Origin: Cryptosporangium arvum DSM 44712
GTDB lineage: Bacteria > Actinomycetota > Actinomycetes > Mycobacteriales > Cryptosporangiaceae
Assembly: GCF_000585375.1 (NCBI RefSeq)
Contig: NZ_KK073874.1
Span: forward strand, 8,653,913 to 8,717,912
Length of the DNA stretch: 64,000 nt
Direction of reading: 5' to 3'
The notes under the pieces were generated by a model that saw only the letters and a program-made list of their open reading frames with translations, did not search any database and had not been told where the DNA came from. A program made the position numbers and the translations under genes. Positions 1 through 64,000 of the stretch are shown piece by piece. Within the stretch, counting starts at the first letter, position 1, and every line of letters begins with the position of its first letter.

Positions 1-3000
1 CGGCCGCGTGGGCCGGGACGGTCGCGGTGACGACGCCGTTCTGGTCGACCGCGAAGTCGGTCGTCGGCTTGCCGTCCACGGTCACCGCGGTCGCGCCGGC
101 CAGCCCGGTACCGGAGATCCGGATGCGCGTGCCGCCGTCGACGTAACCGCGGTCCGGTGCGACGGTCCTGATCGTCGGTGCGACGTACGCGGCCGTGCCA
201 CCGCGGTAGGTGCCCAGCGGGAACGTGATCTCGACCGGTGCCGGGCCGGCGTTCTCGCGCGCCGGAGCGTTCGCGGTCAGCGTCGTGCCGTCCTGGCTCA
301 CCGAGACGACCGAGCCCGGCAGCCCGCCGAACGTGATGCCGTTCGCGCCGGTCAGGTTGGTGCCGGTGACCGTGACCTGCCCACCGGCGGTGGCGACCGA
401 GGGCGCCACGTTCGTCACCGACGAGTTCGAACCGTCCGCGACGTAGGTGTAGGTCAGCGGCTGTGGGTCGGGGCCGGTGAAGTCGACGACGACCGGCGCG
501 TCACCGGCGACGCCGGCGGGGGTCGTGAACGTGATCGTCGTGGTGGTCGTGGCGAACGCGGTGACCCCGACCCCGCCGACCTTGACGCTCAGCGCGTTCT
601 TGAGCTGGGTGCCGGTGAGCGTGACCGACGTTCCCCCGGCGACCGCGCCGCTGGCCGGGGAGATCCCGGTGAGCGTCGGACCCTGGTAGGTGTACCCGTT
701 CGGGAGGATGCCGGTGCCGGCCGGGCTGGTGACCGCGATCGCGACCGGGCCGACGTCGTTGGACGCCGGTGTGGTGACGGTCAGGCTGGTGTCCGAGCTG
801 ACCAGCAGGTCGGTGGCCGGCACGCCGTTGAACGTGACCTGGTTGACGTTCGTGAAGTTCGTGCCGGTCAGCGTCACGCTGGTGCCGCCGCTGCTCGGGC
901 CCTGCGGCACCGAGACGTTCGTGATGGTCGGCGCGCCCGGGGCCACGTAGGCGAAGCCGTTGTTCGCCCGCGCGTCCGCGCCGGGGAGCTCGACGACGAC
1001 GTTCACCGCACCCGGGTTGTTGCCGGCCGGGGTCCGGACGGTCAGCCCGGTGGCGGTGACCGTCAGGTCGGTCGCGGGTGTGCCGCCGAACAGCACCCGG
1101 GTCGCCGCGCTCAGCCCGGTACCGGTGATCGTCACGACGTCGCCACCGGCGACGGCGCCCTGCGCGGGCTGGATCGACGTGATGGCCGGAGCCACGTACG
1201 TGAGGTCACCGGCGTTGACCGTGCCGCTCGGGAACCGCAGCGCCACCGGGACGCTGCCCGGGGTCTCGGTCGGCGGTGCGGTCACCGTGATCTTCGTTCC
1301 GTTCGGGTCCACCACCAGGTTCGTGCCGGGGACGCCGTCGAACAGGACGGCCGTGGCCGCGGCGAGGTTCGACCCGGTGATCGTCACCGTGCCACCGGCG
1401 GCCGGGACCGAGCGCGGGTCGATCGCGGTGATCTGCGAGGCCGAGCCGTCGTCCTGGTAGGTGTAGGCGCTCACCGCCTTGGCGTCCGCGCCGGGCACCA
1501 CCACGGTCACGTCGACGACGCCCGGCGCGTGCGGTGGCACGGTCACGTTGACCTTGGTGCCGGCCGGGTTCACGGTCACGCCGGTCGCCTCGGCGTCGCC
1601 GAAGCGCACGGCGGTCGCGCCGGTGAGCCCGGTGCCGATGATCTCGACCGCGTTGGTGCCCGCGGCCGGTCCGCTGACCGGCGTCACGCTGGTGATCGTC
1701 GGCGCCTCGTAGGTGATCGAGCCACCGTCCGCGGAGCCGGCCGGGAACTTGATCGAGACCGCGGCCGCGCCCGCGGTCTCGGTGGCGGGCGCGGTGACCG
1801 TGATCGCCGTGCTGTTCACGGTCAGGTTCGTGCCGGGCACGCCGGCGAACGTCACGCCGGTGGCGCCGGTGAAGTTCGTGCCGGTGATCGTGACCCGGCG
1901 TCCCGAGGTCGGGATCGGGCTCGGGTTGATGGTGCTGACCGTGGTCTGGGAACCGTCGTACTCGTACGTGTACTTGATCGGGTCCGGGTCGTTGCCGGTG
2001 ACCGCGACCGTGATCTGCGTGTCGCCGGGCGTGCCGGCCGGGGTCGTGAACACCACCGATGTGCCGTTCGGCGCGACGCTGACGATGCTGGCGTCGACGC
2101 CACCGACCTTGACCCCGGAGGTGGTCGACAGCCCGGTACCGGTGAGCGTGACCTGGGCTCCGCCGCGCTGCGGGCCGGTCGACGGGTCGACCGCGGTCAG
2201 CGTCGGGCCGTCGTAGGTGAAGCCGCCCGGCCGCGTGCCGGTCGTGTTGTCCGAGGTGGACAGTGTGATGTCGACCGGTCCGGCGTCCTCCGAGACCGGG
2301 GTGGTGATCTTCAGCGTCGTCGCGGTGCGGCTCGCGCCGTCGATCGTGGCGGTCCGGCCGTTGACCTTCACCGAGTTGACGTTCGTGAAGTTGGTACCGG
2401 TGAGGGTGACGACGGTGCCGCCGACGGTCGGTCCGCGCGACGGCGAGACGTCGGTGACCGTCGGCGTGCCCGGCGGCTGGTAGGAGTATCCATTCGCGAG
2501 CGTGGCGTCGGCGCCGGGGAGCGTCACGACGATGTCGGCGAGGCCCGTCGCGTGCGCCGGAGCCGTGAGCGTGATCCGGGTACCGGCCTGGTTCACGCTC
2601 ACCCCGGTCGCCGCGGTCCCGCCCACCGTCACGGCCGTTGCTCCGGTCAGCCCGGTACCGCTGAGCTCCAGCTGGGTGCCGCCGGCGATCGGTCCCTGGG
2701 GCGGGTCGACGGCGGTGATCGTCGGTGCCTTGTAGGTGTACGTGCCGGCGTTGACCGTGCCCGCCGGGTACACGACGACGATCGGGACGTCGCCGCTCTG
2801 TTCGGTCGTGGGCACGGTCGCGGTGATCTGCGTACCGGCGGAGTTGACCGTGAAGTTGGCGGTGTCGACGCCGCCGATCCGCACGGCGGTCGCCGGGGAC
2901 AGGCCGGACCCGGTGATCGTGACCGTGTTCCCGCCGGACGTGAAGCCGGAGCTCGGGTCGGGCGGGTTGACGGTCGCGTCGGAGCCGTCCGCCAGGTACG

Positions 3001-3250
3001 TGTACTTCAGCGCGGTGCTGCTCCCGCCGGCCGACGTGACGACGACGTCGACCTGTCCGACCGGCTTCGCCGGCGCGGTGTAGGTGAGCGAGTTGCCGTC
3101 GGCCGAGACGTTCGTGACGGTGGCGGGCGTGCCGCCGACCGTCACCGTCGTGTTGCCCGGCACGAAGCCGGTGCCGGTGACCGTGACCGGCGTGCCGCCC
3201 GACTGCTTGCCCGACGACGGGCTCAGCGCGGTCGCGGTGGTGGCCGGCAC
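1..3250 (-). repeat. IPT/TIG array with higher-order six-domain periodicity
   Basis: The domain unit recurs about every 255 bp; 13 copies of the conserved strand motif lie near 105, 355, 615, 860, 1115, 1370, 1630, 1875, 2140, 2395, 2660, 2910 and 3170. Within this, non-adjacent domains resemble each other best at about 1.53 kb (six domains): 205 with 1713, 440 with 1950, 690 with 2217, 960 with 2490, 1200 with 2737, and 1455 with 2983. A weaker two-domain alternation is also visible. Comparison was by eye. Confidence 0.65.
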
Positions 3251-3988
3251 CGCCGGCTTCTGGCAGCTGGCGGTCGCGAACGCCAGCGTGCCGAGGTTGA
3301 TGTCGATGCCCAGATCGGCGGTGAGGCGGATCGACACCTGCAGACCGGCCGCGTAGGCCGAGTTCACGGTCGTGGTCTCGACCCGGGTCGCGACCACCGT
3401 GAGGCGGGCGTTGACCAGACCACTGACGGTGACGGCCGAGCCCTTGGTGACCGACACGTTGGCGGCCAGGTTCACCGCCTGGCCGAGGAGCGTGACGCCG
3501 GTCGTCGAGGTGGTCGCGGTCTGCTTGCCGGTGGCCGGGCAGGTGACCTCACCCGAGAGCGCGCCGACGTTGAGCAGCGACGTGCCGAGCAGCGTGACGT
3601 TCAGGCCGGCGATCTTGGCCTTCGCCGACGACTGCACCGAGCCTTTGGTGGCGGTGATCGTGTCGACGTTCGCGTTGGCCGACACCCCCAGACCGTTCAG
3701 CGGCAGGGTGAGCACCCCGGCGTCCCGGGTGCCGCCGGCGGCGGGCGCGTCGGCCGCGCCGATCGTCGAGTTCAGCTGGAGCAGCGGTATCCCGAGCACG
3801 GTGGCGCCGAGCTGGGCCACGATGCCCCGCGCGGACGCGTCGCCGGCCGCGGCCTCCGCGCGCGTGGCGGGCAACTGCGCGAGGACGCTTCCCACGAGCA
3901 GCGACGTGATCAGCGCGCCAACTCCGCGCATGACTCGCCGCGACATGGTGCCCTGGGAGGAAGGCGCCACCGATTTCGGCAGTTGCAT
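1..3988 (-). CDS. Secreted multi-IPT/TIG repeat protein (C-terminus beyond window)
   Basis: The reading frame is open on the minus strand from ATG 3988 to the window edge, about 1,329 codons, so the C-terminus is missing. The start reads MQLPKSVAPSSQGTMSRR and is followed by a hydrophobic stretch and an Ala-rich cleavage-like site, that is, a signal peptide; ATG 3946 is an in-frame alternative. Residues of roughly 45-240 form a Thr/Val/Ala-rich domain I do not recognise. After it come about 13 immunoglobulin-like IPT/TIG domains of about 85 residues, each with a GG-T-V-T-[IL]-T/S-G core. Such arrays are typical of bacterial cell-surface adhesins and extracellular scaffolds; the exact role is unknown. 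A -35/-10 pair sits just upstream and would put the transcript start at ATG 3988 (leaderless). Confidence 0.85.
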   Translation of the reverse strand, partial: MQLPKSVAPSSQGTMSRRVMRGVGALITSLLVGSVLAQLPATRAEAAAGDASARGIVAQLGATVLGIPLLQLNSTIGAADAPAAGGTRDAGVLTLPLNGLGVSANANVDTITATKGSVQSSAKAKIAGLNVTLLGTSLLNVGALSGEVTCPATGKQTATTSTTGVTLLGQAVNLAANVSVTKGSAVTVSGLVNARLTVVATRVETTTVNSAYAAGLQVSIRLTADLGIDINLGTLAFATASCQKPAVPATTATALSPSSGKQSGGTPVTVTGTGFVPGNTTVTVGGTPATVTNVSADGNSLTYTAPAKPVGQVDVVVTSAGGSSTALKYTYLADGSDATVNPPDPSSGFTSGGNTVTITGSGLSPATAVRIGGVDTANFTVNSAGTQITATVPTTEQSGDVPIVVVYPAGTVNAGTYTYKAPTITAVDPPQGPIAGGTQLELSGTGLTGATAVTVGGTAATGVSVNQAGTRITLTAPAHATGLADIVVTLPGADATLANGYSYQPPGTPTVTDVSPSRGPTVGGTVVTLTGTNFTNVNSVKVNGRTATIDGASRTATTLKITTPVSEDAGPVDITLSTSDNTTGTRPGGFTYDGPTLTAVDPSTGPQRGGAQVTLTGTGLSTTSGVKVGGVDASIVSVAPNGTSVVFTTPAGTPGDTQITVAVTGNDPDPIKYTYEYDGSQTTVSTINPSPIPTSGRRVTITGTNFTGATGVTFAGVPGTNLTVNSTAITVTAPATETAGAAAVSIKFPAGSADGGSITYEAPTITSVTPVSGPAAGTNAVEIIGTGLTGATAVRFGDAEATGVTVNPAGTKVNVTVPPHAPGVVDVTVVVPGADAKAVSAYTYQDDGSASQITAIDPRSVPAAGGTVTITGSNLAAATAVLFDGVPGTNLVVDPNGTKITVTAPPTETPGSVPVALRFPSGTVNAGDLTYVAPAITSIQPAQGAVAGGDVVTITGTGLSAATRVLFGGTPATDLTVTATGLTVRTPAGNNPGAVNVVVELPGADARANNGFAYVAPGAPTITNVSVPQGPSSGGTSVTLTGTNFTNVNQVTFNGVPATDLLVSSDTSLTVTTPASNDVGPVAIAVTSPAGTGILPNGYTYQGPTLTGISPASGAVAGGTSVTLTGTQLKNALSVKVGGVGVTAFATTTTTITFTTPAGVAGDAPVVVDFTGPDPQPLTYTYVADGSNSSVTNVAPSVATAGGQVTVTGTNLTGANGITFGGLPGSVVSVSQDGTTLTANAPARENAGPAPVEITFPLGTYRGGTAAYVAPTIRTVAPDRGYVDGGTRIRISGTGLAGATAVTVDGKPTTDFAVDQNGVVTATVPAHAA

Positions 3989-3994
3989 ACAGAC

Positions 3995-4024
3995 AACGTA
4001 CGAATTGAACTAATAACCTGTTAA
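3995..4024 (-). promoter_or_regulatory. Predicted promoter of the IPT/TIG gene
   Basis: On the minus strand a TTAACA hexamer (4019-4024) is followed after 18 nt by TACGTT (3995-4000). The expected start point falls about 7 nt further on, at the ATG of the IPT gene (3988). This suggests a leaderless transcript and favours ATG 3988 over ATG 3946, neither of which has a Shine-Dalgarno sequence. Confidence 0.45.
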
Positions 4025-4060
4025 GTCGGTATACGGGTGCAATTCGGGTGCAGAACGAGA

Positions 4061-4948
4061 TTATTCGGGGTGCGCGTACATCACGTCCGTCGCACAGACC
4101 TCGAACCCCAGACCGGAATAGAGACGTACGGCGCGAGGATTCGATTCGTCGACGTAGAGCGTCGCTTCGGTCGCTCCGGTGCGGACCAGGTACTCCAGGC
4201 CGGCGAGCGTGAGCGCGGTACCCAGCCGCAAGCCCTGGGCGCCGGGGTCGACCCCGACGACGTACACCTCGCCTTCCGGACCGGGCGTGCCGTCGGCGGC
4301 CAGTTCGCGTTTCGTCCAGTGGTAGCCGAGCAGCTTCGACCGGTCGTCCGCAGCTACCGCGAGCAGGAAGCCCGACGCGTCGAACCAGGGCTCGGCGAGA
4401 CGTAGTTCAAGATCCGACTGCGTCCATTTTCCCTGCTCAGGATGGGTGGCGAAGGCGCGGGCATTGACGCGGAGCCAGGCCGCGTCGTCGGTTCCGGGCT
4501 CGAACGCACGCAACTCGACGCCTGCGGGCAACTCAGTGGGCGGCAGCGGGCGACCCAGAGGGCGGCACATCTTGAAGAGCACACGCGAGCGCTCCAGACC
4601 GAGCTTCGCGGCCAGTGCGCGCGCGGCCGGGTGCTTCCCGTGCGCCCAGATCGCGAGGCGGGTGTCGGTGGCGCGCAACATGGCCTCGGCCAGCTCGCGT
4701 CCGAGTCCGCGCCCCCGCCGAGCGGGATGTACTACCAATTCCCCGGAATCACCGGCGATTTGTGCGTAACCGGCAATTACCGAGTCCGCACGCGAAAAAA
4801 GATGTATGACATCCGGATACTCGCGGGGATTACGCAACGCCAAAAGCGTCTGCTCGGAAAGCGGTGCTACTCCGTCGGTGGCGGTGGCCGCGTCGGCGAG
4901 CGCGAGCACCGCATCGATTTCAACTGCGGTTACGGACGTCACCTTCAT
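4061..4948 (-). CDS. mshD: Mycothiol synthase
   Basis: The protein has 295 residues, the usual length for MshD, with two tandem GNAT acetyltransferase domains. The N-terminal half contains the acetyl-CoA loop RRGRGLGRELAEAML; the C-terminal half contains VVGVDPGAQGLRLGTALT and ends LYVDESNPRAVRLYSGLGFE. MshD acetylates the cysteine amine of Cys-GlcN-inositol, the last step of mycothiol synthesis in the cytosol. It lies next to glnR as in mycobacteria (Rv0818-Rv0819). ATG 4948 was chosen because homology begins there; no Shine-Dalgarno is visible and a strong hairpin ends 12 nt upstream, so translation may be leaderless. Confidence 0.95.
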   Translation of the reverse strand: MKVTSVTAVEIDAVLALADAATATDGVAPLSEQTLLALRNPREYPDVIHLFSRADSVIAGYAQIAGDSGELVVHPARRGRGLGRELAEAMLRATDTRLAIWAHGKHPAARALAAKLGLERSRVLFKMCRPLGRPLPPTELPAGVELRAFEPGTDDAAWLRVNARAFATHPEQGKWTQSDLELRLAEPWFDASGFLLAVAADDRSKLLGYHWTKRELAADGTPGPEGEVYVVGVDPGAQGLRLGTALTLAGLEYLVRTGATEATLYVDESNPRAVRLYSGLGFEVCATDVMYAHPE

Positions 4949-4960
4949 GTAATACAACAG

Positions 4961-4987
4961 GAGCGGGCCCCGATGCGGGGCCCGCTC
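4961..4987 (-). terminator. Strong hairpin between glnR and mshD
   Basis: A perfect 12-bp inverted repeat (GAGCGGGCCCCG / CGGGGCCCGCTC) with a 3-nt loop lies 14 nt past the glnR stop. It probably ends glnR transcription. There is no U-tract, and the hairpin stops only 12 nt before the mshD ATG. Confidence 0.7.
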
Positions 4988-5001
4988 CGGTCGGAAAAGT
5001 C

Positions 5002-5718
5002 TCAGACCACCGTGAGCAGCGGGTCGTTCTCCGGCAGCGTGCGCGGCGGCGGGGTGACGAACTTGTAGCCGACCTGGCGGACGGTGCCGATCAGCGCCTC
5101 GTGCTCGCTGCCGAGCTTCGCGCGCAGACGACGAACGTGGACGTCGACCGTGCGGGTACCGCCGAAGTAGTCGTAGCCCCACACCTCGCGCAGCAGCTGG
5201 TCGCGGGTGAACACCCGGCCCGGGTGCTGGGCGAGGAAGCGGAGGAGCTCGAACTCCTTGTACGTGAGGTCGAGCGGGCGACCCTTGATGCGGGCCGAGT
5301 AGGTCTGCGGGTCGATGACCAGCTCACCGGCGCGGACGACACCCGGCTCGTCGTCGGCGGCGTCGTTGCCGTTCTTGCCGGTCGCGAGCCGCAAGCGCGC
5401 CTCGACCTCGGCCGGCCCGGCCGAGGTCAGAAGGATGTCGTCGACGCCCCACTCCGCGTTGAGCGCGACCAGACCGCCCTCGGTGAGCACCGCGAACAGC
5501 GGAACGGTGAGCCCGGTGGTGCGCAGCAGCCGACAGGTGGAACGAGCGCCGGCGAGGTCGCCACGGGCGTCCACCATGACGGCGTCGGGGGTCGGGCCGC
5601 CGAGCAGCGCCTTCAGGTCACGCGGGGCGGTGCGAACGGTGTGTCCGAGAAGATCCAGGGCAGGAAGCACGGTCGCGGCCTCGGCTTCGACGCCGGCCGT
5701 CATGAGGAGGATTTCCAT
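5002..5718 (-). CDS. glnR: GlnR nitrogen regulator (OmpR/PhoB-type, atypical receiver)
   Basis: This 238-residue protein has an N-terminal receiver-like domain (about 1-115) and a C-terminal winged-helix DNA-binding domain (about 135-230) with the near-invariant stretch [20 protein letters not shown]. The sequence follows mycobacterial GlnR (Rv0818): [10 protein letters not shown] start, [10 protein letters not shown] around the conserved Asp50, and a degenerate acidic pocket. GlnR acts without a cognate kinase as the global regulator of nitrogen assimilation genes in actinobacteria. ATG 5718 has a GGAGGTGG ribosome site 5 nt upstream; homology begins there. It sits upstream of mshD on the same strand. 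Confidence 0.95.
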
Positions 5719-5812
5719 GGGCCACCTCCGGGTGAATCGATCCGGTCGGGCGGCGCTGCCCAGGTCAGCCCCGACATGAGCGGCTCGGAGCGTTACGGGC
5801 AGGATAACAACA

Positions 5813-6589
5813 GTGAACCTCGGAGAGCCGGTGCTCCTTCTCACAGATGACCAAATTCAGCTTTTCGGCTCGTGGTGGCCATCCACTCCGGCAGGTGAGG
5901 GGCCCGTCGAATCGGACACCTTGATCGTCTTCATCCCAGGTTTCACCGGTCACGCGCGTATTGCGGCAGTGCGACGTCTCGTCGTCCGGCTGCGCCGGCG
6001 GGCCGACGTCCTCGTCGTCGAACTGCGCGGCCACGGACGCAGCGCGGGCCGGTCGACGATGGGCGCGGAAGAAGTGGCCGACGTGGCCGCGGGCGTGCAG
6101 TGGGCACGCCGCCGGGGGTATCGCCGAGTGGTGACGGTGGGCTTCTCGTTCGGCGGCGCGGTGGTGCTCTGCCACGCCGCACTCCACCACGACGTCGACG
6201 CGGTGGCCGCGGTCAGCACACCGTCACGCTGGTTCGTGCGCGACACCCGGATCATGCGGGCGTTGCACGTCCTGGTGGAGAGCCTGCCCGGCCGGGTGGT
6301 GGCCCGCACGGTGTACAAGGTGCGGCTCGCTCCGCTGACGTCTGACATCCCCCCGTCGCCGCTCGAGTTGATGCCGCGGATCGCTCCGATACCGGTCCTC
6401 CTCGTGCACGGGCTGATCGACCACTACTTCCCGATCGAGCACCCGCTGGCGCTCGCGGCCGCCGCCGGCGACAACGCGACGGTCTGGCTCGAGCCGGACT
6501 TCGCCCACGCCGAGAACCGGTTGCCGGTCGCGCTCGCCGATCGGCTCGGGCGGTGGCTGTCGGAAGCGGCGGCCGAGGTACGCCCGTGA
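5813..6589 (+). CDS. Alpha/beta hydrolase
   Basis: The 258-residue protein has an alpha/beta-hydrolase fold. The nucleophile elbow is GFSFGG (Ser112), the acid is probably Asp203 in HGLIDHYFP, and the base is His232 in [16 protein letters not shown] near residue 40 would form the oxyanion region and LRGHGRSAG the usual second motif. There is no signal peptide, so it is cytosolic; the substrate is unknown. The GTG start is preceded by a weak AGGA. It is divergent from glnR (94 bp apart) and its stop overlaps a possible GTG start of the next gene. Confidence 0.85.
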
Positions 6590-6609
6590 AGGTCTGGCAC
6601 GATCGGGGC

Positions 6610-7458
6610 GTGCCTGACTCCGAAGCACCTGCGCCCGATACGTCACGGGCGGACGCGGACGCCGGCGTGGGTACCGCCGCCATCGCCGGCGTCACCGCGC
6701 TCGTCGGCGGTGCGGTGCTGGGCGGAGCCGCTCTCACCGGTCCACTTCTCTACGCGACCGCGATCCTGCTGGCCCAGCTGGCGCTGGTCGGCACCTGGTG
6801 CGTCGTCACCCGCCCGCCGGGCACGTTCGGCACCGCGGTGGTCGGGGCGCTCACCGCGATCGCGGCCGACGCCGTCGCGCTGGCCACCGGCCGCAGCGGA
6901 GCCGGAGGGCTGGTGGCCGTGCTGGCCTGCGCGTTCGGCGCGACGACGTTCCACCAGCTGGCGCGGGGCGTCGCCCGGCGCAACGTGACCGAGTCGTTCG
7001 GCTCGACGCTCACCGTCGCAGTCGCGGTGATCGCGCTCGCCGCGACGGTCGCGCTCCGGCAGGCCGACGAGGCGCACCTGGTCGCGCTCATCGCGATCGC
7101 CGCCGCGCTCGGCATGATCGTCGCCCGTCTGGCCGACCTGGTGGCGCCCCGGCCGACCGTGCACCAGGAGGTCCCGCGCGGGGTCGTGGGCCCGGCGCTG
7201 GGCAGCGCGGTCGCGGCCGGTGGCTCCGCGCTCGCCGTGACGCTCGGCCTGGACCTGCCGCTGGGGCCGGCGGTGCTGGTGGGCTGGCTGGTCGGCACCG
7301 CGGCGGTACTCGCCGACCTGGGCGTCGACCTGGCGCGGGCCGGACGGATCGCGGCCGGAGGGCCGGCGACCTCGGGGCCGGGTGGAGCGGCGCTCGGTCC
7401 GCTCGTCGCGTTCGCGGTCGCCGCACCCATCGGCTACCTCGTCGGCCTCACCCTGTAA
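6610..7458 (+). CDS. Polytopic membrane protein of unknown function
   Basis: The product of about 282 residues is mostly hydrophobic, with roughly eight membrane segments after a short acidic N-terminus (PDSEAPAPDTSRADAD). I recognise no catalytic motif. Two GTG starts are possible: 6610, or 6586, which overlaps the upstream stop (GTGA) and has a GAGG sequence before it. I took 6610 because residues 1-8 of the longer form look like untranslated leader. It lies between the hydrolase and lmeA and may be co-transcribed with the hydrolase. Confidence 0.7.
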   Translation: MPDSEAPAPDTSRADADAGVGTAAIAGVTALVGGAVLGGAALTGPLLYATAILLAQLALVGTWCVVTRPPGTFGTAVVGALTAIAADAVALATGRSGAGGLVAVLACAFGATTFHQLARGVARRNVTESFGSTLTVAVAVIALAATVALRQADEAHLVALIAIAAALGMIVARLADLVAPRPTVHQEVPRGVVGPALGSAVAAGGSALAVTLGLDLPLGPAVLVGWLVGTAAVLADLGVDLARAGRIAAGGPATSGPGGAALGPLVAFAVAAPIGYLVGLTL

Positions 7459-7538
7459 GACGTCTTACCGGGCACCGGTTACCTGGCACCTGCCTGGTAG
7501 ACACGGGGCTCGAACGCTTCAGCGCTGGAGGAACACGA

Positions 7539-8270
7539 ATGGCCAGAAGTCGGCGCGGCGGCTGCCTCGTCCTGGTGTTGATCCTGGTCGTGATCCTCTG
7601 CGGGGTGGGTTTCGCGGTGGACCGTGCGGTGGCCTCGGCCGCCGACGAGCGGCTCAACGCCGCGGTCGCGCAGAACCTCCGCGACAACGGCACCCCGGCG
7701 CAGTCCACCGAGGTCGAGACCATCGGGTTCCCGTTCCTGACCCAGCTGCTCTCCGGTGACTTCGACGGGGCCGACGTGCGCCTCGACTCGGTGAAGACGT
7801 CGGAGGGCACCGTCGACCGCGTCGACCTGAAGCTGCGTGACGTGAGCATTCCGCAGGACGTGCTCCGGGGCGGGCAGCTGCACGACGTCACGGCGAAGAG
7901 CATCACCGGCACCGGGCACGTGAGCGTCGCGGAGATCGCGCGCCGGCTCGGGGTGCAGGGGCTGAAGCTGGAGAGCGCCGGCCCGGCCCTGCGGGCGACG
8001 CTGCCGGTCGACGTGCCGGTCGTCGGCTCGATCGAGGTGCGTGCCGACATCACGCCGAAGCTGGAGGGCAACACGCTGACGTTCGACGTCGGCACGGTCA
8101 GCGCGGCCGGGATCACCGTGCCGGCCGCCGTCGTCGACGAGATCACCGACCAGTTCGCCCGGCCGGTCGCCCTGCCGCTGCCGTTCGAGGTGAAGCTCGA
8201 CAAGGTGTCCGCGAGCAAGGGTTCGCTGCAGGTCACCGGCAGCGCGACAAACGTGCCGCTGGTGCAATAA
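7539..8270 (+). CDS. lmeA: LmeA-family phospholipid-binding envelope protein (DUF2993)
   Basis: A 243-residue protein with an N-terminal basic stretch and hydrophobic signal/anchor (GGCLVLVLILVVILCGVGFAV), followed by an extracytoplasmic DUF2993 domain: the TEVETIGFPFLTQLLSGDFDG region, then alternating beta segments to the C-terminus. In mycobacteria LmeA (Rv0817c) binds phosphatidylinositol-type lipids and is needed for mannan elongation of lipomannan. The position between glnR and a thioredoxin-like gene matches Rv0816c-Rv0818. A GGAGGAA ribosome site precedes ATG 7539. Whether this organism makes lipomannan cannot be seen here. Confidence 0.85.
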   Translation: MARSRRGGCLVLVLILVVILCGVGFAVDRAVASAADERLNAAVAQNLRDNGTPAQSTEVETIGFPFLTQLLSGDFDGADVRLDSVKTSEGTVDRVDLKLRDVSIPQDVLRGGQLHDVTAKSITGTGHVSVAEIARRLGVQGLKLESAGPALRATLPVDVPVVGSIEVRADITPKLEGNTLTFDVGTVSAAGITVPAAVVDEITDQFARPVALPLPFEVKLDKVSASKGSLQVTGSATNVPLVQ

Positions 8271-8298
8271 GCAGCGGCTCGCGCGCGTTGGCCGGTGC

Positions 8299-8721
8299 AT
8301 GGGTGACCGGATCTGGATCCTGGCGGCGGTGCTGGCCGTGGCGACCGCCGTCGGGCTGGTCTGGCGTGCGCGCACCGGCCGTGTCCGGAGTACGGAGGAC
8401 CACGTGGACGTCTGGGCCGAGCTGGGGATCGAACCGGGGAACGCGGCGGTGACGCTCGTGCAGTTCTCCTCGGCGTTCTGCGCACCGTGCCGGGCCACCC
8501 GGCGAATCCTCAGCGAGGTGTCGGACCGCCTGGACGACGTGAACCACGTCGAGGTCGACGCCGAATCGCACCTCGACGTCGTCCGCGCTCTCGACGTGCG
8601 CAGCACCCCGACGACGCTGCTGGTCGACCGCACCGGGGCGATCACCGGCCGGGCCGTCGGCCAGCCCCGGCGGGACGACGTACTCGGCGCGATCGGGCCC
8701 TATCTTTCTCGTGACGTGTAA
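8299..8721 (+). CDS. Membrane-anchored thioredoxin-like protein (ThiX-like)
   Basis: The 140-residue protein has one membrane segment (about 5-22) and an exported thioredoxin fold. The redox motif is Cys61-Ala-Pro-Cys64 and the cis-proline is Pro104 in RSTPTTLL. It corresponds in position to mycobacterial thiX (Rv0816c), between lmeA and the cysA operon. It probably reduces or exchanges disulfides on the outer face of the membrane; partners are unknown. The ATG lies 28 bp after lmeA, so the two are probably co-transcribed. Confidence 0.85.
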   Translation: MGDRIWILAAVLAVATAVGLVWRARTGRVRSTEDHVDVWAELGIEPGNAAVTLVQFSSAFCAPCRATRRILSEVSDRLDDVNHVEVDAESHLDVVRALDVRSTPTTLLVDRTGAITGRAVGQPRRDDVLGAIGPYLSRDV

Positions 8722-8809
8722 ATCCTTCCTTACAGGTAGGAAATACCAGTTGTCCCGCACACCAGGAGTCACGTCCCACATTTCAAGACGGCAGCCCGGA
8801 AGTGTTTGC

Positions 8810-8815
8810 TAGGCT
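8810..8815 (+). promoter_or_regulatory. -10 box of the sulfur operon
   Basis: TAGGCT lies 7 nt before the ATG of the cysteine leader peptide, the spacing expected for a leaderless mRNA. No clear -35 is visible. An imperfect palindrome (8725-8741, TTCCT-AC-GTA-GGAA pattern) lies about 70 bp upstream and could be a regulator site. Confidence 0.45.
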
Positions 8816-8822
8816 GGCCGAC

Positions 8823-8897
8823 ATGAGCCCCCTGCTCACCAAGCGCCGCGCGGTGGATCTCTGCCGCGTCGGTAGCTGCCTGTGTCCCCCGGCCTGA
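8823..8897 (+). CDS. Cysteine-containing leader peptide (24 aa)
   Basis: A 24-codon frame begins MSPLLTKRRAVDLCRVG and carries cysteines at positions 14, 19 and 21 just before the stop. It matches the small 'putative leader peptide' family found before sulfur genes in actinobacteria. In mycobacteria such leaderless Cys-codon frames act as cysteine-responsive attenuators: stalling at Cys codons when cysteine is scarce raises expression of the genes behind. It has a -10 box at leaderless spacing and stands 79 nt before the DUF4395-cysA-sseC operon, so it probably controls it. Confidence 0.85.
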   Translation: MSPLLTKRRAVDLCRVGSCLCPPA

Positions 8898-8976
8898 CGC
8901 CGGGCGATGCACGCTGAGCAGGCCATGAACGCGTGACCGTCGCCCTGACCCCAGCTCACTGGATGTCAGGAGACCT

Positions 8977-9444
8977 ATGTCCAAGTTATCCCCAGCGGCG
9001 GTCGATCCGCGTGGGCCGCGCTTCGCCGCCTGGATCACCTCGGTCGTCCTCGCGATCGTGGTGCTCACCGGCAGCGGTTGGCTCCTCGCCGCCCAGGCGG
9101 TGGTGTTCGCGCTCGGTGCGTTCGTCGGGCTGGGCGCCGCTCCGTACGCGGCGCTCTACCGGGCGCTGATCGCACCGCGGCTCGCGCCGCCTACCGAGCG
9201 CGAGGACGCCACCCCGGTACGGTTCGCCCAGGGCGTCGGTTTTGTGTTCGCGCTGGTCGGCACCGTCGGCTACCTCGCCGGGGCGCCACTCGTCGGCATC
9301 GTCGCCACCTCGGCGGCGCTGATCGCGGCGTTCCTCAACGCCGCGTTCGGACTCTGCCTCGGCTGCCTCGCGTACCTCCGCGGCCGGCTGCTGCTGTCCC
9401 GCTTCTCCCGCACGAAAACCCCACACAAAGGAGTGCCTGCATGA
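8977..9444 (+). CDS. DUF4395 membrane protein
   Basis: The 155-residue protein has about four membrane segments and the family's C-terminal GLCLGCLAYLRGR, in which two cysteines (CLGC) face the membrane boundary. DUF4395 proteins are regularly found before cysA-type sulfurtransferases or thioredoxins in actinobacteria; their reaction is not established. A CAGGAG ribosome site precedes ATG 8977, and the TGA overlaps the cysA start (ATGA), showing translational coupling. Confidence 0.85.
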   Translation: MSKLSPAAVDPRGPRFAAWITSVVLAIVVLTGSGWLLAAQAVVFALGAFVGLGAAPYAALYRALIAPRLAPPTEREDATPVRFAQGVGFVFALVGTVGYLAGAPLVGIVATSAALIAAFLNAAFGLCLGCLAYLRGRLLLSRFSRTKTPHKGVPA

Positions 9445-10274
9445 GCCGCGAGTCCGCGCTCGTCTCGACCGATTGGGCCGAGAAGAACCTCAACGCCGAG
9501 AACACCGTGTTCGTGGAGGTCGACGAAGACACCACGGCCTACGACAACGGGCACATCCCCGGCGCGATCAAGCTCGACTGGAAGACCGACCTCCAGGACC
9601 CGGTGCGTCGCGACTTCGTCAACAAGGAGCAGTTCGAGGCTCTGCTGTCGAGCCGAGGCATCGGCAACGACGACACCGTCGTGCTCTACGGCGGCAACAA
9701 CAACTGGTTCGCCGCGTACGCGTACTGGTACTTCAAGCTCTACGGCCACGAGGCCGTGAAGCTGATCGACGGTGGCCGCAAGAAGTGGGAGCTCGACGGT
9801 CGCGAGCTGGCCAAGGACGTCCCGCAGCGCGCCGCGACGAGCTACACCGCCAAGGAGCAGGACACCTCGATCCGCGCCTTCCGGGACGAGACCGTCGCCG
9901 CGATCGGCGTCCAGAACCTGGTCGACGTCCGGTCGCCCGACGAGTTCTCCGGCAAGCTGCTCGCCCCGGCGCACCTGCCGCAGGAGCAGTCGCAGCGGGG
10001 CGGTCACATTCCGACCGCGGTGAACGTGCCCTGGAGCAAGGCCGCAAACGAGGACGGAACGTTCAAGTCGGACGACGACCTCCGTAAGATCTACGGCGAG
10101 GCCGGCCTCGACGACAGCAAGGACACGATCGCGTACTGCCGCATCGGCGAGCGGTCGAGCCACACCTGGTTCGTGCTGCGTGAGCTGCTCGGCCACCAGA
10201 ACGTCAAGAACTACGACGGTTCGTGGACCGAGTACGGTTCGCTGATCGGCGTTCCGATCGAAAAGGACGTCTGA
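9441..10274 (+). CDS. cysA: Thiosulfate sulfurtransferase (rhodanese)
   Basis: The 277-residue protein consists of two rhodanese domains. It follows mycobacterial CysA2 almost throughout, for example VEVDEDTTAYDNGHIPGAIK, LYGGNNNWFAAYAYWYFKLY and LAPAHLPQEQSQ. The active-site cysteine is Cys233 in AYCRIGERSSHTW. It transfers sulfane sulfur from thiosulfate (or another donor) to an acceptor thiol in the cytosol. The start ATG overlaps the DUF4395 stop, and sseC follows after 2 nt. The operon is probably induced at low cysteine through the leader peptide. Confidence 0.95.
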   Translation: MSRESALVSTDWAEKNLNAENTVFVEVDEDTTAYDNGHIPGAIKLDWKTDLQDPVRRDFVNKEQFEALLSSRGIGNDDTVVLYGGNNNWFAAYAYWYFKLYGHEAVKLIDGGRKKWELDGRELAKDVPQRAATSYTAKEQDTSIRAFRDETVAAIGVQNLVDVRSPDEFSGKLLAPAHLPQEQSQRGGHIPTAVNVPWSKAANEDGTFKSDDDLRKIYGEAGLDDSKDTIAYCRIGERSSHTWFVLRELLGHQNVKNYDGSWTEYGSLIGVPIEKDV

Positions 10275-10276
10275 GC

Positions 10277-10579
10277 ATGTGCGGAGCTCCTGAGCAGACC
10301 GAAGACCTGAGCACCGAAGGCATCGACACCGCCAAGGAAACCGTGATCCAGGGTGTCGTCACCGCGAGTGACGGCTCGCCGGTTCCCAGCGCGTTCGTGC
10401 GGCTGCTCGACTCGACCGGCGAGTTCACCGCCGAGGTGGTGTCGTCGGCGACCGGCGCGTTCCGGTTCTTCGCGGCGCCCGGCGACTGGACGGTCCGGGC
10501 CCTGCACTCCAGCGGCAACGGCCAGACCGACGTGGCGGCCGACAAGGGCGTCAACCAGGCCAGCCTGGTTCTCGCCTGA
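10277..10579 (+). CDS. sseC: SseC/DUF1416 family protein
   Basis: The 100-residue product is all-beta and resembles a single carboxypeptidase-regulatory-like (transthyretin) fold, with a central stretch VIQGVVTASDGSPVPSAFVR. A CG-containing N-terminus (MCGAPEQ) is typical of the family. In mycobacteria sseC follows cysA2 in the same way; its biochemical role is not settled, although it is linked to sulfur metabolism. The start is 2 nt after the cysA stop and a terminator follows. Confidence 0.9.
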   Translation: MCGAPEQTEDLSTEGIDTAKETVIQGVVTASDGSPVPSAFVRLLDSTGEFTAEVVSSATGAFRFFAAPGDWTVRALHSSGNGQTDVAADKGVNQASLVLA

Positions 10580-10597
10580 GCGGTTCAGCATTTTGTC

Positions 10598-10632
10598 GAG
10601 AGCCTGTCCGGCATACCGCCGGGCAGGCTCTC
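10598..10632 (+). terminator. Terminator of the cysA-sseC operon
   Basis: A 15-bp inverted repeat (GAGAGCCTGTCCGGC / GCCGGGCAGGCTCTC, one G-T pair) with a 5-nt loop lies 18 nt after sseC. It lacks a long U-tract, as usual in this GC range. Confidence 0.75.
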
Positions 10633-10666
10633 GTCATGAGCGCGGTTCCGCTTCTACCCTGGTCGT

Positions 10667-11827
10667 ATGGGCACCCCGGACGAAATTCCGGGCGACGGTG
10701 AACGTCACCTGAGCCGTGCGCCTGCCTACTGGGACGACGGCGACGGCGCCGTCCCAGGTTTTGAGGTGTCCAGCACGAGCGTGTGGGAGACGTCGGCGCG
10801 CCGGGGGTTACCCGAGCCGCACGCCCCGGAGGGCCCTCCGCTCCCGGAGACCGACGGGCCCGGCGGCTCGGAGCCGTCGGCCGACGCCGAACCACCGCCC
10901 GCCGACGAGCCGGCCCGGCGGACGGACGCGCTCGCACGGGCCGAGCTCTGGGCGCGTGCCCGGCGGACCCCGCTGGTGTGGATCGCGGCCTTCGTCGTCG
11001 GCACGCTGCTGGGGGGCGCGGCCGTGCACGGCTGGGAGACCCAGGCCGCCGACGCGGCCCGCCGCGACACCGTGCAGCTGACCGCGCGGGTGGCCGAGGA
11101 CGCGGCCAGCAGCGCGAGCTGGACCGGTGCGCGCCAGCCGTGGACGTTACGGATCGTCCTGACGAACAGCGGCCCCAACGAGGTCCGCCTCCGCGACGCG
11201 CGGCTGCCCGACCGCCGGTACACGTCGAAGCTCCGGCAGGTCAGCCGCGGCGTCCGGATCCCGGCCGGTCAGGAGACCTGGATCTCGATGGACGTCACGC
11301 ACTCGTGTCTGCGCGGCGGCCCGGCGTCCGCGCCGCGCGACGTCGCGCTGACCGTGGCACCGGCCGGGCGACCGGAACGCGAGGTGCGGGCCCGGCTCGC
11401 CGACGACAACACGCTCTTCGTCGACACCGCCCGGCAGAAGTGCCAGACCGTCGCGAGCGACATCTGGATCACCTCGGAGTTGACCGGCGATCCGGCCGAT
11501 CTGGACACCGTGCTCGTGACACCGATCCGGATCCGCCAGCACGACCGGCGCGCCGTGGCGATCCGGGAGATACGCACCCCGACCCCGGGCCTGTCGATGG
11601 TCGCGTCGACCCGGCCGGTCGGTTTCGTCGAGGACGTCACGCCGGTGACCGCGTTGCGATGGTCCATCGCGGACTGTGAACGCGCCCGCGTCGTCGTCTA
11701 CGCGGAGGTGGGCATCTCAGGTGTGGTGCAGCTCGCCGACGGTGATCCGTCGATCCGGACGGCGATCGTGCTCGACGCCAACGCGGTGCTGGCGATCGTC
11801 CGCTTCATCACCCGCTCGTGCGGGTGA
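10667..11827 (+). CDS. Single-pass membrane protein, unknown function
   Basis: The 386-residue protein has an acidic Pro-rich cytoplasmic N-terminus (about 1-100), one membrane segment (PLVWIAAFVVGTLLGGAAV, about 104-122) and a larger extracytoplasmic C-terminal part rich in beta strands (RIVLTNSGPNEVRLRDARLP). The outer part contains three spaced cysteines before a final Cys near the C-terminus, possibly disulfide-bonded. No catalytic motif is recognised. The stop is 1 nt from the convergent DsrE-like gene. Confidence 0.7.
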   Translation: MGTPDEIPGDGERHLSRAPAYWDDGDGAVPGFEVSSTSVWETSARRGLPEPHAPEGPPLPETDGPGGSEPSADAEPPPADEPARRTDALARAELWARARRTPLVWIAAFVVGTLLGGAAVHGWETQAADAARRDTVQLTARVAEDAASSASWTGARQPWTLRIVLTNSGPNEVRLRDARLPDRRYTSKLRQVSRGVRIPAGQETWISMDVTHSCLRGGPASAPRDVALTVAPAGRPEREVRARLADDNTLFVDTARQKCQTVASDIWITSELTGDPADLDTVLVTPIRIRQHDRRAVAIREIRTPTPGLSMVASTRPVGFVEDVTPVTALRWSIADCERARVVVYAEVGISGVVQLADGDPSIRTAIVLDANAVLAIVRFITRSCG

Positions 11828-11828
11828 C

Positions 11829-12191
11829 TCAGTAGACGAGCGCCTGGGCGTTGTCGAGCAGGATCTCCTCCACGAACACCGCCGCGCCGGCGATGCGCAC
11901 ACCGGGCAGCACGTCGTTCTCGGTGATCTCGCGCCGGGCGGCGCACTGCGTGCACAGCGTCACCCGCCCCGCGGACAGGAGAGAGATCAGGAGGTCCGAG
12001 AGCGGAGCCGAGTGCGGGAGGTCGAACTCGGCGGCCCGGCCGGGCAGCGCGAACCAGGAGGATTCACCGGTGAGCCAGAGCGAGACGTCGACTCCGGACG
12101 CCAGGGCCGTGGCGGCGACCGTGAACGCCTGCGCACAGCGTTCGGGAGCATCCGCTCCTGCTGTCACCTTGACGACCAGTGAGCGGCTCAT
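11829..12191 (-). CDS. DsrE/DsrF-like family protein
   Basis: The 120-residue protein fits the DsrE-like fold: LVVKVTAGADAPERCAQAF at the start, DVSLWLTGESSWFALPG in the middle, and a conserved cysteine pair in VTLCTQCAARREI. Proteins of this fold carry or sense persulfide sulfur, which suits the nearby sulfurtransferase operon, but a direct link is inference. Start ATG 12191 has no strong ribosome site. It is divergent from the small membrane peptide gene at 12291. Confidence 0.75.
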   Translation of the reverse strand: MSRSLVVKVTAGADAPERCAQAFTVAATALASGVDVSLWLTGESSWFALPGRAAEFDLPHSAPLSDLLISLLSAGRVTLCTQCAARREITENDVLPGVRIAGAAVFVEEILLDNAQALVY

Positions 12192-12290
12192 GAGCAGACC
12201 TTAGGGGTAGCGCGGCCCCGCCGCTGTACCCGCCGCGCTGTGTCCAGGGCCACCTGCGTGGATGGCGGGTCGGCGCCATAGACTCGGGGG

Positions 12291-12392
12291 GTGCTCGAGA
12301 CCTTCTTCCTAGTGCTGCTGGTGGCGGCCTTCCTCGTCATCGGCTGGTTCGGCTTCTACGTCGTGTACAAGCTCTACCAGGGGCAGCGCTGA
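12291..12392 (+). CDS. Small single-pass membrane protein (33 aa)
   Basis: A GTG-started 33-codon frame encodes a single hydrophobic helix (VLLVAAFLVIGWFGFYVVYK) with a short polar tail, LYQGQR. A TAGACT -10-like box ends 6 nt before the GTG, suggesting leaderless expression. Its TGA is 2 nt before the nitrobindin start, so the two are probably one transcription unit. The function is unknown; the fixed coupling hints at a membrane tether or chaperone. Confidence 0.6.
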   Translation: MLETFFLVLLVAAFLVIGWFGFYVVYKLYQGQR

Positions 12393-12394
12393 CC

Positions 12395-12931
12395 GTGACC
12401 GATCCCGCCGGATACCCGTACGAGGAGACCCACGACCTCCGCACCGGGCCGAACCTGCACGAGTCGCTGCTCGGTCTGCTGCCGTTCGTCGGTGTGTGGC
12501 GCGGCACCGGCAAGGGTGGTTACCCCGACATCGAGGACTTCGACTACGCCCAGGAAGTGCGGTTCAGCCACGACGGCCGCCCGTTCCTCGCGTACGAATC
12601 GCGGGCCTGGATCATCGACGCCGAAGGGCGCCCGGTCCGCCCGGCGGCCCGCGAGGTCGGGTGGTGGCGTCCGCAGGGTGAGGACGCGGTGGAGGTGCTG
12701 CTCACGCACCCGACCGGTTTCGTCGAGGTGTACGTCGGTGAGATCGACGGGCTGAAGGTGGAGCTGAGCACCGACGCGATCGTGCGCACCGCGAGCGCGA
12801 AAGAAGTCTCGGCGAACCATCGCCTCTACGGAATCGTCGAGGGCGATCTGCTGTACGCGCACGACATGGCCGCCATGGGCAACGATCTCACGCCGCACAT
12901 GAGCGCTCGCCTCAAGCGCATCGCCGGCTGA
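12395..12931 (+). CDS. Nitrobindin-like heme protein (FABP-like, DUF1794)
   Basis: The 178-residue beta-barrel protein has the family signature GVWRGTGKG (residues 33-41) and the second motif EVGWWRPQ. The C-terminus HMSARLKRIAG carries the histidine expected as proximal heme ligand. It is the counterpart of Rv0813c, and nitrobindins bind ferric heme and isomerise peroxynitrite to nitrate. The start GTG is 2 nt after the 33-aa membrane peptide. Confidence 0.88.
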   Translation: MTDPAGYPYEETHDLRTGPNLHESLLGLLPFVGVWRGTGKGGYPDIEDFDYAQEVRFSHDGRPFLAYESRAWIIDAEGRPVRPAAREVGWWRPQGEDAVEVLLTHPTGFVEVYVGEIDGLKVELSTDAIVRTASAKEVSANHRLYGIVEGDLLYAHDMAAMGNDLTPHMSARLKRIAG

Positions 12932-12954
12932 GCGCGTCTCTGATCGGGGGCATT

Positions 12955-13140
12955 AAAAAGCCCCTCAGGCTTTGTTCCGCGATTCGTATCGCGGAGCCGG
13001 TCGGACGAGTCCGGCAGCCTGAGGGGTCGGTGGTTACCTTGGTTTGCCTCACCGCCGTCTACGTGCACAAAGGCAGCGGTTCGGACCGTAGTCCAACGGG
13101 CGGCTAGGAAGTAGCCACCTCACGAGTCCGATAAGTATTC
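12955..13140 (-). ncRNA. Candidate structured RNA with terminator-like 3' end
   Basis: On the minus strand this interval folds into successive stems. They are GGTGGCTA/TAGCCGCC (13099-13119), TTGGAC/GTCCGAA (13080-13096), and a three-way junction. The junction's outer stem is AGCCTGAGGGG type (12960-12971 with 13016-13026); its inner hairpins are TCCGCGAT/ATCGCGGA (12976-12995) and GCCGG/CCGGC (12996-13015). The minus transcript then runs into U5. A GGGGAGG sequence and a 12-codon TTG frame (LNTYRTREVATS) sit at the 5' side, so a leader-type peptide is another possibility. It lies 3' of the ADC-lyase-like gene. No known RNA family is recognised. Confidence 0.45.
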
Positions 13141-13207
13141 AACTTTGGACCACCTCCCCTCTCGTGTACCTCGAATCTACGTCGGGCTCCGGGAGTCGGC
13201 AACGCAA

Positions 13208-14056
13208 TTAAAGCGGGAATCCGAGAATGCGTTGTACGCCCTCGGTGAACCCCCGCTCGCCGAGCGGCTTGCCGTCGAGCGTCGTCACCCGGGCCGCACC
13301 CCGGACGCTCGAGCACAGCCACACCTCGTCGGCCGCCGCGAGCTCGTCGACGCGCACCCGGGCGTGTTCGGCCCGCAGCCCCAGCTCGCCGGCCCGTTCG
13401 AGCAGGAAGCTCGCGGTGGTCCCGGCCAGGATCCCGGTGTCGACCGGAACCGTGCGCAGCGCGCCGTCGGCGGCCCACACGACGGTGGCGGTCGGCGCCT
13501 CCAGCACCTCACCCTCGGTCGAGACCAGGATCGCGTCGTCGGCACCGACCGACGCCGCGTGCCGCAGCGCCGCCATGTTCACCGCGTACGAGAGCGTCTT
13601 GGCGCCGCCCAGCAGCCACGGCGCGGTGTTCCGGGCGTCCGCGGGCACGCCGAGCGAGATCGAGACGACCGAGACCCCTTCGCGGCGGCCGCGCAGCTGC
13701 GCCGGCGAGACGTCGAACATCGTCGCGAACACCGTGGGCGGCTCGGCCTGGCCGGTGTCGGGCCCGCGGGTGCAGACGATCTTCACCGCCACTTCGGCGT
13801 CCTCGACCGCGTCCACCAGCACGTCGTCGATCAACGCGGCGAGTTCTCCGGCCGGCGGGAGCGCGATCCCGAGCGTCCGGGCCGAGCCCGCCATGCGGGC
13901 CAGGTGCTCGTCGAGCTGCCAGGGCTTGCCGTACCGGACGTGGACGGTCTCGAAGATGCCGTCGCCGCGGGTGAGCCCCGCGTCGTCGGCGCGGGCGATG
14001 GGCGTTTCGACCGGCACGGGACCCCGGCCGAGGAGCGCGAGCGCACGGGTAGTCAT
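13208..14056 (-). CDS. Class IV PLP enzyme (ADC lyase / aminotransferase-like)
   Basis: The 282-residue protein belongs to the fold-type IV PLP family (aminodeoxychorismate lyase, branched-chain and D-amino-acid transaminases). The PLP lysine is probably Lys153 in LLGGAKTLSYAVN, and RGDGIFETVHV (30-40) and EVLEAPTATVVW are usual family stretches. It is the positional counterpart of Rv0812. If it is PabC it makes 4-aminobenzoate for folate in the cytosol, but D-amino-acid transaminase activity cannot be excluded from sequence alone. It is divergent from the Fur gene, 30 bp apart. Confidence 0.85.
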   Translation of the reverse strand: MTTRALALLGRGPVPVETPIARADDAGLTRGDGIFETVHVRYGKPWQLDEHLARMAGSARTLGIALPPAGELAALIDDVLVDAVEDAEVAVKIVCTRGPDTGQAEPPTVFATMFDVSPAQLRGRREGVSVVSISLGVPADARNTAPWLLGGAKTLSYAVNMAALRHAASVGADDAILVSTEGEVLEAPTATVVWAADGALRTVPVDTGILAGTTASFLLERAGELGLRAEHARVRVDELAAADEVWLCSSVRGAARVTTLDGKPLGERGFTEGVQRILGFPL

Positions 14057-14086
14057 ACGCCGAACGGTAGTGAATACGATGGAAGC

Positions 14087-14566
14087 ATGCCGCCACCGTC
14101 ACTGACCGATGCGCTGCGGTCCCGCGGGCTACGGATGACCGTGCAGCGGCAACTCGTCATGGAAGCCGTCGAGCGGCTGGGGCACGCCACCCCGGAACAG
14201 GTGCACGCGCAGGTGACGCGGACGGCGGCGGGCATCAACCTGACCACCGTCTACCGCACGCTCGAACTGCTCGAACAGATCGGGCTGGTGCGCCACACCC
14301 ACCTCATCGACGCGGCCACCACTTATCATCTGGCCGCTGACCAGCACTTCCACCTGGTCTGTCGGATGTGCAGGACGGTGTCGGAAGCCCCGATCGGGAT
14401 GCTCGCCGACCTGGCCGGGCGGCTGGCCGACGAGCGCGGCTTCAGCATGGACGTCGGCCACGTCGCGCTGTTCGGTGTCTGCGGCAACTGCAGCGACGGA
14501 AATACCTGCGACCCGGAGACCGCTGCACCTACCGGATCCCCCAATCCGGAGGTGCTGTCGTCATGA
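14087..14566 (+). CDS. Fur-family metalloregulator
   Basis: The 159-residue protein has the Fur winged helix (LRSRGLRMTVQRQLVMEAV...TTVYRTLELLEQIGLV) and a C-terminal metal-binding half. HFHLVCRMC and CGNC supply the paired cysteines expected for structural zinc. The metal specificity (iron, zinc, manganese) cannot be fixed. ATG 14087 follows weak leader sequence; the TGA overlaps the ygfZ ATG (ATGA). The short divergent promoter region could place the ADC-lyase-like gene under the same control. Confidence 0.9.
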   Translation: MPPPSLTDALRSRGLRMTVQRQLVMEAVERLGHATPEQVHAQVTRTAAGINLTTVYRTLELLEQIGLVRHTHLIDAATTYHLAADQHFHLVCRMCRTVSEAPIGMLADLAGRLADERGFSMDVGHVALFGVCGNCSDGNTCDPETAAPTGSPNPEVLSS

Positions 14567-15606
14567 GCCGTGTTCTCGCCGAAGGTGTCGACGCCGGAGT
14601 CGCCGCGCACTACGGTGACCCGTTCCGTGAACAGCGGCACCTGGCCGAGGACGTCGGTGTGGTCGACCGGAGCAACCGCGGCGTCATCGCGGTACCGGGC
14701 GCCGACCGGTTGACCTGGCTGCACAGCCTCACGTCGCAGCACCTGGAGTCGCTCCCGGCCTGGCACGGCACCGAAGCGCTCGTGCTCTCCCCGCACGGCC
14801 ACGTCGAGCACCACTTCCTGGTGGGCGACGACGGCGCCACGACCTGGCTGGACGTCGAGCCCGGCACTTCTGCGGCCCTGCTCGGCTACCTGCAGAAGAT
14901 GGTCTTCTTCATGCGGGTCGAGCCGGCCGACGTCACCGCCGACTGGGCGGTGCTCTCGGTGATCGGCCCGCGCACGGCGGAGGCGCTCGCCCGGCTCGAC
15001 GTCACGCTGCCGGCCGAGCCCTACCGGCTGGCGCCACTGCCCGGTGGCGGGTTCGTGCGCCGCATGCCGGGGCTCGGTGCCGATCTGCTCGTTCCCCGGG
15101 ATCAGAAGGACACCGTGATCGAGCGCCTGGACGCGCCGCTCGCGGGCATCTGGGCCTACGAGGCGCTGCGGGTCGCCGATCGGCGTCCGCGGCTGGCGTT
15201 CGAGACCGACCACCGCACGATCGTGCAGGAACCCGAGTGGATCCCGACCGCGGTGCACCTGGAGAAGGGCTGCTACCGCGGCCAGGAGACGGTCGCGCGG
15301 GTGCACAACCTCGGCCGGCCGCCGCGCCGGATGGTGCTGCTGCACCTCGACGGCGTCAGCGAGGAGCTCCCGGTCCAGGGCACGGCGATCACGCTCGGAC
15401 GCGACGGGCGCCCGGTCGGGTTCGTCGGCACCGCGGTGCGCCACTTCGAGCTCGGCAACATCGCGCTCGGCCTGGTCAAGCGGAACACTCCCGACGACGC
15501 CGATCTGTGGATCGGCGAGACCAGGGTCGCGGTCGACGCTCACGCGGATACGGACTCCGATTACGGAACTTCGCAGGTCGCCGCACGGGCCGTCCCGAAA
15601 ACGTGA
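14563..15606 (+). CDS. ygfZ: YgfZ/GcvT-family folate-binding protein
   Basis: The 347-residue protein has the family signature KGCYRGQE (near residue 235) with its conserved cysteine, and the GcvT-like fold from RHLAEDVGVVDRSNRGVI onward. YgfZ proteins bind tetrahydrofolate and help assemble or repair iron-sulfur clusters in the cytosol. A GGAGGTG ribosome site precedes ATG 14563, which overlaps the Fur stop. Neighbouring folate-type (ADC-lyase-like) and metal-type (Fur) genes fit that role. Confidence 0.9.
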   Translation: MSRVLAEGVDAGVAAHYGDPFREQRHLAEDVGVVDRSNRGVIAVPGADRLTWLHSLTSQHLESLPAWHGTEALVLSPHGHVEHHFLVGDDGATTWLDVEPGTSAALLGYLQKMVFFMRVEPADVTADWAVLSVIGPRTAEALARLDVTLPAEPYRLAPLPGGGFVRRMPGLGADLLVPRDQKDTVIERLDAPLAGIWAYEALRVADRRPRLAFETDHRTIVQEPEWIPTAVHLEKGCYRGQETVARVHNLGRPPRRMVLLHLDGVSEELPVQGTAITLGRDGRPVGFVGTAVRHFELGNIALGLVKRNTPDDADLWIGETRVAVDAHADTDSDYGTSQVAARAVPKT

Positions 15607-15623
15607 GAGCCCGTCTCAAATAG

Positions 15624-15649
15624 CGGCCACGCTCCGGGTTTTGTGGCCG
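15624..15649 (+). terminator. Hairpin after ygfZ
   Basis: A 7-bp inverted repeat CGGCCAC/GTGGCCG with a 12-nt loop containing TTTT lies 17 nt past the ygfZ stop. It is modest in strength. Confidence 0.4.
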
Positions 15650-15797
15650 GAATGTGACTGTTTCGTCATCGCATCCATGCCAAATGCTGCTGCAACCCGC
15701 ACTCGGACCGCTCCCGCATGCCAGGATGCTCCAGACGCGGTGGGTGACCCGCCACACCACTGGCCTGCGAATCCGCGCCGTGCGAAGGAGCAGAGGC

Positions 15798-16376
15798 ATG
15801 ACGGATGTCGTACCGGGAGGGAGACGGCGGATCGACCGGGTGCTGGCTCCCGGTTATCTGCACGGTCTGAATGCCCTGCGAACGGCGGAGGTGCGACAAC
15901 GGCGAGACGAGTCGCTCGCTGAACTCGCTGAACTGAACCGGCTGGGCCATCAGCTGGACGAACGAATCGCGATGATCACGGCCGAACAGCGCCACCGCGC
16001 GGCTGTCGTGTTCGACGGCGCGCCGGACGCACGCCCGGTGGACGAGGCGTCCTCCGGCGGGCGGTTGGCGCGGGTGTTCCGGCTGCGTGCCGACTCCGAC
16101 AGCCCCCCGACCCACCGCCGTCGCCGCCGGGTCGAGCGGCTGGTCGCCGACGTGGACCTGGCCGACGTGGCCCGGCGCACGGACGACGAGCTGGCCCGGG
16201 TGCTGCGCACGTTCCGGCACGAACGCAGGCAGGTCACCGACGTGGCCGGGCGGGTACGCGCGGTCGTCGACCGGTGCGGGGGTGAGCTCGGACGCCGGCG
16301 CGTGGCTCCGCGGAACCCGGGCCCGGCCGAGGAGCCCGAAACATCACCGATCGCAGAACGGCGCACCCTTCCCTGA
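15798..16376 (+). CDS. RsiG-like coiled-coil protein, degenerate ligand motif
   Basis: The product of 192 residues begins with a helical part (RIDRVLAPGYLHGLNALRTAEVR onward to about residue 65) whose layout resembles the N-terminus of RsiG anti-sigma proteins. RsiG binds cyclic di-GMP through a helical E-x3-S-x2-R-x3-Q-x3-D pattern. Here that helix reads LNRLGHQLDERIAMI, so the key Ser, Gln and Asp are not in register. The rest is Arg-rich and poorly ordered. It may be an RsiG paralogue that has lost ligand binding. ATG 15798 has an AGGAG site. Confidence 0.45.
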   Translation: MTDVVPGGRRRIDRVLAPGYLHGLNALRTAEVRQRRDESLAELAELNRLGHQLDERIAMITAEQRHRAAVVFDGAPDARPVDEASSGGRLARVFRLRADSDSPPTHRRRRRVERLVADVDLADVARRTDDELARVLRTFRHERRQVTDVAGRVRAVVDRCGGELGRRRVAPRNPGPAEEPETSPIAERRTLP

Positions 16377-16493
16377 CGTCGCTCTCAGGGTCCGACCCTG
16401 ACCGTTCCCTGAAGTGCTAGCTGAGCGCTTGCAGGTGTTAGCGCGGGCGACCTACCGTGGAGTTCAACGACATCCACAGCGAAGGGACGAGAG

Positions 16494-16898
16494 ATGTCTA
16501 CTCCCACCCCGCCCGTCGACAACGAGCAGCCCGCCGCGATCGGGCCGGGCCAGGGCAGTGGCACTGACTCGAAGCAGTGGCCAGAGCCGCTGTACGCCCT
16601 CGCCGGCGTCGGTGACCTGGTCGCCGAGCAGATCCGCAAGCTCGCCGCCAACGCTCCGGAGATCTCGGAGCGCTTCCAGCGCAACGCCGCCACCCTCCCG
16701 GAGGACCTGCGCAGCCTCCCGCGCGAACTCCGCACCCTGGCCGCCGACCTGCCGTCGTACGCGGCCGGTCTGCAGACCAAGGCGCGCGAGGTGAACGGCG
16801 AGTCGGTCAAGCGCAACGTCGAGACCGCGCAGACCCGTGCTCAGGACGCCTACCGCACGCTCGTCGAGCGCGGCGAGCAGGCCGTCAAGCCGCAGTAA
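16494..16898 (+). CDS. HbhA-like (heparin-binding-hemagglutinin-like) protein without Lys tail
   Basis: The 134-residue helical protein matches the core of HbhA in order: PLYALAGVGDLVAEQIRKLA, then LPEDLRSLPRELRTLAADL, then DAYRTLVERGEQAV. The Lys/Ala/Pro-rich C-terminal tail that binds heparin in mycobacteria is absent; the protein stops at VKPQ. HbhA-like proteins are envelope-associated, linked to lipid bodies or morphology in non-pathogens. ATG 16494 follows GGGACGAGAG. A strong terminator follows. Confidence 0.75.
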   Translation: MSTPTPPVDNEQPAAIGPGQGSGTDSKQWPEPLYALAGVGDLVAEQIRKLAANAPEISERFQRNAATLPEDLRSLPRELRTLAADLPSYAAGLQTKAREVNGESVKRNVETAQTRAQDAYRTLVERGEQAVKPQ

Positions 16899-16901
16899 TC
16901 G

Positions 16902-16934
16902 TTCGGCCCCGCTGTCACGGACAGCGGGGCCGAA
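16902..16934 (+). terminator. Terminator after the HbhA-like gene
   Basis: A perfect 14-bp inverted repeat TTCGGCCCCGCTGT/ACAGCGGGGCCGAA with a 5-nt loop begins 4 nt after the stop. It lies 14 nt before the sigma factor start, so it also separates the two units. Confidence 0.85.
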
Positions 16935-16948
16935 TCGTCTACTGGGGC

Positions 16949-17836
16949 ATGGACGAATTCAGCGCGCACCGGGAGCACCTGGTCCGGGTCGCGTACCGCA
17001 TGCTCGGCAGCCTCTCCGACGCCGAGGACGCGGTGCAGGAGACCTGGCTGCGCTGGGAGCGCACCGACCGCTCGGAGATCGTCGACCCGCGCGCGTGGCT
17101 GACCCGGGTGACCGGCCGGATCTGCCTGGACGTGCTCCGGTCCGCCCGCGTCACGCGCGAGGCGTACGTCGGACCGTGGCTGCCCGAACCCCTGGTGGAG
17201 CGCCTGCCCACCGCCGGCACCGACCCGGCCGACCTCGCGGTGCTCGACGACTCGGTCCGGATCGCGCTGCTGCACCTGCTGGAGCGGCTCAGCCCGGAGC
17301 AGCGCGTCGCGTTCGTGCTGCACGACGTGTTCGGCGTCCCGTTCGACGGCATCGCGGCGGCGCTCGGCACCAAGGTCGACAACGCCCGTCAGCTGGCGTC
17401 CCGCGCGCGACGGCTGCTGCACGAGAGTGCACCGCCGCGGCTGGCGCCGCTGGCCGAGCAGCGGGCCACCGTCGAAGCCTTCTTCGACGCCTGCCAGGGC
17501 GGCGATCTGAGCCGCCTCACCGCCTTGCTGGCCCCGGACGTCGAGTTCCACTCGGACGGCGGCGGCCAGGTGCGCGCCGCGCTGCGCCCGATCTACGGCT
17601 CCGACAAGGTCGTCCGCTTTCTCCTCGGGGTACTGGCCAACGGGAGCTACCTCGAGCCGGAGCCGGCGATGGTCAACGGTCAGTTCGGCCTGGTGTTGTA
17701 CCGCGACGGCCAGCTGCTCGGCGTGGTCGTGCCGGACGTGACCACCGACGGCCGGATCTCCCGGTTCTCGTTCGTCGTCAACCCGGAGAAGCTGCGTCGC
17801 CTGCCGCCTGTGGACGGGGCCGACGAAGTGTCGTAG
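16949..17836 (+). CDS. ECF41-type sigma factor with SnoaL-like C-terminal domain
   Basis: The 295-residue protein has sigma region 2 (HLVRVAYRMLGSLSDAEDAVQETWL), sigma region 4 (LSPEQRVAFVLHDVFG) and a C-terminal SnoaL-like domain. That domain carries the two ECF41 hallmarks, DGGG (in SDGGGQV) and NPEKL (canonical NPDKL). In this family the C-terminal domain replaces an anti-sigma factor and tunes activity. ECF41 genes usually sit beside a carboxymuconolactone-decarboxylase or oxidoreductase gene; none is present here. The ATG at 16949 could be leaderless (TCTACT 8 nt upstream). Confidence 0.9.
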   Translation: MDEFSAHREHLVRVAYRMLGSLSDAEDAVQETWLRWERTDRSEIVDPRAWLTRVTGRICLDVLRSARVTREAYVGPWLPEPLVERLPTAGTDPADLAVLDDSVRIALLHLLERLSPEQRVAFVLHDVFGVPFDGIAAALGTKVDNARQLASRARRLLHESAPPRLAPLAEQRATVEAFFDACQGGDLSRLTALLAPDVEFHSDGGGQVRAALRPIYGSDKVVRFLLGVLANGSYLEPEPAMVNGQFGLVLYRDGQLLGVVVPDVTTDGRISRFSFVVNPEKLRRLPPVDGADEVS

Positions 17837-17858
17837 GACCCGGGTACCGTTTCCGCCC

Positions 17859-19916
17859 GTGGCAGTAGTGACCGAAGCAGATTCGACGCAGGCCGATCAA
17901 CGGCAGACGGAGGCGCTGCTCGCCGCAGCGATCGGCGCCGTGCCCCAAGGCATGGACCGTCCCGGGCAGCGGATGATGGCCCGCGCGGTCACCGAGGCCG
18001 TGCACACCGGCGAACACCTGCTGGTGCAGGCCGGCACCGGCACCGGCAAGTCGCTCGCGTACCTGGTGCCTGCGCTGGCCACCGGCAAGCGCGTCGTCGT
18101 CACCACCGCCACGCTGGCGCTGCAGGCCCAGCTGGTCAACCACGACCTGCCCCGGCTGGTCGAGGCCGCCGCCCCGGTGCTCGGCCGCACGCCGACGTTC
18201 GCCCTGCTGAAAGGCCGCCACCACTACGCGTGCCGGGCCCGGCTGGAGCCCGGCGCGGCCGACGACGACGATGGCCTGTTCGAGACCGACACCCAGTGGC
18301 TCGGCGCGGCCGGGAAGCTCGTCCAGCAGGTCACCCGGGTGCGCGAGTGGGCGGCGGAGGAGACCGACACCGGCGACCGCGCCGATCTCGATCCGGGCGT
18401 CGACGACAGCGCCTGGCGGCAGGTCAGCATGCCGGCCCGGGAGTGCGTCGGCGCGGCCCGGTGCCCGTTCGGCGAGGAGTGCTTCGCCGAGGCGGCCAGG
18501 GCCAAGGCCAGGCAGGCCGACATCGTCGTCACGAACCACAGCCTGCTCGCCGTCGACCTGCTCTCCGGCCGGCACATCGTCCCCGAGCACGCGCTCCTGG
18601 TGATCGACGAGGCCCACGAGCTCACCGACCGGGTCACCAGCGCCGCGCAGGCCGAGCTCAACGCCGAGGTGATCAGCCGGGCCGCCCGCCGCCTGCGCTC
18701 GTTCGTCCCCGACAAACTGCGCGACGACGTGGAGGGCTCGGCCGATCTCCTGGAGCGCATGCTGGACGGGGCGCGGCCGGGTCGGCTGGAACGGCTGCCG
18801 GAGCCGCTCTACGACGCGCTGTTCCTCGTCGATTCGGCGGCCAGGGCCGCACTGGACGCGCTCGGCGGAGAGGTCGGCCCCGAGGAAGCCGACGCGGTCA
18901 AGCGCAACCAGGCCAAGCAGGGTCTCACCGGGCTCGTCGACACCGTCGAGCGCCTGCTCGAACAGTCCGACCGGGACGTCGCCTGGGTGGCCCAGGAAGA
19001 TCGGCGGCCGCCCGCGCTGAACGTCGCTCCGCTCTCGGTCTCAGCCGCGCTGGGCAGCGGCCTCTTCCGGGACCGGGTCGTGGTCGCGGCCTCGGCCACG
19101 CTCGCGCTCGGCGGGCGCTTCGACACCGTCGCCCGTTCGCTCGGTCTCGAAGTCGACTACGGGCGCACACCCGAGACCGGCGACGTCCGGCGGGTCGAGC
19201 CGCCCGTGATCGACGATGACGACGACAAGGAGCCGCCGGCCGTCTGGCGCGCGCTCGACGTCGGCTCGCCGTTCGATTATCCCAAGCAGGGCATTCTCTA
19301 CGTCGCGTCGCGGCTGCCGAAGCCGGGCATGTCCGGGCTGTCGGAGGCCGCCCAGCGCGAGCTGGTCGAGCTGGTCACGGCGGCCGGCGGGCGGACGCTC
19401 GGCCTGTTCTCGTCACGGAAGGCAGCCTCCACCGCGGCCGAGGCGCTCCGGGCGCAGACCGATCTTCCGGTGCTGCTGCAGGGTGACGACTCGATCCACC
19501 TGCTCGTGCGGCGCTTCAAGGAGGAGCCGCAGACGTGTCTGCTCGGCGTCGCGTCGCTCTGGCAGGGCGTCGACGTGCCGGGCGACGCGTGCCAGCTGGT
19601 CGTGATCGACCGGTTGCCGTTCCCCCGGCCCGACGAGCCGCTCACCGCCGCCCGGTCCAAGGCCGTGGACGACGCCGGCGGGTCGGGGTTCATGGCCGTG
19701 TCGGTGCCCGCGGCGGCGATCCGGCTGTCCCAGGGCGCCGGGCGGCTGATCCGGGCCGCCGGTGACCGCGGGGTCGTCGCGGTGCTCGATGCCCGCCTGC
19801 ACAACGCGCGGTACGGCGAGTTCATCCGCCGCACGCTGCCGCCGTTCTGGTACACGACGTCGCCCGACGTCGTCCGCGGTGCCTTGAAACGCCTGGGCGG
19901 CACCGCGGAGACGTGA
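17859..19916 (+). CDS. dinG: DinG-family ATP-dependent DNA helicase
   Basis: The 685-residue XPD/DinG-type superfamily 2 helicase carries Walker A GTGTGKS (residues 60-66), the DEAH box VIDEAHEL and the C-terminal QGAGRLIR motif VI. Four cysteines, one in HHYACRARL and three in ARECVGAARCPFGEECF, are placed to hold an iron-sulfur cluster. It agrees with mycobacterial DinG (Rv1329c) along its whole length. It unwinds 5'-3' on D-loops and R-loops during repair. GTG 17859 follows the sigma gene by 22 bp; the AI-2E gene converges after 7 bp. Confidence 0.92.
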   Translation: MAVVTEADSTQADQRQTEALLAAAIGAVPQGMDRPGQRMMARAVTEAVHTGEHLLVQAGTGTGKSLAYLVPALATGKRVVVTTATLALQAQLVNHDLPRLVEAAAPVLGRTPTFALLKGRHHYACRARLEPGAADDDDGLFETDTQWLGAAGKLVQQVTRVREWAAEETDTGDRADLDPGVDDSAWRQVSMPARECVGAARCPFGEECFAEAARAKARQADIVVTNHSLLAVDLLSGRHIVPEHALLVIDEAHELTDRVTSAAQAELNAEVISRAARRLRSFVPDKLRDDVEGSADLLERMLDGARPGRLERLPEPLYDALFLVDSAARAALDALGGEVGPEEADAVKRNQAKQGLTGLVDTVERLLEQSDRDVAWVAQEDRRPPALNVAPLSVSAALGSGLFRDRVVVAASATLALGGRFDTVARSLGLEVDYGRTPETGDVRRVEPPVIDDDDDKEPPAVWRALDVGSPFDYPKQGILYVASRLPKPGMSGLSEAAQRELVELVTAAGGRTLGLFSSRKAASTAAEALRAQTDLPVLLQGDDSIHLLVRRFKEEPQTCLLGVASLWQGVDVPGDACQLVVIDRLPFPRPDEPLTAARSKAVDDAGGSGFMAVSVPAAAIRLSQGAGRLIRAAGDRGVVAVLDARLHNARYGEFIRRTLPPFWYTTSPDVVRGALKRLGGTAET

Positions 19917-19923
19917 CGCGGGT

Positions 19924-21321
19924 TCAGCTGCTGGTGGCCACCGGGCCGGGTGGCTCCCCGGTCGGAGCCGGCGGCACCGTGGCTGCCGGAGCGGCCGCGA
20001 CCGGGTCGGTGCGGGTCGCCGCGCCCGCGCCGGCGGCACCGACGGTGGCGTTCTGCTCGGCCTCCACGCGGGCCTTCTCCACCTCGGCCTCGTCGTCGTC
20101 GGTGGGTTCCGTCCCGGGTGGAGCGTCCGAGGGTGCGGGGCCGCCGTCGGGCCGCAGCACCAGGTAGCGGATCGCGGTGTTCAGCACGGCCAGCAGCGGC
20201 ACCGCGACCAGACCACCGACGATGCCGGCCACCGTGATGCCGATCGCGATCGCCAGGATCACCGCGAGCGGGTGCAGCGCGACCGCCCGTCCCATGATCA
20301 GCGGCTGCAGGACGTGGCCCTCGAGCTGCTGCACACCGATGACCACCGCCAGGATGATCAGCGCCGGCACCGGCCCCTGGGTGACGAGCGCGACCGCGAC
20401 GGCCACCGCTCCGGAGAGCGTCGCACCGATGACGGGGATGAACGCACCGAGGAACACCAGCGCGGCCAGCGGCAGCGTGAGCGGCACCTTCAGCACGGCC
20501 AACCCGATGCCGATGCCGAGCGCGTCGACGAACGCCACGAAGACCGTGGCGCGTACGTAGGACGTCAGCGTGTGCCAGGAGTAGTGGCCGGCCTGACGCA
20601 CCGCCGGGCGGGCCGGGCGCGGCAGCAGGCGGGTGAGGAACCGCCAGATCTGAGCGCCGTCCTTGAGGAAGAAGAACGTCGTGAACAGCACCAGGAAGAA
20701 CCCGGTGACGACCTCACCGAGCGTCGTCGCGGTGCTCAGCGCACCCGACGTCAGCGACGAGCTGTTCTCCGACAGCCACGTCTGCACCCGCTCGACGTAC
20801 TGGTCGATCTGGCCCTGCGAGATGTGCAGCGGGCCGGAGAGCAGCCAGTCGCGGCCCTCGTTGAGCGCCTGGTTGACCTGATCGGTCAGGTCGGCGAGAC
20901 CGTTGATGAACGCCTGGACGACGAGCGCGAGGGTTCCGAACACCAGGACGAGCCCGAACACCAGGATCGTGGTCGCGGCCAGCGCCCGGGGCGCACCGTT
21001 GCGCCGCAGGAAGCCTGCGGCCGGCTCCAGCAGCGCGGCCAGCAGCAGCGCCACCATCAGCGGGATCACCACGACGCGAAGCATCGAGATGAGGTGGAAC
21101 AGCCCGTAGAGCACCACGGCGACGATCGCCAGGCGCCAGGCCCAGGCCGCTCCGACCCGCAGCGCGACCGGCACGCTCTCGTTGTCCGGCTCGTCCGCGG
21201 GCAGCAGGACCACGCCCGGTGGACCCTCGACCACCGGTTGATCCGGTGGGACGGCCTGATTCTCCCGCGCTGCCGCGAGTCGCTCGCGCGCCTCGTCGCG
21301 CACCCGCAACAGCCAACTCAC
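19924..21321 (-). CDS. AI-2E family membrane transporter
   Basis: The protein of about 465 residues has eight or so membrane segments in the AI-2E/TerC-exporter pattern. Typical stretches are MLRVVVIPLMVALLLAALL, FFLVLFTTFFFLKDG and FLGAFIPVIGATLSG, followed by QQLEGHVLQPLIMGRAV. It has a long cytoplasmic N-terminus and an Ala/Pro/Thr-rich acidic C-terminal tail of about 75 residues. The substrates of this family vary (autoinducer, ions, small metabolites) and cannot be given. GTG 21321 was chosen for the N-terminus MSWLLRVRDEARER. Confidence 0.88.
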   Translation of the reverse strand: MSWLLRVRDEARERLAAARENQAVPPDQPVVEGPPGVVLLPADEPDNESVPVALRVGAAWAWRLAIVAVVLYGLFHLISMLRVVVIPLMVALLLAALLEPAAGFLRRNGAPRALAATTILVFGLVLVFGTLALVVQAFINGLADLTDQVNQALNEGRDWLLSGPLHISQGQIDQYVERVQTWLSENSSSLTSGALSTATTLGEVVTGFFLVLFTTFFFLKDGAQIWRFLTRLLPRPARPAVRQAGHYSWHTLTSYVRATVFVAFVDALGIGIGLAVLKVPLTLPLAALVFLGAFIPVIGATLSGAVAVAVALVTQGPVPALIILAVVIGVQQLEGHVLQPLIMGRAVALHPLAVILAIAIGITVAGIVGGLVAVPLLAVLNTAIRYLVLRPDGGPAPSDAPPGTEPTDDDEAEVEKARVEAEQNATVGAAGAGAATRTDPVAAAPAATVPPAPTGEPPGPVATSS

Positions 21322-21417
21322 CCGGGGTTCCCCCTTCAGACGTTCCCGACGCACCGTACTGGCGCCTTCTACCCGCGCCCACGGATCCCCACACACTCGG
21401 CGATACCGTGTGGAGCT

Positions 21418-21768
21418 GTGAGTACAGAACCCGACTTGGTCAACTCCGTGAACGGTGGCCTACCGATCCACCTGCTGCACGATCGGGTACTGGTGAAATT
21501 GGAAGGCACCGCTGGTGAACGGCGGTCCAGCTCCGGCATCGTCATCCCGGCCACCGCGGCCATGGGGCGCCGGTTGGCGTGGGCGACGGCGGTGGCGGTC
21601 GGCCCCACCGTGCGCACGGTCGAGGTCGGTGACCGGGTGTTGTTCGACCCCGACGAGAAGTCCGAGGTCGAACTGGGCGGCAACGACTACGTGCTCATGC
21701 GTGAGCGCGACGTCCACGCGGTCGCGGCGTCCCGCGTCGACGACGAGGGCACCGGGCTGTATCTCTAA
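21418..21768 (+). CDS. GroES-like co-chaperonin paralogue
   Basis: The 116-residue protein has the GroES fold (PIHLLHDRVLVKLEG, then the mobile-loop region SSSGIVIP, then VEVGDRVLFDPD and NDYVLMRERDV). It is longer than classical GroES at both ends, and no groEL stands beside it. It may be a specialised cap for an alternative GroEL. The GTG start lies a few nt after TACCGT, again suggesting a leaderless mRNA. Its stop overlaps the PrsW stop on the other strand by 4 bp (CTAA). Confidence 0.8.
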   Translation: MSTEPDLVNSVNGGLPIHLLHDRVLVKLEGTAGERRSSSGIVIPATAAMGRRLAWATAVAVGPTVRTVEVGDRVLFDPDEKSEVELGGNDYVLMRERDVHAVAASRVDDEGTGLYL

Positions 21769-23174
21769 CGACCGTCGTGGTGCGGCTGGTACCCGGGGTG
21801 GTGCCCGCCGCCGTAGTACGTCGGGTTGTAGATCTGGCCGGGGCCGCTGTAGTTGGACCCGGCCGGATAGCTGCCGCTGACGTAGTTGGAACCGCCGTGG
21901 CCCGGCGGGTAGGCGGCCGGCGACGTCGACCACGGCATCGTCGTGCCCGGGCGCGCGTGCTGCAGGATGTACTGCCGCCGGGCGTCCACGGTCGCGAGCA
22001 GTTGACGCTCCTCGTCGGCGAACTCGCGGTTGGCGATGCCGCGGGCGAGCGCATCCCGGATGATCGCCAGCTTGGTGGCCGCGAACTGGTAGTCCGACAT
22101 CGCTTTGGCGCCGATGCCGCCGGCGATGCCCCGAGCCCACTGCCGCCCGGCGCGCCGGGTCTGCATGGTGGCCAGCGCGGCGATCTCCTGCGCGGTGAAC
22201 CAGCCCGCTTCCGCGTACACCGGGAGCACCCGGCCGACGACCTTGGCTTCCCGGCCGCGGAGCACGATCGCCAGCGTGACCATCGCGATCAGGATCGGCA
22301 GCATGAGCAGCGTGTACCCGGTGAGGATCACGCCGAAGTCCTGGCTGGAGGCCAGCAGGTTCCAGGTGCCGTGCAGGAGCACCGCGAGCGCGAGACCACC
22401 GATCGGCGCGACGATCTTCACCCACGTGTGCCGGCTACGCACCGCCAGCCCCACGCCGACCCCGGTCATCGCGGTGAACAGCGGGTGCGCGAACGGCGAG
22501 AAGATGCCGCGGAGCACGAACGTGACGATCAGCGCGGTGATGCCGCCCGGCATGTTCTTCTCTTCGTCGCCGAGGTACGCCGAGCCGAAGTAGAGGACGT
22601 TCTCGGTGAAGGCGAACCCGACCGCGGACATACCGGCGTAGACGATGCCGTCGACCACACCGTTGATCTGCCGCCGGCCGGTGAGCGCGAGGCCGAGCAG
22701 GATGAACAGCGGGATCGCCTTGAAGAACTCCTCGGTCGGCGGCGCGACGAGCACCGCCGTGGTCGACTCGGAACCGCCGGCGCCTGTGATGACCCGCCCG
22801 CCGAACGAGTTGATGATCAGCGCGGCGAACGTCGCCACGCACGCGCCCCAGGCGAACGCGAACGCCAGGTAGCGCCGCGGCTCGGGCTCGTACCGGTCGA
22901 GCCACCAGAAGAACGCCAGCAGGATCGGCACCGGTAGCACCGCGGTGCCGAGCGCCAGGATCAGCGTGCCCGGCCCGAGGCTGTAACCGAGGATGCCGTA
23001 GATACCGAGACCGGCGAGCGCGATCACGCCGACGGCGACGACCGCGACCGCGATGCCGACCCAGCGTCGTTTGTGCCAGGGCACCATCGGAGCCGCTTGG
23101 GCCATTCCCTCGGACGGGTGGGGAACGCCCGGATGCTGCCCGGGCAGCCCCGGACCGGCGGGGGGATGAACCAT
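21765..23174 (-). CDS. PrsW-family intramembrane metalloprotease
   Basis: The 469-residue polytopic protein carries the PrsW motifs: APPTEEFFKAIP (metal-binding/catalytic glutamates), FAFTENVLYF, FSPFAHPLFTAMTG and LLHGTWN, placed in successive membrane helices. PrsW proteases cut anti-sigma factors or other single-pass proteins in the membrane. An extra C-terminal cytoplasmic region (about 300-469) has a DUF-like helical part and a Gly/Tyr/Ser/Pro-rich tail. ATG 23174 follows the FUSC stop by 10 bp, so the two form one unit. Confidence 0.88.
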   Translation of the reverse strand: MVHPPAGPGLPGQHPGVPHPSEGMAQAAPMVPWHKRRWVGIAVAVVAVGVIALAGLGIYGILGYSLGPGTLILALGTAVLPVPILLAFFWWLDRYEPEPRRYLAFAFAWGACVATFAALIINSFGGRVITGAGGSESTTAVLVAPPTEEFFKAIPLFILLGLALTGRRQINGVVDGIVYAGMSAVGFAFTENVLYFGSAYLGDEEKNMPGGITALIVTFVLRGIFSPFAHPLFTAMTGVGVGLAVRSRHTWVKIVAPIGGLALAVLLHGTWNLLASSQDFGVILTGYTLLMLPILIAMVTLAIVLRGREAKVVGRVLPVYAEAGWFTAQEIAALATMQTRRAGRQWARGIAGGIGAKAMSDYQFAATKLAIIRDALARGIANREFADEERQLLATVDARRQYILQHARPGTTMPWSTSPAAYPPGHGGSNYVSGSYPAGSNYSGPGQIYNPTYYGGGHHPGYQPHHDGR

Positions 23175-23184
23175 GCTCCGCAGC

Positions 23185-25389
23185 CTAATCGGAGCTAGCC
23201 TCGGATGCCCCCCGAGCATCCTGTCGGAGCAGGTGATTGAGCGTGCCGATCCCGTCGGTGAGCCGATCGGCGGCGGTCGCGAAAGTCGCGAGCCGGGCGG
23301 ATGGTGCGACGGCGATCAAATCGTCGACGTCCGCGCGCAGCGTCGGAAGAGCCTTCGGGCGACGCCCGGTGCGCAGCGCGCCGGCGATGGCGGCCAGCGC
23401 CGTGTCGACGTGGGCGGCGAACGTGCGTGCCTCCGGGCGGGAGAGGCCCTCCGGGTACATGTCCCGGGCGGCCTCCAGCGCCATGCCGCCCTGCACCAAC
23501 CGGCTCGCGTGCACGCTGACGCCGTTGGCCAGGTCGACGAGCGCGGGCGGGGTACCCGGCTCGTCGGCCAGCCGCTTGGCCGAGTCCCGCGCGTTGCTCA
23601 GCGCGACCCTGGCGGTGGTGCGGGCGGCGTCGACGTCGGTGTCGGACGCGTCCGGGTCGGCCGCGGTGCGCAGGTAGCCGCGCGCCGACTCGATGGCGTC
23701 GGCGAGGGTCTCCCTGGCGGTGGACCGCTCCCAGGTGGGCCAGGCCAGGTACGCGGCGAGCGCGATGACACCGGCCGCGACGGTGTAGGTGAGCCGCTCC
23801 GGGATCAACTGCCCGGCGGACGCCCCGAGCAGGTCGGCGATCAGCACCGCGTTCCCGGCCATCGCGGCCGCGCCGAGCGCGAAGTTCGCGGCGAGGACCG
23901 TGCGCAGGAGGAAGTAGAAGACCGGGACGAGCGCCATCTTCTGCCAGGTGTCGGAGACGACCCACTCCAGCAGCGCGGAGACGACGAGCATGCCGAGGAG
24001 GGTTCCGGCGACCCGGTCGACGACCTGCTTGACGGTCGCGGAGAAGTCGGGACGGATCGCCACCGCGACGGTGAGCAGCAGCCAGTAGCCACGCGGCAGG
24101 CCGAGCGCGACAAGTGCGGTGGCCACGACGGCCAGGGTGAAGGCGAGCCGCAGGGCGTGACGGAAGGCTTCGGAGGAGGGACGGAGGTTGGCACGCAGCA
24201 CGGTGAGCGGCTCGTCGGCCGGCATGAGGAACACGGGCGCGTCGTGGTGAGGGGGTGTGTGGTCCGGGTAGTTGGCAGTGGTCGGGGAGTCGGTCGCGGG
24301 GCTGTGGCCCGGGCCCGGGTCGGTGGCCTGGGCTGGGCTGGTGGCCTGCTGGGGGTCGGTGGCCTCGACTATTCGGCGGGCGGCGCGGAGTTGGCCGGCC
24401 AGTGCGGCGGACCGGGCCGCGGCGCCCCGCCGGGTGAGCGGAGCCCGGCCGGGAGCGTCCCGCCGGGCCCGCACCGCCGCGACGGCCTTGGCGAGCGCCT
24501 CGTCCAGCGCGGACACCAGATCGGGGTGCAGGTCGTCGGGCCCGGAGGTCAGCCGCTCCGCGATCGTGGCCCCGACCGCCGCCGCGGCATCGATCACCGC
24601 GCCGACCTCGTCAGCGGCCGCGGCCTCGTCCAGGTCCGCCAACCGGGCCCGAAGCACCGCCAGCGCGACGACCTCACCCCGGGCCCGCTCGACCTCGTCC
24701 AACAACATGCGCAGCCCGGCTACGGCCCGGTGGCGCTGCGGGTCGAGCCCTCGCAGCGCCGCATGGGCCTCGAGCACCACCGGGTACGCCGGTCCCCCAC
24801 CCCCGGGGTCCACATCGGTGAGCTCCCGATAGGCAGCCGCCACCGCCGTCCGCTCCGGCGCATACCCCCGCACCGGCCACGGCGCGATCGCCAGCAACGT
24901 CTGCAACGCCGCCCCCACGAACACCGCCGCCGCGGCCACCAGCGCCTGACTGAGCTCCTGCGGTTGCTCCCCGATCACGATCAGCACGATCAGCCCGGTG
25001 ATCCCGACCCGCGTGCCGGACGGCCCGAGCGACGTCAGCAGCCCCGCGAGGAACCCCCACAGCGCCACCAGCAGGACCGCGACGACCGCGTAAGGGTTGG
25101 CGAGCGCCCCCAACAGCACGGACAGCGCCCCACAGAGCGCCAACGCGAACCCGAGCCGCAGTCGCCGCCGATAGGGCCCGGTCAGGTCGGCGAACCCGGT
25201 GAAGTAGGCCCCGAGCGTGGCCGCGACGGCCGGCAGGACGTCCCCGGAGATGGCCCCGATCAACAGCGGCAACGCCACCGCGAGCGTCCCCCGAGCCGCG
25301 ACCCGAGGACTCAGCTTCGCCCGGGGAACGGCGATCAGCCCGCTGAAGGCAGCACGCGCCGTCCGCCCCACGTCCGCCCCGGTTGCCAC
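23185..25389 (-). CDS. FUSC-family (fusaric-acid-resistance-like) membrane transporter
   Basis: The 734-residue protein has two membrane blocks (about residues 25-165 and 400-540), each followed by a soluble helical region, the usual FUSC/YccS organisation. LPLLIGAISGDVLPAVAATLGAYFTG and LPRGYWLLLTVAVAIRPDFSATVKQ begin the two halves. The family exports aromatic acids and related compounds. GTG 25389 has a TTAGGGT -10-like box at leaderless spacing. PrsW follows after 10 bp. A structured region lies upstream, see 25539-25631. Confidence 0.85.
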   Translation of the reverse strand: MATGADVGRTARAAFSGLIAVPRAKLSPRVAARGTLAVALPLLIGAISGDVLPAVAATLGAYFTGFADLTGPYRRRLRLGFALALCGALSVLLGALANPYAVVAVLLVALWGFLAGLLTSLGPSGTRVGITGLIVLIVIGEQPQELSQALVAAAAVFVGAALQTLLAIAPWPVRGYAPERTAVAAAYRELTDVDPGGGGPAYPVVLEAHAALRGLDPQRHRAVAGLRMLLDEVERARGEVVALAVLRARLADLDEAAAADEVGAVIDAAAAVGATIAERLTSGPDDLHPDLVSALDEALAKAVAAVRARRDAPGRAPLTRRGAAARSAALAGQLRAARRIVEATDPQQATSPAQATDPGPGHSPATDSPTTANYPDHTPPHHDAPVFLMPADEPLTVLRANLRPSSEAFRHALRLAFTLAVVATALVALGLPRGYWLLLTVAVAIRPDFSATVKQVVDRVAGTLLGMLVVSALLEWVVSDTWQKMALVPVFYFLLRTVLAANFALGAAAMAGNAVLIADLLGASAGQLIPERLTYTVAAGVIALAAYLAWPTWERSTARETLADAIESARGYLRTAADPDASDTDVDAARTTARVALSNARDSAKRLADEPGTPPALVDLANGVSVHASRLVQGGMALEAARDMYPEGLSRPEARTFAAHVDTALAAIAGALRTGRRPKALPTLRADVDDLIAVAPSARLATFATAADRLTDGIGTLNHLLRQDARGASEASSD

Positions 25390-25538
25390 GTGTTCCGACC
25401 CTAACGCCCCCAAGCCCCCCGCACCCGCATCCACACCGAGAGCCACCGCTCCGCGCTGCCCCGCGGCGCTCCCGGACCGGCCCGCACGACCTGCGCCGCA
25501 CCTCGCATCGGCGCCGATCGACCCGGCCCACGAACGAC

Positions 25539-25570
25539 GGCCGCCCCGCAACAATCGTTGCGGGGCGGCC
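25539..25570. terminator. Perfect 14-bp GC hairpin in the FUSC upstream region
   Basis: GGCCGCCCCGCAAC and GTTGCGGGGCGGCC flank a 4-nt loop. No annotated gene ends here. On the minus strand it follows an extended bulged hairpin (25584-25631) by 13 nt, so it could be an attenuator or terminator ahead of FUSC. It could equally insulate the divergent unit. Confidence 0.55.
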
Positions 25571-25583
25571 GGGAAGTTTGGAC

Positions 25584-25631
25584 GGGCCCTGTTCTCTCCA
25601 CCGCGTTGCGGCGTTCTGAGAGGCGGGGCCC
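25584..25631. ncRNA. Candidate structured RNA element, three nested stems
   Basis: The outer stem is GGGCCC/GGGCCC, the middle stem CTCTC/GAGAG and the apical stem CCGC-gtt-GCGG. Internal loops separate them. The nesting is regular and unlikely by chance. The 25390-25915 gap otherwise shows no gene; it also has a GTCACCG/CGGTGAC hairpin at 25766-25788. Strand and function are open. Confidence 0.4.
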
Positions 25632-25915
25632 GCCAGGAATTTGTACCCCCGGGCACAACCGAAGGCAAGGCTTTCGTGCTTTCGAATTCAGAAGCACGGC
25701 GTAACCGCACGTTCACCTTGAGGTGGTCATCCGTACCTTCGATCCGATGGTCGGGCGAACGGGTGTCACCGAAGCATCGTCGGTGACCTGACACTGCCAG
25801 CGGAAAGGCCCACCCGGGTGGCACATTCTGGGGATACCAGCGTGCTCGTCGGCGCCTAACGTCGACTTCGAGCACGCCACGAAGCCAGTACAGACGCGGA
25901 AGGACGCGAACCCCG

Positions 25916-26407
25916 ATGAGCGAGTACGAGACCAACGTCGACGTCGACGGCGACGGCACCTACGACGACGTCACCTTCTCGGAGAACGCCGACGGCAGCG
26001 TCACCATCACCGCCGACCAGAACAACGACGGCACCGTGGACTTCGTCGCCCACGACTACAACGCCGACGGCATCGTCGACGACGCCATCTACGACGACGA
26101 CCACGACGGCGACGCCGACACCTACTGGAAAGACACCACCGGCGACGGCATCCTCGACCGCGCCGCCGGCGACACCAACGACGACGACGTCGTCGACTGG
26201 AACGGCGTCGACGCCAACCAGGACGGCCACATCGACCACGCCACCGCCGACACCAACTACGACGGCAAAGCCGACACCTACGTCGCCGACGACAACTACA
26301 ACGGCAACGCCGAATACGCCGCCGTCGACACCGACGGAGACGGCTACACCGACCGCACCACCGACCCCACCCAGGCCGGCAACCAGACCCAGGTCAACTG
26401 GAGCTGA
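25916..26407 (+). CDS. Acidic Asp-rich repeat protein (EF-hand/dockerin-like)
   Basis: The 163-residue protein consists of about ten repeats of 11-14 residues of the form D-x-[DN]-x-D-G-x-x-D, for example DVDGDGTYDD, DANQDGHIDH and DTDGDGYTDR. About a quarter of residues are Asp, there is no Cys, and no signal peptide or membrane segment is visible. The pattern is that of calcium-binding loops such as EF-hands, dockerins and thrombospondin type 3 repeats, but without flanking helices. It would be an intracellular Ca or divalent-ion buffer unless it is exported by a non-classical route. A GGAAGGA site precedes ATG 25916. Confidence 0.7.
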   Translation: MSEYETNVDVDGDGTYDDVTFSENADGSVTITADQNNDGTVDFVAHDYNADGIVDDAIYDDDHDGDADTYWKDTTGDGILDRAAGDTNDDDVVDWNGVDANQDGHIDHATADTNYDGKADTYVADDNYNGNAEYAAVDTDGDGYTDRTTDPTQAGNQTQVNWS

Positions 26408-26479
26408 CCCGCCGACCCCCTCCCCGGCCCTAGCGCACGCCGCGTAGGCCGGGAACAGGTCGAAACCCCAGGAACTCGC

Positions 26480-26506
26480 CGGGCCCCGCGCATCGCGCGG
26501 GGCCCG
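26480..26506 (+). terminator. Terminator after the Asp-rich protein gene
   Basis: A perfect 12-bp repeat CGGGCCCCGCGC/GCGCGGGGCCCG with a 3-nt loop, 72 nt past the stop. It lies upstream of the histidine kinase gene. Confidence 0.75.
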
Positions 26507-26615
26507 CACCCGTAGTGCACCTCCGTTTGTGCTCGCGCCGGCCCGCGCCCACCCGATGTCACCCATGTACGCCAGGAGGCGGCACGGATGCCGCCCCAGA
26601 CATACGGGGACTGAC

Positions 26616-27884
26616 ATGGATGTCGAGCTTCCGGCCCGTTGGGCCGACGAGCCTGCACGGCTCGCCGCAGTACGGACGATGCGTGAGTTCAGCGCGTCGG
26701 TCGAGCCGGTGCTGGCGAACATCGTCCGCATCGCCGCCGAGGCCGTTCGCGCGCCGATGGCGATGTTGACGCTCGTCGAGGCCGAGCGTGTCCGAGTGGT
26801 GGTCCGCCACAACATCGGCGTCACGCAGCTCTCCCGCGCCGCGTCGCCGTGTGCCCGGATCGTCGGCGACCGCGCTCCGCTGCAGATCCCGGACCTGCTC
26901 GAGGACCCTCGGTACGCGGTCGGGCCGCTCACCGCGGTCGAGCAGGGCGCCCGCTCCTACGCCGGCGTCCCGTTGCTCGACACGACCGGCAACGTCGTCG
27001 GCGCGCTCTCGGTGCTCGACCGCAAGCCCGGCGCGCTGGGGCCGGAGCGGGCCCAGCTGCTCGGCCTGCTCGCCGACCAGGCGACCGCCATCCTCACGCT
27101 CGGCTCGGCCGTCGAGCAGTCGGCCAGCGAGGCCGCGGCCCTCGGTCGCTTCGGCAGTGACTTCATCTCGCTGATCACCCACGAGGTGCGGACGCCGGTC
27201 GCGGTCATCACCGGCAACCTCGAACTTCTCGACGAGCTCGACGACATCCCCGAGCAGTACCGCGAGCGCATGGTGAGCGCGATCCGCCGGAACGCCGACC
27301 GCCTGGTCCGGCTGATCGACCACCTACTGGTCACCGCCCGCGCGGGCGACGCGCTGAAGGCGACCGTGCACCGCTCGCCGATCGACCTGTCCGCGCTCGT
27401 CAACGACGCCGTGCGTACGGCCGGAGCCAGGGCCAAACAGGCCGGGGTCGCCGTCGACGTCCGGGTGGAGCAGTCGGTCCGGGTCCCCGGCGACGGCACG
27501 ATGCTGCGCACCGCGGTCGACAACCTGCTCTCCAACGCCCTGCTGTTCACCCCGGCCGGCGGCCGCATCGGCGTGCGGGTGTCCTCCGGCGACGCGGCCG
27601 ACCTGCGTGACGCCGCGATGGTGACGATCACCGACACCGGCGTCGGCATCCCCGCCGACGAGGTGCCGCGGGTGTTCGACCGGTTCTACCGCGGTGAGCA
27701 CGCTCAGCGCGTCGAGGCGCCGGGGGCCGGGCTCGGCCTCGCGGTGACCGAGGCGATCGCCGCCGCGCACGGCGGTCTGGTGCGCCTGGAGAGCGCGCCG
27801 GGCAGCGGAACCACGGTCCGGCTCCTGCTGCCGCTCGCCGCGGCCCAACCCGCGCCTGTTCTGGAACTCGTCCGGAACAGCTGA
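26616..27884 (+). CDS. Soluble GAF-domain sensor histidine kinase
   Basis: The 422-residue protein has an N-terminal GAF domain (about 20-165) and a HisKA domain with FISLITHEVRTPVAV (phospho-acceptor His189). A HATPase domain follows, with DNLLSNALLFTPAGG (N box), TDTGVGIP (G1) and GAGLGLAVTEAI (G2). There is no membrane segment, so the GAF domain would sense a cytosolic ligand or redox state. No response regulator gene is adjacent, making it an orphan kinase. ATG 26616 follows a GGGGA sequence. Confidence 0.9.
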   Translation: MDVELPARWADEPARLAAVRTMREFSASVEPVLANIVRIAAEAVRAPMAMLTLVEAERVRVVVRHNIGVTQLSRAASPCARIVGDRAPLQIPDLLEDPRYAVGPLTAVEQGARSYAGVPLLDTTGNVVGALSVLDRKPGALGPERAQLLGLLADQATAILTLGSAVEQSASEAAALGRFGSDFISLITHEVRTPVAVITGNLELLDELDDIPEQYRERMVSAIRRNADRLVRLIDHLLVTARAGDALKATVHRSPIDLSALVNDAVRTAGARAKQAGVAVDVRVEQSVRVPGDGTMLRTAVDNLLSNALLFTPAGGRIGVRVSSGDAADLRDAAMVTITDTGVGIPADEVPRVFDRFYRGEHAQRVEAPGAGLGLAVTEAIAAAHGGLVRLESAPGSGTTVRLLLPLAAAQPAPVLELVRNS

Positions 27885-27935
27885 CGACTCCCCGGCTCCG
27901 GTCAGCTCCCGCACCGGAGCCGGGTGAATCTCCCT

Positions 27936-28033
27936 GCCGGCCCGCCCCTCTGGGGAGGGATGGCCGGCGGGGTGTCCCACCCCGAAGCGCACGGCTCGCC
28001 CGCCCCTCTGGGGAGGGATGGCGAGCCGTGCGC
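27936..28033. repeat. Two tandem hairpins with an identical 24-bp core and different basal stems
   Basis: The 24-bp core CCCGCCCCTCTGGGGAGGGATGGC occurs at 27941-27964 and 27999-28022, 58 bp apart. Within each core CCCTC pairs with GAGGG around TGGG. The first copy is framed by GCCGGC/GCCGGC, the second by the 14-bp pair GCGCACGGCTCGCC/GGCGAGCCGTGCGC. The basal stems differ in sequence but both pair, which points to conserved structure. It lies about 50 bp after the kinase stop and may end its mRNA or form a small RNA. The rest of 27885-28281 shows no gene. Confidence 0.55.
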
Positions 28034-28134
28034 CGAGGCATTCCCACGGAGTGATACTCGAACCTTCATCTACTCTGGGTAGACGTATCTAAACGCCTAG
28101 TCATACCCGCTGGTACTCCCCTCCTGCCCCCGAA

Positions 28135-28157
28135 GGGACGGTCCGGCTATCCGTCCC
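28135..28157. promoter_or_regulatory. Inverted repeat upstream of the universal stress protein gene
   Basis: GGGACGG and CCGTCCC flank a 9-nt centre about 125 bp before the GTG start at 28282. It may be an operator or a small hairpin. The GGGAC half-site recalls DosR/DevR sites, but the spacing is not that of the known 20-bp box. Confidence 0.3.
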
Positions 28158-28281
28158 GATTACAGAGATTCGCTGGTACGGGCCCGTCGGATTAGGCACG
28201 CTGAACGAGGGCCCACGGGAGCCCACCGCCAGCAATCAGCACGAACGACGGGGTGCCGGCCGTCGCAGGAGGGGAAGTGCC

Positions 28282-29205
28282 GTGACGGTTTTCGACACGA
28301 GTAGATCGACAGCACCCTCTGCGCCGCTGCGCCCTCGGGAGCAGGTCCAGCGTCGGGTCACCGGCACCCCCCGCTGGGCTCCCGCCGCCGCAGGCATCGT
28401 GGTCGGCGTGTCCCGCGGCGACGATCCCACCGGCGTCCTCACCTGGGCCGCCCGCGAAGCCCGCGCGCTGCACGCCCCGTTGGTGGTGGCCCACGCCGGC
28501 AACGACGAGCGCGCCGACGCCGTCCTCGCCGAGGCCGGTGCGCTGGCCCGGCGGGCCGTTCCGGCCGGCCACGTCCGCACGGTCCGGGGCGAGGGCCGTC
28601 CGCTCACCGTCCTCGCGGCAGCCGCCGACCAGGCCGGCATCGTGGTGGTCGGCACCGCGGCGGGGGCCGGCTCCGGCACCCAGCTCGTCGGCACGATCGC
28701 GGTGCGGCTCGCCACCGAGGGCCGTTCGGCGGCGGTCGTCGCCCGGCCACCGGTCCGTACCGGCACCGCGCAGCAGGGTCCGTTCCCGGGCCACGTCGTC
28801 GTCGGCGTCGACGGGTCGCCCGCGTCCCGCGCCGCCCTGGAGTACGCGTTCGCGCACGCGGCCGGCCACCGTCGGCCGCTGGTCGCGGTGTTCGTGACCA
28901 CCGGTTCGGCCGCCGACTACTGGATCGACGACAGCCTGCTCGACACGTCCGTCACCGACGACCCGGCCGCGAACGCGCTGGTGGACGAAGAGGTGAGCGC
29001 GTTCGCCGACCGTTTCCGGGTACGCGCGACCTCGGCGGTGCACCGCGGGCGGCCGCTCGCCGTGCTGGCCCGGCTCTCGCGCGGTGCGGATCTGCTCGTC
29101 GTCGGCGTCAACGGACGCCCGGCGGGAGCGCGCTCCCGGCTCGGTTCCACCGCCCGCGGGGTGCTGCTCGACCCGCCGACGACGGTGGCCGCGGTCCGCG
29201 CCTGA
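28282..29205 (+). CDS. Universal stress protein, two UspA domains
   Basis: The 307-residue protein has two tandem UspA domains (about 37-155 and 170-307). The second domain keeps the ATP-binding signature in the form GVNGRPAGARSRLGSTARGVL (canonical G-x2-G-x9-G-S/T). The first has IVVVGTAAGAGSGTQLVGTIA, with a comparable loop. Tandem-domain Usp proteins in actinobacteria respond to hypoxia and dormancy signals. AGGAGGGGAAG precedes the GTG start. Confidence 0.9.
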   Translation: MTVFDTSRSTAPSAPLRPREQVQRRVTGTPRWAPAAAGIVVGVSRGDDPTGVLTWAAREARALHAPLVVAHAGNDERADAVLAEAGALARRAVPAGHVRTVRGEGRPLTVLAAAADQAGIVVVGTAAGAGSGTQLVGTIAVRLATEGRSAAVVARPPVRTGTAQQGPFPGHVVVGVDGSPASRAALEYAFAHAAGHRRPLVAVFVTTGSAADYWIDDSLLDTSVTDDPAANALVDEEVSAFADRFRVRATSAVHRGRPLAVLARLSRGADLLVVGVNGRPAGARSRLGSTARGVLLDPPTTVAAVRA

Positions 29206-29327
29206 TCTCCCCTTCGATCCTACCGGTCGGGGCGGATTGAAACATCGACTCGCGGCACGACCCCGCCCGCGCCATGCTCTGTCTAGGCTTCTCTAGCCGC
29301 ATCACCCCCGAAGCCCGGAGCACCGCG

Positions 29328-31490
29328 TTGACCGACCGTCCTTCCACCCTCACTACCGAGATCGCCGCCGAACAACGGCACGTCGACGACGTGTACGCCC
29401 GGCTGGAGGAGGTTCGATCCGGTACCGCCGAGGTCGAAGCCGAGGGACACCGACGGGCCCTGCTCGGCCACGAGGGCGCGCTCTACGAGCGTGACGTCCT
29501 CGTCCACCAGGCCGCCCGGCGGCGCAAGGCGCTCGACAGCGGGTACGACGGTCTGGTCTTCGGCCGCCTCGACCTGCGCAGCGGTGAGGCCCGTCACATC
29601 GGCCGGCTCGGTGTGCTCGACGCGCGCTACGAGCCGCTCGTCGTCGACTGGCGCGCTCCGGCCGCCGCGCCGTTCTACCGCGCCACCGCCGAGGACCCGC
29701 TGGACGTCGTGCGACGGCGGGTGATCCACTCCTCCGGCACCCGCGTGGTCGGCCTCTCCGACGACCTGCTCGATCCGGCCGCCGCACCGGAGGGCATGGC
29801 CGTCGTGGGCGAAGGCGCGCTGATGGCGACGCTGGCCCGGGCCCGCGGGCAGGCCATGCGCGACATCGTCTCGACGATCCAGCGCGAACAGGACGAGGCG
29901 ATCCGGGCGCCGGCCGCCGGCACCACGATCATCGAGGGCGGGCCCGGCACCGGGAAGACCGCGGTCGCGCTGCACCGCGTCGCGTACCTGCTCTACTCCG
30001 ACCGCAACCGGTACGCCGGTGGCGGGGTGCTCGTCGTCGGGCCCTCCCCCACGTTCGTGCGGTACATCGACCAGGTCCTGCCTTCGCTCGGCGAGGAGGG
30101 GGTCGTGCTGCGCTCGCTCGCGACGATGCTCTCCGGGGTGCGCGCGACGAGGCGTGACGACGCGGCGCTGTCCGCGATCAAGGGCGCGGCGAGCATCCGC
30201 CGGGTCCTCTCCCGCCTGGCCTGGCTTCCGGCGCCGACCGCGCCGGACCGGTTCCGCGTCGTCTACGGCGGTGAAGTGCTCACTCTCGACGTGCGGGCGC
30301 TGGCCGCCGCGCGCAAGGCGGCCCGCCGGCGCGGCAGCACCCCGAACTCCGCTCGCGGCCAGGCGGCCACCGCGCTGCTCGACGCGCTGTGGAACGTCTC
30401 CCGCTCCTGGTCCGGGGCTCCGGAGAACTGGGAGCGCGAGTCCTTCGACGCCACCCTTCGTGACCGCGACGAGTTCCGCGAGTTCCTGGCCGCGTGGTGG
30501 CCGATCGTCGAGCCCGAACAGGTACTGCGCTGGGCGGCCGACCGATCGCGCCTGGCCCGTTGCGCGGGCTCCGAACTGGGCCGGAGCGACGTCGGACCAC
30601 TGGCGGCGTCATTCGCGAAGGACGGCTGGTCGGTGGCGGACGTCGCGCTGATCGACGAGCTGCGCGCCCTGCTCGGTAAGCCGCCGAAGCCGCAGGTGCG
30701 TCGTCGGCGTCCGGAGGAGTGGGAGATGCAGGAGATCCGGCTCTCCTCCGACCGCGCACCGGCGACGACCCCGGCGGTGGACGAGGACGACGACGAGTTC
30801 TCGCTGATCGTCGTCGACGAAGCGCAGGACCTCTCCCCGATGCAGTGGCGGATGCTCGGTCGCCGCGGCAAGTACGCCTCCTGGACGCTCGTCGGCGACC
30901 CGGCGCAGAGTGCCTGGGAGGACCCGGAGGGAGCCACCGCAGCGATGGACGCGGCCGTGGGCACCCGGGTGCGGCGTCGCTACACGCTCACCACGAACTA
31001 CCGGAACTCGGCCGAGATCTTCGAGCTCGCCGCCTCGGTGCTGCGCCGGTGGGAGCCCGGGCTCGAACTCCCGACCGCGGTACGCGAGACCGGCGCGAAG
31101 CCGTCGGACCGGCTGGTGTCCGGCGAGCGGCTGACCGCCGAGCTGCGGTCGGCGGTCGAAGAGCTCCTGGCCGACGTCGAGGGCACGGTCGGTGTGGTCA
31201 CCCCGGCCGTGCGGCAGGACGAGGTCGCCGCGCAGCTGGCCGGGCTCGGCGCCGGACGGCTCCAGGTCGTGGACAGCATCGAGGCCAAGGGCCTGGAGTA
31301 CGACGGCGTCGTGGTGCTGGAGCCGGCCGAGATCATCGCCGAGTCCAGCGCGGGGCACCGGGTGCTGTACGTGTCGCTCAGCCGGGCAACGCACCGCTTG
31401 GTCGTGATCTCCACCGAGCCCGACTGGGCGGCCCCGCCCGCCGACCGGTCCGCGCCGGACCGCGTCGCGGAGCCCCTCTCGCTGTTCTGA
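29328..31490 (+). CDS. helD: HelD-family superfamily 1 helicase / RNA-polymerase recycling factor
   Basis: The protein of about 720 residues has an N-terminal antiparallel coiled-coil arm (EIAAEQRHVDDVYARLEEV), Walker A EGGPGTGKTAVAL, Walker B LIVVDEAQDLSP, and UvrD motifs YTLTTNYRNSAEI and VSLSRATHRLVV. It fits HelD, which binds RNA polymerase and removes nucleic acid from stalled complexes; some actinobacterial HelD proteins also protect against rifampicin. TTG 29328 has GGAG 7 nt upstream. ATG 29274 is in frame, but TAGGCT near 29284 suggests that this segment is promoter. Confidence 0.88.
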   Translation: MTDRPSTLTTEIAAEQRHVDDVYARLEEVRSGTAEVEAEGHRRALLGHEGALYERDVLVHQAARRRKALDSGYDGLVFGRLDLRSGEARHIGRLGVLDARYEPLVVDWRAPAAAPFYRATAEDPLDVVRRRVIHSSGTRVVGLSDDLLDPAAAPEGMAVVGEGALMATLARARGQAMRDIVSTIQREQDEAIRAPAAGTTIIEGGPGTGKTAVALHRVAYLLYSDRNRYAGGGVLVVGPSPTFVRYIDQVLPSLGEEGVVLRSLATMLSGVRATRRDDAALSAIKGAASIRRVLSRLAWLPAPTAPDRFRVVYGGEVLTLDVRALAAARKAARRRGSTPNSARGQAATALLDALWNVSRSWSGAPENWERESFDATLRDRDEFREFLAAWWPIVEPEQVLRWAADRSRLARCAGSELGRSDVGPLAASFAKDGWSVADVALIDELRALLGKPPKPQVRRRRPEEWEMQEIRLSSDRAPATTPAVDEDDDEFSLIVVDEAQDLSPMQWRMLGRRGKYASWTLVGDPAQSAWEDPEGATAAMDAAVGTRVRRRYTLTTNYRNSAEIFELAASVLRRWEPGLELPTAVRETGAKPSDRLVSGERLTAELRSAVEELLADVEGTVGVVTPAVRQDEVAAQLAGLGAGRLQVVDSIEAKGLEYDGVVVLEPAEIIAESSAGHRVLYVSLSRATHRLVVISTEPDWAAPPADRSAPDRVAEPLSLF

Positions 31491-31511
31491 GCCCGCCCCT
31501 ACAGTGAGCCG

Positions 31512-32525
31512 GTGCTGCACCTGCGTTTGATCGTTCCGGCGGACCGGATGCCCGCGGTGACGGAGCTGCTCGAGGGCGACTCCTCGGTCACCCACCTGGC
31601 TGTGCTGACCGGGGCGGCCCGCGATCCGGTGGGCGACGTCGTGCTCTGCGACGTCGCCCGGGAGGGTGCGAGCGCCGTGCTCGGCGCGCTCCGCGACCTG
31701 GGCCTCGCCGAGGACGGCGCGATCACGGCCGAGAACGTCGACCTCGTCCTGTCCGAGTCGGGCCGGAAGGCGGAGGAGGACGCCCCCGGCCTGGGCGCCG
31801 ACGCGGTGATCTGGGAGGAGATCGAGCACCGCGTCAGCGACGAGATCCAGCTGTCCGCGACCTACCTCACGTTCCTGGTCGTCGCGACGATCATCGCCGG
31901 TATCGGCGTCCTGCTCGATCAGCCGATCCTGATCGTCGGCGCGATGGTCGTCGGGCCGGATTTCGGGCCGCTGGCGGCGTTCTGCGTCGGCCTGGTGCAA
32001 CGTCGGCGCGCGATGGCCGTGCGCGCGGCGGTCGCGCTGCTCGTCGGTTTCCCGGTGGCGATGGCCGCGACGCTGGCCACGACCTGGCTGCTCGCCGCGC
32101 TCGATCTCGTCGACCGGTCGATGCTGCTCGGCGACCGGCCGCTCACCGACTTCATCTGGCGCCCCGACGCGCTCTCCTGGGTCGTGGGGTTCCTCGCCGG
32201 GATCGCCGGCATCACGTCGCTGACCTCGGCGAAATCCGGGGCGCTGGTCGGCGTGCTGATCTCCGTGACGACGGTGCCCGCAGCCGCGAACGTGGCCGTC
32301 GCGCTCGCCTTCGGGGTGTTCGACGAGGCCTGGGGCTCGGCCGTGCAGCTCGCCGTGAACCTCGTCGCGATCGTGGTCGGCGGGGTGCTGACGCTCGTCG
32401 TCCAACGACTGTTCTGGCAGCGGCGGTCCCTGCAGCCGAAGCGCACGCCGCAGGCGCGCCGGGTGGCGGCGCGGGCGCGCCGCAGTGCACGGCGCCGAGC
32501 GGCCGACGGCGACCCGCGCGACTGA
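31512..32525 (+). CDS. DUF389 family membrane protein
   Basis: The 337-residue protein has a soluble ferredoxin-like N-terminal domain (about 1-100; LHLRLIVPADRMPAVTELLE) and a membrane part (about 115-300). That part holds the family stretch LIVGAMVVGPDFGPL and later GITSLTSAKSGALVGVLISVT. The C-terminus is basic. The function of DUF389 is not established. The GTG start is 21 bp after helD. Confidence 0.85.
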   Translation: MLHLRLIVPADRMPAVTELLEGDSSVTHLAVLTGAARDPVGDVVLCDVAREGASAVLGALRDLGLAEDGAITAENVDLVLSESGRKAEEDAPGLGADAVIWEEIEHRVSDEIQLSATYLTFLVVATIIAGIGVLLDQPILIVGAMVVGPDFGPLAAFCVGLVQRRRAMAVRAAVALLVGFPVAMAATLATTWLLAALDLVDRSMLLGDRPLTDFIWRPDALSWVVGFLAGIAGITSLTSAKSGALVGVLISVTTVPAAANVAVALAFGVFDEAWGSAVQLAVNLVAIVVGGVLTLVVQRLFWQRRSLQPKRTPQARRVAARARRSARRRAADGDPRD

Positions 32526-32540
32526 CGCCCGTACCGGAAC

Positions 32541-32568
32541 GCCCGCCCCCGGTGAACCGGGGGCGGGC
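32541..32568. terminator. Bidirectional terminator between DUF389 and the His-rich protein gene
   Basis: A perfect 12-bp repeat GCCCGCCCCCGG/CCGGGGGCGGGC with loop TGAA lies between two convergent genes (DUF389 ends 32525, next ends 32598). Confidence 0.8.
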
Positions 32569-32597
32569 GGGTGCCTGAACCAGAGGCTTACGAACCG

Positions 32598-33278
32598 TCA
32601 GAAGCAGCGACGGTCGCAGTCACGTCCCCAGCCGTGGTGGTGACGGTGGAACGACGGGCAGTCCCAGCGGTGGTGGTAGCGACGACCGCCCTCCCACCAC
32701 CAGCCGCTGCGGAAGATCGGGCCCCGACCGATGAAGTCGAAGTCGTCATCGTCGTCGTCGATGACGACGATCGGACGGGTGATCGGACGCACGATGAGCG
32801 GCCCGTTCGCGTTGACGACGGTCGGCCCGCCGGCGGCCGGAGCAACCGCGTTCTCGGGTGCCGGAGCCGGAGCGGCCGGAGCAGCCGGCGTCTCCGGAGC
32901 GGCGGGGGCGGCCGGCGTCTCCGGAGCCGCCGGGGCGGCCGCGTTGTTCTCGCCCGCCGGAGCCTGGGCCTGGCCGGCCGGAGCCGCGCTGTAATCCGCA
33001 TTCGTTCCGGCCGGACGGCCTTCGTTAGCGGGCTGCTGCGCCTGCCCGGCGGGCGCGTTCTTGTCGTAAACCTTCGCGCCGACCGGGATGCCACCATTTA
33101 CCGGCTGCTGGGCGTCGGCGTCATTGTCGTCGGTGGTGTTCCCGCCCTGGACGACGCTAGTCGGCGCGGCGGTGTGGTTGACGTTTCCGGTCTGCGCCTG
33201 CGCGGCCGCCGCGCCGGCCAGGACGATGCCTGCCGACACGGTTCCGACCTGCAGCGAACGACGAATCCAGATGTTCAT
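32598..33278 (-). CDS. Secreted Ala/Pro-rich protein with His/Asp/Cys-rich C-terminus
   Basis: The 226-residue protein starts with a signal peptide (IRRSLQVGTVSAGIVLAGAA). Residues of roughly 30-90 are polar, then Ala/Pro-rich segments follow, including two copies of the block APAAPETPAAP. A run of acidic residues (VVIDDDDDDFDF) comes next. The last 40 residues hold WWWEGG, many His and Arg residues, three Cys and several Asp (RRYHHRWDCPSFHRHHHGWG). The tail looks able to bind transition metals; nothing else is recognised. It is convergent with DUF389. A GGAG lies far (about 17 nt) before ATG 33278, so the start is uncertain. Confidence 0.65.
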   Translation of the reverse strand: MNIWIRRSLQVGTVSAGIVLAGAAAAQAQTGNVNHTAAPTSVVQGGNTTDDNDADAQQPVNGGIPVGAKVYDKNAPAGQAQQPANEGRPAGTNADYSAAPAGQAQAPAGENNAAAPAAPETPAAPAAPETPAAPAAPAPAPENAVAPAAGGPTVVNANGPLIVRPITRPIVVIDDDDDDFDFIGRGPIFRSGWWWEGGRRYHHRWDCPSFHRHHHGWGRDCDRRCF

Positions 33279-34057
33279 CGAAATGGAGACCTCTCCTGAG
33301 GTACGTGTGAACTGAGTAAGGGTCCTGTCGCGGCCTCCGGCCGTGATCAGGCATCGAGCGAACGCGCGACTGCGCGGGGGGAGAACCGTCGGCAGAACGG
33401 TTATTGGTCAGTAGCCGACTTCGTCCCCACAATGGACCGTTGTCGGCCGGACGATTGGCGGCGGGAACACCGTGGCGATCGTCGTCAGAGTGAGCGTTCC
33501 GGCTCTACCGCGCAGCGCGCACAACGCGCCGGTCCGGCAGCACACGAAACAGCCAACCCTCGTACGCCTCAACCCGCGGCTCCCCACGGCCACGAGACCG
33601 ACGAGCAGTCACGACAGCACCGCTCGACGGGGGGAACTTTGGTGGCAGAACGGACTATTTGCAACCCCGCCGCGAGACGAGCGGCTCCGGTCACGCAATT
33701 CACTCACGCACTCGGTGTTAGACGAGAAGCGTTCCGTGACCACTCTTGAATGATCGACCGGTCACGGCCAGTATTGGCGGTGGCGAGTATCACCTTCACG
33801 GCCGAGCAGCCCCTCTATTAACCCCACCTGCTAGCAACGAACGGATATCCTGCAATCCGCAGGCGATCATCCGGGCACTACGGCCACAGCCCTACGTATT
33901 TGCTCTGCGGCGGAACTCCCGCGACCGCCGATTCGTTATCGACCGACTACCGGTTCCGGGCGTCGGGAATCACCCTGAACACACCAGGGTGCATGCAGGA
34001 TTCGTTCCGCACGACTAGTAGGGTGTGGCCACCGATAGCACGACGAGGAGAACTTCT
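33279..34057. other. Gene-poor, comparatively AT-rich gap upstream of lsr2
   Basis: This 779-bp stretch contains no convincing gene. Its composition shifts toward AT after about 33,600, with runs such as ctattaacc and gcaacgaacggatatcc. Short open frames (33432-33753) lack ribosome sites and known domains. Because Lsr2 binds AT-rich DNA, this region may contain its own control sites. Confidence 0.4.
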
Positions 34058-34396
34058 GTGGCGCGGAAAGTACAGGTCATGTTGGTGGACGACCTCGACG
34101 GCGGCACCGCCGAAGAGACCGTCACCTTCGCGATCGACGGAACCTCTTACGAGATCGACCTGTCGAGCGACAATGCAGCCGCACTCCGGGATTCGGTCGA
34201 GAAGTACGTGCAGGCGGCCCGCAAGGCCGGACGTGGCGGAACCCGTACGAATCGTCGTCCGGCCGCGACTAGTCAGCGGTCCGGCCGCGAACAGAACCAG
34301 GCCATCCGGGAATGGGCCAAGGGCAAGGGCCTGCAGGTAAGTGATCGCGGACGCATCCCGCAGGAAGTCATCGATCAGTACAACTCCGAACACTGA
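34058..34396 (+). CDS. lsr2: Lsr2-family nucleoid-associated protein
   Basis: The 112-residue protein has the Lsr2 dimerisation half (VARKVQVMLVDDLDGGTAEE...GTSYEIDLSS) and the DNA-binding half (QNQAIREWAKGKGLQVSDRG) with the minor-groove RGRIP hook. Lsr2 coats AT-rich DNA and silences acquired genes, like H-NS. A GAGGAG ribosome site precedes GTG 34058; the ATG upstream lacks one. Confidence 0.95.
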   Translation: MARKVQVMLVDDLDGGTAEETVTFAIDGTSYEIDLSSDNAAALRDSVEKYVQAARKAGRGGTRTNRRPAATSQRSGREQNQAIREWAKGKGLQVSDRGRIPQEVIDQYNSEH

Positions 34397-34489
34397 CGGT
34401 CATCACCGTTAACCGGCTAAAGGGCTGACGAACCCGATCAGCTCGATTTCCGGAACGAGCCGGCTTTCCGTCCGGCGTGTCGCCCGCCT

Positions 34490-34517
34490 GGCCCCGTCGT
34501 ACGGATGGGGCGGGGCC
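34490..34517 (-). terminator. Terminator-like hairpin after the receiver-domain gene
   Basis: GGCCCCG and CGGGGCC flank a 14-nt loop just past the stop of the minus-strand receiver gene, in the convergent gap with lsr2. Confidence 0.5.
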
Positions 34518-34522
34518 GGCGC

Positions 34523-34876
34523 TCAGCTCGTCAGCAGGGCATATTCCAGCGCCGCGCGGTGGTGCGGCAGCGTCAGTACCGCATCGACGTCGACCCCGAC
34601 GAAGTCGCTCGGCTCGTAGATCGTCGAAATGATCAGCCGGCAGGGCCGACCGGCCAGACCGGCCCGGATCCGCTCCACCAGCGGCTGGCCGTCCGACGCG
34701 GGGATCAACGTGTCGATGATGATGGCGTCCGGTGGCTGCGTCCTCGCCGCCTCGACGACCTCGGCCTCGGTCCGGACCTGGTCGACGCACCAGCCCAGCG
34801 CCTGCAACTGCAGCGCGAACAGTGCGGCGAGATCCGGCTGGTCTTCGAGCACAAGCGCCCGGCGTCGCTCGGTCAT
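34523..34876 (-). CDS. Stand-alone receiver-domain protein, atypical
   Basis: The 117-residue protein is a single CheY-like receiver. It keeps the acidic pair (Glu11, Asp12) and the phospho-acceptor Asp55 in IIIDTLIP. The switch Ser/Thr is likely ISTIYEP. The conserved Lys is missing: the expected KP stretch reads LPHH. There is no output domain. It may act as a phosphate sink or partner of an unlinked kinase such as that at 26616, which is speculative. Confidence 0.78.
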   Translation of the reverse strand: MTERRRALVLEDQPDLAALFALQLQALGWCVDQVRTEAEVVEAARTQPPDAIIIDTLIPASDGQPLVERIRAGLAGRPCRLIISTIYEPSDFVGVDVDAVLTLPHHRAALEYALLTS

Positions 34877-35088
34877 GCCGTCAGCATTCGCCGCCCCGGT
34901 GGCGGTCCCGGTGCACCCCGGTTGCGGGCCGGTAGCAATCCTGACCCCCGAACGGCCCCCTTAACAGCCGACCCCCGACCTCATCGGATCGGTCAACGCT
35001 CGTTTCCGGCAGGTTAGCTACCGGCGAGTAGCCTTCCCCGCTCCACTGGGGACTGGCAGCATCCCCGCCGGGAAACGGGGGAGGTGCA

Positions 35089-35436
35089 GTGACTGGTTCG
35101 GGTCCCGCGACGACTCCTCCGGCGGGGTGCTCCGACCCCGACCGGTGGATGGACGCCTACTTGATCGCCGAGGCGCACCGCGCCGAGAAAGACGTCTGCA
35201 CCTGCGGGCGGCCGCTGCCGTGCATCGCCGCGGAGCGGGCCGCGGAGATCATGGCCGAGACGATGGCCGCGGCCCGGCTGGCCGAGGAATGGGCCCGGGC
35301 CGCCGAGGAGCAGCGCGCGATGAGCCGCGCGATCACCCAGGAGATCCCGGTGGTCCGGTACGTACCGGAGGCCGCTCCCCCGCCGGTCGGCGCGCGGTTC
35401 TACCGGGAGCGCAAACCGCCTCGTCACCGGGGTTGA
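35089..35436 (+). CDS. Small hypothetical protein with a CxCG...C motif
   Basis: The 115-residue protein has a short Cys cluster (DVCTCGRPLPC, about residues 36-46) that could bind a metal, followed by a helical Ala/Glu-rich region with Met-rich faces, and a Pro-rich C-terminus. No family is recognised. GGGGGAGG directly before GTG 35089 supports translation. It is upstream of the yggT gene on the same strand. Confidence 0.6.
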   Translation: MTGSGPATTPPAGCSDPDRWMDAYLIAEAHRAEKDVCTCGRPLPCIAAERAAEIMAETMAAARLAEEWARAAEEQRAMSRAITQEIPVVRYVPEAAPPPVGARFYRERKPPRHRG

Positions 35437-35535
35437 GCACTAGGGTTGTGCTCAGCATCTCCGCACGGACCTCTCAGTCTGCCCTCAGGCGGCCGACGCA
35501 CTGTTGAGACAGTTGGAAACCTCGGGGAGGAACCC

Positions 35536-35820
35536 TTGACCATCGTCGGCTATCTGCTCGGGCTCGTCCTCACGGTCTTCTGGTGGGTGCTGATCGCCCG
35601 CATCGTCCTGGACTGGTCCGTGGTCCTGGCCGGCCCGCCGGCCTGGGGCGGATTCCGGGCCAAGGCCATCAACGTCGTCACCCGGATCACCGAACCCGTG
35701 CTGGCTCCGATCCGCAAGGTCGTGCCTCCGCTGCGCGTCGGCGGCGTCGCGATCGACCTGTCGATCATCCTGGTGTTCGTCGCGCTCATCGTGCTGCGCA
35801 GCCTGGTGGCCGCCCTGTAG
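35536..35820 (+). CDS. YggT family membrane protein
   Basis: The 94-residue protein has two membrane helices and YggT features: LLGLVLTVFWWVLIARIVLDW near the start and RITEPVLAPIRKVVPP in the loop. YggT proteins are linked to osmotic or division functions; in actinobacteria they usually lie near sepF and wag31, which are not here. The TTG start has GGGGAGGA upstream. Its stop is 6 bp from the convergent FG-GAP gene. Confidence 0.85.
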   Translation: MTIVGYLLGLVLTVFWWVLIARIVLDWSVVLAGPPAWGGFRAKAINVVTRITEPVLAPIRKVVPPLRVGGVAIDLSIILVFVALIVLRSLVAAL

Positions 35821-35826
35821 GGCGCC

Positions 35827-36915
35827 TCACCAGAGGACACCCGGCTGCGGGATCTCGGTAGCGGCCGCGAAGTACTCGTGCCACCGCTCGGCGGACGCGA
35901 CGAACGCCGAGCCGGTGGAGCGGGCGACGTACACGTCCGCGAGTCCGCCCCGGGTGAACGCGGCGACGTCGTCCTTCCCGTCACCGTCGAAGTCCCCGAC
36001 GCCGGGAACCGCCTCACCCTCGGCCCACGACCGCAGCCACGGCGCCGCCGAGCGGGTGAAGGACCGCCCGGTGGACACGGCCACGGTCACCGCGCCCCGG
36101 TCGAACGCCACCAGGTCCGCCCGCCGGTCGCCGTCGACGTCACCGAGCGCCGGCGATGCGCCGTTCTCGGCGAACCACGCGTTCCACCGCGTCGCGCCCC
36201 GGAACGCCGCGCCGGTCGAGAGCGCGACCCACACCGACGCCGTCCGCCCGCGCGCGAACGCGACCAGGTCGGCCCGGCCGTCGCCGTTCACGTCACCGAC
36301 CGCCGGGATCGACGTTCCGGGAGCGAACCAGCGGTGCCAGGTCGTGGCCGCGCGGAACGACCGGCCGGTCGAGAGCGCGACCGACACCGTCGGAGTGCTC
36401 CCGCGCCGGAACGCGACCACGTCGTCCTTCCCGTCACCGTTCACGTCACCGACCGCCGGGATGTCGGTGTCCGGTGCGAACGACGTCGTCCACACCGTCG
36501 TCGGTCCGAACGACCGCCCGGTCGACAGCGCGACCGACACCGTCGGCTTGGCGCCCCGGGCGAACGCGGCGACGTCGCTGCGACCGTCCCCGTCGAAGTC
36601 GCCGGCGAGAGGTGTCTGGCTCCAGAACGCGAACTCGTCCGACCACAGGTCGCCGATGCCGTCGAACCGGGTGCCGGTGGAGCGGGCGACGTAGACGTCA
36701 CCGCCCTTTCCCCGGGTGAACGCGGCGACGTCGTCCCGACCGTCGCCGTCGAAGTCCCCGGCGCGGCCACCGAACCCATCGGCCGACGCCGACAACGGCC
36801 GATCGGCCGGGACGCCGGACTTCGACGGATCGTCCGGCGTCGGCCCGACGATCTGCGCGCCGTGCGCCACCGCAATCGACACCCCGATCGCGACGACCGT
36901 ACTAATTGCTCCCAT
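35827..36915 (-). CDS. Secreted FG-GAP/VCBS repeat protein
   Basis: The 362-residue protein has a signal peptide (MGAISTVVAIGVSIAVAHGA) and six FG-GAP-type repeats, each with a Ca-loop such as GDFDGDGRDDVAAF or GDVNGDGKDDVVAF. One repeat has the variant GDVDGDRRADLVAF. Such arrays build beta-propellers on secreted proteins, often for adhesion or carbohydrate binding. ATG 36915 has GGAGGGG five nt upstream. It is divergent from the C1 peptidase gene and may share regulation. Confidence 0.85.
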   Translation of the reverse strand: MGAISTVVAIGVSIAVAHGAQIVGPTPDDPSKSGVPADRPLSASADGFGGRAGDFDGDGRDDVAAFTRGKGGDVYVARSTGTRFDGIGDLWSDEFAFWSQTPLAGDFDGDGRSDVAAFARGAKPTVSVALSTGRSFGPTTVWTTSFAPDTDIPAVGDVNGDGKDDVVAFRRGSTPTVSVALSTGRSFRAATTWHRWFAPGTSIPAVGDVNGDGRADLVAFARGRTASVWVALSTGAAFRGATRWNAWFAENGASPALGDVDGDRRADLVAFDRGAVTVAVSTGRSFTRSAAPWLRSWAEGEAVPGVGDFDGDGKDDVAAFTRGGLADVYVARSTGSAFVASAERWHEYFAAATEIPQPGVLW

Positions 36916-37034
36916 GTCTGCCCCTCCGACCGAAACCCACCCCGTTCGCCCCTGAATAACACCCATCCGCCGCTCAGCTCCGGCACCTCGCCGACGACGT
37001 CCTGGCATCAGGACGTCTTCGCGAAGGAGCACGG

Positions 37035-38687
37035 ATGCGCACGTTTGCTCGCCCGCTCTCGGCTTTGGTCAGCGGAGCGGTCGCGGTCACCGCCGCCGTC
37101 GTGCCGCTGGCCCCCGCGGTCGCCGCACCGACACCGGCCTACGCCGTCGGCGGGTACGTCCCCGGCACCACCGTCGTCACCGCCGCTTCCCGATCGGCCC
37201 AGATCCGGGACGCCGAGGACCTGCCGGCGAGCGTCGACCTGCGCGCGGACGCTCCGGCCGTCGGCAACCAGGGCAACGTCGGTGCCTGCGTGGCCTGGAC
37301 GATCGGCTACTCGATAATGGGTTACTACGCCAAGGGGTCCGGGGAGCCGTACGCGCCGCTCTACCTCTACCTGCGCGCGGTCAAGGGCGCGGCGCCGAAC
37401 ACCGGGCTGGTGCCGGAGAACGCGCTCACCGAAGCGCAGAAGTACGGTGTGGACACCCAGTCGGACTACTTCCAGGGCACGCTGAACTACTCGGTCAAGC
37501 CCACCTCCTCCGAGGTCGCCAACGCGTCGAACTATCGGATCACCGGGTGGAAGGCACTCTGGTCCGGCGTCGCCAACCAGGGCACCACCGGTCAGCTGGC
37601 GATCGAGCGGGCGCTCGCCGCGGGCAACCCGGTCGCGATCGGCTTCCCGGTGTTCCGGGACTTCCAGAGCCTCAAGGCGAACAGCACGTACAACACGCTC
37701 TCCGGCACCTCGCTCGGCGGCCACATGGTCACCGCGTACGGCTACGACAGCGAAGGTGTCTGGATCCGCAACCAGTGGTCGACGGCGTGGGGCACGAACG
37801 GCGACGCGAAGCTCTCCTGGGCGTTCGTGAACAAGCTCGTCAGCGCCGCGTACACGGTGAACGGCATCACCGTGGCCGAGAAGCCGACAGTTCCGGCACC
37901 GACCGTGGTCTCGCTCTCGTCGCGGACCGGGTCCACCGTCGGCGGTGACACCGTGACGATCACCGGGACCGGCCTCGACACGGCCACCGCGGTGAAATTC
38001 GGCCCGGCCACGGCCACGTTCACGACGACCAAGGTGGACGGTGCCACCCGCCTCGTCGCCACCGTCCCGGCGTCGACCGCGGGCGCGGCCGACGTGACCG
38101 TGACCTCGCCCACCGGTTCCAGCTCGGCGTCCGCCGCGACGAAGTACCGCTACGTCGCTCCCCGCCCGACCGTGACCGGGCTGTCCGCGTCGACCTCGGT
38201 GATCTTCGGCGGCAGCACCGTCACCCTCACCGGTACCGCGCTGACCGGCGCGAAGAGCGTCAAGGTCGGGTCGGCCGCGGCCACCGCGGTCACCGTCACG
38301 TCGGACACCACGCTCACGTTCGTCGTACCGAAGGTGGCGCGGGCCGGCGCGGCACACGTGGTCGTCACGACCGCGGGCGGTGCCAGCGCGACGAGCGCCA
38401 CCGACGTGCTGACCTACGTCAACCCGCCGGCTCCGGTCGTCACCGGGCTCTCGGTGGCCTCGGGCAAAGCCAAGGGCACCACGCCGGTGACGATCACCGG
38501 CACCGACCTGCTCGGCGTCAGCGCGGTTCTGCTCGACGGCAAGCGGATCACGTTCACCGCCGTGTCGCCGACCCAGGTGCGCATCGTCGTTCCGCAGCAC
38601 GCCGCCGGTAGCGCGAACGTGCAGGTCACCACGCCGGGCGGCACCAGCGCGCCCGGCGAGGGAAACCTCTTCACCTGGGTGTCCTGA
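37035..38687 (+). CDS. Secreted papain-like (C1) cysteine peptidase with three IPT/TIG domains
   Basis: The 550-residue protein has a signal peptide (ends about residue 31) and a C1-type peptidase domain (about 60-285). It has Gln79 (oxyanion hole), Cys85 in NVGACVAW, His230 in GGHMVTAYGYD and Asn246 in IRNQWS. Three IPT/TIG domains follow (about 288-375, 377-460, 462-550), related to those of the giant protein at the window start. It probably cleaves extracellular proteins. No pro-domain of the usual papain length is visible. GGAGCACGG precedes ATG 37035. Confidence 0.88.
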   Translation: MRTFARPLSALVSGAVAVTAAVVPLAPAVAAPTPAYAVGGYVPGTTVVTAASRSAQIRDAEDLPASVDLRADAPAVGNQGNVGACVAWTIGYSIMGYYAKGSGEPYAPLYLYLRAVKGAAPNTGLVPENALTEAQKYGVDTQSDYFQGTLNYSVKPTSSEVANASNYRITGWKALWSGVANQGTTGQLAIERALAAGNPVAIGFPVFRDFQSLKANSTYNTLSGTSLGGHMVTAYGYDSEGVWIRNQWSTAWGTNGDAKLSWAFVNKLVSAAYTVNGITVAEKPTVPAPTVVSLSSRTGSTVGGDTVTITGTGLDTATAVKFGPATATFTTTKVDGATRLVATVPASTAGAADVTVTSPTGSSSASAATKYRYVAPRPTVTGLSASTSVIFGGSTVTLTGTALTGAKSVKVGSAAATAVTVTSDTTLTFVVPKVARAGAAHVVVTTAGGASATSATDVLTYVNPPAPVVTGLSVASGKAKGTTPVTITGTDLLGVSAVLLDGKRITFTAVSPTQVRIVVPQHAAGSANVQVTTPGGTSAPGEGNLFTWVS

Positions 38688-38699
38688 CCCGGTCCGAAC

Positions 38700-38731
38700 G
38701 GTCCGGAGAGTCCGATCGGGCTCTCCGGGCC
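38700..38731 (+). terminator. Terminator after the C1 peptidase gene
   Basis: An 11-bp repeat GGTCCGGAGAG/CTCTCCGGGCC (one G-T pair) with a 10-nt loop, followed by CTTTCCCC, lies 13 nt after the stop. Confidence 0.75.
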
Positions 38732-38758
38732 TTTCCCCGTCGACGCTTTCTCGGCACC

Positions 38759-39571
38759 ATGGGCAGCGTGGTGGGGACGCACGGTCTGGCCGATGCCGGG
38801 CGCACCGAGGTGGCGCCCCGGGTCCTGGCGGCCTGGGACGCGTTTCTCGTCTCGGCGGAATCGGCCGATCTGAGCCGCGGTTGTCTCGCGGCGGGCAGCA
38901 CCGGGGCCGACGTCTGCATCCAGCTGGGGCTGTGGACCGAGTACGCGGCCCTGCACGACCTGGTGAGTTCCGCGCGCAGCGGCGCCGTCGGCCCGCCGCC
39001 GGATCTGCACGCCGTCGTGGAGACCCACCGGCACGTCGGCCGGGACGAGATCCTCGCCGCGCTGCGCCGGCACCGCGACGCGGTCGCGATCTACTTCACC
39101 AGCTTCGACGAGTGGCTCGACCTCGACCCGACCGTGTCGCCGTTCGGGCGGCTCCCGCTGCTCACCACGCTGCTCGGCCAGGTCTACCCGCTGGCCGTGC
39201 ACGCTCTCGACCTGGTCGACTGCGGTGCTCCGACGCCGCCGGACGCGTTACTGGACTCCGGGCTCGCCGCGTGGGTCGACCTGCTCGGCGGCTCGGCCTG
39301 CGAGGACGGCATCGCCGGTGGGGCGGCCGTGTTCACGCCGCCGTCCGGTGGCTGGGCGTTCGCCTGCGGTGACGACGGGTGGACGGTCACCCGGCTCGAT
39401 CGGCGGCGGCCCGGCGGCACCGTGCTGGAAGGGTCGGCGGCCGCGGTGCTGCTGGCGACGGCCGGCCGCTCCGAGTTGCGCACGCTCCGCGTCCACCAGC
39501 AGGCCGGGCTGCTCCGCCTGACCGACGTCGTCGAGAGAATCGCGCACACCACCGCGATGCCGAAGCCCTAG
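38759..39571 (+). CDS. Mycothiol-dependent maleylpyruvate isomerase-like (DinB-fold) protein
   Basis: The 270-residue protein looks like a DinB/MDMPI family member. A helical N-terminus ends in VETHRHVGRDEILAALRRH, and a C-terminal beta domain follows (WAFACGDDGWTVTRLDRRRP). The HxxH-type residues may hold a metal. Because the organism makes mycothiol, a mycothiol-dependent transferase is plausible, but the match is weak. Its stop overlaps the pseudogene stop on the other strand by 4 bp (CTAG). Confidence 0.5.
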   Translation: MGSVVGTHGLADAGRTEVAPRVLAAWDAFLVSAESADLSRGCLAAGSTGADVCIQLGLWTEYAALHDLVSSARSGAVGPPPDLHAVVETHRHVGRDEILAALRRHRDAVAIYFTSFDEWLDLDPTVSPFGRLPLLTTLLGQVYPLAVHALDLVDCGAPTPPDALLDSGLAAWVDLLGGSACEDGIAGGAAVFTPPSGGWAFACGDDGWTVTRLDRRRPGGTVLEGSAAAVLLATAGRSELRTLRVHQQAGLLRLTDVVERIAHTTAMPKP

Positions 39572-40176
39572 GCGCGGGCCCAGGCCACGTGTGCTTCGAA
39601 CGCGGGACGCGGGTCCTGGCCGCTCTCGATCCGGCGCACCCGCTCGGCCAGCGCGGTGTCCAGCTCGGCGCGCTCGAGCGGGCTCATCGCGCGGTACACC
39701 GGTGAGGTCACGACGAACGGCGTGAAGTCCAGCAGGAACTCGTCGGCCCGCGGCAGTTCGTACTTCGCCTCGATCGGCTCGACCCGCACGTCCGAGAACC
39801 CGGCCTCGGACAGCACCGCGCCGAACTCGTCCCGTCCCAGGTGGGGCAGGTCGACGGCGAGCGCACTGCTCGTGCTCCAGAGGATCTCGGTGTACGGGGA
39901 CATGTGCGGCTTCGCCCAGTGCACGATCGCCACCGTGCCGCCGGGACGCACGACCCGGCGCATCTCGGCCAGCGCGTGCGGACCGGCGTACATCACCGCG
40001 AGGACGGAGAAGGCCGCGTCGAACGAATCCGTCTCGTAGGGGAGCGCGTTCGCGTCGGCCTGGTCCGCGGACGCGTGGGGGTACCGCGCCACACGGCCCT
40101 TCAGGTACGTCGCGGTGAGCGGCGCGTTGTCGGTCGGCAGCGTCCGGATCGGCCGGGCCCAGGCCTGCTGGGTCAC
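39568..40176 (-). pseudogene. SAM-dependent methyltransferase lacking its N-terminus
   Basis: The frame encodes the C-terminal three quarters of a class I methyltransferase: DADALPY-type motif ADANALPYETDSFDAAFSV, then MRRVVRPGGTVAIVHWAKPH. Motif I (the glycine-rich SAM loop) is absent. The frame instead begins in sequence that on the other strand belongs to an AraC gene. The likely junction is near 40130-40150. It is best read as a truncated remnant. The new GTG start at 40176 is not a natural gene start. Confidence 0.75.
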
Positions 40177-40782
40177 CGGCGCCGGTTCGTGGGGGATGCG
40201 TTACCCGTCCTACCCGGTCAGCGGCTTCCACATCATGATCCGCGGCGAGGGGTGGCTGGTCTCGCCGTCCGACCCGCCGCGTGCACTGGCGCCGGGCGAC
40301 GTCGTCTTCACGGCCGCGGGGGCGCCGTACGGGCTCAGCCATGCCCCCGACCGGCTGGAGTCGTTACCAACGGCCGAACTGGGCCGGCCCTGCTCGACCT
40401 GGTCCTCACCCACGTGCTCCGGGAGCTGTTGCGCCGCTATCCGGCCGACGACGGCTTCGACGACCCGGCCATCGCGGCCGTCGTCGGCCAGATCGCGTCC
40501 AGCCCGGCGAAACCGTGGACCGCGCAGCAGCTCAGCGACCACGCCGGGCTGCCCCGGCGGGAGTTCGCCCGCCGATTCACTGAGGTCACCGGCCGACCGC
40601 TGCGTGCCTTCCTGACCGAATCCCGCCTCGCGCTCGGCGCGCAGCTGCTGCACGGCTCCGACCTGACGCTCGCCGCGATCGCACGCCAGGTCGGCTACTC
40701 GACCGAGTTCGCGTTCAGTGGAGCCTTCCGGCGCGCGTACGGCGTCTCCCCCGGCCGCTACCGGAAAGCGTCCACGGCCTAG
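40120..40782 (+). pseudogene. AraC-family regulator with missing start and a frameshift/internal deletion
   Basis: The upstream frame gives the end of a cupin-type sensing domain (ACWVTGAGSWGMRYPSYPVS and LAPGDVVFTAAGAPYGLSHAP). Around 40345-40385 the frame changes to one that encodes ALLDLVLTHVLRELLRRY and then two helix-turn-helix modules (WTAQQLSDHAGLPRREFARR; LAAIARQVGYSTEFAFSGAF). Between the parts, a large segment of the cupin domain expected in intact relatives is missing. The first 20 or so residues are also absent. The DNA-binding half could still be made, but the gene is broken. Confidence 0.8.
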
Positions 40783-41585
40783 AAGCGGCCGCCGCCCTTG
40801 CTGTCGCCGGACAGCCGCTGGGCCAGGTAGATCGGCACGACCGACAGGACGATCAACACCGCGGCGACGACGTTGACCACCGGCGCCTGGTTGGGCCGGA
40901 ACAGGTTGTTCAGGATCCAGATCGGCAGCGTCTGTGTACCGGCGCCCGCGGTGAACGTCGTCACGATGATCTCGTCGAACGAGAGCGCGAACGCGAGCAG
41001 GCCGCCCGCGAACAGGGCCGAACGCAGCATCGGGAACGTCACCAGCCGGAACGTGGTGAACATGTCGGCGCCGAGGTCCATCGACGCCTCCTCCAGGTTC
41101 CCGCCGAGCCGGCGCAGCCGCGCGATCACGTTGTTGAACACGATCACGACGCAGAACGTCGCGTGCGCCACGACGAGCGTGAAGAACCCGAGGTCGACGC
41201 CGAGCACGGTGCGGAACGCGTTGTTCAGCGCGATACCCGTGACGATGCCCGGCAGTGCGATCGGCAGCACGATCAGCAGCGAGATCGAGTCCCGGCCGAA
41301 GAACTTGTGCCGCTGCAGGCCGAAGCTCGCCAGCGTGCCGAGCACCAGCGCGATCACGGTGGCCACGAGGCCGACCTGGATACTCGTCAGCAGCGCGTCG
41401 AGAGCGCCCTTGTTCTGCGCGGTGCGCTCCCACCACTCGAGCGTGAAGCCCGAGGGCGGCCAGCCGAACGTCCGGTCGGAGTTGAACGAGTTGATCAGGA
41501 CGACGAGCAGTGGCACGTAGACGACGCCGAGCGCGAGGAACGTGAACGTGCGCAGGGCGATCCGGGCGGTACGCGAGAGAGTCAC
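40779..41585 (-). CDS. potC: Polyamine-type ABC transporter permease (PotC-like)
   Basis: The 268-residue protein has six membrane helices and the EAA loop NLEEASMDLGADMFTTFRLVTFPML. It is of the PotC/YdcV type. It is coupled to the other permease (ATGA overlap, 41582-41585) and ends the four-gene operon. Its stop overlaps the AraC remnant's stop by 4 bp. Confidence 0.85.
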   Translation of the reverse strand: MTLSRTARIALRTFTFLALGVVYVPLLVVLINSFNSDRTFGWPPSGFTLEWWERTAQNKGALDALLTSIQVGLVATVIALVLGTLASFGLQRHKFFGRDSISLLIVLPIALPGIVTGIALNNAFRTVLGVDLGFFTLVVAHATFCVVIVFNNVIARLRRLGGNLEEASMDLGADMFTTFRLVTFPMLRSALFAGGLLAFALSFDEIIVTTFTAGAGTQTLPIWILNNLFRPNQAPVVNVVAAVLIVLSVVPIYLAQRLSGDSKGGGRF

Positions 41586-42460
41586 AGGTTCTCCAGGGCA
41601 CCGGTGCGACGGACGGCGGCCAGGTACACGAGCATGATCGCGACCGGCACGGTGGCGACCGCGGCCGCGAACGGCAGGTTGTTGGCCGCGCCGATGTTGT
41701 CGTAGACGACGTTGCCGAGCAATTGTTTCGTACCGCCGACGATGCGGACCGCGATGTAGTCGCCGAGCGAGAGCGAGAACGTGAAGACCGAACCGGCGAC
41801 CACGGCCGGGAAGACCGTGGGCAGCACGACCGTGCGGAACGTCCGCAGAGGACGCGCACCGAGGTCACCGGCGGCGTCGAGCAGTGAGTCGGGCAGGCGC
41901 TCGAGGCCGGCGTAGACCGGCAGGATCATGTACGGCAGCCAGAGGTAGGCCAGCGTCACGGTGGTGGCGGTGATGCCGTAACCGGGGGTTCCGCCGAGCC
42001 AGGACAGGATGCCGTCGCCGGAGAACATCAGCCGCCAGGCGTAGACCTTCACCAGGTAGCTGGCCCAGAGCGGCGTGAGGATCGCGACGACGAGCAGCCG
42101 CTGGGCCCGCGGGGACGCGACCTTGGCCATGTAGAACGCCACCGGAAGGGCGATCAGCGCGTCGATGACCGTGACGCCGATCGCGACGCCGATCGTCCGG
42201 AGCGTGATCGCGCGGTAGACCTCGCCGGTGAACAACGTCGTGAAGTTGTCGAGCGTCCAGGACCGGACGATCTGGCCGGTGAAGTCGTTCACCGACCAGA
42301 ACGCGGCAATGAACAGCGCCGCCAGCGACCCCAGGTAGGCCAGCCCGAGCCACAGCAGCGGCACCGACAGCAAGATCCCGAGCCGAGCCCTGGGCCGCCG
42401 GTACAGCGCCGTCGAAACTCGCCGCGCCACCGACGGGCGCCGCTCCAACGTCGCCGTCAT
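41582..42460 (-). CDS. potB: Polyamine-type ABC transporter permease (PotB-like)
   Basis: The 292-residue protein has six membrane helices after a basic N-terminus. The EAA loop is LLDAAGDLGARPLRTFRTVVLPTV. It is of the PotB/YdcU type and pairs with the next permease. Between it and the binding-protein gene stands a perfect 20-bp hairpin. ATG 42460 follows GGAGAACGG. Confidence 0.87.
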   Translation of the reverse strand: MTATLERRPSVARRVSTALYRRPRARLGILLSVPLLWLGLAYLGSLAALFIAAFWSVNDFTGQIVRSWTLDNFTTLFTGEVYRAITLRTIGVAIGVTVIDALIALPVAFYMAKVASPRAQRLLVVAILTPLWASYLVKVYAWRLMFSGDGILSWLGGTPGYGITATTVTLAYLWLPYMILPVYAGLERLPDSLLDAAGDLGARPLRTFRTVVLPTVFPAVVAGSVFTFSLSLGDYIAVRIVGGTKQLLGNVVYDNIGAANNLPFAAAVATVPVAIMLVYLAAVRRTGALENL

Positions 42461-42511
42461 CCGTTCTCCTTAAGCACGCAAAGCGCGCGTTGTCTTTTGC
42501 CTGAACCTGGA

Positions 42512-42559
42512 GCCCGCTGAGGGCAACGCTGACGATCGGCAGCGTTGCCCTCAGCGGGC
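42512..42559 (-). terminator. Perfect 20-bp intra-operon hairpin
   Basis: GCCCGCTGAGGGCAACGCTG and its exact complement flank an 8-nt loop, 8 nt after the binding-protein stop and 52 nt before the permease start. Intra-operon hairpins at this place commonly lower permease expression or protect the upstream mRNA, giving excess binding protein. Confidence 0.8.
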
Positions 42560-42566
42560 CGCCCAC

Positions 42567-43766
42567 CTACCCCTTGATTTCCGTCCAAGCCTGGGTCCAG
42601 GCGCTGTAGTCCTTGCACTTCACGTCGGTGCGGCCGTCGAGGCACTGGGTGATCGGCGTCGACCAGTACCAGATCTTCTTCGCGTACTCGGCGTCACCGG
42701 CGTGGAAGGTGTCGCAGTGCTTCTTGTCGGCGGTGAACTCACAGGCCTTGGGGTTGGCCGGCGACTCGCCGAAGTACTCCGCGACCTGCGCGTTGGCCTG
42801 CGGCGACACGATGTGGTCGAGCCACTTGTACGCGCACGTCTTGTGCTCGGACTTCGCGCCGACCATCCAGGTGTCCGACCAGCCGGTCGCACCCTCGGTG
42901 GGCAGCACGGCCTCGACCTTCGCGTTCTCGGACTTCGCGACGTTGACGATGACCTGCCAGGAGGTACCGATCACCGAGTCACCGGACTTGAACGCCGAGA
43001 CTTCCTTCAGGTAGTCCGACCAGTACTCGCCGACGTTGGCCTTCTGCTTCTTCAGCAGGTCGACGGCCGCCTTGAACTGCTTGTCGTCGAGCGCGTAGGG
43101 GTTCTTGATCCCCAGGTCGGGCTTGGTCTTCATCAGGTACAGCGCCGCGTCGGCGATGTAGATCGGCGAGTCGTACGCGGTGACCTTGCCCTTGGTGGCG
43201 GCGTTGTCCTCGAACACCGCGCTCCAGGACGTCGGCGCCGGCGTCACCACGTCGGTGCGGTACATCAGCAGGTTCGCGCCCCACCCGTGCGGCACCCCGT
43301 AGGAGACGCCGTCGACGCTGTTCCACTTCTGGTCCTTGAGGAACGGGAAGAGGTCGGCGTAGTTCGGCACCAGGCCGGTGTTCACCGGCTCGACGTCGCC
43401 GGCGGCGATCATCCGCAGCGACGCGTCACCCGACGCCGACACCACGTCGTACTGACCGGTCTTCATCAGCGTCACGGCCTCGTCCGAGGTACCGAACACC
43501 TTCACGTTGACCTGACAGCCGGTGGCCTTCTCGTACGGGGTGACCCAGTCGACCTTCGGGTCGTTCGAGCCGTCCTCGGCGTACCCGGCCCAGGCCAGGA
43601 CGTTCAGCGCGCCCTCGGGCGTCCCGAGCTTCTTCAGCGCTTCCAGCTTCGGCGGGGTGAAGCCCGCCTCCGACTCCGAGCTGCTCCCGGAGTCGTCGCT
43701 GGTACCGCAGGCCGCTGCCATCAACACGACGGCGGCGACCCCGGCAAAGACACGGGCTAACTTCAT
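42567..43766 (-). CDS. potD: Polyamine-type ABC transporter binding lipoprotein
   Basis: The 399-residue protein has a lipoprotein signal with lipobox LMAAAC (Cys20) and a type-2 periplasmic-binding fold (LNVLAWAGYAEDGSNDPKVDW, then GQYDVVSASGDASLR). It is anchored outside the membrane and captures the substrate, most likely spermidine/putrescine or a related amine. Four C-terminal cysteines (EFTADKKHC, QCLDGRTDVKC) could form disulfides. It is the second gene of the operon. Confidence 0.85.
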   Translation of the reverse strand: MKLARVFAGVAAVVLMAAACGTSDDSGSSSESEAGFTPPKLEALKKLGTPEGALNVLAWAGYAEDGSNDPKVDWVTPYEKATGCQVNVKVFGTSDEAVTLMKTGQYDVVSASGDASLRMIAAGDVEPVNTGLVPNYADLFPFLKDQKWNSVDGVSYGVPHGWGANLLMYRTDVVTPAPTSWSAVFEDNAATKGKVTAYDSPIYIADAALYLMKTKPDLGIKNPYALDDKQFKAAVDLLKKQKANVGEYWSDYLKEVSAFKSGDSVIGTSWQVIVNVAKSENAKVEAVLPTEGATGWSDTWMVGAKSEHKTCAYKWLDHIVSPQANAQVAEYFGESPANPKACEFTADKKHCDTFHAGDAEYAKKIWYWSTPITQCLDGRTDVKCKDYSAWTQAWTEIKG

Positions 43767-43802
43767 GGTGCCTGCTTTCTCCGTACAGGGGGTGTGGAGG
43801 AG

Positions 43803-44852
43803 TCAGGAAGTGGTGGCGGTCGCCGCGACCGGCTCGCCGTGCACCGGCAGCGCGTGCGCGGCCTGCCAGTGCAGGCGGACGCGGTCGCCGCGCCCGATGC
43901 CGCGGTCGTCGTCGTTCTGACGCTGCACGACGAGTTGGCCGCCCGCGTCGAGATCCACGACGTACCGGGTGGAGGCGCCGAGATAGATCTCCTCGAGCAC
44001 CGTGCCCTCGGGGCCGTCACCGGCGTCGGCGAGCGGGTGGATCCGGATCTTCTCCGGCCGGATGCTCACCATGTCGGGCGAGCCGAGGAGCGCGGTCGCG
44101 GTGGGGCCGGACAGCAAGTTGGTGACGCCGACGAACCCGGCGACGAAATCGGTGTCGGGGTGCTCGTACAGGCCGGCCGGGGACGCGATCTGCTCGATCC
44201 GCCCGCCGCGGACGACCGCGACCCGGTCGCTCATCGTCAGCGCCTCGTCCTGGTCGTGGGTGACCAGGACGAACGTGATGCCGACGTCGCGCTGCAACTG
44301 TTTGAGCTCGACCTGCATCTCCAGGCGCAGCGCCCGGTCGAGCGCGCCGAGTGGTTCGTCGAGCAGGAGCACCTTCGGCCGGTTCACCAGCGCGCGGGCG
44401 AGCGCGACGCGCTGGCGCTGGCCACCGGAGAGCTGACCGGGGCGGCGGTCGCCGAAGCCGGCCAGGCGCACCGACTCCAGCGCCTCCAGCGCGCGCTGCC
44501 GGCGCTCCTTCTTCCCGACGCCCTTGACGCGGAGCCCGTACTCGACGTTGCCGACGACCGTGAGGTGCGGGAACAGCGCGTAGTCCTGGAAGACCGTGTT
44601 GACGTCCCGGTCGTACGGCGGCCGGCTGGTGACGTCGGTGCCGTGCAGCAAGACCTGGCCCGCGGTGGGTAGCTCGAAGCCGGCGATCATGCGCAGCAGC
44701 GTCGTCTTGCCGGAACCGGACGGTCCGAGCAAGGAGAAGAACTCGCCGTCCGGGATCTCCAGGTCGATGCCGGCGACGGCCTCGACGTCACCGAACGTCT
44801 TGCGCAGTCCACGCAGTTCGATGGCCGGGGCGGTGTCCCTGGTGGGGTTCAA
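43803..44852 (-). CDS. potA: Polyamine-type ABC transporter ATPase
   Basis: The 349-residue protein has Walker A GPSGSGKTT, signature LSGGQRQRVALARAL, Walker B KVLLLDEPLGALD and a C-terminal TOBE domain (SIRPEKIRIHP) typical of PotA. It energises import by the two permeases. As first gene of the operon it is next to the FadR-type regulator and its candidate operator. Whether the substrate is a polyamine is inferred from family only. Confidence 0.9.
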   Translation of the reverse strand: MNPTRDTAPAIELRGLRKTFGDVEAVAGIDLEIPDGEFFSLLGPSGSGKTTLLRMIAGFELPTAGQVLLHGTDVTSRPPYDRDVNTVFQDYALFPHLTVVGNVEYGLRVKGVGKKERRQRALEALESVRLAGFGDRRPGQLSGGQRQRVALARALVNRPKVLLLDEPLGALDRALRLEMQVELKQLQRDVGITFVLVTHDQDEALTMSDRVAVVRGGRIEQIASPAGLYEHPDTDFVAGFVGVTNLLSGPTATALLGSPDMVSIRPEKIRIHPLADAGDGPEGTVLEEIYLGASTRYVVDLDAGGQLVVQRQNDDDRGIGRGDRVRLHWQAAHALPVHGEPVAATATTS

Positions 44853-44915
44853 CGGAACTCCTGGTGAGACGACGACGTTGGGTGAGGCGGACAGCTGATG
44901 ACTACGCGCCGAAAC

Positions 44916-44929
44916 CTATGACGTCATAG
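44916..44929. promoter_or_regulatory. Candidate operator of the FadR-type regulator
   Basis: CTATGACGTCATAG is a perfect 14-bp palindrome in the divergent gap between potA and the GntR/FadR-type gene. FadR-subfamily repressors recognise short palindromes of this size and general shape. Its position suggests control of both directions. Confidence 0.6.
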
Positions 44930-44998
44930 TTCACAGCACAACCTGAGTACGTTGGAATTTATCGTGGAGTAACCTGAGCGCTCCACACGGGAGGGTCG

Positions 44999-45757
44999 AT
45001 GGGCACGCGACGGTTCAACCGTGGTCCGCGATCAGCGCTGTTCGCGCCGCTGGAGAGCCTGAGCCGCACCGAGTTGGTGACCCATCGGCTGGCCGACGCG
45101 ATCATGCTTGGCCTGCTCACCGACGCCGAACAGCTGCCGAGCGAAACCGCCCTCGCTACCGGTTTCGGCGTTTCGACGGTCACTGTTCGTGAAGCGTTGA
45201 CCGCGCTGAGGCAGAGGGGCCTGATCGAGACCCGGCGCGGGCGAGGTGGGGGGAGCTTCGTCCGCTCGCCGGCCGAGGACACGACCGAGGTGTTGCGGGA
45301 GCGGCTACGCGACTACAGCCCGAGCACGCTACGTGACATCGGGGATCACTACGCGGCGATCAGCGGGGCGGCGGCCGAACTCGCGGCCGAGCGGGCCGAC
45401 CGCGACGACGTGGCGCGCCTCCGGAGTGCGGTGGCCACTCTCGAGACGGCGGTCCGCCCGGGGGATCGCCGCCGCGCGGACGGCCACTTCTCGATCGAGG
45501 TGGCGGCCGCCGCGCAGTCGGCCCGCTTGACCAGGGCGGAAATGGCGTTGCAGACCGAGGTCGGGCCGCTGTTCTGGCTGGTGATGGTGGACGACGCCGC
45601 GCACTCCCTGGCGGTGGAGCGGTGCCGGGCGCTGACCGCCGCCGTGGACGAGGGTGACGGTCCGCGAGCACGCGCCGCCGCGCAGGAACGAATCTCCGAC
45701 GCCGTGAGCAATCTGACCGAACGTCACCTCGAATTGATTCGTCAGCCGCGGGAGTAA
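44999..45757 (+). CDS. GntR/FadR-family transcriptional regulator
   Basis: The 252-residue protein has the winged helix LVTHRLADAIMLGLLTDAEQLPSE and VSTVTVREALTALRQRGLIETRRGRGGGSFV, then a FadR-type all-helical ligand domain (FCD). It is divergent from the pot operon and probably represses it and perhaps itself through the palindrome at 44916-44929. The inducer could be the transported amine or a product. Gene order with a cache-domain protein downstream supports ligand sensing. Confidence 0.88.
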   Translation: MGTRRFNRGPRSALFAPLESLSRTELVTHRLADAIMLGLLTDAEQLPSETALATGFGVSTVTVREALTALRQRGLIETRRGRGGGSFVRSPAEDTTEVLRERLRDYSPSTLRDIGDHYAAISGAAAELAAERADRDDVARLRSAVATLETAVRPGDRRRADGHFSIEVAAAAQSARLTRAEMALQTEVGPLFWLVMVDDAAHSLAVERCRALTAAVDEGDGPRARAAAQERISDAVSNLTERHLELIRQPRE

Positions 45758-45785
45758 ATGTCCGGGGTTGCGGGATGATCCGGTA

Positions 45786-46535
45786 ATGGATCGCACGCGA
45801 GCCGCACACCCGACCGCGACGCCGGTCGGCCCCGCGACGGCTGCGGTGGTGTCGGTGGTCCGCAGAACCGTCGAGGAGGTCTTCGACGGCGTCGCCGCGT
45901 TACGCCGGGACGTCGAGAGCGCGTTCGCCGGTGGCACCACGGTCGGCCGGGACGATCTGGCCGAGCTCTACCCCACGCTCACCGCCCCGCTGCGGATACC
46001 CGGCGGGCTCGCGAAGGGCGCCGGTTTCGTCGCCGCACCGCACCTGCTCGCCGACGCGCCCTGGTGGCTCGAGTGGTGGGTGCGCGAGCCGTCCGGTGAG
46101 CCCAGCCGGCTGGTCGTCGACGTCGACCCGGACGGCGAGAACTTCTACGACTACACGACGCTGCCCTGGTACCGGGATCCGCAGCGCACCGGCGAGCGCA
46201 CGGTCACCGGCCCGTACGTGGACTACATCTGCACCGACGACTACACGCTCACGTTCACCGCGGCCGTGCGTCACGGCGACAGGTTCCTGGGCGTCGTCGG
46301 CAGCGACGTGGACGTGGGTCTGTTCGAGGCGATCGCGCTCCCGTCGCTGCGTGCGGTGCCGTGCCCGGCGACGCTCATCAACGCGCACGGGCGGGTCATC
46401 GCCTCGAACTCACCGCAGCGGCGTGGTGGCTCGCTGGTGCGCGACGTCGACGTCGCCGCGCTGTGGGAGCACGGCTCGGTGGCGGGCACCCGGCTGGTCC
46501 GGTGCGGGAACTTCCCGATCGGGTTGATGTATTAG
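45786..46535 (+). CDS. Cache-domain protein without membrane segment
   Basis: The 249-residue protein carries a Cache-type sensor fold (FVAAPHLLADAPWWLEWWV, then FYDYTTLPWYRDPQRTGERTVTGPYVDYICTDDY, ending GRVIASNSPQRRGG). Cache domains usually bind amino acids, amines or carboxylates outside the cell; here neither signal peptide nor membrane helix is visible, so it may be cytosolic. It follows the FadR-type gene by 28 bp, so it probably helps sense the pot substrate. An upstream TTG 45768 is less likely than ATG 45786. Confidence 0.75.
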   Translation: MDRTRAAHPTATPVGPATAAVVSVVRRTVEEVFDGVAALRRDVESAFAGGTTVGRDDLAELYPTLTAPLRIPGGLAKGAGFVAAPHLLADAPWWLEWWVREPSGEPSRLVVDVDPDGENFYDYTTLPWYRDPQRTGERTVTGPYVDYICTDDYTLTFTAAVRHGDRFLGVVGSDVDVGLFEAIALPSLRAVPCPATLINAHGRVIASNSPQRRGGSLVRDVDVAALWEHGSVAGTRLVRCGNFPIGLMY

Positions 46536-47092
46536 AGGCAGGGTGCGTCGCCCGGCCAGCGGTCGGCGAGCACCAGGTGGAAGTGGCCGACCTCGCCGAA
46601 CTCCTCCAGCCCGTCGAACTGGTGCACGACGCGGACGAACCCGTCGGGCACCGCGATCGCCATCGCGTCGGTCAGCTGCGTGCGGGCGTCGGCCGCGGTC
46701 CTCGTCGTGCTCGTGCCGTCGAGCGTGGAGAACAGGTCGGCGACGAGACCGAACGGCGCCGGGTCGATACGCACGCGGTGGCCGGCGCACTCCACGCGAA
46801 CGCCGGAGGGCACCCGCTCCCGGTAGTACTCGGCACAGGCCGTGAGCAGCGCGTCCTGGTCGGGCGAGTGGTCGTCGGCGCCGTAGAGCGGGGGTAAGAG
46901 CTCGAAGCGCACCCCGTCCACGACGACGCCGTGGCCCTCCAGCGGTACCTGGACGGTCTCGGTCGCGTCGGCGCCGAACCGCTCGCGCACCGCGGCCCGG
47001 GCGGTGGCCAGGTCCGGAGCCGGATCGAGCCGCTCGCCGGTCGACAGCACCGGCTCCCACCCGTCGTCGGTGCTGCGGTAAGTGACGTCCAC
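46532..47092 (-). CDS. Conserved-looking hypothetical protein
   Basis: The 186-residue acidic protein has no Cys pairs, membrane helix or signal peptide. It has an N-terminal part with DPAPDLATARAAVRERFGA and a C-terminal part VRVVHQFDGLEEFGEVGHFHLVLADRWPG. I do not recognise the family. Its stop overlaps that of the cache gene by 4 bp (TTAG), and it is followed upstream by another minus-strand gene after 14 bp, so the two may form one operon. Confidence 0.65.
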   Translation of the reverse strand: MDVTYRSTDDGWEPVLSTGERLDPAPDLATARAAVRERFGADATETVQVPLEGHGVVVDGVRFELLPPLYGADDHSPDQDALLTACAEYYRERVPSGVRVECAGHRVRIDPAPFGLVADLFSTLDGTSTTRTAADARTQLTDAMAIAVPDGFVRVVHQFDGLEEFGEVGHFHLVLADRWPGDAPCL

Positions 47093-47106
47093 GAAGCAAT
47101 CGTGCC

Positions 47107-48114
47107 TCAGTGCAGCGGGCGGGTGAGGGCCGACAGGATCAGGATGCTGAGGCGGCGCGCGCGGTCGGGAGTGAAGCCCGCGTCCTCGGCGGCCTCCTCG
47201 ACGATCTGGCCGACGGTGGCGGTGCCGAGGCTGCTCAGGTGCGGTAGCGCGGTGGCCGGTCCGTGGATCAGGCGGCGGCGGGCCGCACCGCGGTTACGCC
47301 GCCAGCGGGCGACACCGCCGTGGTGGCGGGTCCCGACGTGCCCGAGCACACCGGTCGCCGCGCAGGTGAGCATCGCCAGCGACAGCACCGTGACGAGTTC
47401 GGACTTCGGACCACCCAGCTGGAGCGCGAGCGGGTCGTCGCGTCGGGCGCCCGACAGCGCCCAGCGGATGACGCGGCGCCGCAGGACCTCGTCCTCGAAG
47501 AAGCGCTGGACGACGATCGGGAAGCGGGTCATCTCGGCCGGGGCCAGCTCCTGGACGATCAGCTCGGTGGCGCCGCCGACGGTGTGCGGACCCAGGTCCT
47601 CCCAGCGCGGCTCGACCGGTTCGGCCGGTTCGTCGGCCGGGACGTCGGGGAAGCGCTCGTCGTCGGTTTCGACGTCGTCGGCCGGGATCTCGTCGGCCGA
47701 TTCCGCCGGTTCGTCGTCCGCCTGCTCGTCGTCCGCCGGCTCGTCTACTGCCTGCTCGTCGTCGGGGTCGTCGTCCCAGTACTCCGGCGTGCCGTAGCCG
47801 GTCGCACGGTACTCGCGCGCCGGTGGGCGGGACGGCACCTCGCCCCGCCAGACCACTTCGCCCTCGATCACCGCGGGCGGACGGTCACCGAACGGCTCGT
47901 ACGCCTCGCGGTACGGGTTGAGCACGAACCGCATGGTCGGAGCGTCGTCGTCCGGGTGGTCGAACACTCCACGGTAGGAGTTCAGCACGAACCGAGCCGT
48001 GGGGGTCTCGTCCTCGGTCCACGGATCGGGGTCCACCCAGAACGCCGCGGTCGGAGCGTCGTCTTCGTCGAGCGCCGCACCCCGATGGCGTCCTCCGCCG
48101 TACGGGTCGGTCAC
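47107..48114 (-). CDS. Hypothetical protein with three acidic-PT motifs and a helical C-terminal domain
   Basis: The 335-residue protein starts with three copies of an acidic-P-T-x-x-F motif (DDAPTAAF, DETPTARF, DDAPTMRF; Thr22, Thr39, Thr60), two of which continue VLN-Y. An Asp/Glu/Pro-rich linker follows (about 95-170). The last 160 residues look folded and helical (ELIVQELAPAEMTRFPIVVQ to LSILILSALTRPLH). The motifs resemble sites for Ser/Thr kinases read by FHA domains; that is inference. GTG 48114 has AGGAGG upstream. Confidence 0.65.
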   Translation of the reverse strand: MTDPYGGGRHRGAALDEDDAPTAAFWVDPDPWTEDETPTARFVLNSYRGVFDHPDDDAPTMRFVLNPYREAYEPFGDRPPAVIEGEVVWRGEVPSRPPAREYRATGYGTPEYWDDDPDDEQAVDEPADDEQADDEPAESADEIPADDVETDDERFPDVPADEPAEPVEPRWEDLGPHTVGGATELIVQELAPAEMTRFPIVVQRFFEDEVLRRRVIRWALSGARRDDPLALQLGGPKSELVTVLSLAMLTCAATGVLGHVGTRHHGGVARWRRNRGAARRRLIHGPATALPHLSSLGTATVGQIVEEAAEDAGFTPDRARRLSILILSALTRPLH

Positions 48115-48205
48115 AGGCGCCACCTCCTGCGACTGTCATCGGCGGAAGCATCCGGATGATGAGGCCGATAACTCGCCGATTTAGCGAGGCGACTACCGTG
48201 TCGGC

Positions 48206-48778
48206 ATGGACCGGGCCCCCGCGCAGACCACTTATCTACTGGTCGACGGCGAGAACATCGACGCCACGCTGGGCAGCAACATCTTCGGCGGTCGCCGCCC
48301 CAGCCCGCAGGAGCGTCCCCGCTGGGAGCGCGTCCGCGACTTCGCCAGCGAAACCTGGGACCGTCCGGTCAAGGCCCTGTTCTTCCTCAACGCGAGCTCG
48401 GGCCAGTTGCCGCTGCCGTTCATCCAGGCGCTGCTCGCGCTGGACTACCAGCCGATCCCGCTCTCCGGCAGCACCGGGGAGAAGGTCGTCGACATCGGTA
48501 TCCAGCGGACGCTCGACGCGCTCGTCGACCGGCCCGGCGACGTGCTCCTGGCCAGCCACGACGGTGACTTCTTCGATCAGATCGAACGGCTCCTCGACGG
48601 CACCCGCCGGGTGGGGCTGCTCGGGTTCCGCGAGTTCGTCAACTCCCGGTTCACCGAGCTGACCACCGAGGGCCTGGAGATCTACGACCTCGAGGACGAC
48701 GTCCGGTGCTTCAACGCGCGCCTGCCGCGCGTCCGCATCATCAACATCGACCGCTTCGACCCGCTGCCGTACCTGTAG
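48206..48778 (+). CDS. NYN-domain (PIN-like) ribonuclease
   Basis: The 190-residue protein matches the NYN/LabA fold. Catalytic acids are Asp14 in LLVDGEN, Asp96 in GEKVVDIGIQRTL, and Asp119 and Asp121 in ASHDGDF. The fold cleaves RNA using Mg ions; the target is unknown. It is divergent from the acidic-PT gene and 72 bp before the flotillin operon, with which it may be functionally linked. Confidence 0.88.
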   Translation: MDRAPAQTTYLLVDGENIDATLGSNIFGGRRPSPQERPRWERVRDFASETWDRPVKALFFLNASSGQLPLPFIQALLALDYQPIPLSGSTGEKVVDIGIQRTLDALVDRPGDVLLASHDGDFFDQIERLLDGTRRVGLLGFREFVNSRFTELTTEGLEIYDLEDDVRCFNARLPRVRIINIDRFDPLPYL

Positions 48779-48850
48779 TTCAGTCGCACATAAGACGACT
48801 ACCTGGCATTTCTTCGCCCGAACTGCCACTCTGCCGGCAAGAAAGTAACG

Positions 48851-49480
48851 ATGCGGCGGAGAGGAAAGCGCCCGGTGGGTGGTCTGTTAGGTGCGGCCTT
48901 CGGCTTCCCAGCGGTGATCTTCACTTTCGCGCTCGTGGTAGTTGTCGGTTACTGGGTCCTGGTGATCGCCGGCGGCCTCGGCGTCGACGCGCTCGACGGT
49001 GACGCCGGCGCGGACGGCACCGGTGCGCTCGGTGCGATCGGCCTCGGCGGGGTGCCGGCGAGCGTCTCGCTGTCGGTGTTGATCGCGGTCGCCTGGTTCG
49101 GCACGTTCGTGGGGAGCGCGGTGCTCGGCAACGACGGATTCCTCATCGACGTCGGACTGCTGACCGGAGCAGTCGTCGTCGCCTGGTTAGCGACCCGGCT
49201 ACTGGCCCTTCCGCTGCGCCGATTCTTTCCGGACGAGAAGCTGCCGTCCCGCTCGGATTTCCTCGGCCAGGTCTGCGTGATCCGCACCGGCCGGGTCGAC
49301 GCCAAATTCGGTCAAGCCGAAGTCACCGCCGACGACGGATCGTCGGCACTTGTGCAGGTGCGCCAAACTGGCGAGTACGACCTTCGCGCGGGTGAAACCG
49401 CGCTGATCTACGACTACGACTCGGACGGCGAATACTTCTTCGTGATGCCGTCGACGCTGCCCAACCACGGAGCTAGGTAA
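48851..49480 (+). CDS. OB-fold membrane protein, YqiJ-like (flotillin partner)
   Basis: The 209-residue protein has three membrane segments (about 12-42, 72-95, 100-120) and a C-terminal OB-fold-like domain (GQVCVIRTGRVDAKFGQAEVTADDGSSALVQVR). It resembles the YqiJ/NfeD-type proteins that accompany flotillins. ATG 48851 follows a weak AACG leader. It is 4 bp before the flotillin gene and should make a complex with it in the membrane. Confidence 0.82.
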   Translation: MRRRGKRPVGGLLGAAFGFPAVIFTFALVVVVGYWVLVIAGGLGVDALDGDAGADGTGALGAIGLGGVPASVSLSVLIAVAWFGTFVGSAVLGNDGFLIDVGLLTGAVVVAWLATRLLALPLRRFFPDEKLPSRSDFLGQVCVIRTGRVDAKFGQAEVTADDGSSALVQVRQTGEYDLRAGETALIYDYDSDGEYFFVMPSTLPNHGAR

Positions 49481-49484
49481 ATTC

Positions 49485-51602
49485 ATGGACGCTGTGGCCC
49501 TCGGGGTCGGCGTGTTGATCGCCGTCGCCTTGATCGTCGTTCTCGGCCTCACCATCATGGTGAGCAGATTGTTCAAAAAGGTCGAACAGGGCAAAGCCCT
49601 GATCGTTTCGAAGGTCAAGAAAGTCGACGTGACTTTCACCGGAGCGACGGTCATTCCGGTGCTCCACCGCGCCGAGGTCATGGACATCTCGGTGAAGACA
49701 ATCGAGATCGCGCGGACCGGCCGTGAGGGCCTGATCTGCCGCGACAACATCCGTGCCGACATCCGGATCACGTTCTTCGTGCGGGTCAACAAGACCGTCG
49801 AGGACGTCATCAAGGTCGCGCAGGCGATCGGCACCGCACGCGCGAGCAACCAGGACACGCTCCAGGAACTGTTCAGCGCGAAATTCTCCGAGGCGCTGAA
49901 GACCGTCGGTAAGCAACTCGATTTCGTCGACCTCTACACGAAGCGGAACGAATTCCGCGATCAGATCATCGCGGTCATCGGCACCGATCTCAACGGGTAC
50001 AGCCTCGAAGACGCCGCGATCGACTACCTCGAGCAGACGCCGCTCACCCAGCTCGACCCGGCAAACATTCTCGACGCGCAGGGCATTCGCAAGATCACCG
50101 AATTGACGGCGATCGAGCACGTGCGTACCAACGAATTCCAGCGCACCGAAGAAAAAGAGATCACGCGCCAGAACGTCGACGCCAAGGAAGCGGTTCTCGA
50201 GCTGCAGCGCCGGCAGGCCGACGCCGAGATCAAGCAGCGGCGTGACATCGAGACCAACCGGGCCCGCGAAGAGGCCGAGATTTCGCGCGTCCAGGCCGAG
50301 GAACGGCTGAAGGCCCAGAAGGCGCACCTGATCACCGACGAAGCGCTCGGTATCCAGAACCAGAACAAGGACCGGGAGATCGCGGTCGCGGAGAAGAACC
50401 GCGAGCGGGTACTGGCGATCGAGACCGAGCGGATCGAGAAGGACCGCCTGCTCGAGGTCATCGCCCGGGACCGCGAGACCCAGCTCTCCACGATCAACAA
50501 GGACAAAGAGGTCGAGGTCGAGAAGCGCGCGATCGCCGACATCGTCCGGGAGCGCATCGCGGTCGAGAAGACCGTCGCCGAGCAGGAAGAGAACATCAAG
50601 AAGCTGCGCGCGGTCGAAGAGGCCGAGCGGATGCGCCAGACGCTGATCATCCAGGCCGAGGCCGAGGCGCAGGAGAAGCTGGTCAAGGACATCAAGGCCG
50701 CCGAGGCCGCCGAGCAGGCCGCGCAGCACCTGGCCCGCGAAGCGCTCACGCTGGCCGAGTCGCGCCAGCGGGCCGCCGAGCTCGACGCCGCCGCGAAGAT
50801 CCGGCTCGCCGAGGCGACCAAGGCCGAGGCCGCCGCGCCGGGCCTGGCCGCGGTGCAGGTCCGCGAGGCCGAGGCCGACGCGATCGAGAAGAGCGGTCTC
50901 GCCGAGGCCGTCGCCGACCGCGAGAAGGGCCTGGCCCAGGCGCTCGTCGCCAAGGAGAAGGGTCTGGCCGAAGCCGCCATCGCGAAGGAGAAGGGCCTCG
51001 CCGAGGCGACGGCCGTCAAGGAGAGGGGCCTGGCCGACGCCGAGGCGCTGCGCGAGAAGCTGAAGGGCGAGGCCGAGGGCCTCACCGACAAGGCCGCCGC
51101 GATGGCCGCGCTCGACGACGCCACCCGCCAGCACGAGGAGTACCGCCTGCGGCTGGAAGCCCAGAAGGAGATCCAGCTGGCGAACATCGACGTCCAGCGG
51201 CAGATCGCCGAGGCGCAGGCCACCGTGCTCTCCACCGGTCTGCAGAACGCCGACATCGACATCGTCGGTGGCGACACGGTGTTCTTCGACCGGCTGATGA
51301 GCTCGATCGCGTTCGGCAAGGGCGTCGACAAGTTCGTCGAGCACTCCGACGTGGCCGGCAAGCTGACCCAGCCCTGGCTGGACGGCTCCGCGAGCTTCAC
51401 CGACGACCTGCGCAACGTCCTCGGTTCGGTGGACTCCGCCGACATCCGCAACCTGACGATCTCCGCGCTGCTGATGAAGATGATCAAGGGTGGCGGCCCG
51501 GACGCCGCGAAGCTCGGTGAGCTCCTCGGCTCGGCCCGTCAGCTCGGCATCGCCGACACCCCGCTGTCCCAGCTCACCGCTCTGAACGGCGCGACGAAGT
51601 AG
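49485..51602 (+). CDS. Flotillin-like SPFH protein (YqiK type)
   Basis: The 705-residue protein has one N-terminal membrane segment (about 5-25), an SPFH domain (about 30-220, with VEQGKALIVSKVKKVDVTFTG) and a very long coiled coil (about 220-590). Near residues 481-535 the coil has five 11-residue repeats, REKGLAQALVA, KEKGLAEAAIA, KEKGLAEATAV and so on. Flotillins form membrane microdomain scaffolds. Its stop overlaps the start of the ATPase gene (A of TAG is A/G-shared), so the two are coupled. Confidence 0.9.
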   Translation: MDAVALGVGVLIAVALIVVLGLTIMVSRLFKKVEQGKALIVSKVKKVDVTFTGATVIPVLHRAEVMDISVKTIEIARTGREGLICRDNIRADIRITFFVRVNKTVEDVIKVAQAIGTARASNQDTLQELFSAKFSEALKTVGKQLDFVDLYTKRNEFRDQIIAVIGTDLNGYSLEDAAIDYLEQTPLTQLDPANILDAQGIRKITELTAIEHVRTNEFQRTEEKEITRQNVDAKEAVLELQRRQADAEIKQRRDIETNRAREEAEISRVQAEERLKAQKAHLITDEALGIQNQNKDREIAVAEKNRERVLAIETERIEKDRLLEVIARDRETQLSTINKDKEVEVEKRAIADIVRERIAVEKTVAEQEENIKKLRAVEEAERMRQTLIIQAEAEAQEKLVKDIKAAEAAEQAAQHLAREALTLAESRQRAAELDAAAKIRLAEATKAEAAAPGLAAVQVREAEADAIEKSGLAEAVADREKGLAQALVAKEKGLAEAAIAKEKGLAEATAVKERGLADAEALREKLKGEAEGLTDKAAAMAALDDATRQHEEYRLRLEAQKEIQLANIDVQRQIAEAQATVLSTGLQNADIDIVGGDTVFFDRLMSSIAFGKGVDKFVEHSDVAGKLTQPWLDGSASFTDDLRNVLGSVDSADIRNLTISALLMKMIKGGGPDAAKLGELLGSARQLGIADTPLSQLTALNGATK

Positions 51603-54600
51603 TGACCGAGGTAGCGACGGATCCAGCCCCGGCAACGCCGGGGCTGGACGCCGGAACCTACGACGTCCTCCGCACGCGGCTGAAGACCCAGGCCACCGAG
51701 CTGGCCGAGCACGTCGAGACGCTGAACACCCAGCGCCTCGAGGTCTTCGGCGGCACCGAGCTGCGTCTCACCGGCACCGCCCAGATCCGCACCGCTCACA
51801 ACTGCGTTCCGCGGGACATCGCGTCGGTCGGCGACCGGCTGCTCTTCGGCTACAACGCCTACCTGGGCATGAAGCCGGAGACGACCGTCGACGACGTCTT
51901 CTCGGTGCACCGCCTGGTGCGTGACAACGACCGGCTGAGCTTCGAGCAGCTCGAGCACGACCCGCTCCTGACCGACGAGCAGTTCACCAAGGACCTCGGC
52001 GAGCAGTACCGGTACTTCCGGGAGAGTTCGCTGCTGCAGCTGCGGCGGGTCGACCCGCTGCTGCTCGCGGTGTTCCGCACGAGCCCCAACGCCGACGACA
52101 ACCGCGTGCTGCGGTGGCGGCTCAACCTCGACGGGTCGGCGCAGTACGTCGACAACAAGGGCGAGCGCGACCACACGTTCCCGGCGAAGCAGGACTTCGA
52201 CTGGGTCGAGACCACCCGCAACGATCACGTCCTCGGCCGGCACCCGCACATCTCGATCCAGGGTGTGGTGTTCGTCGAGACGATCGGCGGCGACCTCACG
52301 ATCAAGGTCGAGAACAACACCGAGTCCGGCGAGGGCATCTACACCGAGCCGGTCAAGGAGCCGCTGCAGAGCCTGGCCGACGCCGACGTCGGCTACGCCC
52401 GGATCGGGCCGCTGATCCTGCTGCGCATCCGGCCCTACAAAGAGGACGCCTGGCGCTACCTGATCTTCAACACGCTCACCCGTGACGTCCTGCGGCTGGA
52501 CGGCATCGGACAGGCCTGCCAGCGGCTGCCCGAGGACCAGGGCATCATCGTGCCCGGCGGGTACTACCTGGCCACCGGCGTCCACCGGGTCTTCGACCAG
52601 GACACGACCGGGCTGGAGTTCGAGCGCGTCATCCGCTCGACGAACGGCGAGGACGTCCTCTACGTCTTCCACAACCGCGGCGACGGCCGGTACCTGTTGC
52701 TGCCGTACAACGTGATCCGCAAGGAGATCGCCAACCCGATCCCCTGCCACGGGTACGCGTTCTACGACGACGGCACGCTCGTCGTGCTGCGCGCGACCAG
52801 CGCCGAGCCGACTCGCGTCCACCAGTTGCAGGTGTGGCAGACGCCGTACGTGTCGGACACGTACGCGGCGGCGCAGCCGGTGGGCACCGGACCACTGGAG
52901 CGGATCGGCAACGCCGACCTGGTCCGTGGGATCTCCGACCTGCTGTCGGTCGCCCGGATGGCCGAGGAGACGACGCCGACCGAGGCGGCGTTCGACGCGC
53001 TGATCGGGGCGTGCCGCCGGGCCGTCGACCAGTACCACTGGCTCACCGACAGCGGCCTGGACGCGCCGCTGGGTCAGTTGCGTCGCACCGCCGAGCAGGT
53101 CCGGGAAGAGTTCGAGAAGGTCCAGAGCCTCACCGCGCAGGCCGCGGAGGCGCTCGCCGCCGCGGTCACCGAGATCGGCACGCTGATCCGGGGTGCGCGC
53201 ACGGAGTCGCCGGCCACCGCCGAGGAGTGGGCGGCCCAGCTCGCGTCGCTGCGCCGGGCCCAGGGCCGGCTGGTGGGGCTGCGTGAGGTCCGGTACGTCG
53301 ACGTGGCCGCCGTCGACGCGCTCGCCGCGGAACTGACCGACGAGCTCGCGGCTGCCGGCCGCCGGGCGGTCGAGTTCCTCCGCGGCGACGGCGCTTTCGA
53401 CAGCTACGAACAACAGGCCGAACAGCTCACGGCCGACGCCGAAGCGATCGCGTCGGTGGCCGAGGCCGCGCCGCTCGCCGAGCGGCTCGATCAGCAGTCC
53501 GACGGGCTGGCCGTCGTCACCGAGGTCCTCACCTCGCTCGACATCGAGGACGCGACCGTACGCACCGAGCTGCTGGCGCGGATCGGCGGTGTGCTCGGCA
53601 GCATCAACCGGGCCCGGGCCACGCTCGACGCCCGGCGGCGCGAGCTGCTCGCGGTCGAGGGGCGGGCCCAGTTCGCGGCCGAGTTCGCGCTGCTCGGGCA
53701 GGCCGTGACCGGCGCGCTAGCGGTCGCCGACTCCCCCGAGGCCTGCGACGAACAGCTCGCGAAGCTGATGGCGCAGGTCGAGGGCCTGGAGTCCCGGTTC
53801 GGGCACTTCGACGAGTTCCTCGGTTCGCTCGCGGAGAAGCGTGAGGACGTCTACGAGGCGTTCTCGGCGCGGAAGCAGGCGCTCCTCGACGACCGGCAGC
53901 GGCGGGCCAACCGGCTGGCCGGGAGCGCCGACCGGATCCTCGGCAGCATCCAGCGCCGGGCCACCACGCTGGCCACGCTCGAGGACGTCAACACGTACTT
54001 CGCGACCGACCCGATGGTCGGCACGCTGCGTGGACTGATCGGTGAGCTGAAGACGCTCGGCGACCCGATCCGCGCCGAGGAGTTCGAGCGGCGGCTGGCG
54101 ACCGCGCGCCAGGAGGCCGGCCGGTCGCTGCGTGACCGCACCGACCTGTACGACGGCGACACGATCCGGCTGGGGCGCCACCGGTTCGCGGTGAACACCC
54201 AGCCGGCCGAGCTGACGCTGGTGCCGCACGACGGCAGGCCGGTGTTCGCGATCACCGGCACCGACTACCGCGCGCCGGTCGCCGACCCGACCTTCGCGGC
54301 GACCGCCGAGTTCTGGGACCAGCCGCTGGTCTCCGAGGACGCGTCGCTGAGCCGCGTGGAGTATCTCGCCGGGTCGCTGCTGCTCGCCGGCGAGCGTGAC
54401 CCGTCGAAGGTGCAGGCGGCCGCGGCCGACCGGTACGAGGAGGGGTACGAGCGCGGGGTCCACGACCAGGACGCGGCGCTGATCCTGCGGAAATTGGTCG
54501 AGCTGTACGACGGCGCCGGGCTGCTGCGGTACTCGCCGCGGGCGCGGGCGGCGGCTCAGCTCTTCTGGGCATACGCGGTCCGGGACCGCAAGCAGTGGGA

Positions 54601-56416
54601 GGTCCGCGCCCGGTCGCTGACCCGCGCGAACGAGATCTTCGGCGCCGCCGACGGGCTGGCCGCGCTGACCGCGGACCTGGCCGCCGAGATGACCGAGGCC
54701 GACCAGCCGCTGCTCGCGGCCGAGTACCTGATCGCCGAGCTGGCGCACGAGCCGTTCGGGTTCGTCACCGGCCCGTCGGCCGCCGCGTTGGTCGCGGGGT
54801 TCGAGAAGGCGCTCGGGCCGAACGCGTCCACGCTGGAGGAGGACCTCAAGGAACTCGGCGACGACGTCACGGCCCGGCACCGGCTGATCGACGCGTGGAT
54901 GGCGGCCTATTCGCCGGACGCGAGCGAAGACCGCGACGAGGCGGTCGCGTACCTGCTGATCGGCGACGCGGTGCCCCGCCGGGACTCGACGGCGTCCCTC
55001 GAAACGACGGTGGAAGGGCTGCTCTCGGCCCATCCCCGCATCGCCGGCCGGACGCTCACCGTGCGACTCGACGACGTGCTGGCCCGGGTCCGCCGATTCG
55101 CCGACGTCCGGGTGCCGGCGTTCCGCGCGTACCAGAAGCAGCGCGCCGCGGTGATCGCCGAGGAACGCGCCCGGCTCCGGCTCAACGAGCTCGAAGCCGG
55201 CGTGCTCAGCTCGTTCGTCCGCAACCGGCTCATCGACCAGGTCTACCTGCCGCTGATCGGCGACAACCTCGCCAAGCAGCTCGGCACCGTCGGCCCCGAC
55301 TCGCGTACCGACCAGATGGGCCTGCTGCTCCTGCTGTCCCCGCCCGGCTACGGCAAGACGACGCTCATGGAGTACGTCGCGTCGCGGCTCGGCCTGGTGT
55401 TCGTGAAGGTCAACGGTCCGGCGCTGGGCCACGACGTCACCTCGCTCGACCCGGCCGAGGCACCGAACGCGGCCGCCCGGCGCGAGGTCGAGAAGATCTC
55501 GTTCGCGCTGGAACTCGGCAACAACACGCTGCTGTACCTGGACGACATCCAGCACACCTCGCCGGAGCTGCTGCAGAAGTTCATCTCGCTCTGCGACGCC
55601 ACGCGGCGCATCGAGGGCGTCTGGAACGGCGAGACGAAGACGTACGACCTGCGCGGCAAGCGGTTCGCGGTGTGCATGGCCGGTAACCCGTACACCGAGT
55701 CCGGCCAGCGGTTCCAGGTGCCGGACATGTTGGCCAACCGGGCCGACGTGTGGAACCTCGGCGACGTGCTCTCCGGGCGCGAGGAACTGTTCGCGCTGAG
55801 CTTCCTGGAGAACACGCTCACGTCGAACCCGGTGCTCGCTCCGCTCTCGACCGGCGCGCCCGCCGACGTCGAGCTGCTCGTCCGGCTCGCGCGCGGAGAC
55901 GCGACCGTGCGGCCCGACCAGCTGGAGAAGACCTACTCCTCGGTGGAGCTGGAGCAGATCCTGGCCGTGCTCCGGCATCTGCTGCGCGTGCAGCGGGTCG
56001 TGCTGCGCAACAACGAGGCGTACATCGCGTCGGCGGCCCAGGCGGACGCTTCGCGTACCGAGCCGCCGTACCGGCTGCAGGGTTCGTACCGGAACATGAA
56101 CAAGATGGCGCAGCGGGTGCTGCCGGTGATGAACGACGCCGAGCTCGAAGCCGTCATCGACGACCACTACGTCGGTGAGGCGCAGACGCTCGCGGCGGAC
56201 GCCGAGGCGAACCTGCTGAAGCTGGCGGAGCTGCGGGGGGTGCTGACTCCCGCGACGGCCGAGCGGTGGGCGGCCGTGAAGGAGGGGTACCTGCGCGAGC
56301 GCGCTCTGGGCGGCGCGGACGACCCGCTGGGCCGGGCGGTCGGCGCGGTGGGCCTACTTGCCGACCGGGTCAGGGAGGTCGAGCAGGCCATCACCCGACT
56401 TGGGCCGCGCGCGTAG
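51602..56416 (+). CDS. Very large AAA ATPase, DUF3686 / 'DNA repair ATPase' type
   Basis: The 1604-residue protein has a DUF3686-like N-terminal beta-rich region (about 1-430), a coiled region (about 440-830), a middle domain (about 870-1,200) and a C-terminal AAA ATPase. Walker A is GYGKTT (1249-1254, Lys1252) and Walker B is LLYLDDIQH (Asp1314, Asp1315). Sensor-type stretches follow (FAVCMAGNPYTESG). There is no membrane helix. The family name 'DNA repair ATPase' is database tradition, without evidence here. Coupling to the flotillin suggests action at a membrane scaffold. It overlaps the convergent DedA gene by 63 bp. Confidence 0.85.
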   Translation: MTEVATDPAPATPGLDAGTYDVLRTRLKTQATELAEHVETLNTQRLEVFGGTELRLTGTAQIRTAHNCVPRDIASVGDRLLFGYNAYLGMKPETTVDDVFSVHRLVRDNDRLSFEQLEHDPLLTDEQFTKDLGEQYRYFRESSLLQLRRVDPLLLAVFRTSPNADDNRVLRWRLNLDGSAQYVDNKGERDHTFPAKQDFDWVETTRNDHVLGRHPHISIQGVVFVETIGGDLTIKVENNTESGEGIYTEPVKEPLQSLADADVGYARIGPLILLRIRPYKEDAWRYLIFNTLTRDVLRLDGIGQACQRLPEDQGIIVPGGYYLATGVHRVFDQDTTGLEFERVIRSTNGEDVLYVFHNRGDGRYLLLPYNVIRKEIANPIPCHGYAFYDDGTLVVLRATSAEPTRVHQLQVWQTPYVSDTYAAAQPVGTGPLERIGNADLVRGISDLLSVARMAEETTPTEAAFDALIGACRRAVDQYHWLTDSGLDAPLGQLRRTAEQVREEFEKVQSLTAQAAEALAAAVTEIGTLIRGARTESPATAEEWAAQLASLRRAQGRLVGLREVRYVDVAAVDALAAELTDELAAAGRRAVEFLRGDGAFDSYEQQAEQLTADAEAIASVAEAAPLAERLDQQSDGLAVVTEVLTSLDIEDATVRTELLARIGGVLGSINRARATLDARRRELLAVEGRAQFAAEFALLGQAVTGALAVADSPEACDEQLAKLMAQVEGLESRFGHFDEFLGSLAEKREDVYEAFSARKQALLDDRQRRANRLAGSADRILGSIQRRATTLATLEDVNTYFATDPMVGTLRGLIGELKTLGDPIRAEEFERRLATARQEAGRSLRDRTDLYDGDTIRLGRHRFAVNTQPAELTLVPHDGRPVFAITGTDYRAPVADPTFAATAEFWDQPLVSEDASLSRVEYLAGSLLLAGERDPSKVQAAAADRYEEGYERGVHDQDAALILRKLVELYDGAGLLRYSPRARAAAQLFWAYAVRDRKQWEVRARSLTRANEIFGAADGLAALTADLAAEMTEADQPLLAAEYLIAELAHEPFGFVTGPSAAALVAGFEKALGPNASTLEEDLKELGDDVTARHRLIDAWMAAYSPDASEDRDEAVAYLLIGDAVPRRDSTASLETTVEGLLSAHPRIAGRTLTVRLDDVLARVRRFADVRVPAFRAYQKQRAAVIAEERARLRLNELEAGVLSSFVRNRLIDQVYLPLIGDNLAKQLGTVGPDSRTDQMGLLLLLSPPGYGKTTLMEYVASRLGLVFVKVNGPALGHDVTSLDPAEAPNAAARREVEKISFALELGNNTLLYLDDIQHTSPELLQKFISLCDATRRIEGVWNGETKTYDLRGKRFAVCMAGNPYTESGQRFQVPDMLANRADVWNLGDVLSGREELFALSFLENTLTSNPVLAPLSTGAPADVELLVRLARGDATVRPDQLEKTYSSVELEQILAVLRHLLRVQRVVLRNNEAYIASAAQADASRTEPPYRLQGSYRNMNKMAQRVLPVMNDAELEAVIDDHYVGEAQTLAADAEANLLKLAELRGVLTPATAERWAAVKEGYLRERALGGADDPLGRAVGAVGLLADRVREVEQAITRLGPRA

Positions 56417-57004
56417 CGTCCGGATGGCCAACGTCAGCAGGACGACGGCGAGCAGCCCGACGACGGCGTAACCGCCGAGGGCGAACGTGTCCTCGATGCG
56501 GCGGGCGGCGGAGCCGAGCGCGGCACCGATGCCGACGTGCAACGCGGACCAGCTCGCCGCGCCGAGGGCCGCGGCGGGCAGGAAGCGGGAGAGCGTGAGC
56601 CCGGCGCTCCCCGCCGCGGCGGGGCCGAGCGCCCGCACCGCGGGCAGGAAGCGGATGAAGAACACCGCCCACGGGCCGCGCTTCTGCAGCGTGGCCGCGG
56701 CCCGGTCCCAGAGCACGGCGCCGTAGCGGCGGATCAGGCGGGTCTCCCGTAACCGCGGCCCGTACCGCCGCCCGATCGTGTAGCCGATCGCGTCGCCGAG
56801 GATCGCGCACAGCGTGACCACCGCCCACAGCGCGACGAACCGGCCCGGCCCGTCGACCGTGGTGGCCGCGACGAGCAGGCTCGACTCCCCCGGCACGATC
56901 AGGCCGAGACCGAGCGTGCACTCGCCCAGCACGAGCAGCCCCGCGACGACGATCACCGCAGGCGGCGGCAGCGATTGAAGCCAGTCCAGGATGTCGGTGA
57001 TCAT
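56354..57004 (-). CDS. DedA/SNARE-associated family membrane protein
   Basis: The 216-residue protein has the DedA pattern: GLGLIVPGESSLL near the start, GDAIGYTIGRRYG and the FFIRFLPAVRALGPAAAG arginine motif, with four to five membrane segments. DedA proteins flip or scramble phospholipids such as undecaprenyl phosphate or phosphatidylethanolamine. Its 3' end overlaps the end of the ATPase gene by 63 bp. Confidence 0.88.
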   Translation of the reverse strand: MITDILDWLQSLPPPAVIVVAGLLVLGECTLGLGLIVPGESSLLVAATTVDGPGRFVALWAVVTLCAILGDAIGYTIGRRYGPRLRETRLIRRYGAVLWDRAAATLQKRGPWAVFFIRFLPAVRALGPAAAGSAGLTLSRFLPAAALGAASWSALHVGIGAALGSAARRIEDTFALGGYAVVGLLAVVLLTLAIRTLRARPKSGDGLLDLPDPVGK

Positions 57005-57114
57005 GTGCGCTCCTTCGGCTCGGAGCCAGACGCTACGGACGAGCCTCGCAGCGGATTAATGCACTTTCGTCAGGGACACACCCTGACTTCCGCCAGCCGT
57101 GATTGGCTGGACGC

Positions 57115-58140
57115 ATGCTTCCCTGGGACACCGAAATGGCTGGTCAGCTTCATCGGGAGACGATTGATTCGACGTTGCTCCGGGGTAATCCCCTGGGGGA
57201 TCCGCATGAGCGTCCACTGTGGGTGTACACACCGCCCGGGTACGCGTCGACCGATGCGCGGTGGCCGGCCGTGTACGTGATCCAGGGCTACACCGGCCAC
57301 CTGGCCATGTGGAACAACCGGACCGCGTACCGGCAGCCGTTCCCGGAGGCCGCCGACGCGCTGTTCGCCTCGGGCGAGGCACCCGGCTGCGTCGTGGTGT
57401 ACGTCGACGCGTGGACCGCGTACGGGGGCTCGCAGTTCGTGGACTCCCCCGGCACCGGCCGCTACCACTCGTACCTCTGCGACGAGGTCGTGCCGTGGGT
57501 CGATGCCCGGTACCGGACGCTGGCGCGGCCGGAGTCGCGGGCCATCACCGGGAAGTCGTCCGGCGGGTTCGGGGCGATGATCACGCCGATGCTGCGTCCG
57601 GACCTGTTCGGGGCGCTGGCCACGCACGCGGGCGACTCGCTCTACGAGTACTGCTACGCGGCCGAGTTCCCGAAGGCCGTGCGGTTCCTCCGCGGTTACG
57701 ACGGCGACATCCAGCGGTGGTGGTCCGACTTCCGGTCGCGGACCTCGTTCACCAAGGAAGCCGACGCGTACCTGCTGCTCCTGCTCGGCTGCACGGCCTG
57801 TTTCTCGGCCGACGAGGACGGCACCCCGCAGTTGCCGTTCGACCCGGTGACCGGGGAGCTGATCCCGGAGCGCTGGCAGCGGTGGCTGGACTGGGACCCG
57901 GTGCGGATGGTCGACACCTACGCGGACGCACTGCGCTCCCAGCGAGCGATCTGGATCGACGCCGGCACCCGCGACGAGTGGTACCTGGATGTGGGCGCGC
58001 AGGCGTTCCACCGGGGCTTGCAGCGAATCGGCGTGCCCGACGACCGCATTCACTTCGAACTGTTCGACGCCACCCACGGCGGCATCGACTACCGCTACCC
58101 CCAGTCGCTGAAATGGCTAGCCGAACGCCTGGCCCGCTAG
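57115..58140 (+). CDS. Esterase-D-like serine hydrolase
   Basis: The 341-residue protein has the esterase/antigen-85-like fold: VYVIQGYTGH, then nucleophile GKSSGGFGAM, Asp in IWIDAGTRDEW, and His in ATHGGIDY. There is no signal peptide, so it is cytosolic. It could be a Fes- or S-formylglutathione-hydrolase-like enzyme; the substrate is unknown. ATG 57115 is chosen; ATG 57136 is an alternative. Confidence 0.82.
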   Translation: MLPWDTEMAGQLHRETIDSTLLRGNPLGDPHERPLWVYTPPGYASTDARWPAVYVIQGYTGHLAMWNNRTAYRQPFPEAADALFASGEAPGCVVVYVDAWTAYGGSQFVDSPGTGRYHSYLCDEVVPWVDARYRTLARPESRAITGKSSGGFGAMITPMLRPDLFGALATHAGDSLYEYCYAAEFPKAVRFLRGYDGDIQRWWSDFRSRTSFTKEADAYLLLLLGCTACFSADEDGTPQLPFDPVTGELIPERWQRWLDWDPVRMVDTYADALRSQRAIWIDAGTRDEWYLDVGAQAFHRGLQRIGVPDDRIHFELFDATHGGIDYRYPQSLKWLAERLAR

Positions 58141-58189
58141 GCCGTATGTGGGAACGTCCCCGGGGCCTGGACCGGCCGGCCGAGTACGG

Positions 58190-60334
58190 CTAGGTGGGTT
58201 CCAGGCGGTAGATGGTGATGGCGCCGGAGCGGTAGTAGGTGGACCAGCGGTCGGACTCGTCGAGGGCTCGGCGTAGGGCATCCACCGAGCCGGTCGGCAG
58301 GTTGCCGAAGTACTCGGCCGTCGTCTGCATCAGCGGGGTGATCACCAGGAAGGTCTCGGTGCCGCCGTACGACGCCGCCCAGCTTTCGATGGCCGGGAGC
58401 TGGTCGGCGTCGAGCATGACGTGCTTGAAGGACGGCTGGTCGGTGATCGACGGGTCGACGCTGTGGCCCGGGTTGAGGTTGCCGTAGTCGGCGGTGAGGC
58501 GGGCCGGGAACGCGGGCGCGAGCATCGTCATCGTCGAGCCGGCCGGTGCCTGGGCCTCGAGGTAGCGGGCCGCGCGGAGGTCGGCCGGCGGGACGACGTG
58601 CAGTGCGAACTGCCCCTGCAGCCCCTGGAGCGCGGCGATCGCGAGCACGGCCAGCACCACGCCCGATCCGAGCCCTCCCCGCCGGAGACCCGCCCACCAC
58701 GACGCGGCGAGCATCGCGCACCAGGGCACCGAGAACAGGTACACCCGGTAGATCGCCTCGCCGCCGTAGCTCTGCAGGAGCAGCAGCAGGAACGGCGTGA
58801 ACCCGAGGACGAGCGGGACGACGATCCGCCCGAGCCCACGGCGGTGCCGCCACCCGACGACGAGCGCCGCGAGCCACACCACCACCGAGAGCCCCCTGGC
58901 GACGATCGCCGAGAACTCCTGCGCCCGCGTCCCCCACCCGCTCGACGTCCCGGCCGCGTTGTGGAACAGGTCGAAGCCGTCGAACAAGTTGTACTGGCTG
59001 CTCACCCCGCCCATCCGCGGCACGAAGTACCCACCGGCGACGACGGCCAGCACGAGCACCAGCCAGTACGGCCGGATCAACCCGAGAACGGTCAGCACGC
59101 CGACGCCGAACAGCAGCAGGTACGGCGTGAGCTGGTGCGCCGCGGTGACCGCCGCGAACACCACCGCGACCGCGACCAGCAGCGGCCACCGCGGCCGATC
59201 GGCCACGTCGGGGGCGTCACGCACCAGCCAGCGCCGCAGCCGATCGAGCCGCCAGGCCGTCCCGGCGCCGGGCAACCCCCGGCAGCCGTGCATCAGCAGC
59301 GCGAAGAAACCCAGGCTCAGCGCGTACGCGTAGGCCTGCGGCGAGAAGTAGTTCTGGTCGACCCACAGACAGCAGACGAACAGGAACACCGCGAGGAACA
59401 CCGTGCGCACGTCCCGGGTGAACCCCCGCACGATCGCCGCGATCATCAGCGCGTCGATCAGGCCGAAGTACGGCGTCGACCAGCCCGCGAACCGGATCGA
59501 GGGCACCCCGGCGACGTCCGAGAGCTGCGCCGCCGCGGCGAACAGGACCGGCCAGCGCTGGTAGATGTCGTCGGGGTCGACGACCCGGCCGTACCGCTGG
59601 ATCAGCTCGACGACGCCGATGTGCTTGTACACCCACGGGTACTCGGGTACCGGCACGAGCAGCGGCGCGGTCGCCCAGACCAACAACCCCATCGCGCCGA
59701 CGCCGGCCAGCAGCACCGGCGTCCGGCCGCGTCCGAACAGTTCGACGCCGAACCCCACGCCCACCATCACGATCGCGGCGACGAACGGCACCCCGAGCCC
59801 CCACGTCAGCCCGTAGAGCGTGATCCGCTCCGGGTCGGCGCGCAGCACGGTGACCAGCCAGAGCCCGATCGCGACCACGAACAGCGTCGGGCTGAGCGCG
59901 GGATGGGCCCCCGCCGGAAGCGGCCCCCGCTGGTAGGCGTCGGCCCGCTCCACGTCCGGGTGACGGAACCGGGCCAGCGCGAGCGCCGCCGTGAACACCA
60001 GCGCGACCACGGTCGCCGCGTTCGGGTGCCAGGACTTCACCCACACCATCGACGCCGCCCCGAGCCCGGTGACGGCCAGGCTGAACGTGATCGACAGCGC
60101 GGCCGCCACGACCCGGTCGGCGATCCGCAGGTGGCTGACGATCGCCGCGCCCGGGGCGGCGGTGAAGAACGCCAGCAGCAGCACCAGCCGGATCGGCCCG
60201 GCCGGGATCAGCAGCGCGATGGTGCCGGCCGCGACGAGTACCGCGGCGACCGCCGCCAGGCCGGTCTCGGACGTCGGGGTGCCGAGCGACGTGGTGCCGC
60301 GCGACACCGGCGAGAACAGACGGACGGTCATCAC
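58190..60334 (-). CDS. Large polytopic membrane protein, glycosyltransferase-like
   Basis: The 714-residue protein has about 14 membrane segments and a C-terminal soluble domain of about 130 residues (ARYLEAQAPAGSTMTMLAP). The outer loop VYKHIGVVELIQRYGRVVDPDD resembles the GT-C type of lipid-linked glycosyltransferases, with an acidic-residue loop. It probably transfers sugars from a lipid carrier outside the membrane. It is the last gene of the polysaccharide cluster on this strand, 12 nt after the flippase gene. Confidence 0.72.
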   Translation of the reverse strand: MMTVRLFSPVSRGTTSLGTPTSETGLAAVAAVLVAAGTIALLIPAGPIRLVLLLAFFTAAPGAAIVSHLRIADRVVAAALSITFSLAVTGLGAASMVWVKSWHPNAATVVALVFTAALALARFRHPDVERADAYQRGPLPAGAHPALSPTLFVVAIGLWLVTVLRADPERITLYGLTWGLGVPFVAAIVMVGVGFGVELFGRGRTPVLLAGVGAMGLLVWATAPLLVPVPEYPWVYKHIGVVELIQRYGRVVDPDDIYQRWPVLFAAAAQLSDVAGVPSIRFAGWSTPYFGLIDALMIAAIVRGFTRDVRTVFLAVFLFVCCLWVDQNYFSPQAYAYALSLGFFALLMHGCRGLPGAGTAWRLDRLRRWLVRDAPDVADRPRWPLLVAVAVVFAAVTAAHQLTPYLLLFGVGVLTVLGLIRPYWLVLVLAVVAGGYFVPRMGGVSSQYNLFDGFDLFHNAAGTSSGWGTRAQEFSAIVARGLSVVVWLAALVVGWRHRRGLGRIVVPLVLGFTPFLLLLLQSYGGEAIYRVYLFSVPWCAMLAASWWAGLRRGGLGSGVVLAVLAIAALQGLQGQFALHVVPPADLRAARYLEAQAPAGSTMTMLAPAFPARLTADYGNLNPGHSVDPSITDQPSFKHVMLDADQLPAIESWAASYGGTETFLVITPLMQTTAEYFGNLPTGSVDALRRALDESDRWSTYYRSGAITIYRLEPT

Positions 60335-60346
60335 ATCATTCTGTAC

Positions 60347-61615
60347 CTATTGATGCATCAAAGTCCGGATTCGGGAGATGAGCCCGGGTAGCAATACGAC
60401 GGCCGTCAACGCCTGCGCTCCCACGTACGCGAGCCCGACGCCGGGCAGCCCGAGCCGTGGCAGCAACACGACCGTGCCACCGAGGAAAACGACGGCGGTC
60501 ACGGCCTGGACGAACACCGCCGGCCAGAGCCGGTTCACCAGGATCGCCAGCGCGCAGTAGACGATCACGACCGCGGTGAACGGAAAGCTCAGCGCGGCCA
60601 CCCGGAGCAGGGCGCCACCGCCGTCGGCGAACGCGCCGCCCTGCACGAGCAGCAGCGTCGGGCCGAGGGCCACCAGGCCGATGGTGCCGGCCACGGCGAC
60701 CGCCGCCACCAGGCCGAGGATCCGGCGCAGGTGCTGGGCCAGGCCGTCCGGGTCCCGGCCGACCTGCGCGATGAACGACATCATGATGTTCCAGACGAGC
60801 GTCTGGAGCGTGATGACGATCAGCCACGGCACCGCGAAGTAGGCGTTGGCCACCGACCCGGCCAGGTGCACGACGAGCACCGGCGGGATCAGCGTGACGA
60901 CGTTCCCGACCAGGTTGTTGACGTACTCGGCGGCCACGAAGTTGCCGAGCTGCCGGGGCCCGGGGAGCCGGGACTCGCCCGCGGTCCGGCCCGGCACCAG
61001 GCGGCCGAAGATCACGAACGTGACCACGACGGCCGCCACCGCGGCCGGGATGCACCACGCGGCCTCGATGCCCAGCTCGGAGCCGGTGGTGACGAGAGCG
61101 ACCAGCAGCACGAGCTTCGCGCTGGAGGTGGCCACCTGCTTGGCCACGACCGTGCCGGCCCGGCCGAACGCGGTGAGCACGCCGTCCTGCACGTAGAACA
61201 GCGCGTAGACGGTGACCCCGAGTACGAACCCGAGCCAGTCCCAGCGTCCGAGGCCGAAGCCGTGGCCCAGACCGAGCAGCAGGTAGACCGCGCTGAACAG
61301 CGCCGAGCCGACGAGGATCCCGGCGTAGCCGGAGGCCAGGAACGCCCGGGTGCGGTGCCCGGCCTGCGGGAGGAACCGCACGAACACCGACGACAGGTTG
61401 AGCTGCGCGATCCCGCAGACGAGCGCGATCGCCGAGACCGTCGCGTTGCCGTGCCCGACCTCGTCGGTCGGGTACAGGTGGGCGGCCGCGACCCAGAAGA
61501 GCATGTTCAACGCCGACGCCAACACGGTCGACGACATCAGCGCGGACGCCTGCCGCAGGACCGTCGACGATCGCCAGCCGGTCGGCGCGGGCGGCGCCGG
61601 CGGCGCGATCGTCAT
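60347..61615 (-). CDS. Wzx-type polysaccharide flippase (MOP superfamily)
   Basis: The 422-residue protein has about 12 membrane segments and MOP-family stretches (LNMLFWVAAAHLYPTDEVGHGN; VYALFYVQDGVLTAFG; AEYVNNLVGNVVTLIPPVLV). It moves lipid-linked sugar units across the membrane. The ATG at 61615 overlaps the GT2 stop (ATGA), so they are coupled. The cluster next to glycosyltransferases and a deacetylase supports the role. Confidence 0.85.
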   Translation of the reverse strand: MTIAPPAPPAPTGWRSSTVLRQASALMSSTVLASALNMLFWVAAAHLYPTDEVGHGNATVSAIALVCGIAQLNLSSVFVRFLPQAGHRTRAFLASGYAGILVGSALFSAVYLLLGLGHGFGLGRWDWLGFVLGVTVYALFYVQDGVLTAFGRAGTVVAKQVATSSAKLVLLVALVTTGSELGIEAAWCIPAAVAAVVVTFVIFGRLVPGRTAGESRLPGPRQLGNFVAAEYVNNLVGNVVTLIPPVLVVHLAGSVANAYFAVPWLIVITLQTLVWNIMMSFIAQVGRDPDGLAQHLRRILGLVAAVAVAGTIGLVALGPTLLLVQGGAFADGGGALLRVAALSFPFTAVVIVYCALAILVNRLWPAVFVQAVTAVVFLGGTVVLLPRLGLPGVGLAYVGAQALTAVVLLPGLISRIRTLMHQ

Positions 61616-62931
61616 CGGAGTCCCACCGCGGTCTTCTGCGCCACGCGCGCGGGTACGGGGGCGATCCGTCCGCGGACGTACCGCCACGGGCCGGCCAGCA
61701 TGCCACGCCGGTTGGCGGCGAAGAGCTCGGGCGGGAAGTCGTCGCGGACCGTGCCGACCCGGACGCTGTCGGAGCTGGTGAGGTCCTTCCACGCCCGTGG
61801 CACCAGCGCGAGCAACCGCACCAGCCGGCGCGGGTCGTCGCGGAGCAGCGCGGCGTAGAACGCGGTGAGCCCGGCGCCGTAGCCGGCCATCTGCGTGCGG
61901 AGCCCGTCGAGGTCGGCGCGGTGCACGTGGCGCACGAGCGCGGCCGGGTGGTAGAGCGTGGTCGCGCCGCGGTCGAGCAGCCGGCTGAAGATCAGCGTGT
62001 CCTCGCCACCCTGGGCGGGCGTACCGGCGCCGAGGGCCTCGTCGAAGCCTTTCAGCGAGCGCAGAGCGCTCAGGCGCAACGCCATGTTCGCCCCGACGCC
62101 GAACGCCGGCAGTGGGTAGAGCGGGCTCTGCGCGGTGAGCGGGCCGAACTCGTCGGCGGTGAACCCGCGGCCCTTGCTGTGCCCGCCGAACTGCTCGAAC
62201 CAGACCTGCGCGTCGGTGCGGAGCTCGGCCGGCACGACGACGCCCGACACCGCCGCGGCCGCCGGGTTCTCCACGAACGCGCGGACGATCTCGGCGACCC
62301 AGTGCGGGTCGGCCCGGACGTCGTCGTCGGTCCAGGCGACGATCCGCTCACCGGGCTCGCGGCTGAGCGCGGCGAGCGCGGCGTTGCGGGCCCTGGACAG
62401 ACCGGGGCGCGACTCGACGACGTACTCGATCCGCAGCCGCGAGGCGAACTCCTCCACCACGTGCCGGGTGCGGTCGCTGCTCGGCGCGTTGTCGACGACG
62501 AGCACGTCGAACCGGTCGAACTCCTGGTCGGTCAGGCTGATCAGGCAGTCGCGCAGCTCGTCGGGGTGCTCCCGGGTGCAGATGACGACGGTGACCGGCG
62601 GCGCCAGCTCCAGCGCGCGGGCCCGACCGGCCAGGAACGGCGGGGTCGCGGGCAGCGCCGCGAGCGGGACGCCGTCCGGCGTGAGCGACGAGACGTCGAT
62701 GCGAGCCGCGATCGCCTCGCGGCACTCCGCGAGGATGCCGCCGAGCAGGTCCTCCGGGCTCAACTCGTCGTCCGACGGCAGGTCGAGCCGCACCATCGCG
62801 AGCGGCTCGGTGAACAGCCGGACGATCACCCAGGCCGCCTCCCGGCGATGTCCGAGCGTGTCGACGGCGTGCACGGAAGGCAGCGGAGCGGAGAGCTCGA
62901 CGTCCAGCACGACGCCGGGGATTCGAGTCAT
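61612..62931 (-). CDS. Family 2 glycosyltransferase
   Basis: The 439-residue protein has a GT2 (GT-A fold) catalytic domain (about 110-350) with VTVVICTREHPDELRDCLISL, VVDNAPSSDRT, the DxD-like TDDDVRADPHW and the acceptor motif AQGGEDTLIFSRLL. The first 100 residues are extra and unassigned. It adds a sugar during polysaccharide or glycolipid assembly. It is coupled to the flippase and the deacetylase is 10 nt upstream. Confidence 0.88.
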   Translation of the reverse strand: MTRIPGVVLDVELSAPLPSVHAVDTLGHRREAAWVIVRLFTEPLAMVRLDLPSDDELSPEDLLGGILAECREAIAARIDVSSLTPDGVPLAALPATPPFLAGRARALELAPPVTVVICTREHPDELRDCLISLTDQEFDRFDVLVVDNAPSSDRTRHVVEEFASRLRIEYVVESRPGLSRARNAALAALSREPGERIVAWTDDDVRADPHWVAEIVRAFVENPAAAAVSGVVVPAELRTDAQVWFEQFGGHSKGRGFTADEFGPLTAQSPLYPLPAFGVGANMALRLSALRSLKGFDEALGAGTPAQGGEDTLIFSRLLDRGATTLYHPAALVRHVHRADLDGLRTQMAGYGAGLTAFYAALLRDDPRRLVRLLALVPRAWKDLTSSDSVRVGTVRDDFPPELFAANRRGMLAGPWRYVRGRIAPVPARVAQKTAVGLR

Positions 62932-62941
62932 CGGGTCTCCC

Positions 62942-63697
62942 TCAGGTGAGCTCGTGCATCAGGACGCGGGTGCTCGCCAGGCGGGCCAGCCGCCAAGCGG
63001 GTTGAAGCGCGCGTTTCACGACCGGGCTGAGCCCCGGCTCGCCGGACGCGACCATCCACCGCAGTTCGTCGCGGCTCATGCCGGGTAGCGGCTGGAGACG
63101 GGGTAACGCGAACCGGTCGTCGCCCGGGCGGGCCAGCCGGCGTCCGATCACGCACGCGTTCAGGTAGCCGGCGTCGGCGACCGCGCGACGGGCCCGGCCG
63201 TTGCTGTAGCCGTGCGGGTAGCAGAACGACCGGATCGGTACGTCGAGACGTGCGGTCAGCTCGGCGCGGCTGCGCACGAGTTCGTCGCCGAGCATCGTCG
63301 GCGGGAGCGTGTCCATCGGGTGGTGCTGCCGGGAGTGACTGCCGATCTCGACGCCCGCGGCCGCCAGCGCGCCGAGCTGGTCCCAGCCGAGGTAGCCGGG
63401 GCTGCCGACCGATCCGGTCGGCACGTAGAGCGTCGATCGGGCCCCGAACTCGGCCAGCACGGCGGCGGCGTTCAGGAAGTCGTCGTAGGCGTCGTCGAAC
63501 GTCAGCGCGACCACGGGACGGTCGGGGTCGGCGGCCTTGGCGCCGAGCGCTTCGGTGAGGCCGAGCAGTTCCCAGCCGTCGGCGGTGAGCGTGGAGATCT
63601 GGGCCCGGAAGTCCGCCGCCGGAACCCGGAGCGGGTCGGGCACGGCGTCCGGCTCGGCCGGGACGCCGTGGTACATCAGGATCGGCAACGCGGTCAT
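62942..63697 (-). CDS. Polysaccharide deacetylase (NodB-like, CE4)
   Basis: The 251-residue protein has CE4 motif 1 TFDDAYDD, motif 2 HSRQHHP, and further parts PILMYHGVP, FCYPHGYSNGRARRAV. It removes acetyl groups from N-acetylated sugars with a divalent metal. No signal peptide is visible, so its substrate may be an intracellular precursor. The ATG overlaps the preceding gene's stop (ATGA). Confidence 0.9.
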   Translation of the reverse strand: MTALPILMYHGVPAEPDAVPDPLRVPAADFRAQISTLTADGWELLGLTEALGAKAADPDRPVVALTFDDAYDDFLNAAAVLAEFGARSTLYVPTGSVGSPGYLGWDQLGALAAAGVEIGSHSRQHHPMDTLPPTMLGDELVRSRAELTARLDVPIRSFCYPHGYSNGRARRAVADAGYLNACVIGRRLARPGDDRFALPRLQPLPGMSRDELRWMVASGEPGLSPVVKRALQPAWRLARLASTRVLMHELT

Positions 63698-64000
63698 CGG
63701 GCCAGCCCGGTCCGGGCCAGCTGCAGCGCGAACCCGACCCCGGTCGACGCCACGCCCGCGAGCACCATGCCGGCCTTGGCGACGTCGCCCCGCTGCAGGT
63801 AGGCGCGCACACCGCGGGGCAGCACCCGACGCAGGTAGCTGCCCTCCTCCGACAGCGCGGCCGCGCGGTCGGCGCGGTCGCGGGTGAGCGTCGCCAGCCC
63901 GGCTTTGCCGCGGCCCTCCAGCCAGCAGCGGCGCAGGAAGAACGCGACGCTCGACCGTTCGGCCGGCACGTGGTGGCGGATCACGGCGGCCGGGACACGC
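63694..64000 (-). CDS. Family 2 glycosyltransferase, C-terminal part only
   Basis: The frame enters from the window edge and encodes the last 102 residues. It shows the GT2 C-terminal signature RHHVPAERSSVAFFLRRCWLEGRGKAGL. The catalytic domain lies outside the window. It is coupled (ATGA) to the deacetylase and is part of the same cluster. Confidence 0.75.
   Translation of the reverse strand, partial: RVPAAVIRHHVPAERSSVAFFLRRCWLEGRGKAGLATLTRDRADRAAALSEEGSYLRRVLPRGVRAYLQRGDVAKAGMVLAGVASTGVGFALQLARTGLAR

Follow-up and report, generated by a model that had tools for sequence, protein, structure and literature searches.

A near-constant flotillin–DUF3686 ATPase gene pair and its possible role in remodelling membrane-associated protein assemblies

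In a window of 64,000 nucleotides from the genome of Cryptosporangium arvum DSM 44712, three adjacent genes encode a YqiJ-like membrane protein, a flotillin and a large AAA+ ATPase, of which the flotillin and the ATPase form the constant unit. With a probability of about 0.5, the three genes together are read as a membrane-anchored, MoxR-like module that would remodel membrane assemblies under envelope stress at the expense of ATP. The genes, domains and motifs are located as follows (nucleotide positions refer to the window, residues to the respective protein):

48851-49480, plus strand: YqiJ/NfeD2-like membrane protein gene, 209 aa, ATG start
49485-51602, plus strand: flotillin (SPFH2-like) gene, 705 aa, ATG start
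Flotillin residues 1-33: N-terminal membrane segment (hydropathy)
Flotillin residues 32-175: SPFH/Band 7 domain (Pfam, alignments)
Flotillin residues about 190-590: long Ala/Glu-rich coil, read from the sequence, then C-terminal tail
51602-56416, plus strand: DUF3686 AAA+ ATPase gene, 1604 aa, GTG start
51698-53038, plus strand, ATPase residues 33-479: DUF3686, modelled as an N-terminal helix and then a beta-propeller (AlphaFold2, Foldseek)
53039-54112, plus strand, ATPase residues 480-837: mostly helical region including DUF7902 (Pfam; AlphaFold2 helices to 593)
55178-56233, plus strand, ATPase residues about 1193-1544: AAA+ motor (Pfam, AlphaFold2, Foldseek)
ATPase residues 1247-1254 and D1314-D1315: Walker A (with K1252) and Walker B, motif names from sequence reading
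ATPase residues N1362, R1380 and R1497: candidate sensor-1, arginine-finger and sensor-2 residues, motif names from sequence reading

The three-gene run with a 4-bp and an overlapping junction, as described in an earlier sequence-only reading, was confirmed by the ORFs and the bases. The stop codon TAA of the YqiJ-like gene (49478-49480) is followed by a gap of 4 bp and the flotillin ATG at 49485, and the flotillin stop codon TAG (51600-51602) has its G in common with the GTG start codon of the ATPase gene (TAGTG), a 1-bp overlap. A promoter scan, uninformative in this high-GC genome, detected no sigma-70-like site upstream of the operon; its sole site of this type lies within the flotillin gene, in minus-strand orientation. 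The NYN gene at 48206-48778 was rejected as a fourth member, as no homologue could be found among the ORFs of 80 loci (E 1e-5) or in 10 phylum-sample loci (1e-3) and as it is kept at 91% DNA identity in a genus mate without the module. For the downstream VTT/DedA gene, these two locus sets likewise contain no homologue.

The linkage of the two core genes was analyzed in a neighbourhood survey. In 104 of 106 loci the flotillin gene lies directly upstream of the ATPase gene, and both exceptions are at the end of a contig; DUF3686 proteins occurring mostly without flotillins, named beforehand as a refuting outcome, was thus not what the survey showed. All nine ATPase genomes in a sample of the window's phylum (392-396 genomes) carry the flotillin, as do all eight in a second phylum sample. 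The ATPase itself is patchily distributed (9 of 396 genomes of the window's phylum), and its linkage to the flotillin is near-constant in records of four named phyla as well as in myxobacterial and other MAGs. Based on the genes around 18 representative loci, relatives of the flotillin and the ATPase were found in 78-79 of 80 loci and those of any other gene in at most 29. Furthermore, the pairwise divergences of flotillin and ATPase are correlated with r = 0.94 over 103 loci, a value uncorrected for shared ancestry. The module is also located on some plasmids, e.g., pQBR103. One of three genus mates has lost it, with a decayed ATPase tail left in place.

The 209-aa protein contains three to four overlapping hydrophobic stretches (8-48, 59-94 and 95-122, by hydropathy), and its C-terminal domain (about 133-200) is presumed to be an OB-fold. 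The hydrophobic topology fits a 3-TM YqiJ/YuaF protein; the identity match itself is weak. Due to the absence of a match in Pfam or NCBIfam and the only moderate hhalign match of the family profile to E. coli YqiJ (probability 69, E 4.4e-5), the earlier label "YqiJ-like" rests mainly on position, topology and this weak match. NfeD was matched weakly in 2 of 15 family members and not in the window's own protein. The profile reached a non-significant E of 0.96 with YuaF (2k14), YqiJ profiles yielded nothing significant in PDB sequences, and PF07290 had no match in the window's genome, with a positive E. coli control.

YqiJ is present in 63 of the 74 named loci with room for the gene; six of the 80 named loci (L032, L037, L043, L065, L074 and L085) begin too near the flotillin or the ATPase gene for scoring. 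In further locus sets it was found in 8 of 10 (phylum-sample loci), 8 of 8 and 4 of 5 cases. No gene matching YqiJ was detected in 11 Streptomyces loci with room, one of which (L061) contains an ORF whose product bears two hydrophobic stretches but is unmatched by the YqiJ profile. An obligate three-gene unit was therefore not upheld: the core is the flotillin-ATPase pair, and a fixed complex of all three proteins is not the general case.

The flotillin shows a Band_7 match (E 8e-8, Pfam) and 28% identity to E. coli YqiK (E 5e-39). With its N-terminal membrane segment, SPFH domain and long coil it fits the SPFH2/prokaryotic flotillins, and the NfeD2 identity of its neighbour is weakly matched. 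The Pfam domain for flotillin C-termini gave no match in the window flotillin. Flotillin profiles gave nothing at 1e-3 against PDB sequences, where weak matches to QmcA and flotillin-1 (E 0.009-0.04) were obtained. Among 18 flotillins that were aligned, most share a conserved C-terminal tail. As a general docking site for the ATPase it was rejected, being absent in L111, L114, L115 and L118, all of which have the ATPase.

The assignment of the 1604-residue protein as a DUF3686-type AAA ATPase could be verified by Pfam matches to DUF3686 (E 2.9e-208, residues 33-479) and, from residue 1242, to AAA (E 1.7e-5) and AAA_5 (E 2.2e-5); DUF7902 was matched at 598-681. DUF3686, DUF7902 and AAA were found in all ten members, i.e., the window protein and nine relatives. 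In an alignment of 80 ATPases, one from the window and the others from 79 of the 80 named loci, K1252, D1314, D1315, N1362, R1380 and R1497 are each identical in all 80 sequences. The claim of an intact Walker A at Lys1252 is thus right; the Walker B motif reads DD, not DE.

AlphaFold2 single-chain models, which leave out ATPase residues 601-837, reached a mean pLDDT of 90.1 for the N-terminal and 91.2 for the AAA+ model. The Foldseek top matches of the former are WD40 and other propellers; a search of the propeller part against PDB sequences found nothing (best E 0.39). For the AAA+ half, MoxR proteins including CbbQ2 (6l1q) and NorQ (9qh4) occupy Foldseek ranks 1, 4 and 5, with a near-tie between CbbQ2 at rank 1 (E 2.3e-6) and RuvB (E 2.5e-6; ranks 2 and 3), and the PDB sequence search of the motor favoured Rix7, RuvB and NVL. 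AAA_5 was matched in 10 of 10 members, but so were AAA and AAA_22. MoxR proteins are marked by a pre-sensor-1 hairpin and a PS-II insert; by our own reading, the AAA+ model contains a hairpin before sensor 1 and a long helix before sensor 2. No VWA family was detected by Pfam among nine window proteins scanned, and in the ATPase neither a protease domain, including the FtsH-type zinc protease (Pfam), nor a membrane segment (hydropathy) was found.

The company that the ATPase keeps with flotillin in many bacteria suggests a joint remodelling of protein complexes at the membrane; that the assembly remodels or guards the membrane, as put forward in the sequence-only reading, remains an inference. 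In the proposed mechanism the flotillin, with YqiJ as NfeD-type partner where present, would build a ring or cage of the SPFH kind at the cytoplasmic side of the membrane. Hexamerised via its MoxR-like AAA+ domain, the ATPase would dock on or in this cage with its helical region, and its beta-propeller would select clients. ATP would then be spent on remodelling or disassembling membrane-associated protein assemblies during envelope stress, in likeness to HflKC-FtsH with a remodeller replacing the protease. In some lineages PspA (ESCRT-III-like) is probably a client or co-worker, as it occurs with a Tir-type or YjfI chaperone within the same gene run.

More tentatively, the module could represent a new class of SPFH machine, in which a flotillin cage with or without NfeD is combined with a non-proteolytic, propeller-bearing AAA+ remodeller of the MoxR type and, over part of its distribution, is coupled to PspA. 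If true, this would be a chaperone counterpart of HflKC-FtsH, with ATP-driven recycling of membrane-repair polymers where PspA is coupled. The module could also explain the ATP-driven recycling of PspA-type membrane-repair polymers in bacteria, and would retire the misleading database name "DNA repair ATPase". The role of bacterial flotillins is an open question, which a flotillin with one near-constant ATPase partner makes testable in terms of the client of the ATPase and of its action on, or inside, the flotillin assembly.

A narrower function, in which the ATPase is a Vps4-like disassembler specific for the PspA polymer and the part of the flotillin is limited to bringing it to damaged membrane, is rather unlikely. 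PspA was found beside the module in two of 106 loci, pQBR103 and Hymenobacter, with YjfI-PspA or Tir-PspA upstream in the module's gene run; this would fit such a disassembler, as would the PspA of the operon in Ravi et al. 2024 (excerpt of PMC11237479), the PspA-like gene in the P. aeruginosa bac operon with its resembling layout (excerpt of PMC10948618) and the one PspA gene of the window's genome, which is located away from the module. Compared with ESCRT-III/Vps4 and its linked Snf7/PspA, however, the association is rare: the PspA profile, to whose construction L111 and L113 had contributed, matched just these 2 of 106 stretches, many of which span no more than 5-10 kb per side, and it matched nothing in the window. 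No PspA was found in genome G600, whose completeness is not known; two of the three genomes in the same search had one. The motor resembles MoxR and RuvB, with no Vps4 among the 50 Foldseek matches listed, and no MIT domain was found in Pfam. A shared promoter without a complex, the ATPase acting in the cytosol on unrelated clients, is unlikely: the missing membrane segment of the ATPase and the dispensability of YqiJ in some loci would suit it, but the flotillin directly upstream in nearly all loci, its presence in the ATPase genomes of both samples and the correlated divergence, even if uncorrected for shared ancestry, speak against it. The linkage may reflect co-regulation only, a point against the remodelling reading.

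A defence role, as an anti-phage or membrane-guard system that would sense damage to the membrane in infection or block it, is quite improbable, and is kept as a minor rival because PA3728-PA3732 were reported to be induced in every phage-infected sample (excerpt of PMC12041424); "PA3731" together with "phage infection" gave nothing in the literature search. While the patchy distribution, the loss in one of three genus mates and the location on some plasmids are consistent with defence, PADLOC yielded weak matches only (ATPase best E 9e-4), no close relative was found in viral contigs using six peptide patterns from one query, and there is no constant further partner gene. A role in DNA repair is very improbable, and the name "DNA repair ATPase", as it stands in Pfam and the record annotation, has little support. 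RuvB takes two of the top three Foldseek ranks and is among the best PDB sequence matches, and RuvB_N was matched below its cut-off in the window ATPase (E 0.0012) and was seen in 8 of 10 members, but what these RuvB-type matches span is the generic P-loop region. Pfam and NCBIfam contain no match above the cut-off to a domain for DNA binding or for nuclease or helicase activity, and the constant partner is at the membrane. The doubt that the sequence-only reading had cast on this name is upheld, with RuvB nevertheless among the closest folds.

Among known systems, yqiJ-yqiK of E. coli consists of an NfeD2-like gene followed by a flotillin gene as in the window, whereas in E. coli K-12 no AAA+ gene comes next and the flotillin comprises 553 aa instead of 705 aa. 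HflKC-FtsH and QmcA-YbbJ are SPFH cages with an AAA+ or NfeD partner (compare the discussion of PMC13086221). In contrast to these, the window ATPase has no membrane segment and no protease domain, and judging from the models it probably belongs to an AAA+ class other than that of FtsH. Foldseek places the MoxR activators CbbQ and NorQ near the top for the AAA+ half, with RuvB scoring nearly equal; the window protein adds the propeller and the helical region. A VWA partner is usual for MoxR, whereas here the partner is a flotillin and no VWA protein is among those scanned.

PA3728 of P. aeruginosa is presumably a DUF3686 protein, judging from gene order, and PA14_16190 was taken as PA3728. The layout of the bac operon (PA3732-PA3728 and PA14_16200) is similar to that of the window module (excerpts of PMC2587700, PMC10948618 and PMC13086221): a YjfI-type BacA, a PspA-like BacB, the NfeD-like PA14_16160 and the SPFH protein PA14_16180 are followed by PA14_16190, whereas the window is without the bacA and bacB partners. 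NfeD and SPFH were assigned to PA14_16160/16180 (excerpt of PMC13086221) and PA3728 is listed as "ATPase" (PMC8190622). The six genes are co-transcribed, with joint accumulation in a bacA mutant (excerpt of PMC10948618), which, like the phage induction of PA3728-PA3732, counts in favour of the remodelling reading. SPFH mutants of P. aeruginosa show little phenotype. Two observations count against the remodelling reading: biofilm of the paFlo3 (SPFH) mutant is only about 20% lower (excerpt of PMC13086221), and growth on glucose, succinate and fumarate was good in a pa3728 insertion strain that had served as an unrelated control (PMC12599236).

The search for DUF3686 by name in the literature found nothing; the operon as such is already in print, so that the description as an under-described system needs correction. 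In the excerpt of Ravi et al. 2024 (PMC11237479), a flotillin-YqiJ/YuaF operon with an AAA+ protein bearing a propeller and a coiled coil is described, with an adjoining CesT/Tir-PspA dyad in its full version and with abbreviated operons without PspA noted as well. Its gene products correspond to the three of the window, YqiJ being the weakly matched one, although the window has no adjoining PspA, and the combination of beta-propeller and coiled coil is also predicted for the window ATPase, with residues 601-837 outside the models. New beyond this excerpt are the linkage counts, the fold comparison of the motor and the scar left by the loss of the module.

The module comprises three genes on the same strand, preceded by an NYN-domain gene:

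48206-48778, NYN-domain gene (PF01936, E 6e-6), 72 bp upstream of the module
48851-49480, + strand, YqiJ-like membrane protein of 209 aa (ORF)
49485-51602, + strand, flotillin of 705 aa (ORF, Band_7)
51602-56416, + strand, DUF3686 AAA+ ATPase of 1604 aa (ORF, Pfam)

The bases at the first junction read as a TAA stop followed by a 4-bp gap and those at the second as TAGTG with a 1-bp overlap, in agreement with the '4-bp and overlapping' junctions of the sequence-only reading. The flotillin carries a membrane segment (residues 1-33) and an SPFH domain (Pfam Band_7, E 8e-8); over 463 alignment columns it shares 28% identity with E. coli YqiK (E 5e-39). Its coil had been called unusually long; at 705 aa the flotillin is long but not extreme, since Hinderhofer et al., 2009 (PMC2636767) describe, besides SPFH2-NfeD2 operons, giant SPFH2b proteins of ~800-1000 aa. 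The 209-aa protein has hydrophobic stretches at residues 8-48, 59-94 and 95-122; Pfam gave no match, and profile comparison with E. coli YqiJ a moderate one (hhalign probability 69, E 4.4e-5). In the 1604-aa protein, DUF3686 (E 2.9e-208), DUF7902 and AAA domains were detected by Pfam and no membrane segment was found. Its motor is probably MoxR-like.

Linkage was analyzed in 106 loci: the window, 10 from a phylum sample, the best 80 among 535 matches confirmed in named genomes, 8 of 12 plasmid-collection matches, 5 from a second phylum sample and 2 from genus mates. A flotillin lies directly upstream of the ATPase in 104 of them (10/10, 78/80, 8/8, 5/5 and 2/2 in the respective draws), and in both misses (L032, L085) the stretch starts at a contig end less than 300 bp from the ATPase. 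DUF3686 genes mostly without flotillins, the outcome named beforehand as speaking against a joint system, were therefore not found. The 106 loci are non-independent because species may recur across draws and the 80 top-scoring loci are mostly from Streptomyces and other Actinomycetota. Named phyla with the module are Actinomycetota, Pseudomonadota, Deinococcota and Bacteroidota, and it also occurs in Myxococcus and several MAGs. Several of the 12 plasmid-collection records are of chromosome size (e.g., Nonomuraea, 11.9 Mb; two Proteus, 4.1 Mb), and those of pQBR103, Hymenobacter, Deinococcus and Streptomyces measure 0.17-0.56 Mb.

Flotillin and ATPase ORFs overlap in 20 of the 77 loci with both called, by exactly 4 bp in 12, with ORF starts set mechanically. 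Their divergences correlate with r = 0.94 (103 loci), of which shared ancestry is a part. When the neighbourhoods of 18 representative loci were surveyed, flotillin and ATPase had relatives in 78-79 of the 80 loci, most YqiJ queries in 39-50 and non-module neighbours in at most 29, mostly 8-16; opposite-strand ORFs inside the module were regarded as shadows. YqiJ itself was found in 63 of these 80 top-scoring loci, 54 matches reaching the profile end; six loci allow no judgement, and in 11 others, all from Streptomyces and with room for the gene, no match appeared. In four loci (L013, L014, L015, L018) the membrane part of the YqiJ-like protein aligns and the C-terminal, OB-like domain is absent. 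One ATPase in a genome with two modules (G128) is split into two ORFs, and both flotillin genes of another (G182) are split as well (L013 4175-9121; L017 9678-11612; L018 4037-5861), by assembly error or decay.

DUF3686 was detected in 9 of 396 phylum-sample genomes and in none of 14 control genomes. The same nine have a strong module-type flotillin (9/392), and two further matches are coil-only (E 7e-9 and 8e-9); distant flotillins are undercounted, since the profile derives from ATPase-linked flotillins and two candidates were scored per genome. The second phylum sample, centred on the genome of locus L063 (G396), contained DUF3686 in 8 of 199 genomes. A broader flotillin profile matched in 28 of 198, strongly (E < 1e-50) in eight, seven with DUF3686 and one (G426) without; the eighth DUF3686 genome (G598) also has the flotillin. 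The remaining 20 matches, at E 2e-9 to 1e-3, are weak, and some of them may represent flotillins that lack the ATPase partner. From the co-occurrence in both samples, the ATPase apparently requires the flotillin, and flotillins exist without the ATPase, as in E. coli.

Two of three genus mates carry the module. The third (G601) retains the NYN gene (91% DNA identity), followed by only ~280 bp with similarity to the ATPase 3′ end (81%, frame decayed). This C-terminal remnant directly 3′ of the NYN gene (L193 8634-9083) is a scar of module loss; the module is dispensable in G601, and the NYN gene does not depend on the module. A 619-aa ORF after the remnant appears subtilase-like by eye. The NYN gene is conserved in all three mates, at 91% DNA identity in two, and a search of ORFs in the 80 wider loci found no homologue. 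Downstream, the ATPase gene overlaps a convergent VTT/DedA gene by 63 bp (56354-56416). Two genus mates have an extra ORF between these genes (L191 13513-14658, 381 aa; L192 13349-14539, 396 aa) with a DGLDLDYE motif of the kind typical for GH18 chitinase-like proteins. On the - strand, 47107-48123 reads as an acidic protein with repeated 'DDAPTxRFVLNPYR'-like units, and a similar ORF is present in L191.

The ATPase's dependence on the SPFH protein, its probable MoxR-like motor, the propeller and the occasional company of PspA favour an ATP-powered machine that remodels membrane-associated protein assemblies, at a probability of about 0.5. The flotillin would form a cage on which the ATPase would dock, using ATP to remodel such assemblies, with a putative client and a presumed role in stress. 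In pQBR103, YjfI, PspA, rhomboid protease, DUF2491, DUF350, DUF1190 and glutathionylspermidine-synthase genes precede the trio (L111 1016-14220), so an envelope-stress version can sit on plasmids; this 425-kb plasmid is typed non-mobilizable, MPF_I. In Hymenobacter, the trio directly follows a Tir-type chaperone and PspA. A PspA-specific disassembler is nevertheless unlikely: a profile made with six sequences, among them those of pQBR103 and Hymenobacter, detected PspA in only these two of the 106 stretches, and the linkage is thus exceptional in the sample.

Mere co-regulation of the genes is improbable. The doubt about the name 'DNA repair ATPase' was justified, a role in DNA repair being hardly credible. 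A defence system is quite improbable. PA3728 of P. aeruginosa is presumably a DUF3686 protein. PA3728-PA3732 were raised in all phage-infected samples (PMC12041424), and PA3728 is listed as 'ATPase' (PMC8190622). Against importance count a biofilm loss of only ~20% in the SPFH mutant paFlo3 (PMC13086221) and the good growth of a pa3728 insertion strain used as an unrelated control (PMC12599236); mentions of PA3729 in the available parts of PMC8926400, PMC12632274 and PMC4957987 are not decisive.

The gene set is already published, and the window module is one more member rather than an under-described system: Ravi et al., 2024 (PMC11237479) report the operon, with its propeller-coil AAA+ protein, and the same contexts, and suggest roles in assembling complexes linked to the membrane. 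The AAA+ class and a quantified dependence of the ATPase on the flotillin are not stated in the available text on these operons, and the word ATPase does not occur in that of PMC10948618 and PMC13086221. The bac operon of P. aeruginosa has a similar layout, with DUF2170/YjfI (BacA), PspA-like BacB, an NfeD gene, an SPFH gene, PA14_16190 and PA14_16200; its genes are co-transcribed, and BacB to BacF are increased 6- to 13.5-fold in a bacA mutant (PMC10948618, PMC13086221, PMC2587700). The bac operon has already been compared, in PMC10948618, with the contexts of Ravi et al., one of them an operon of six genes containing DUF2170 and PspA.
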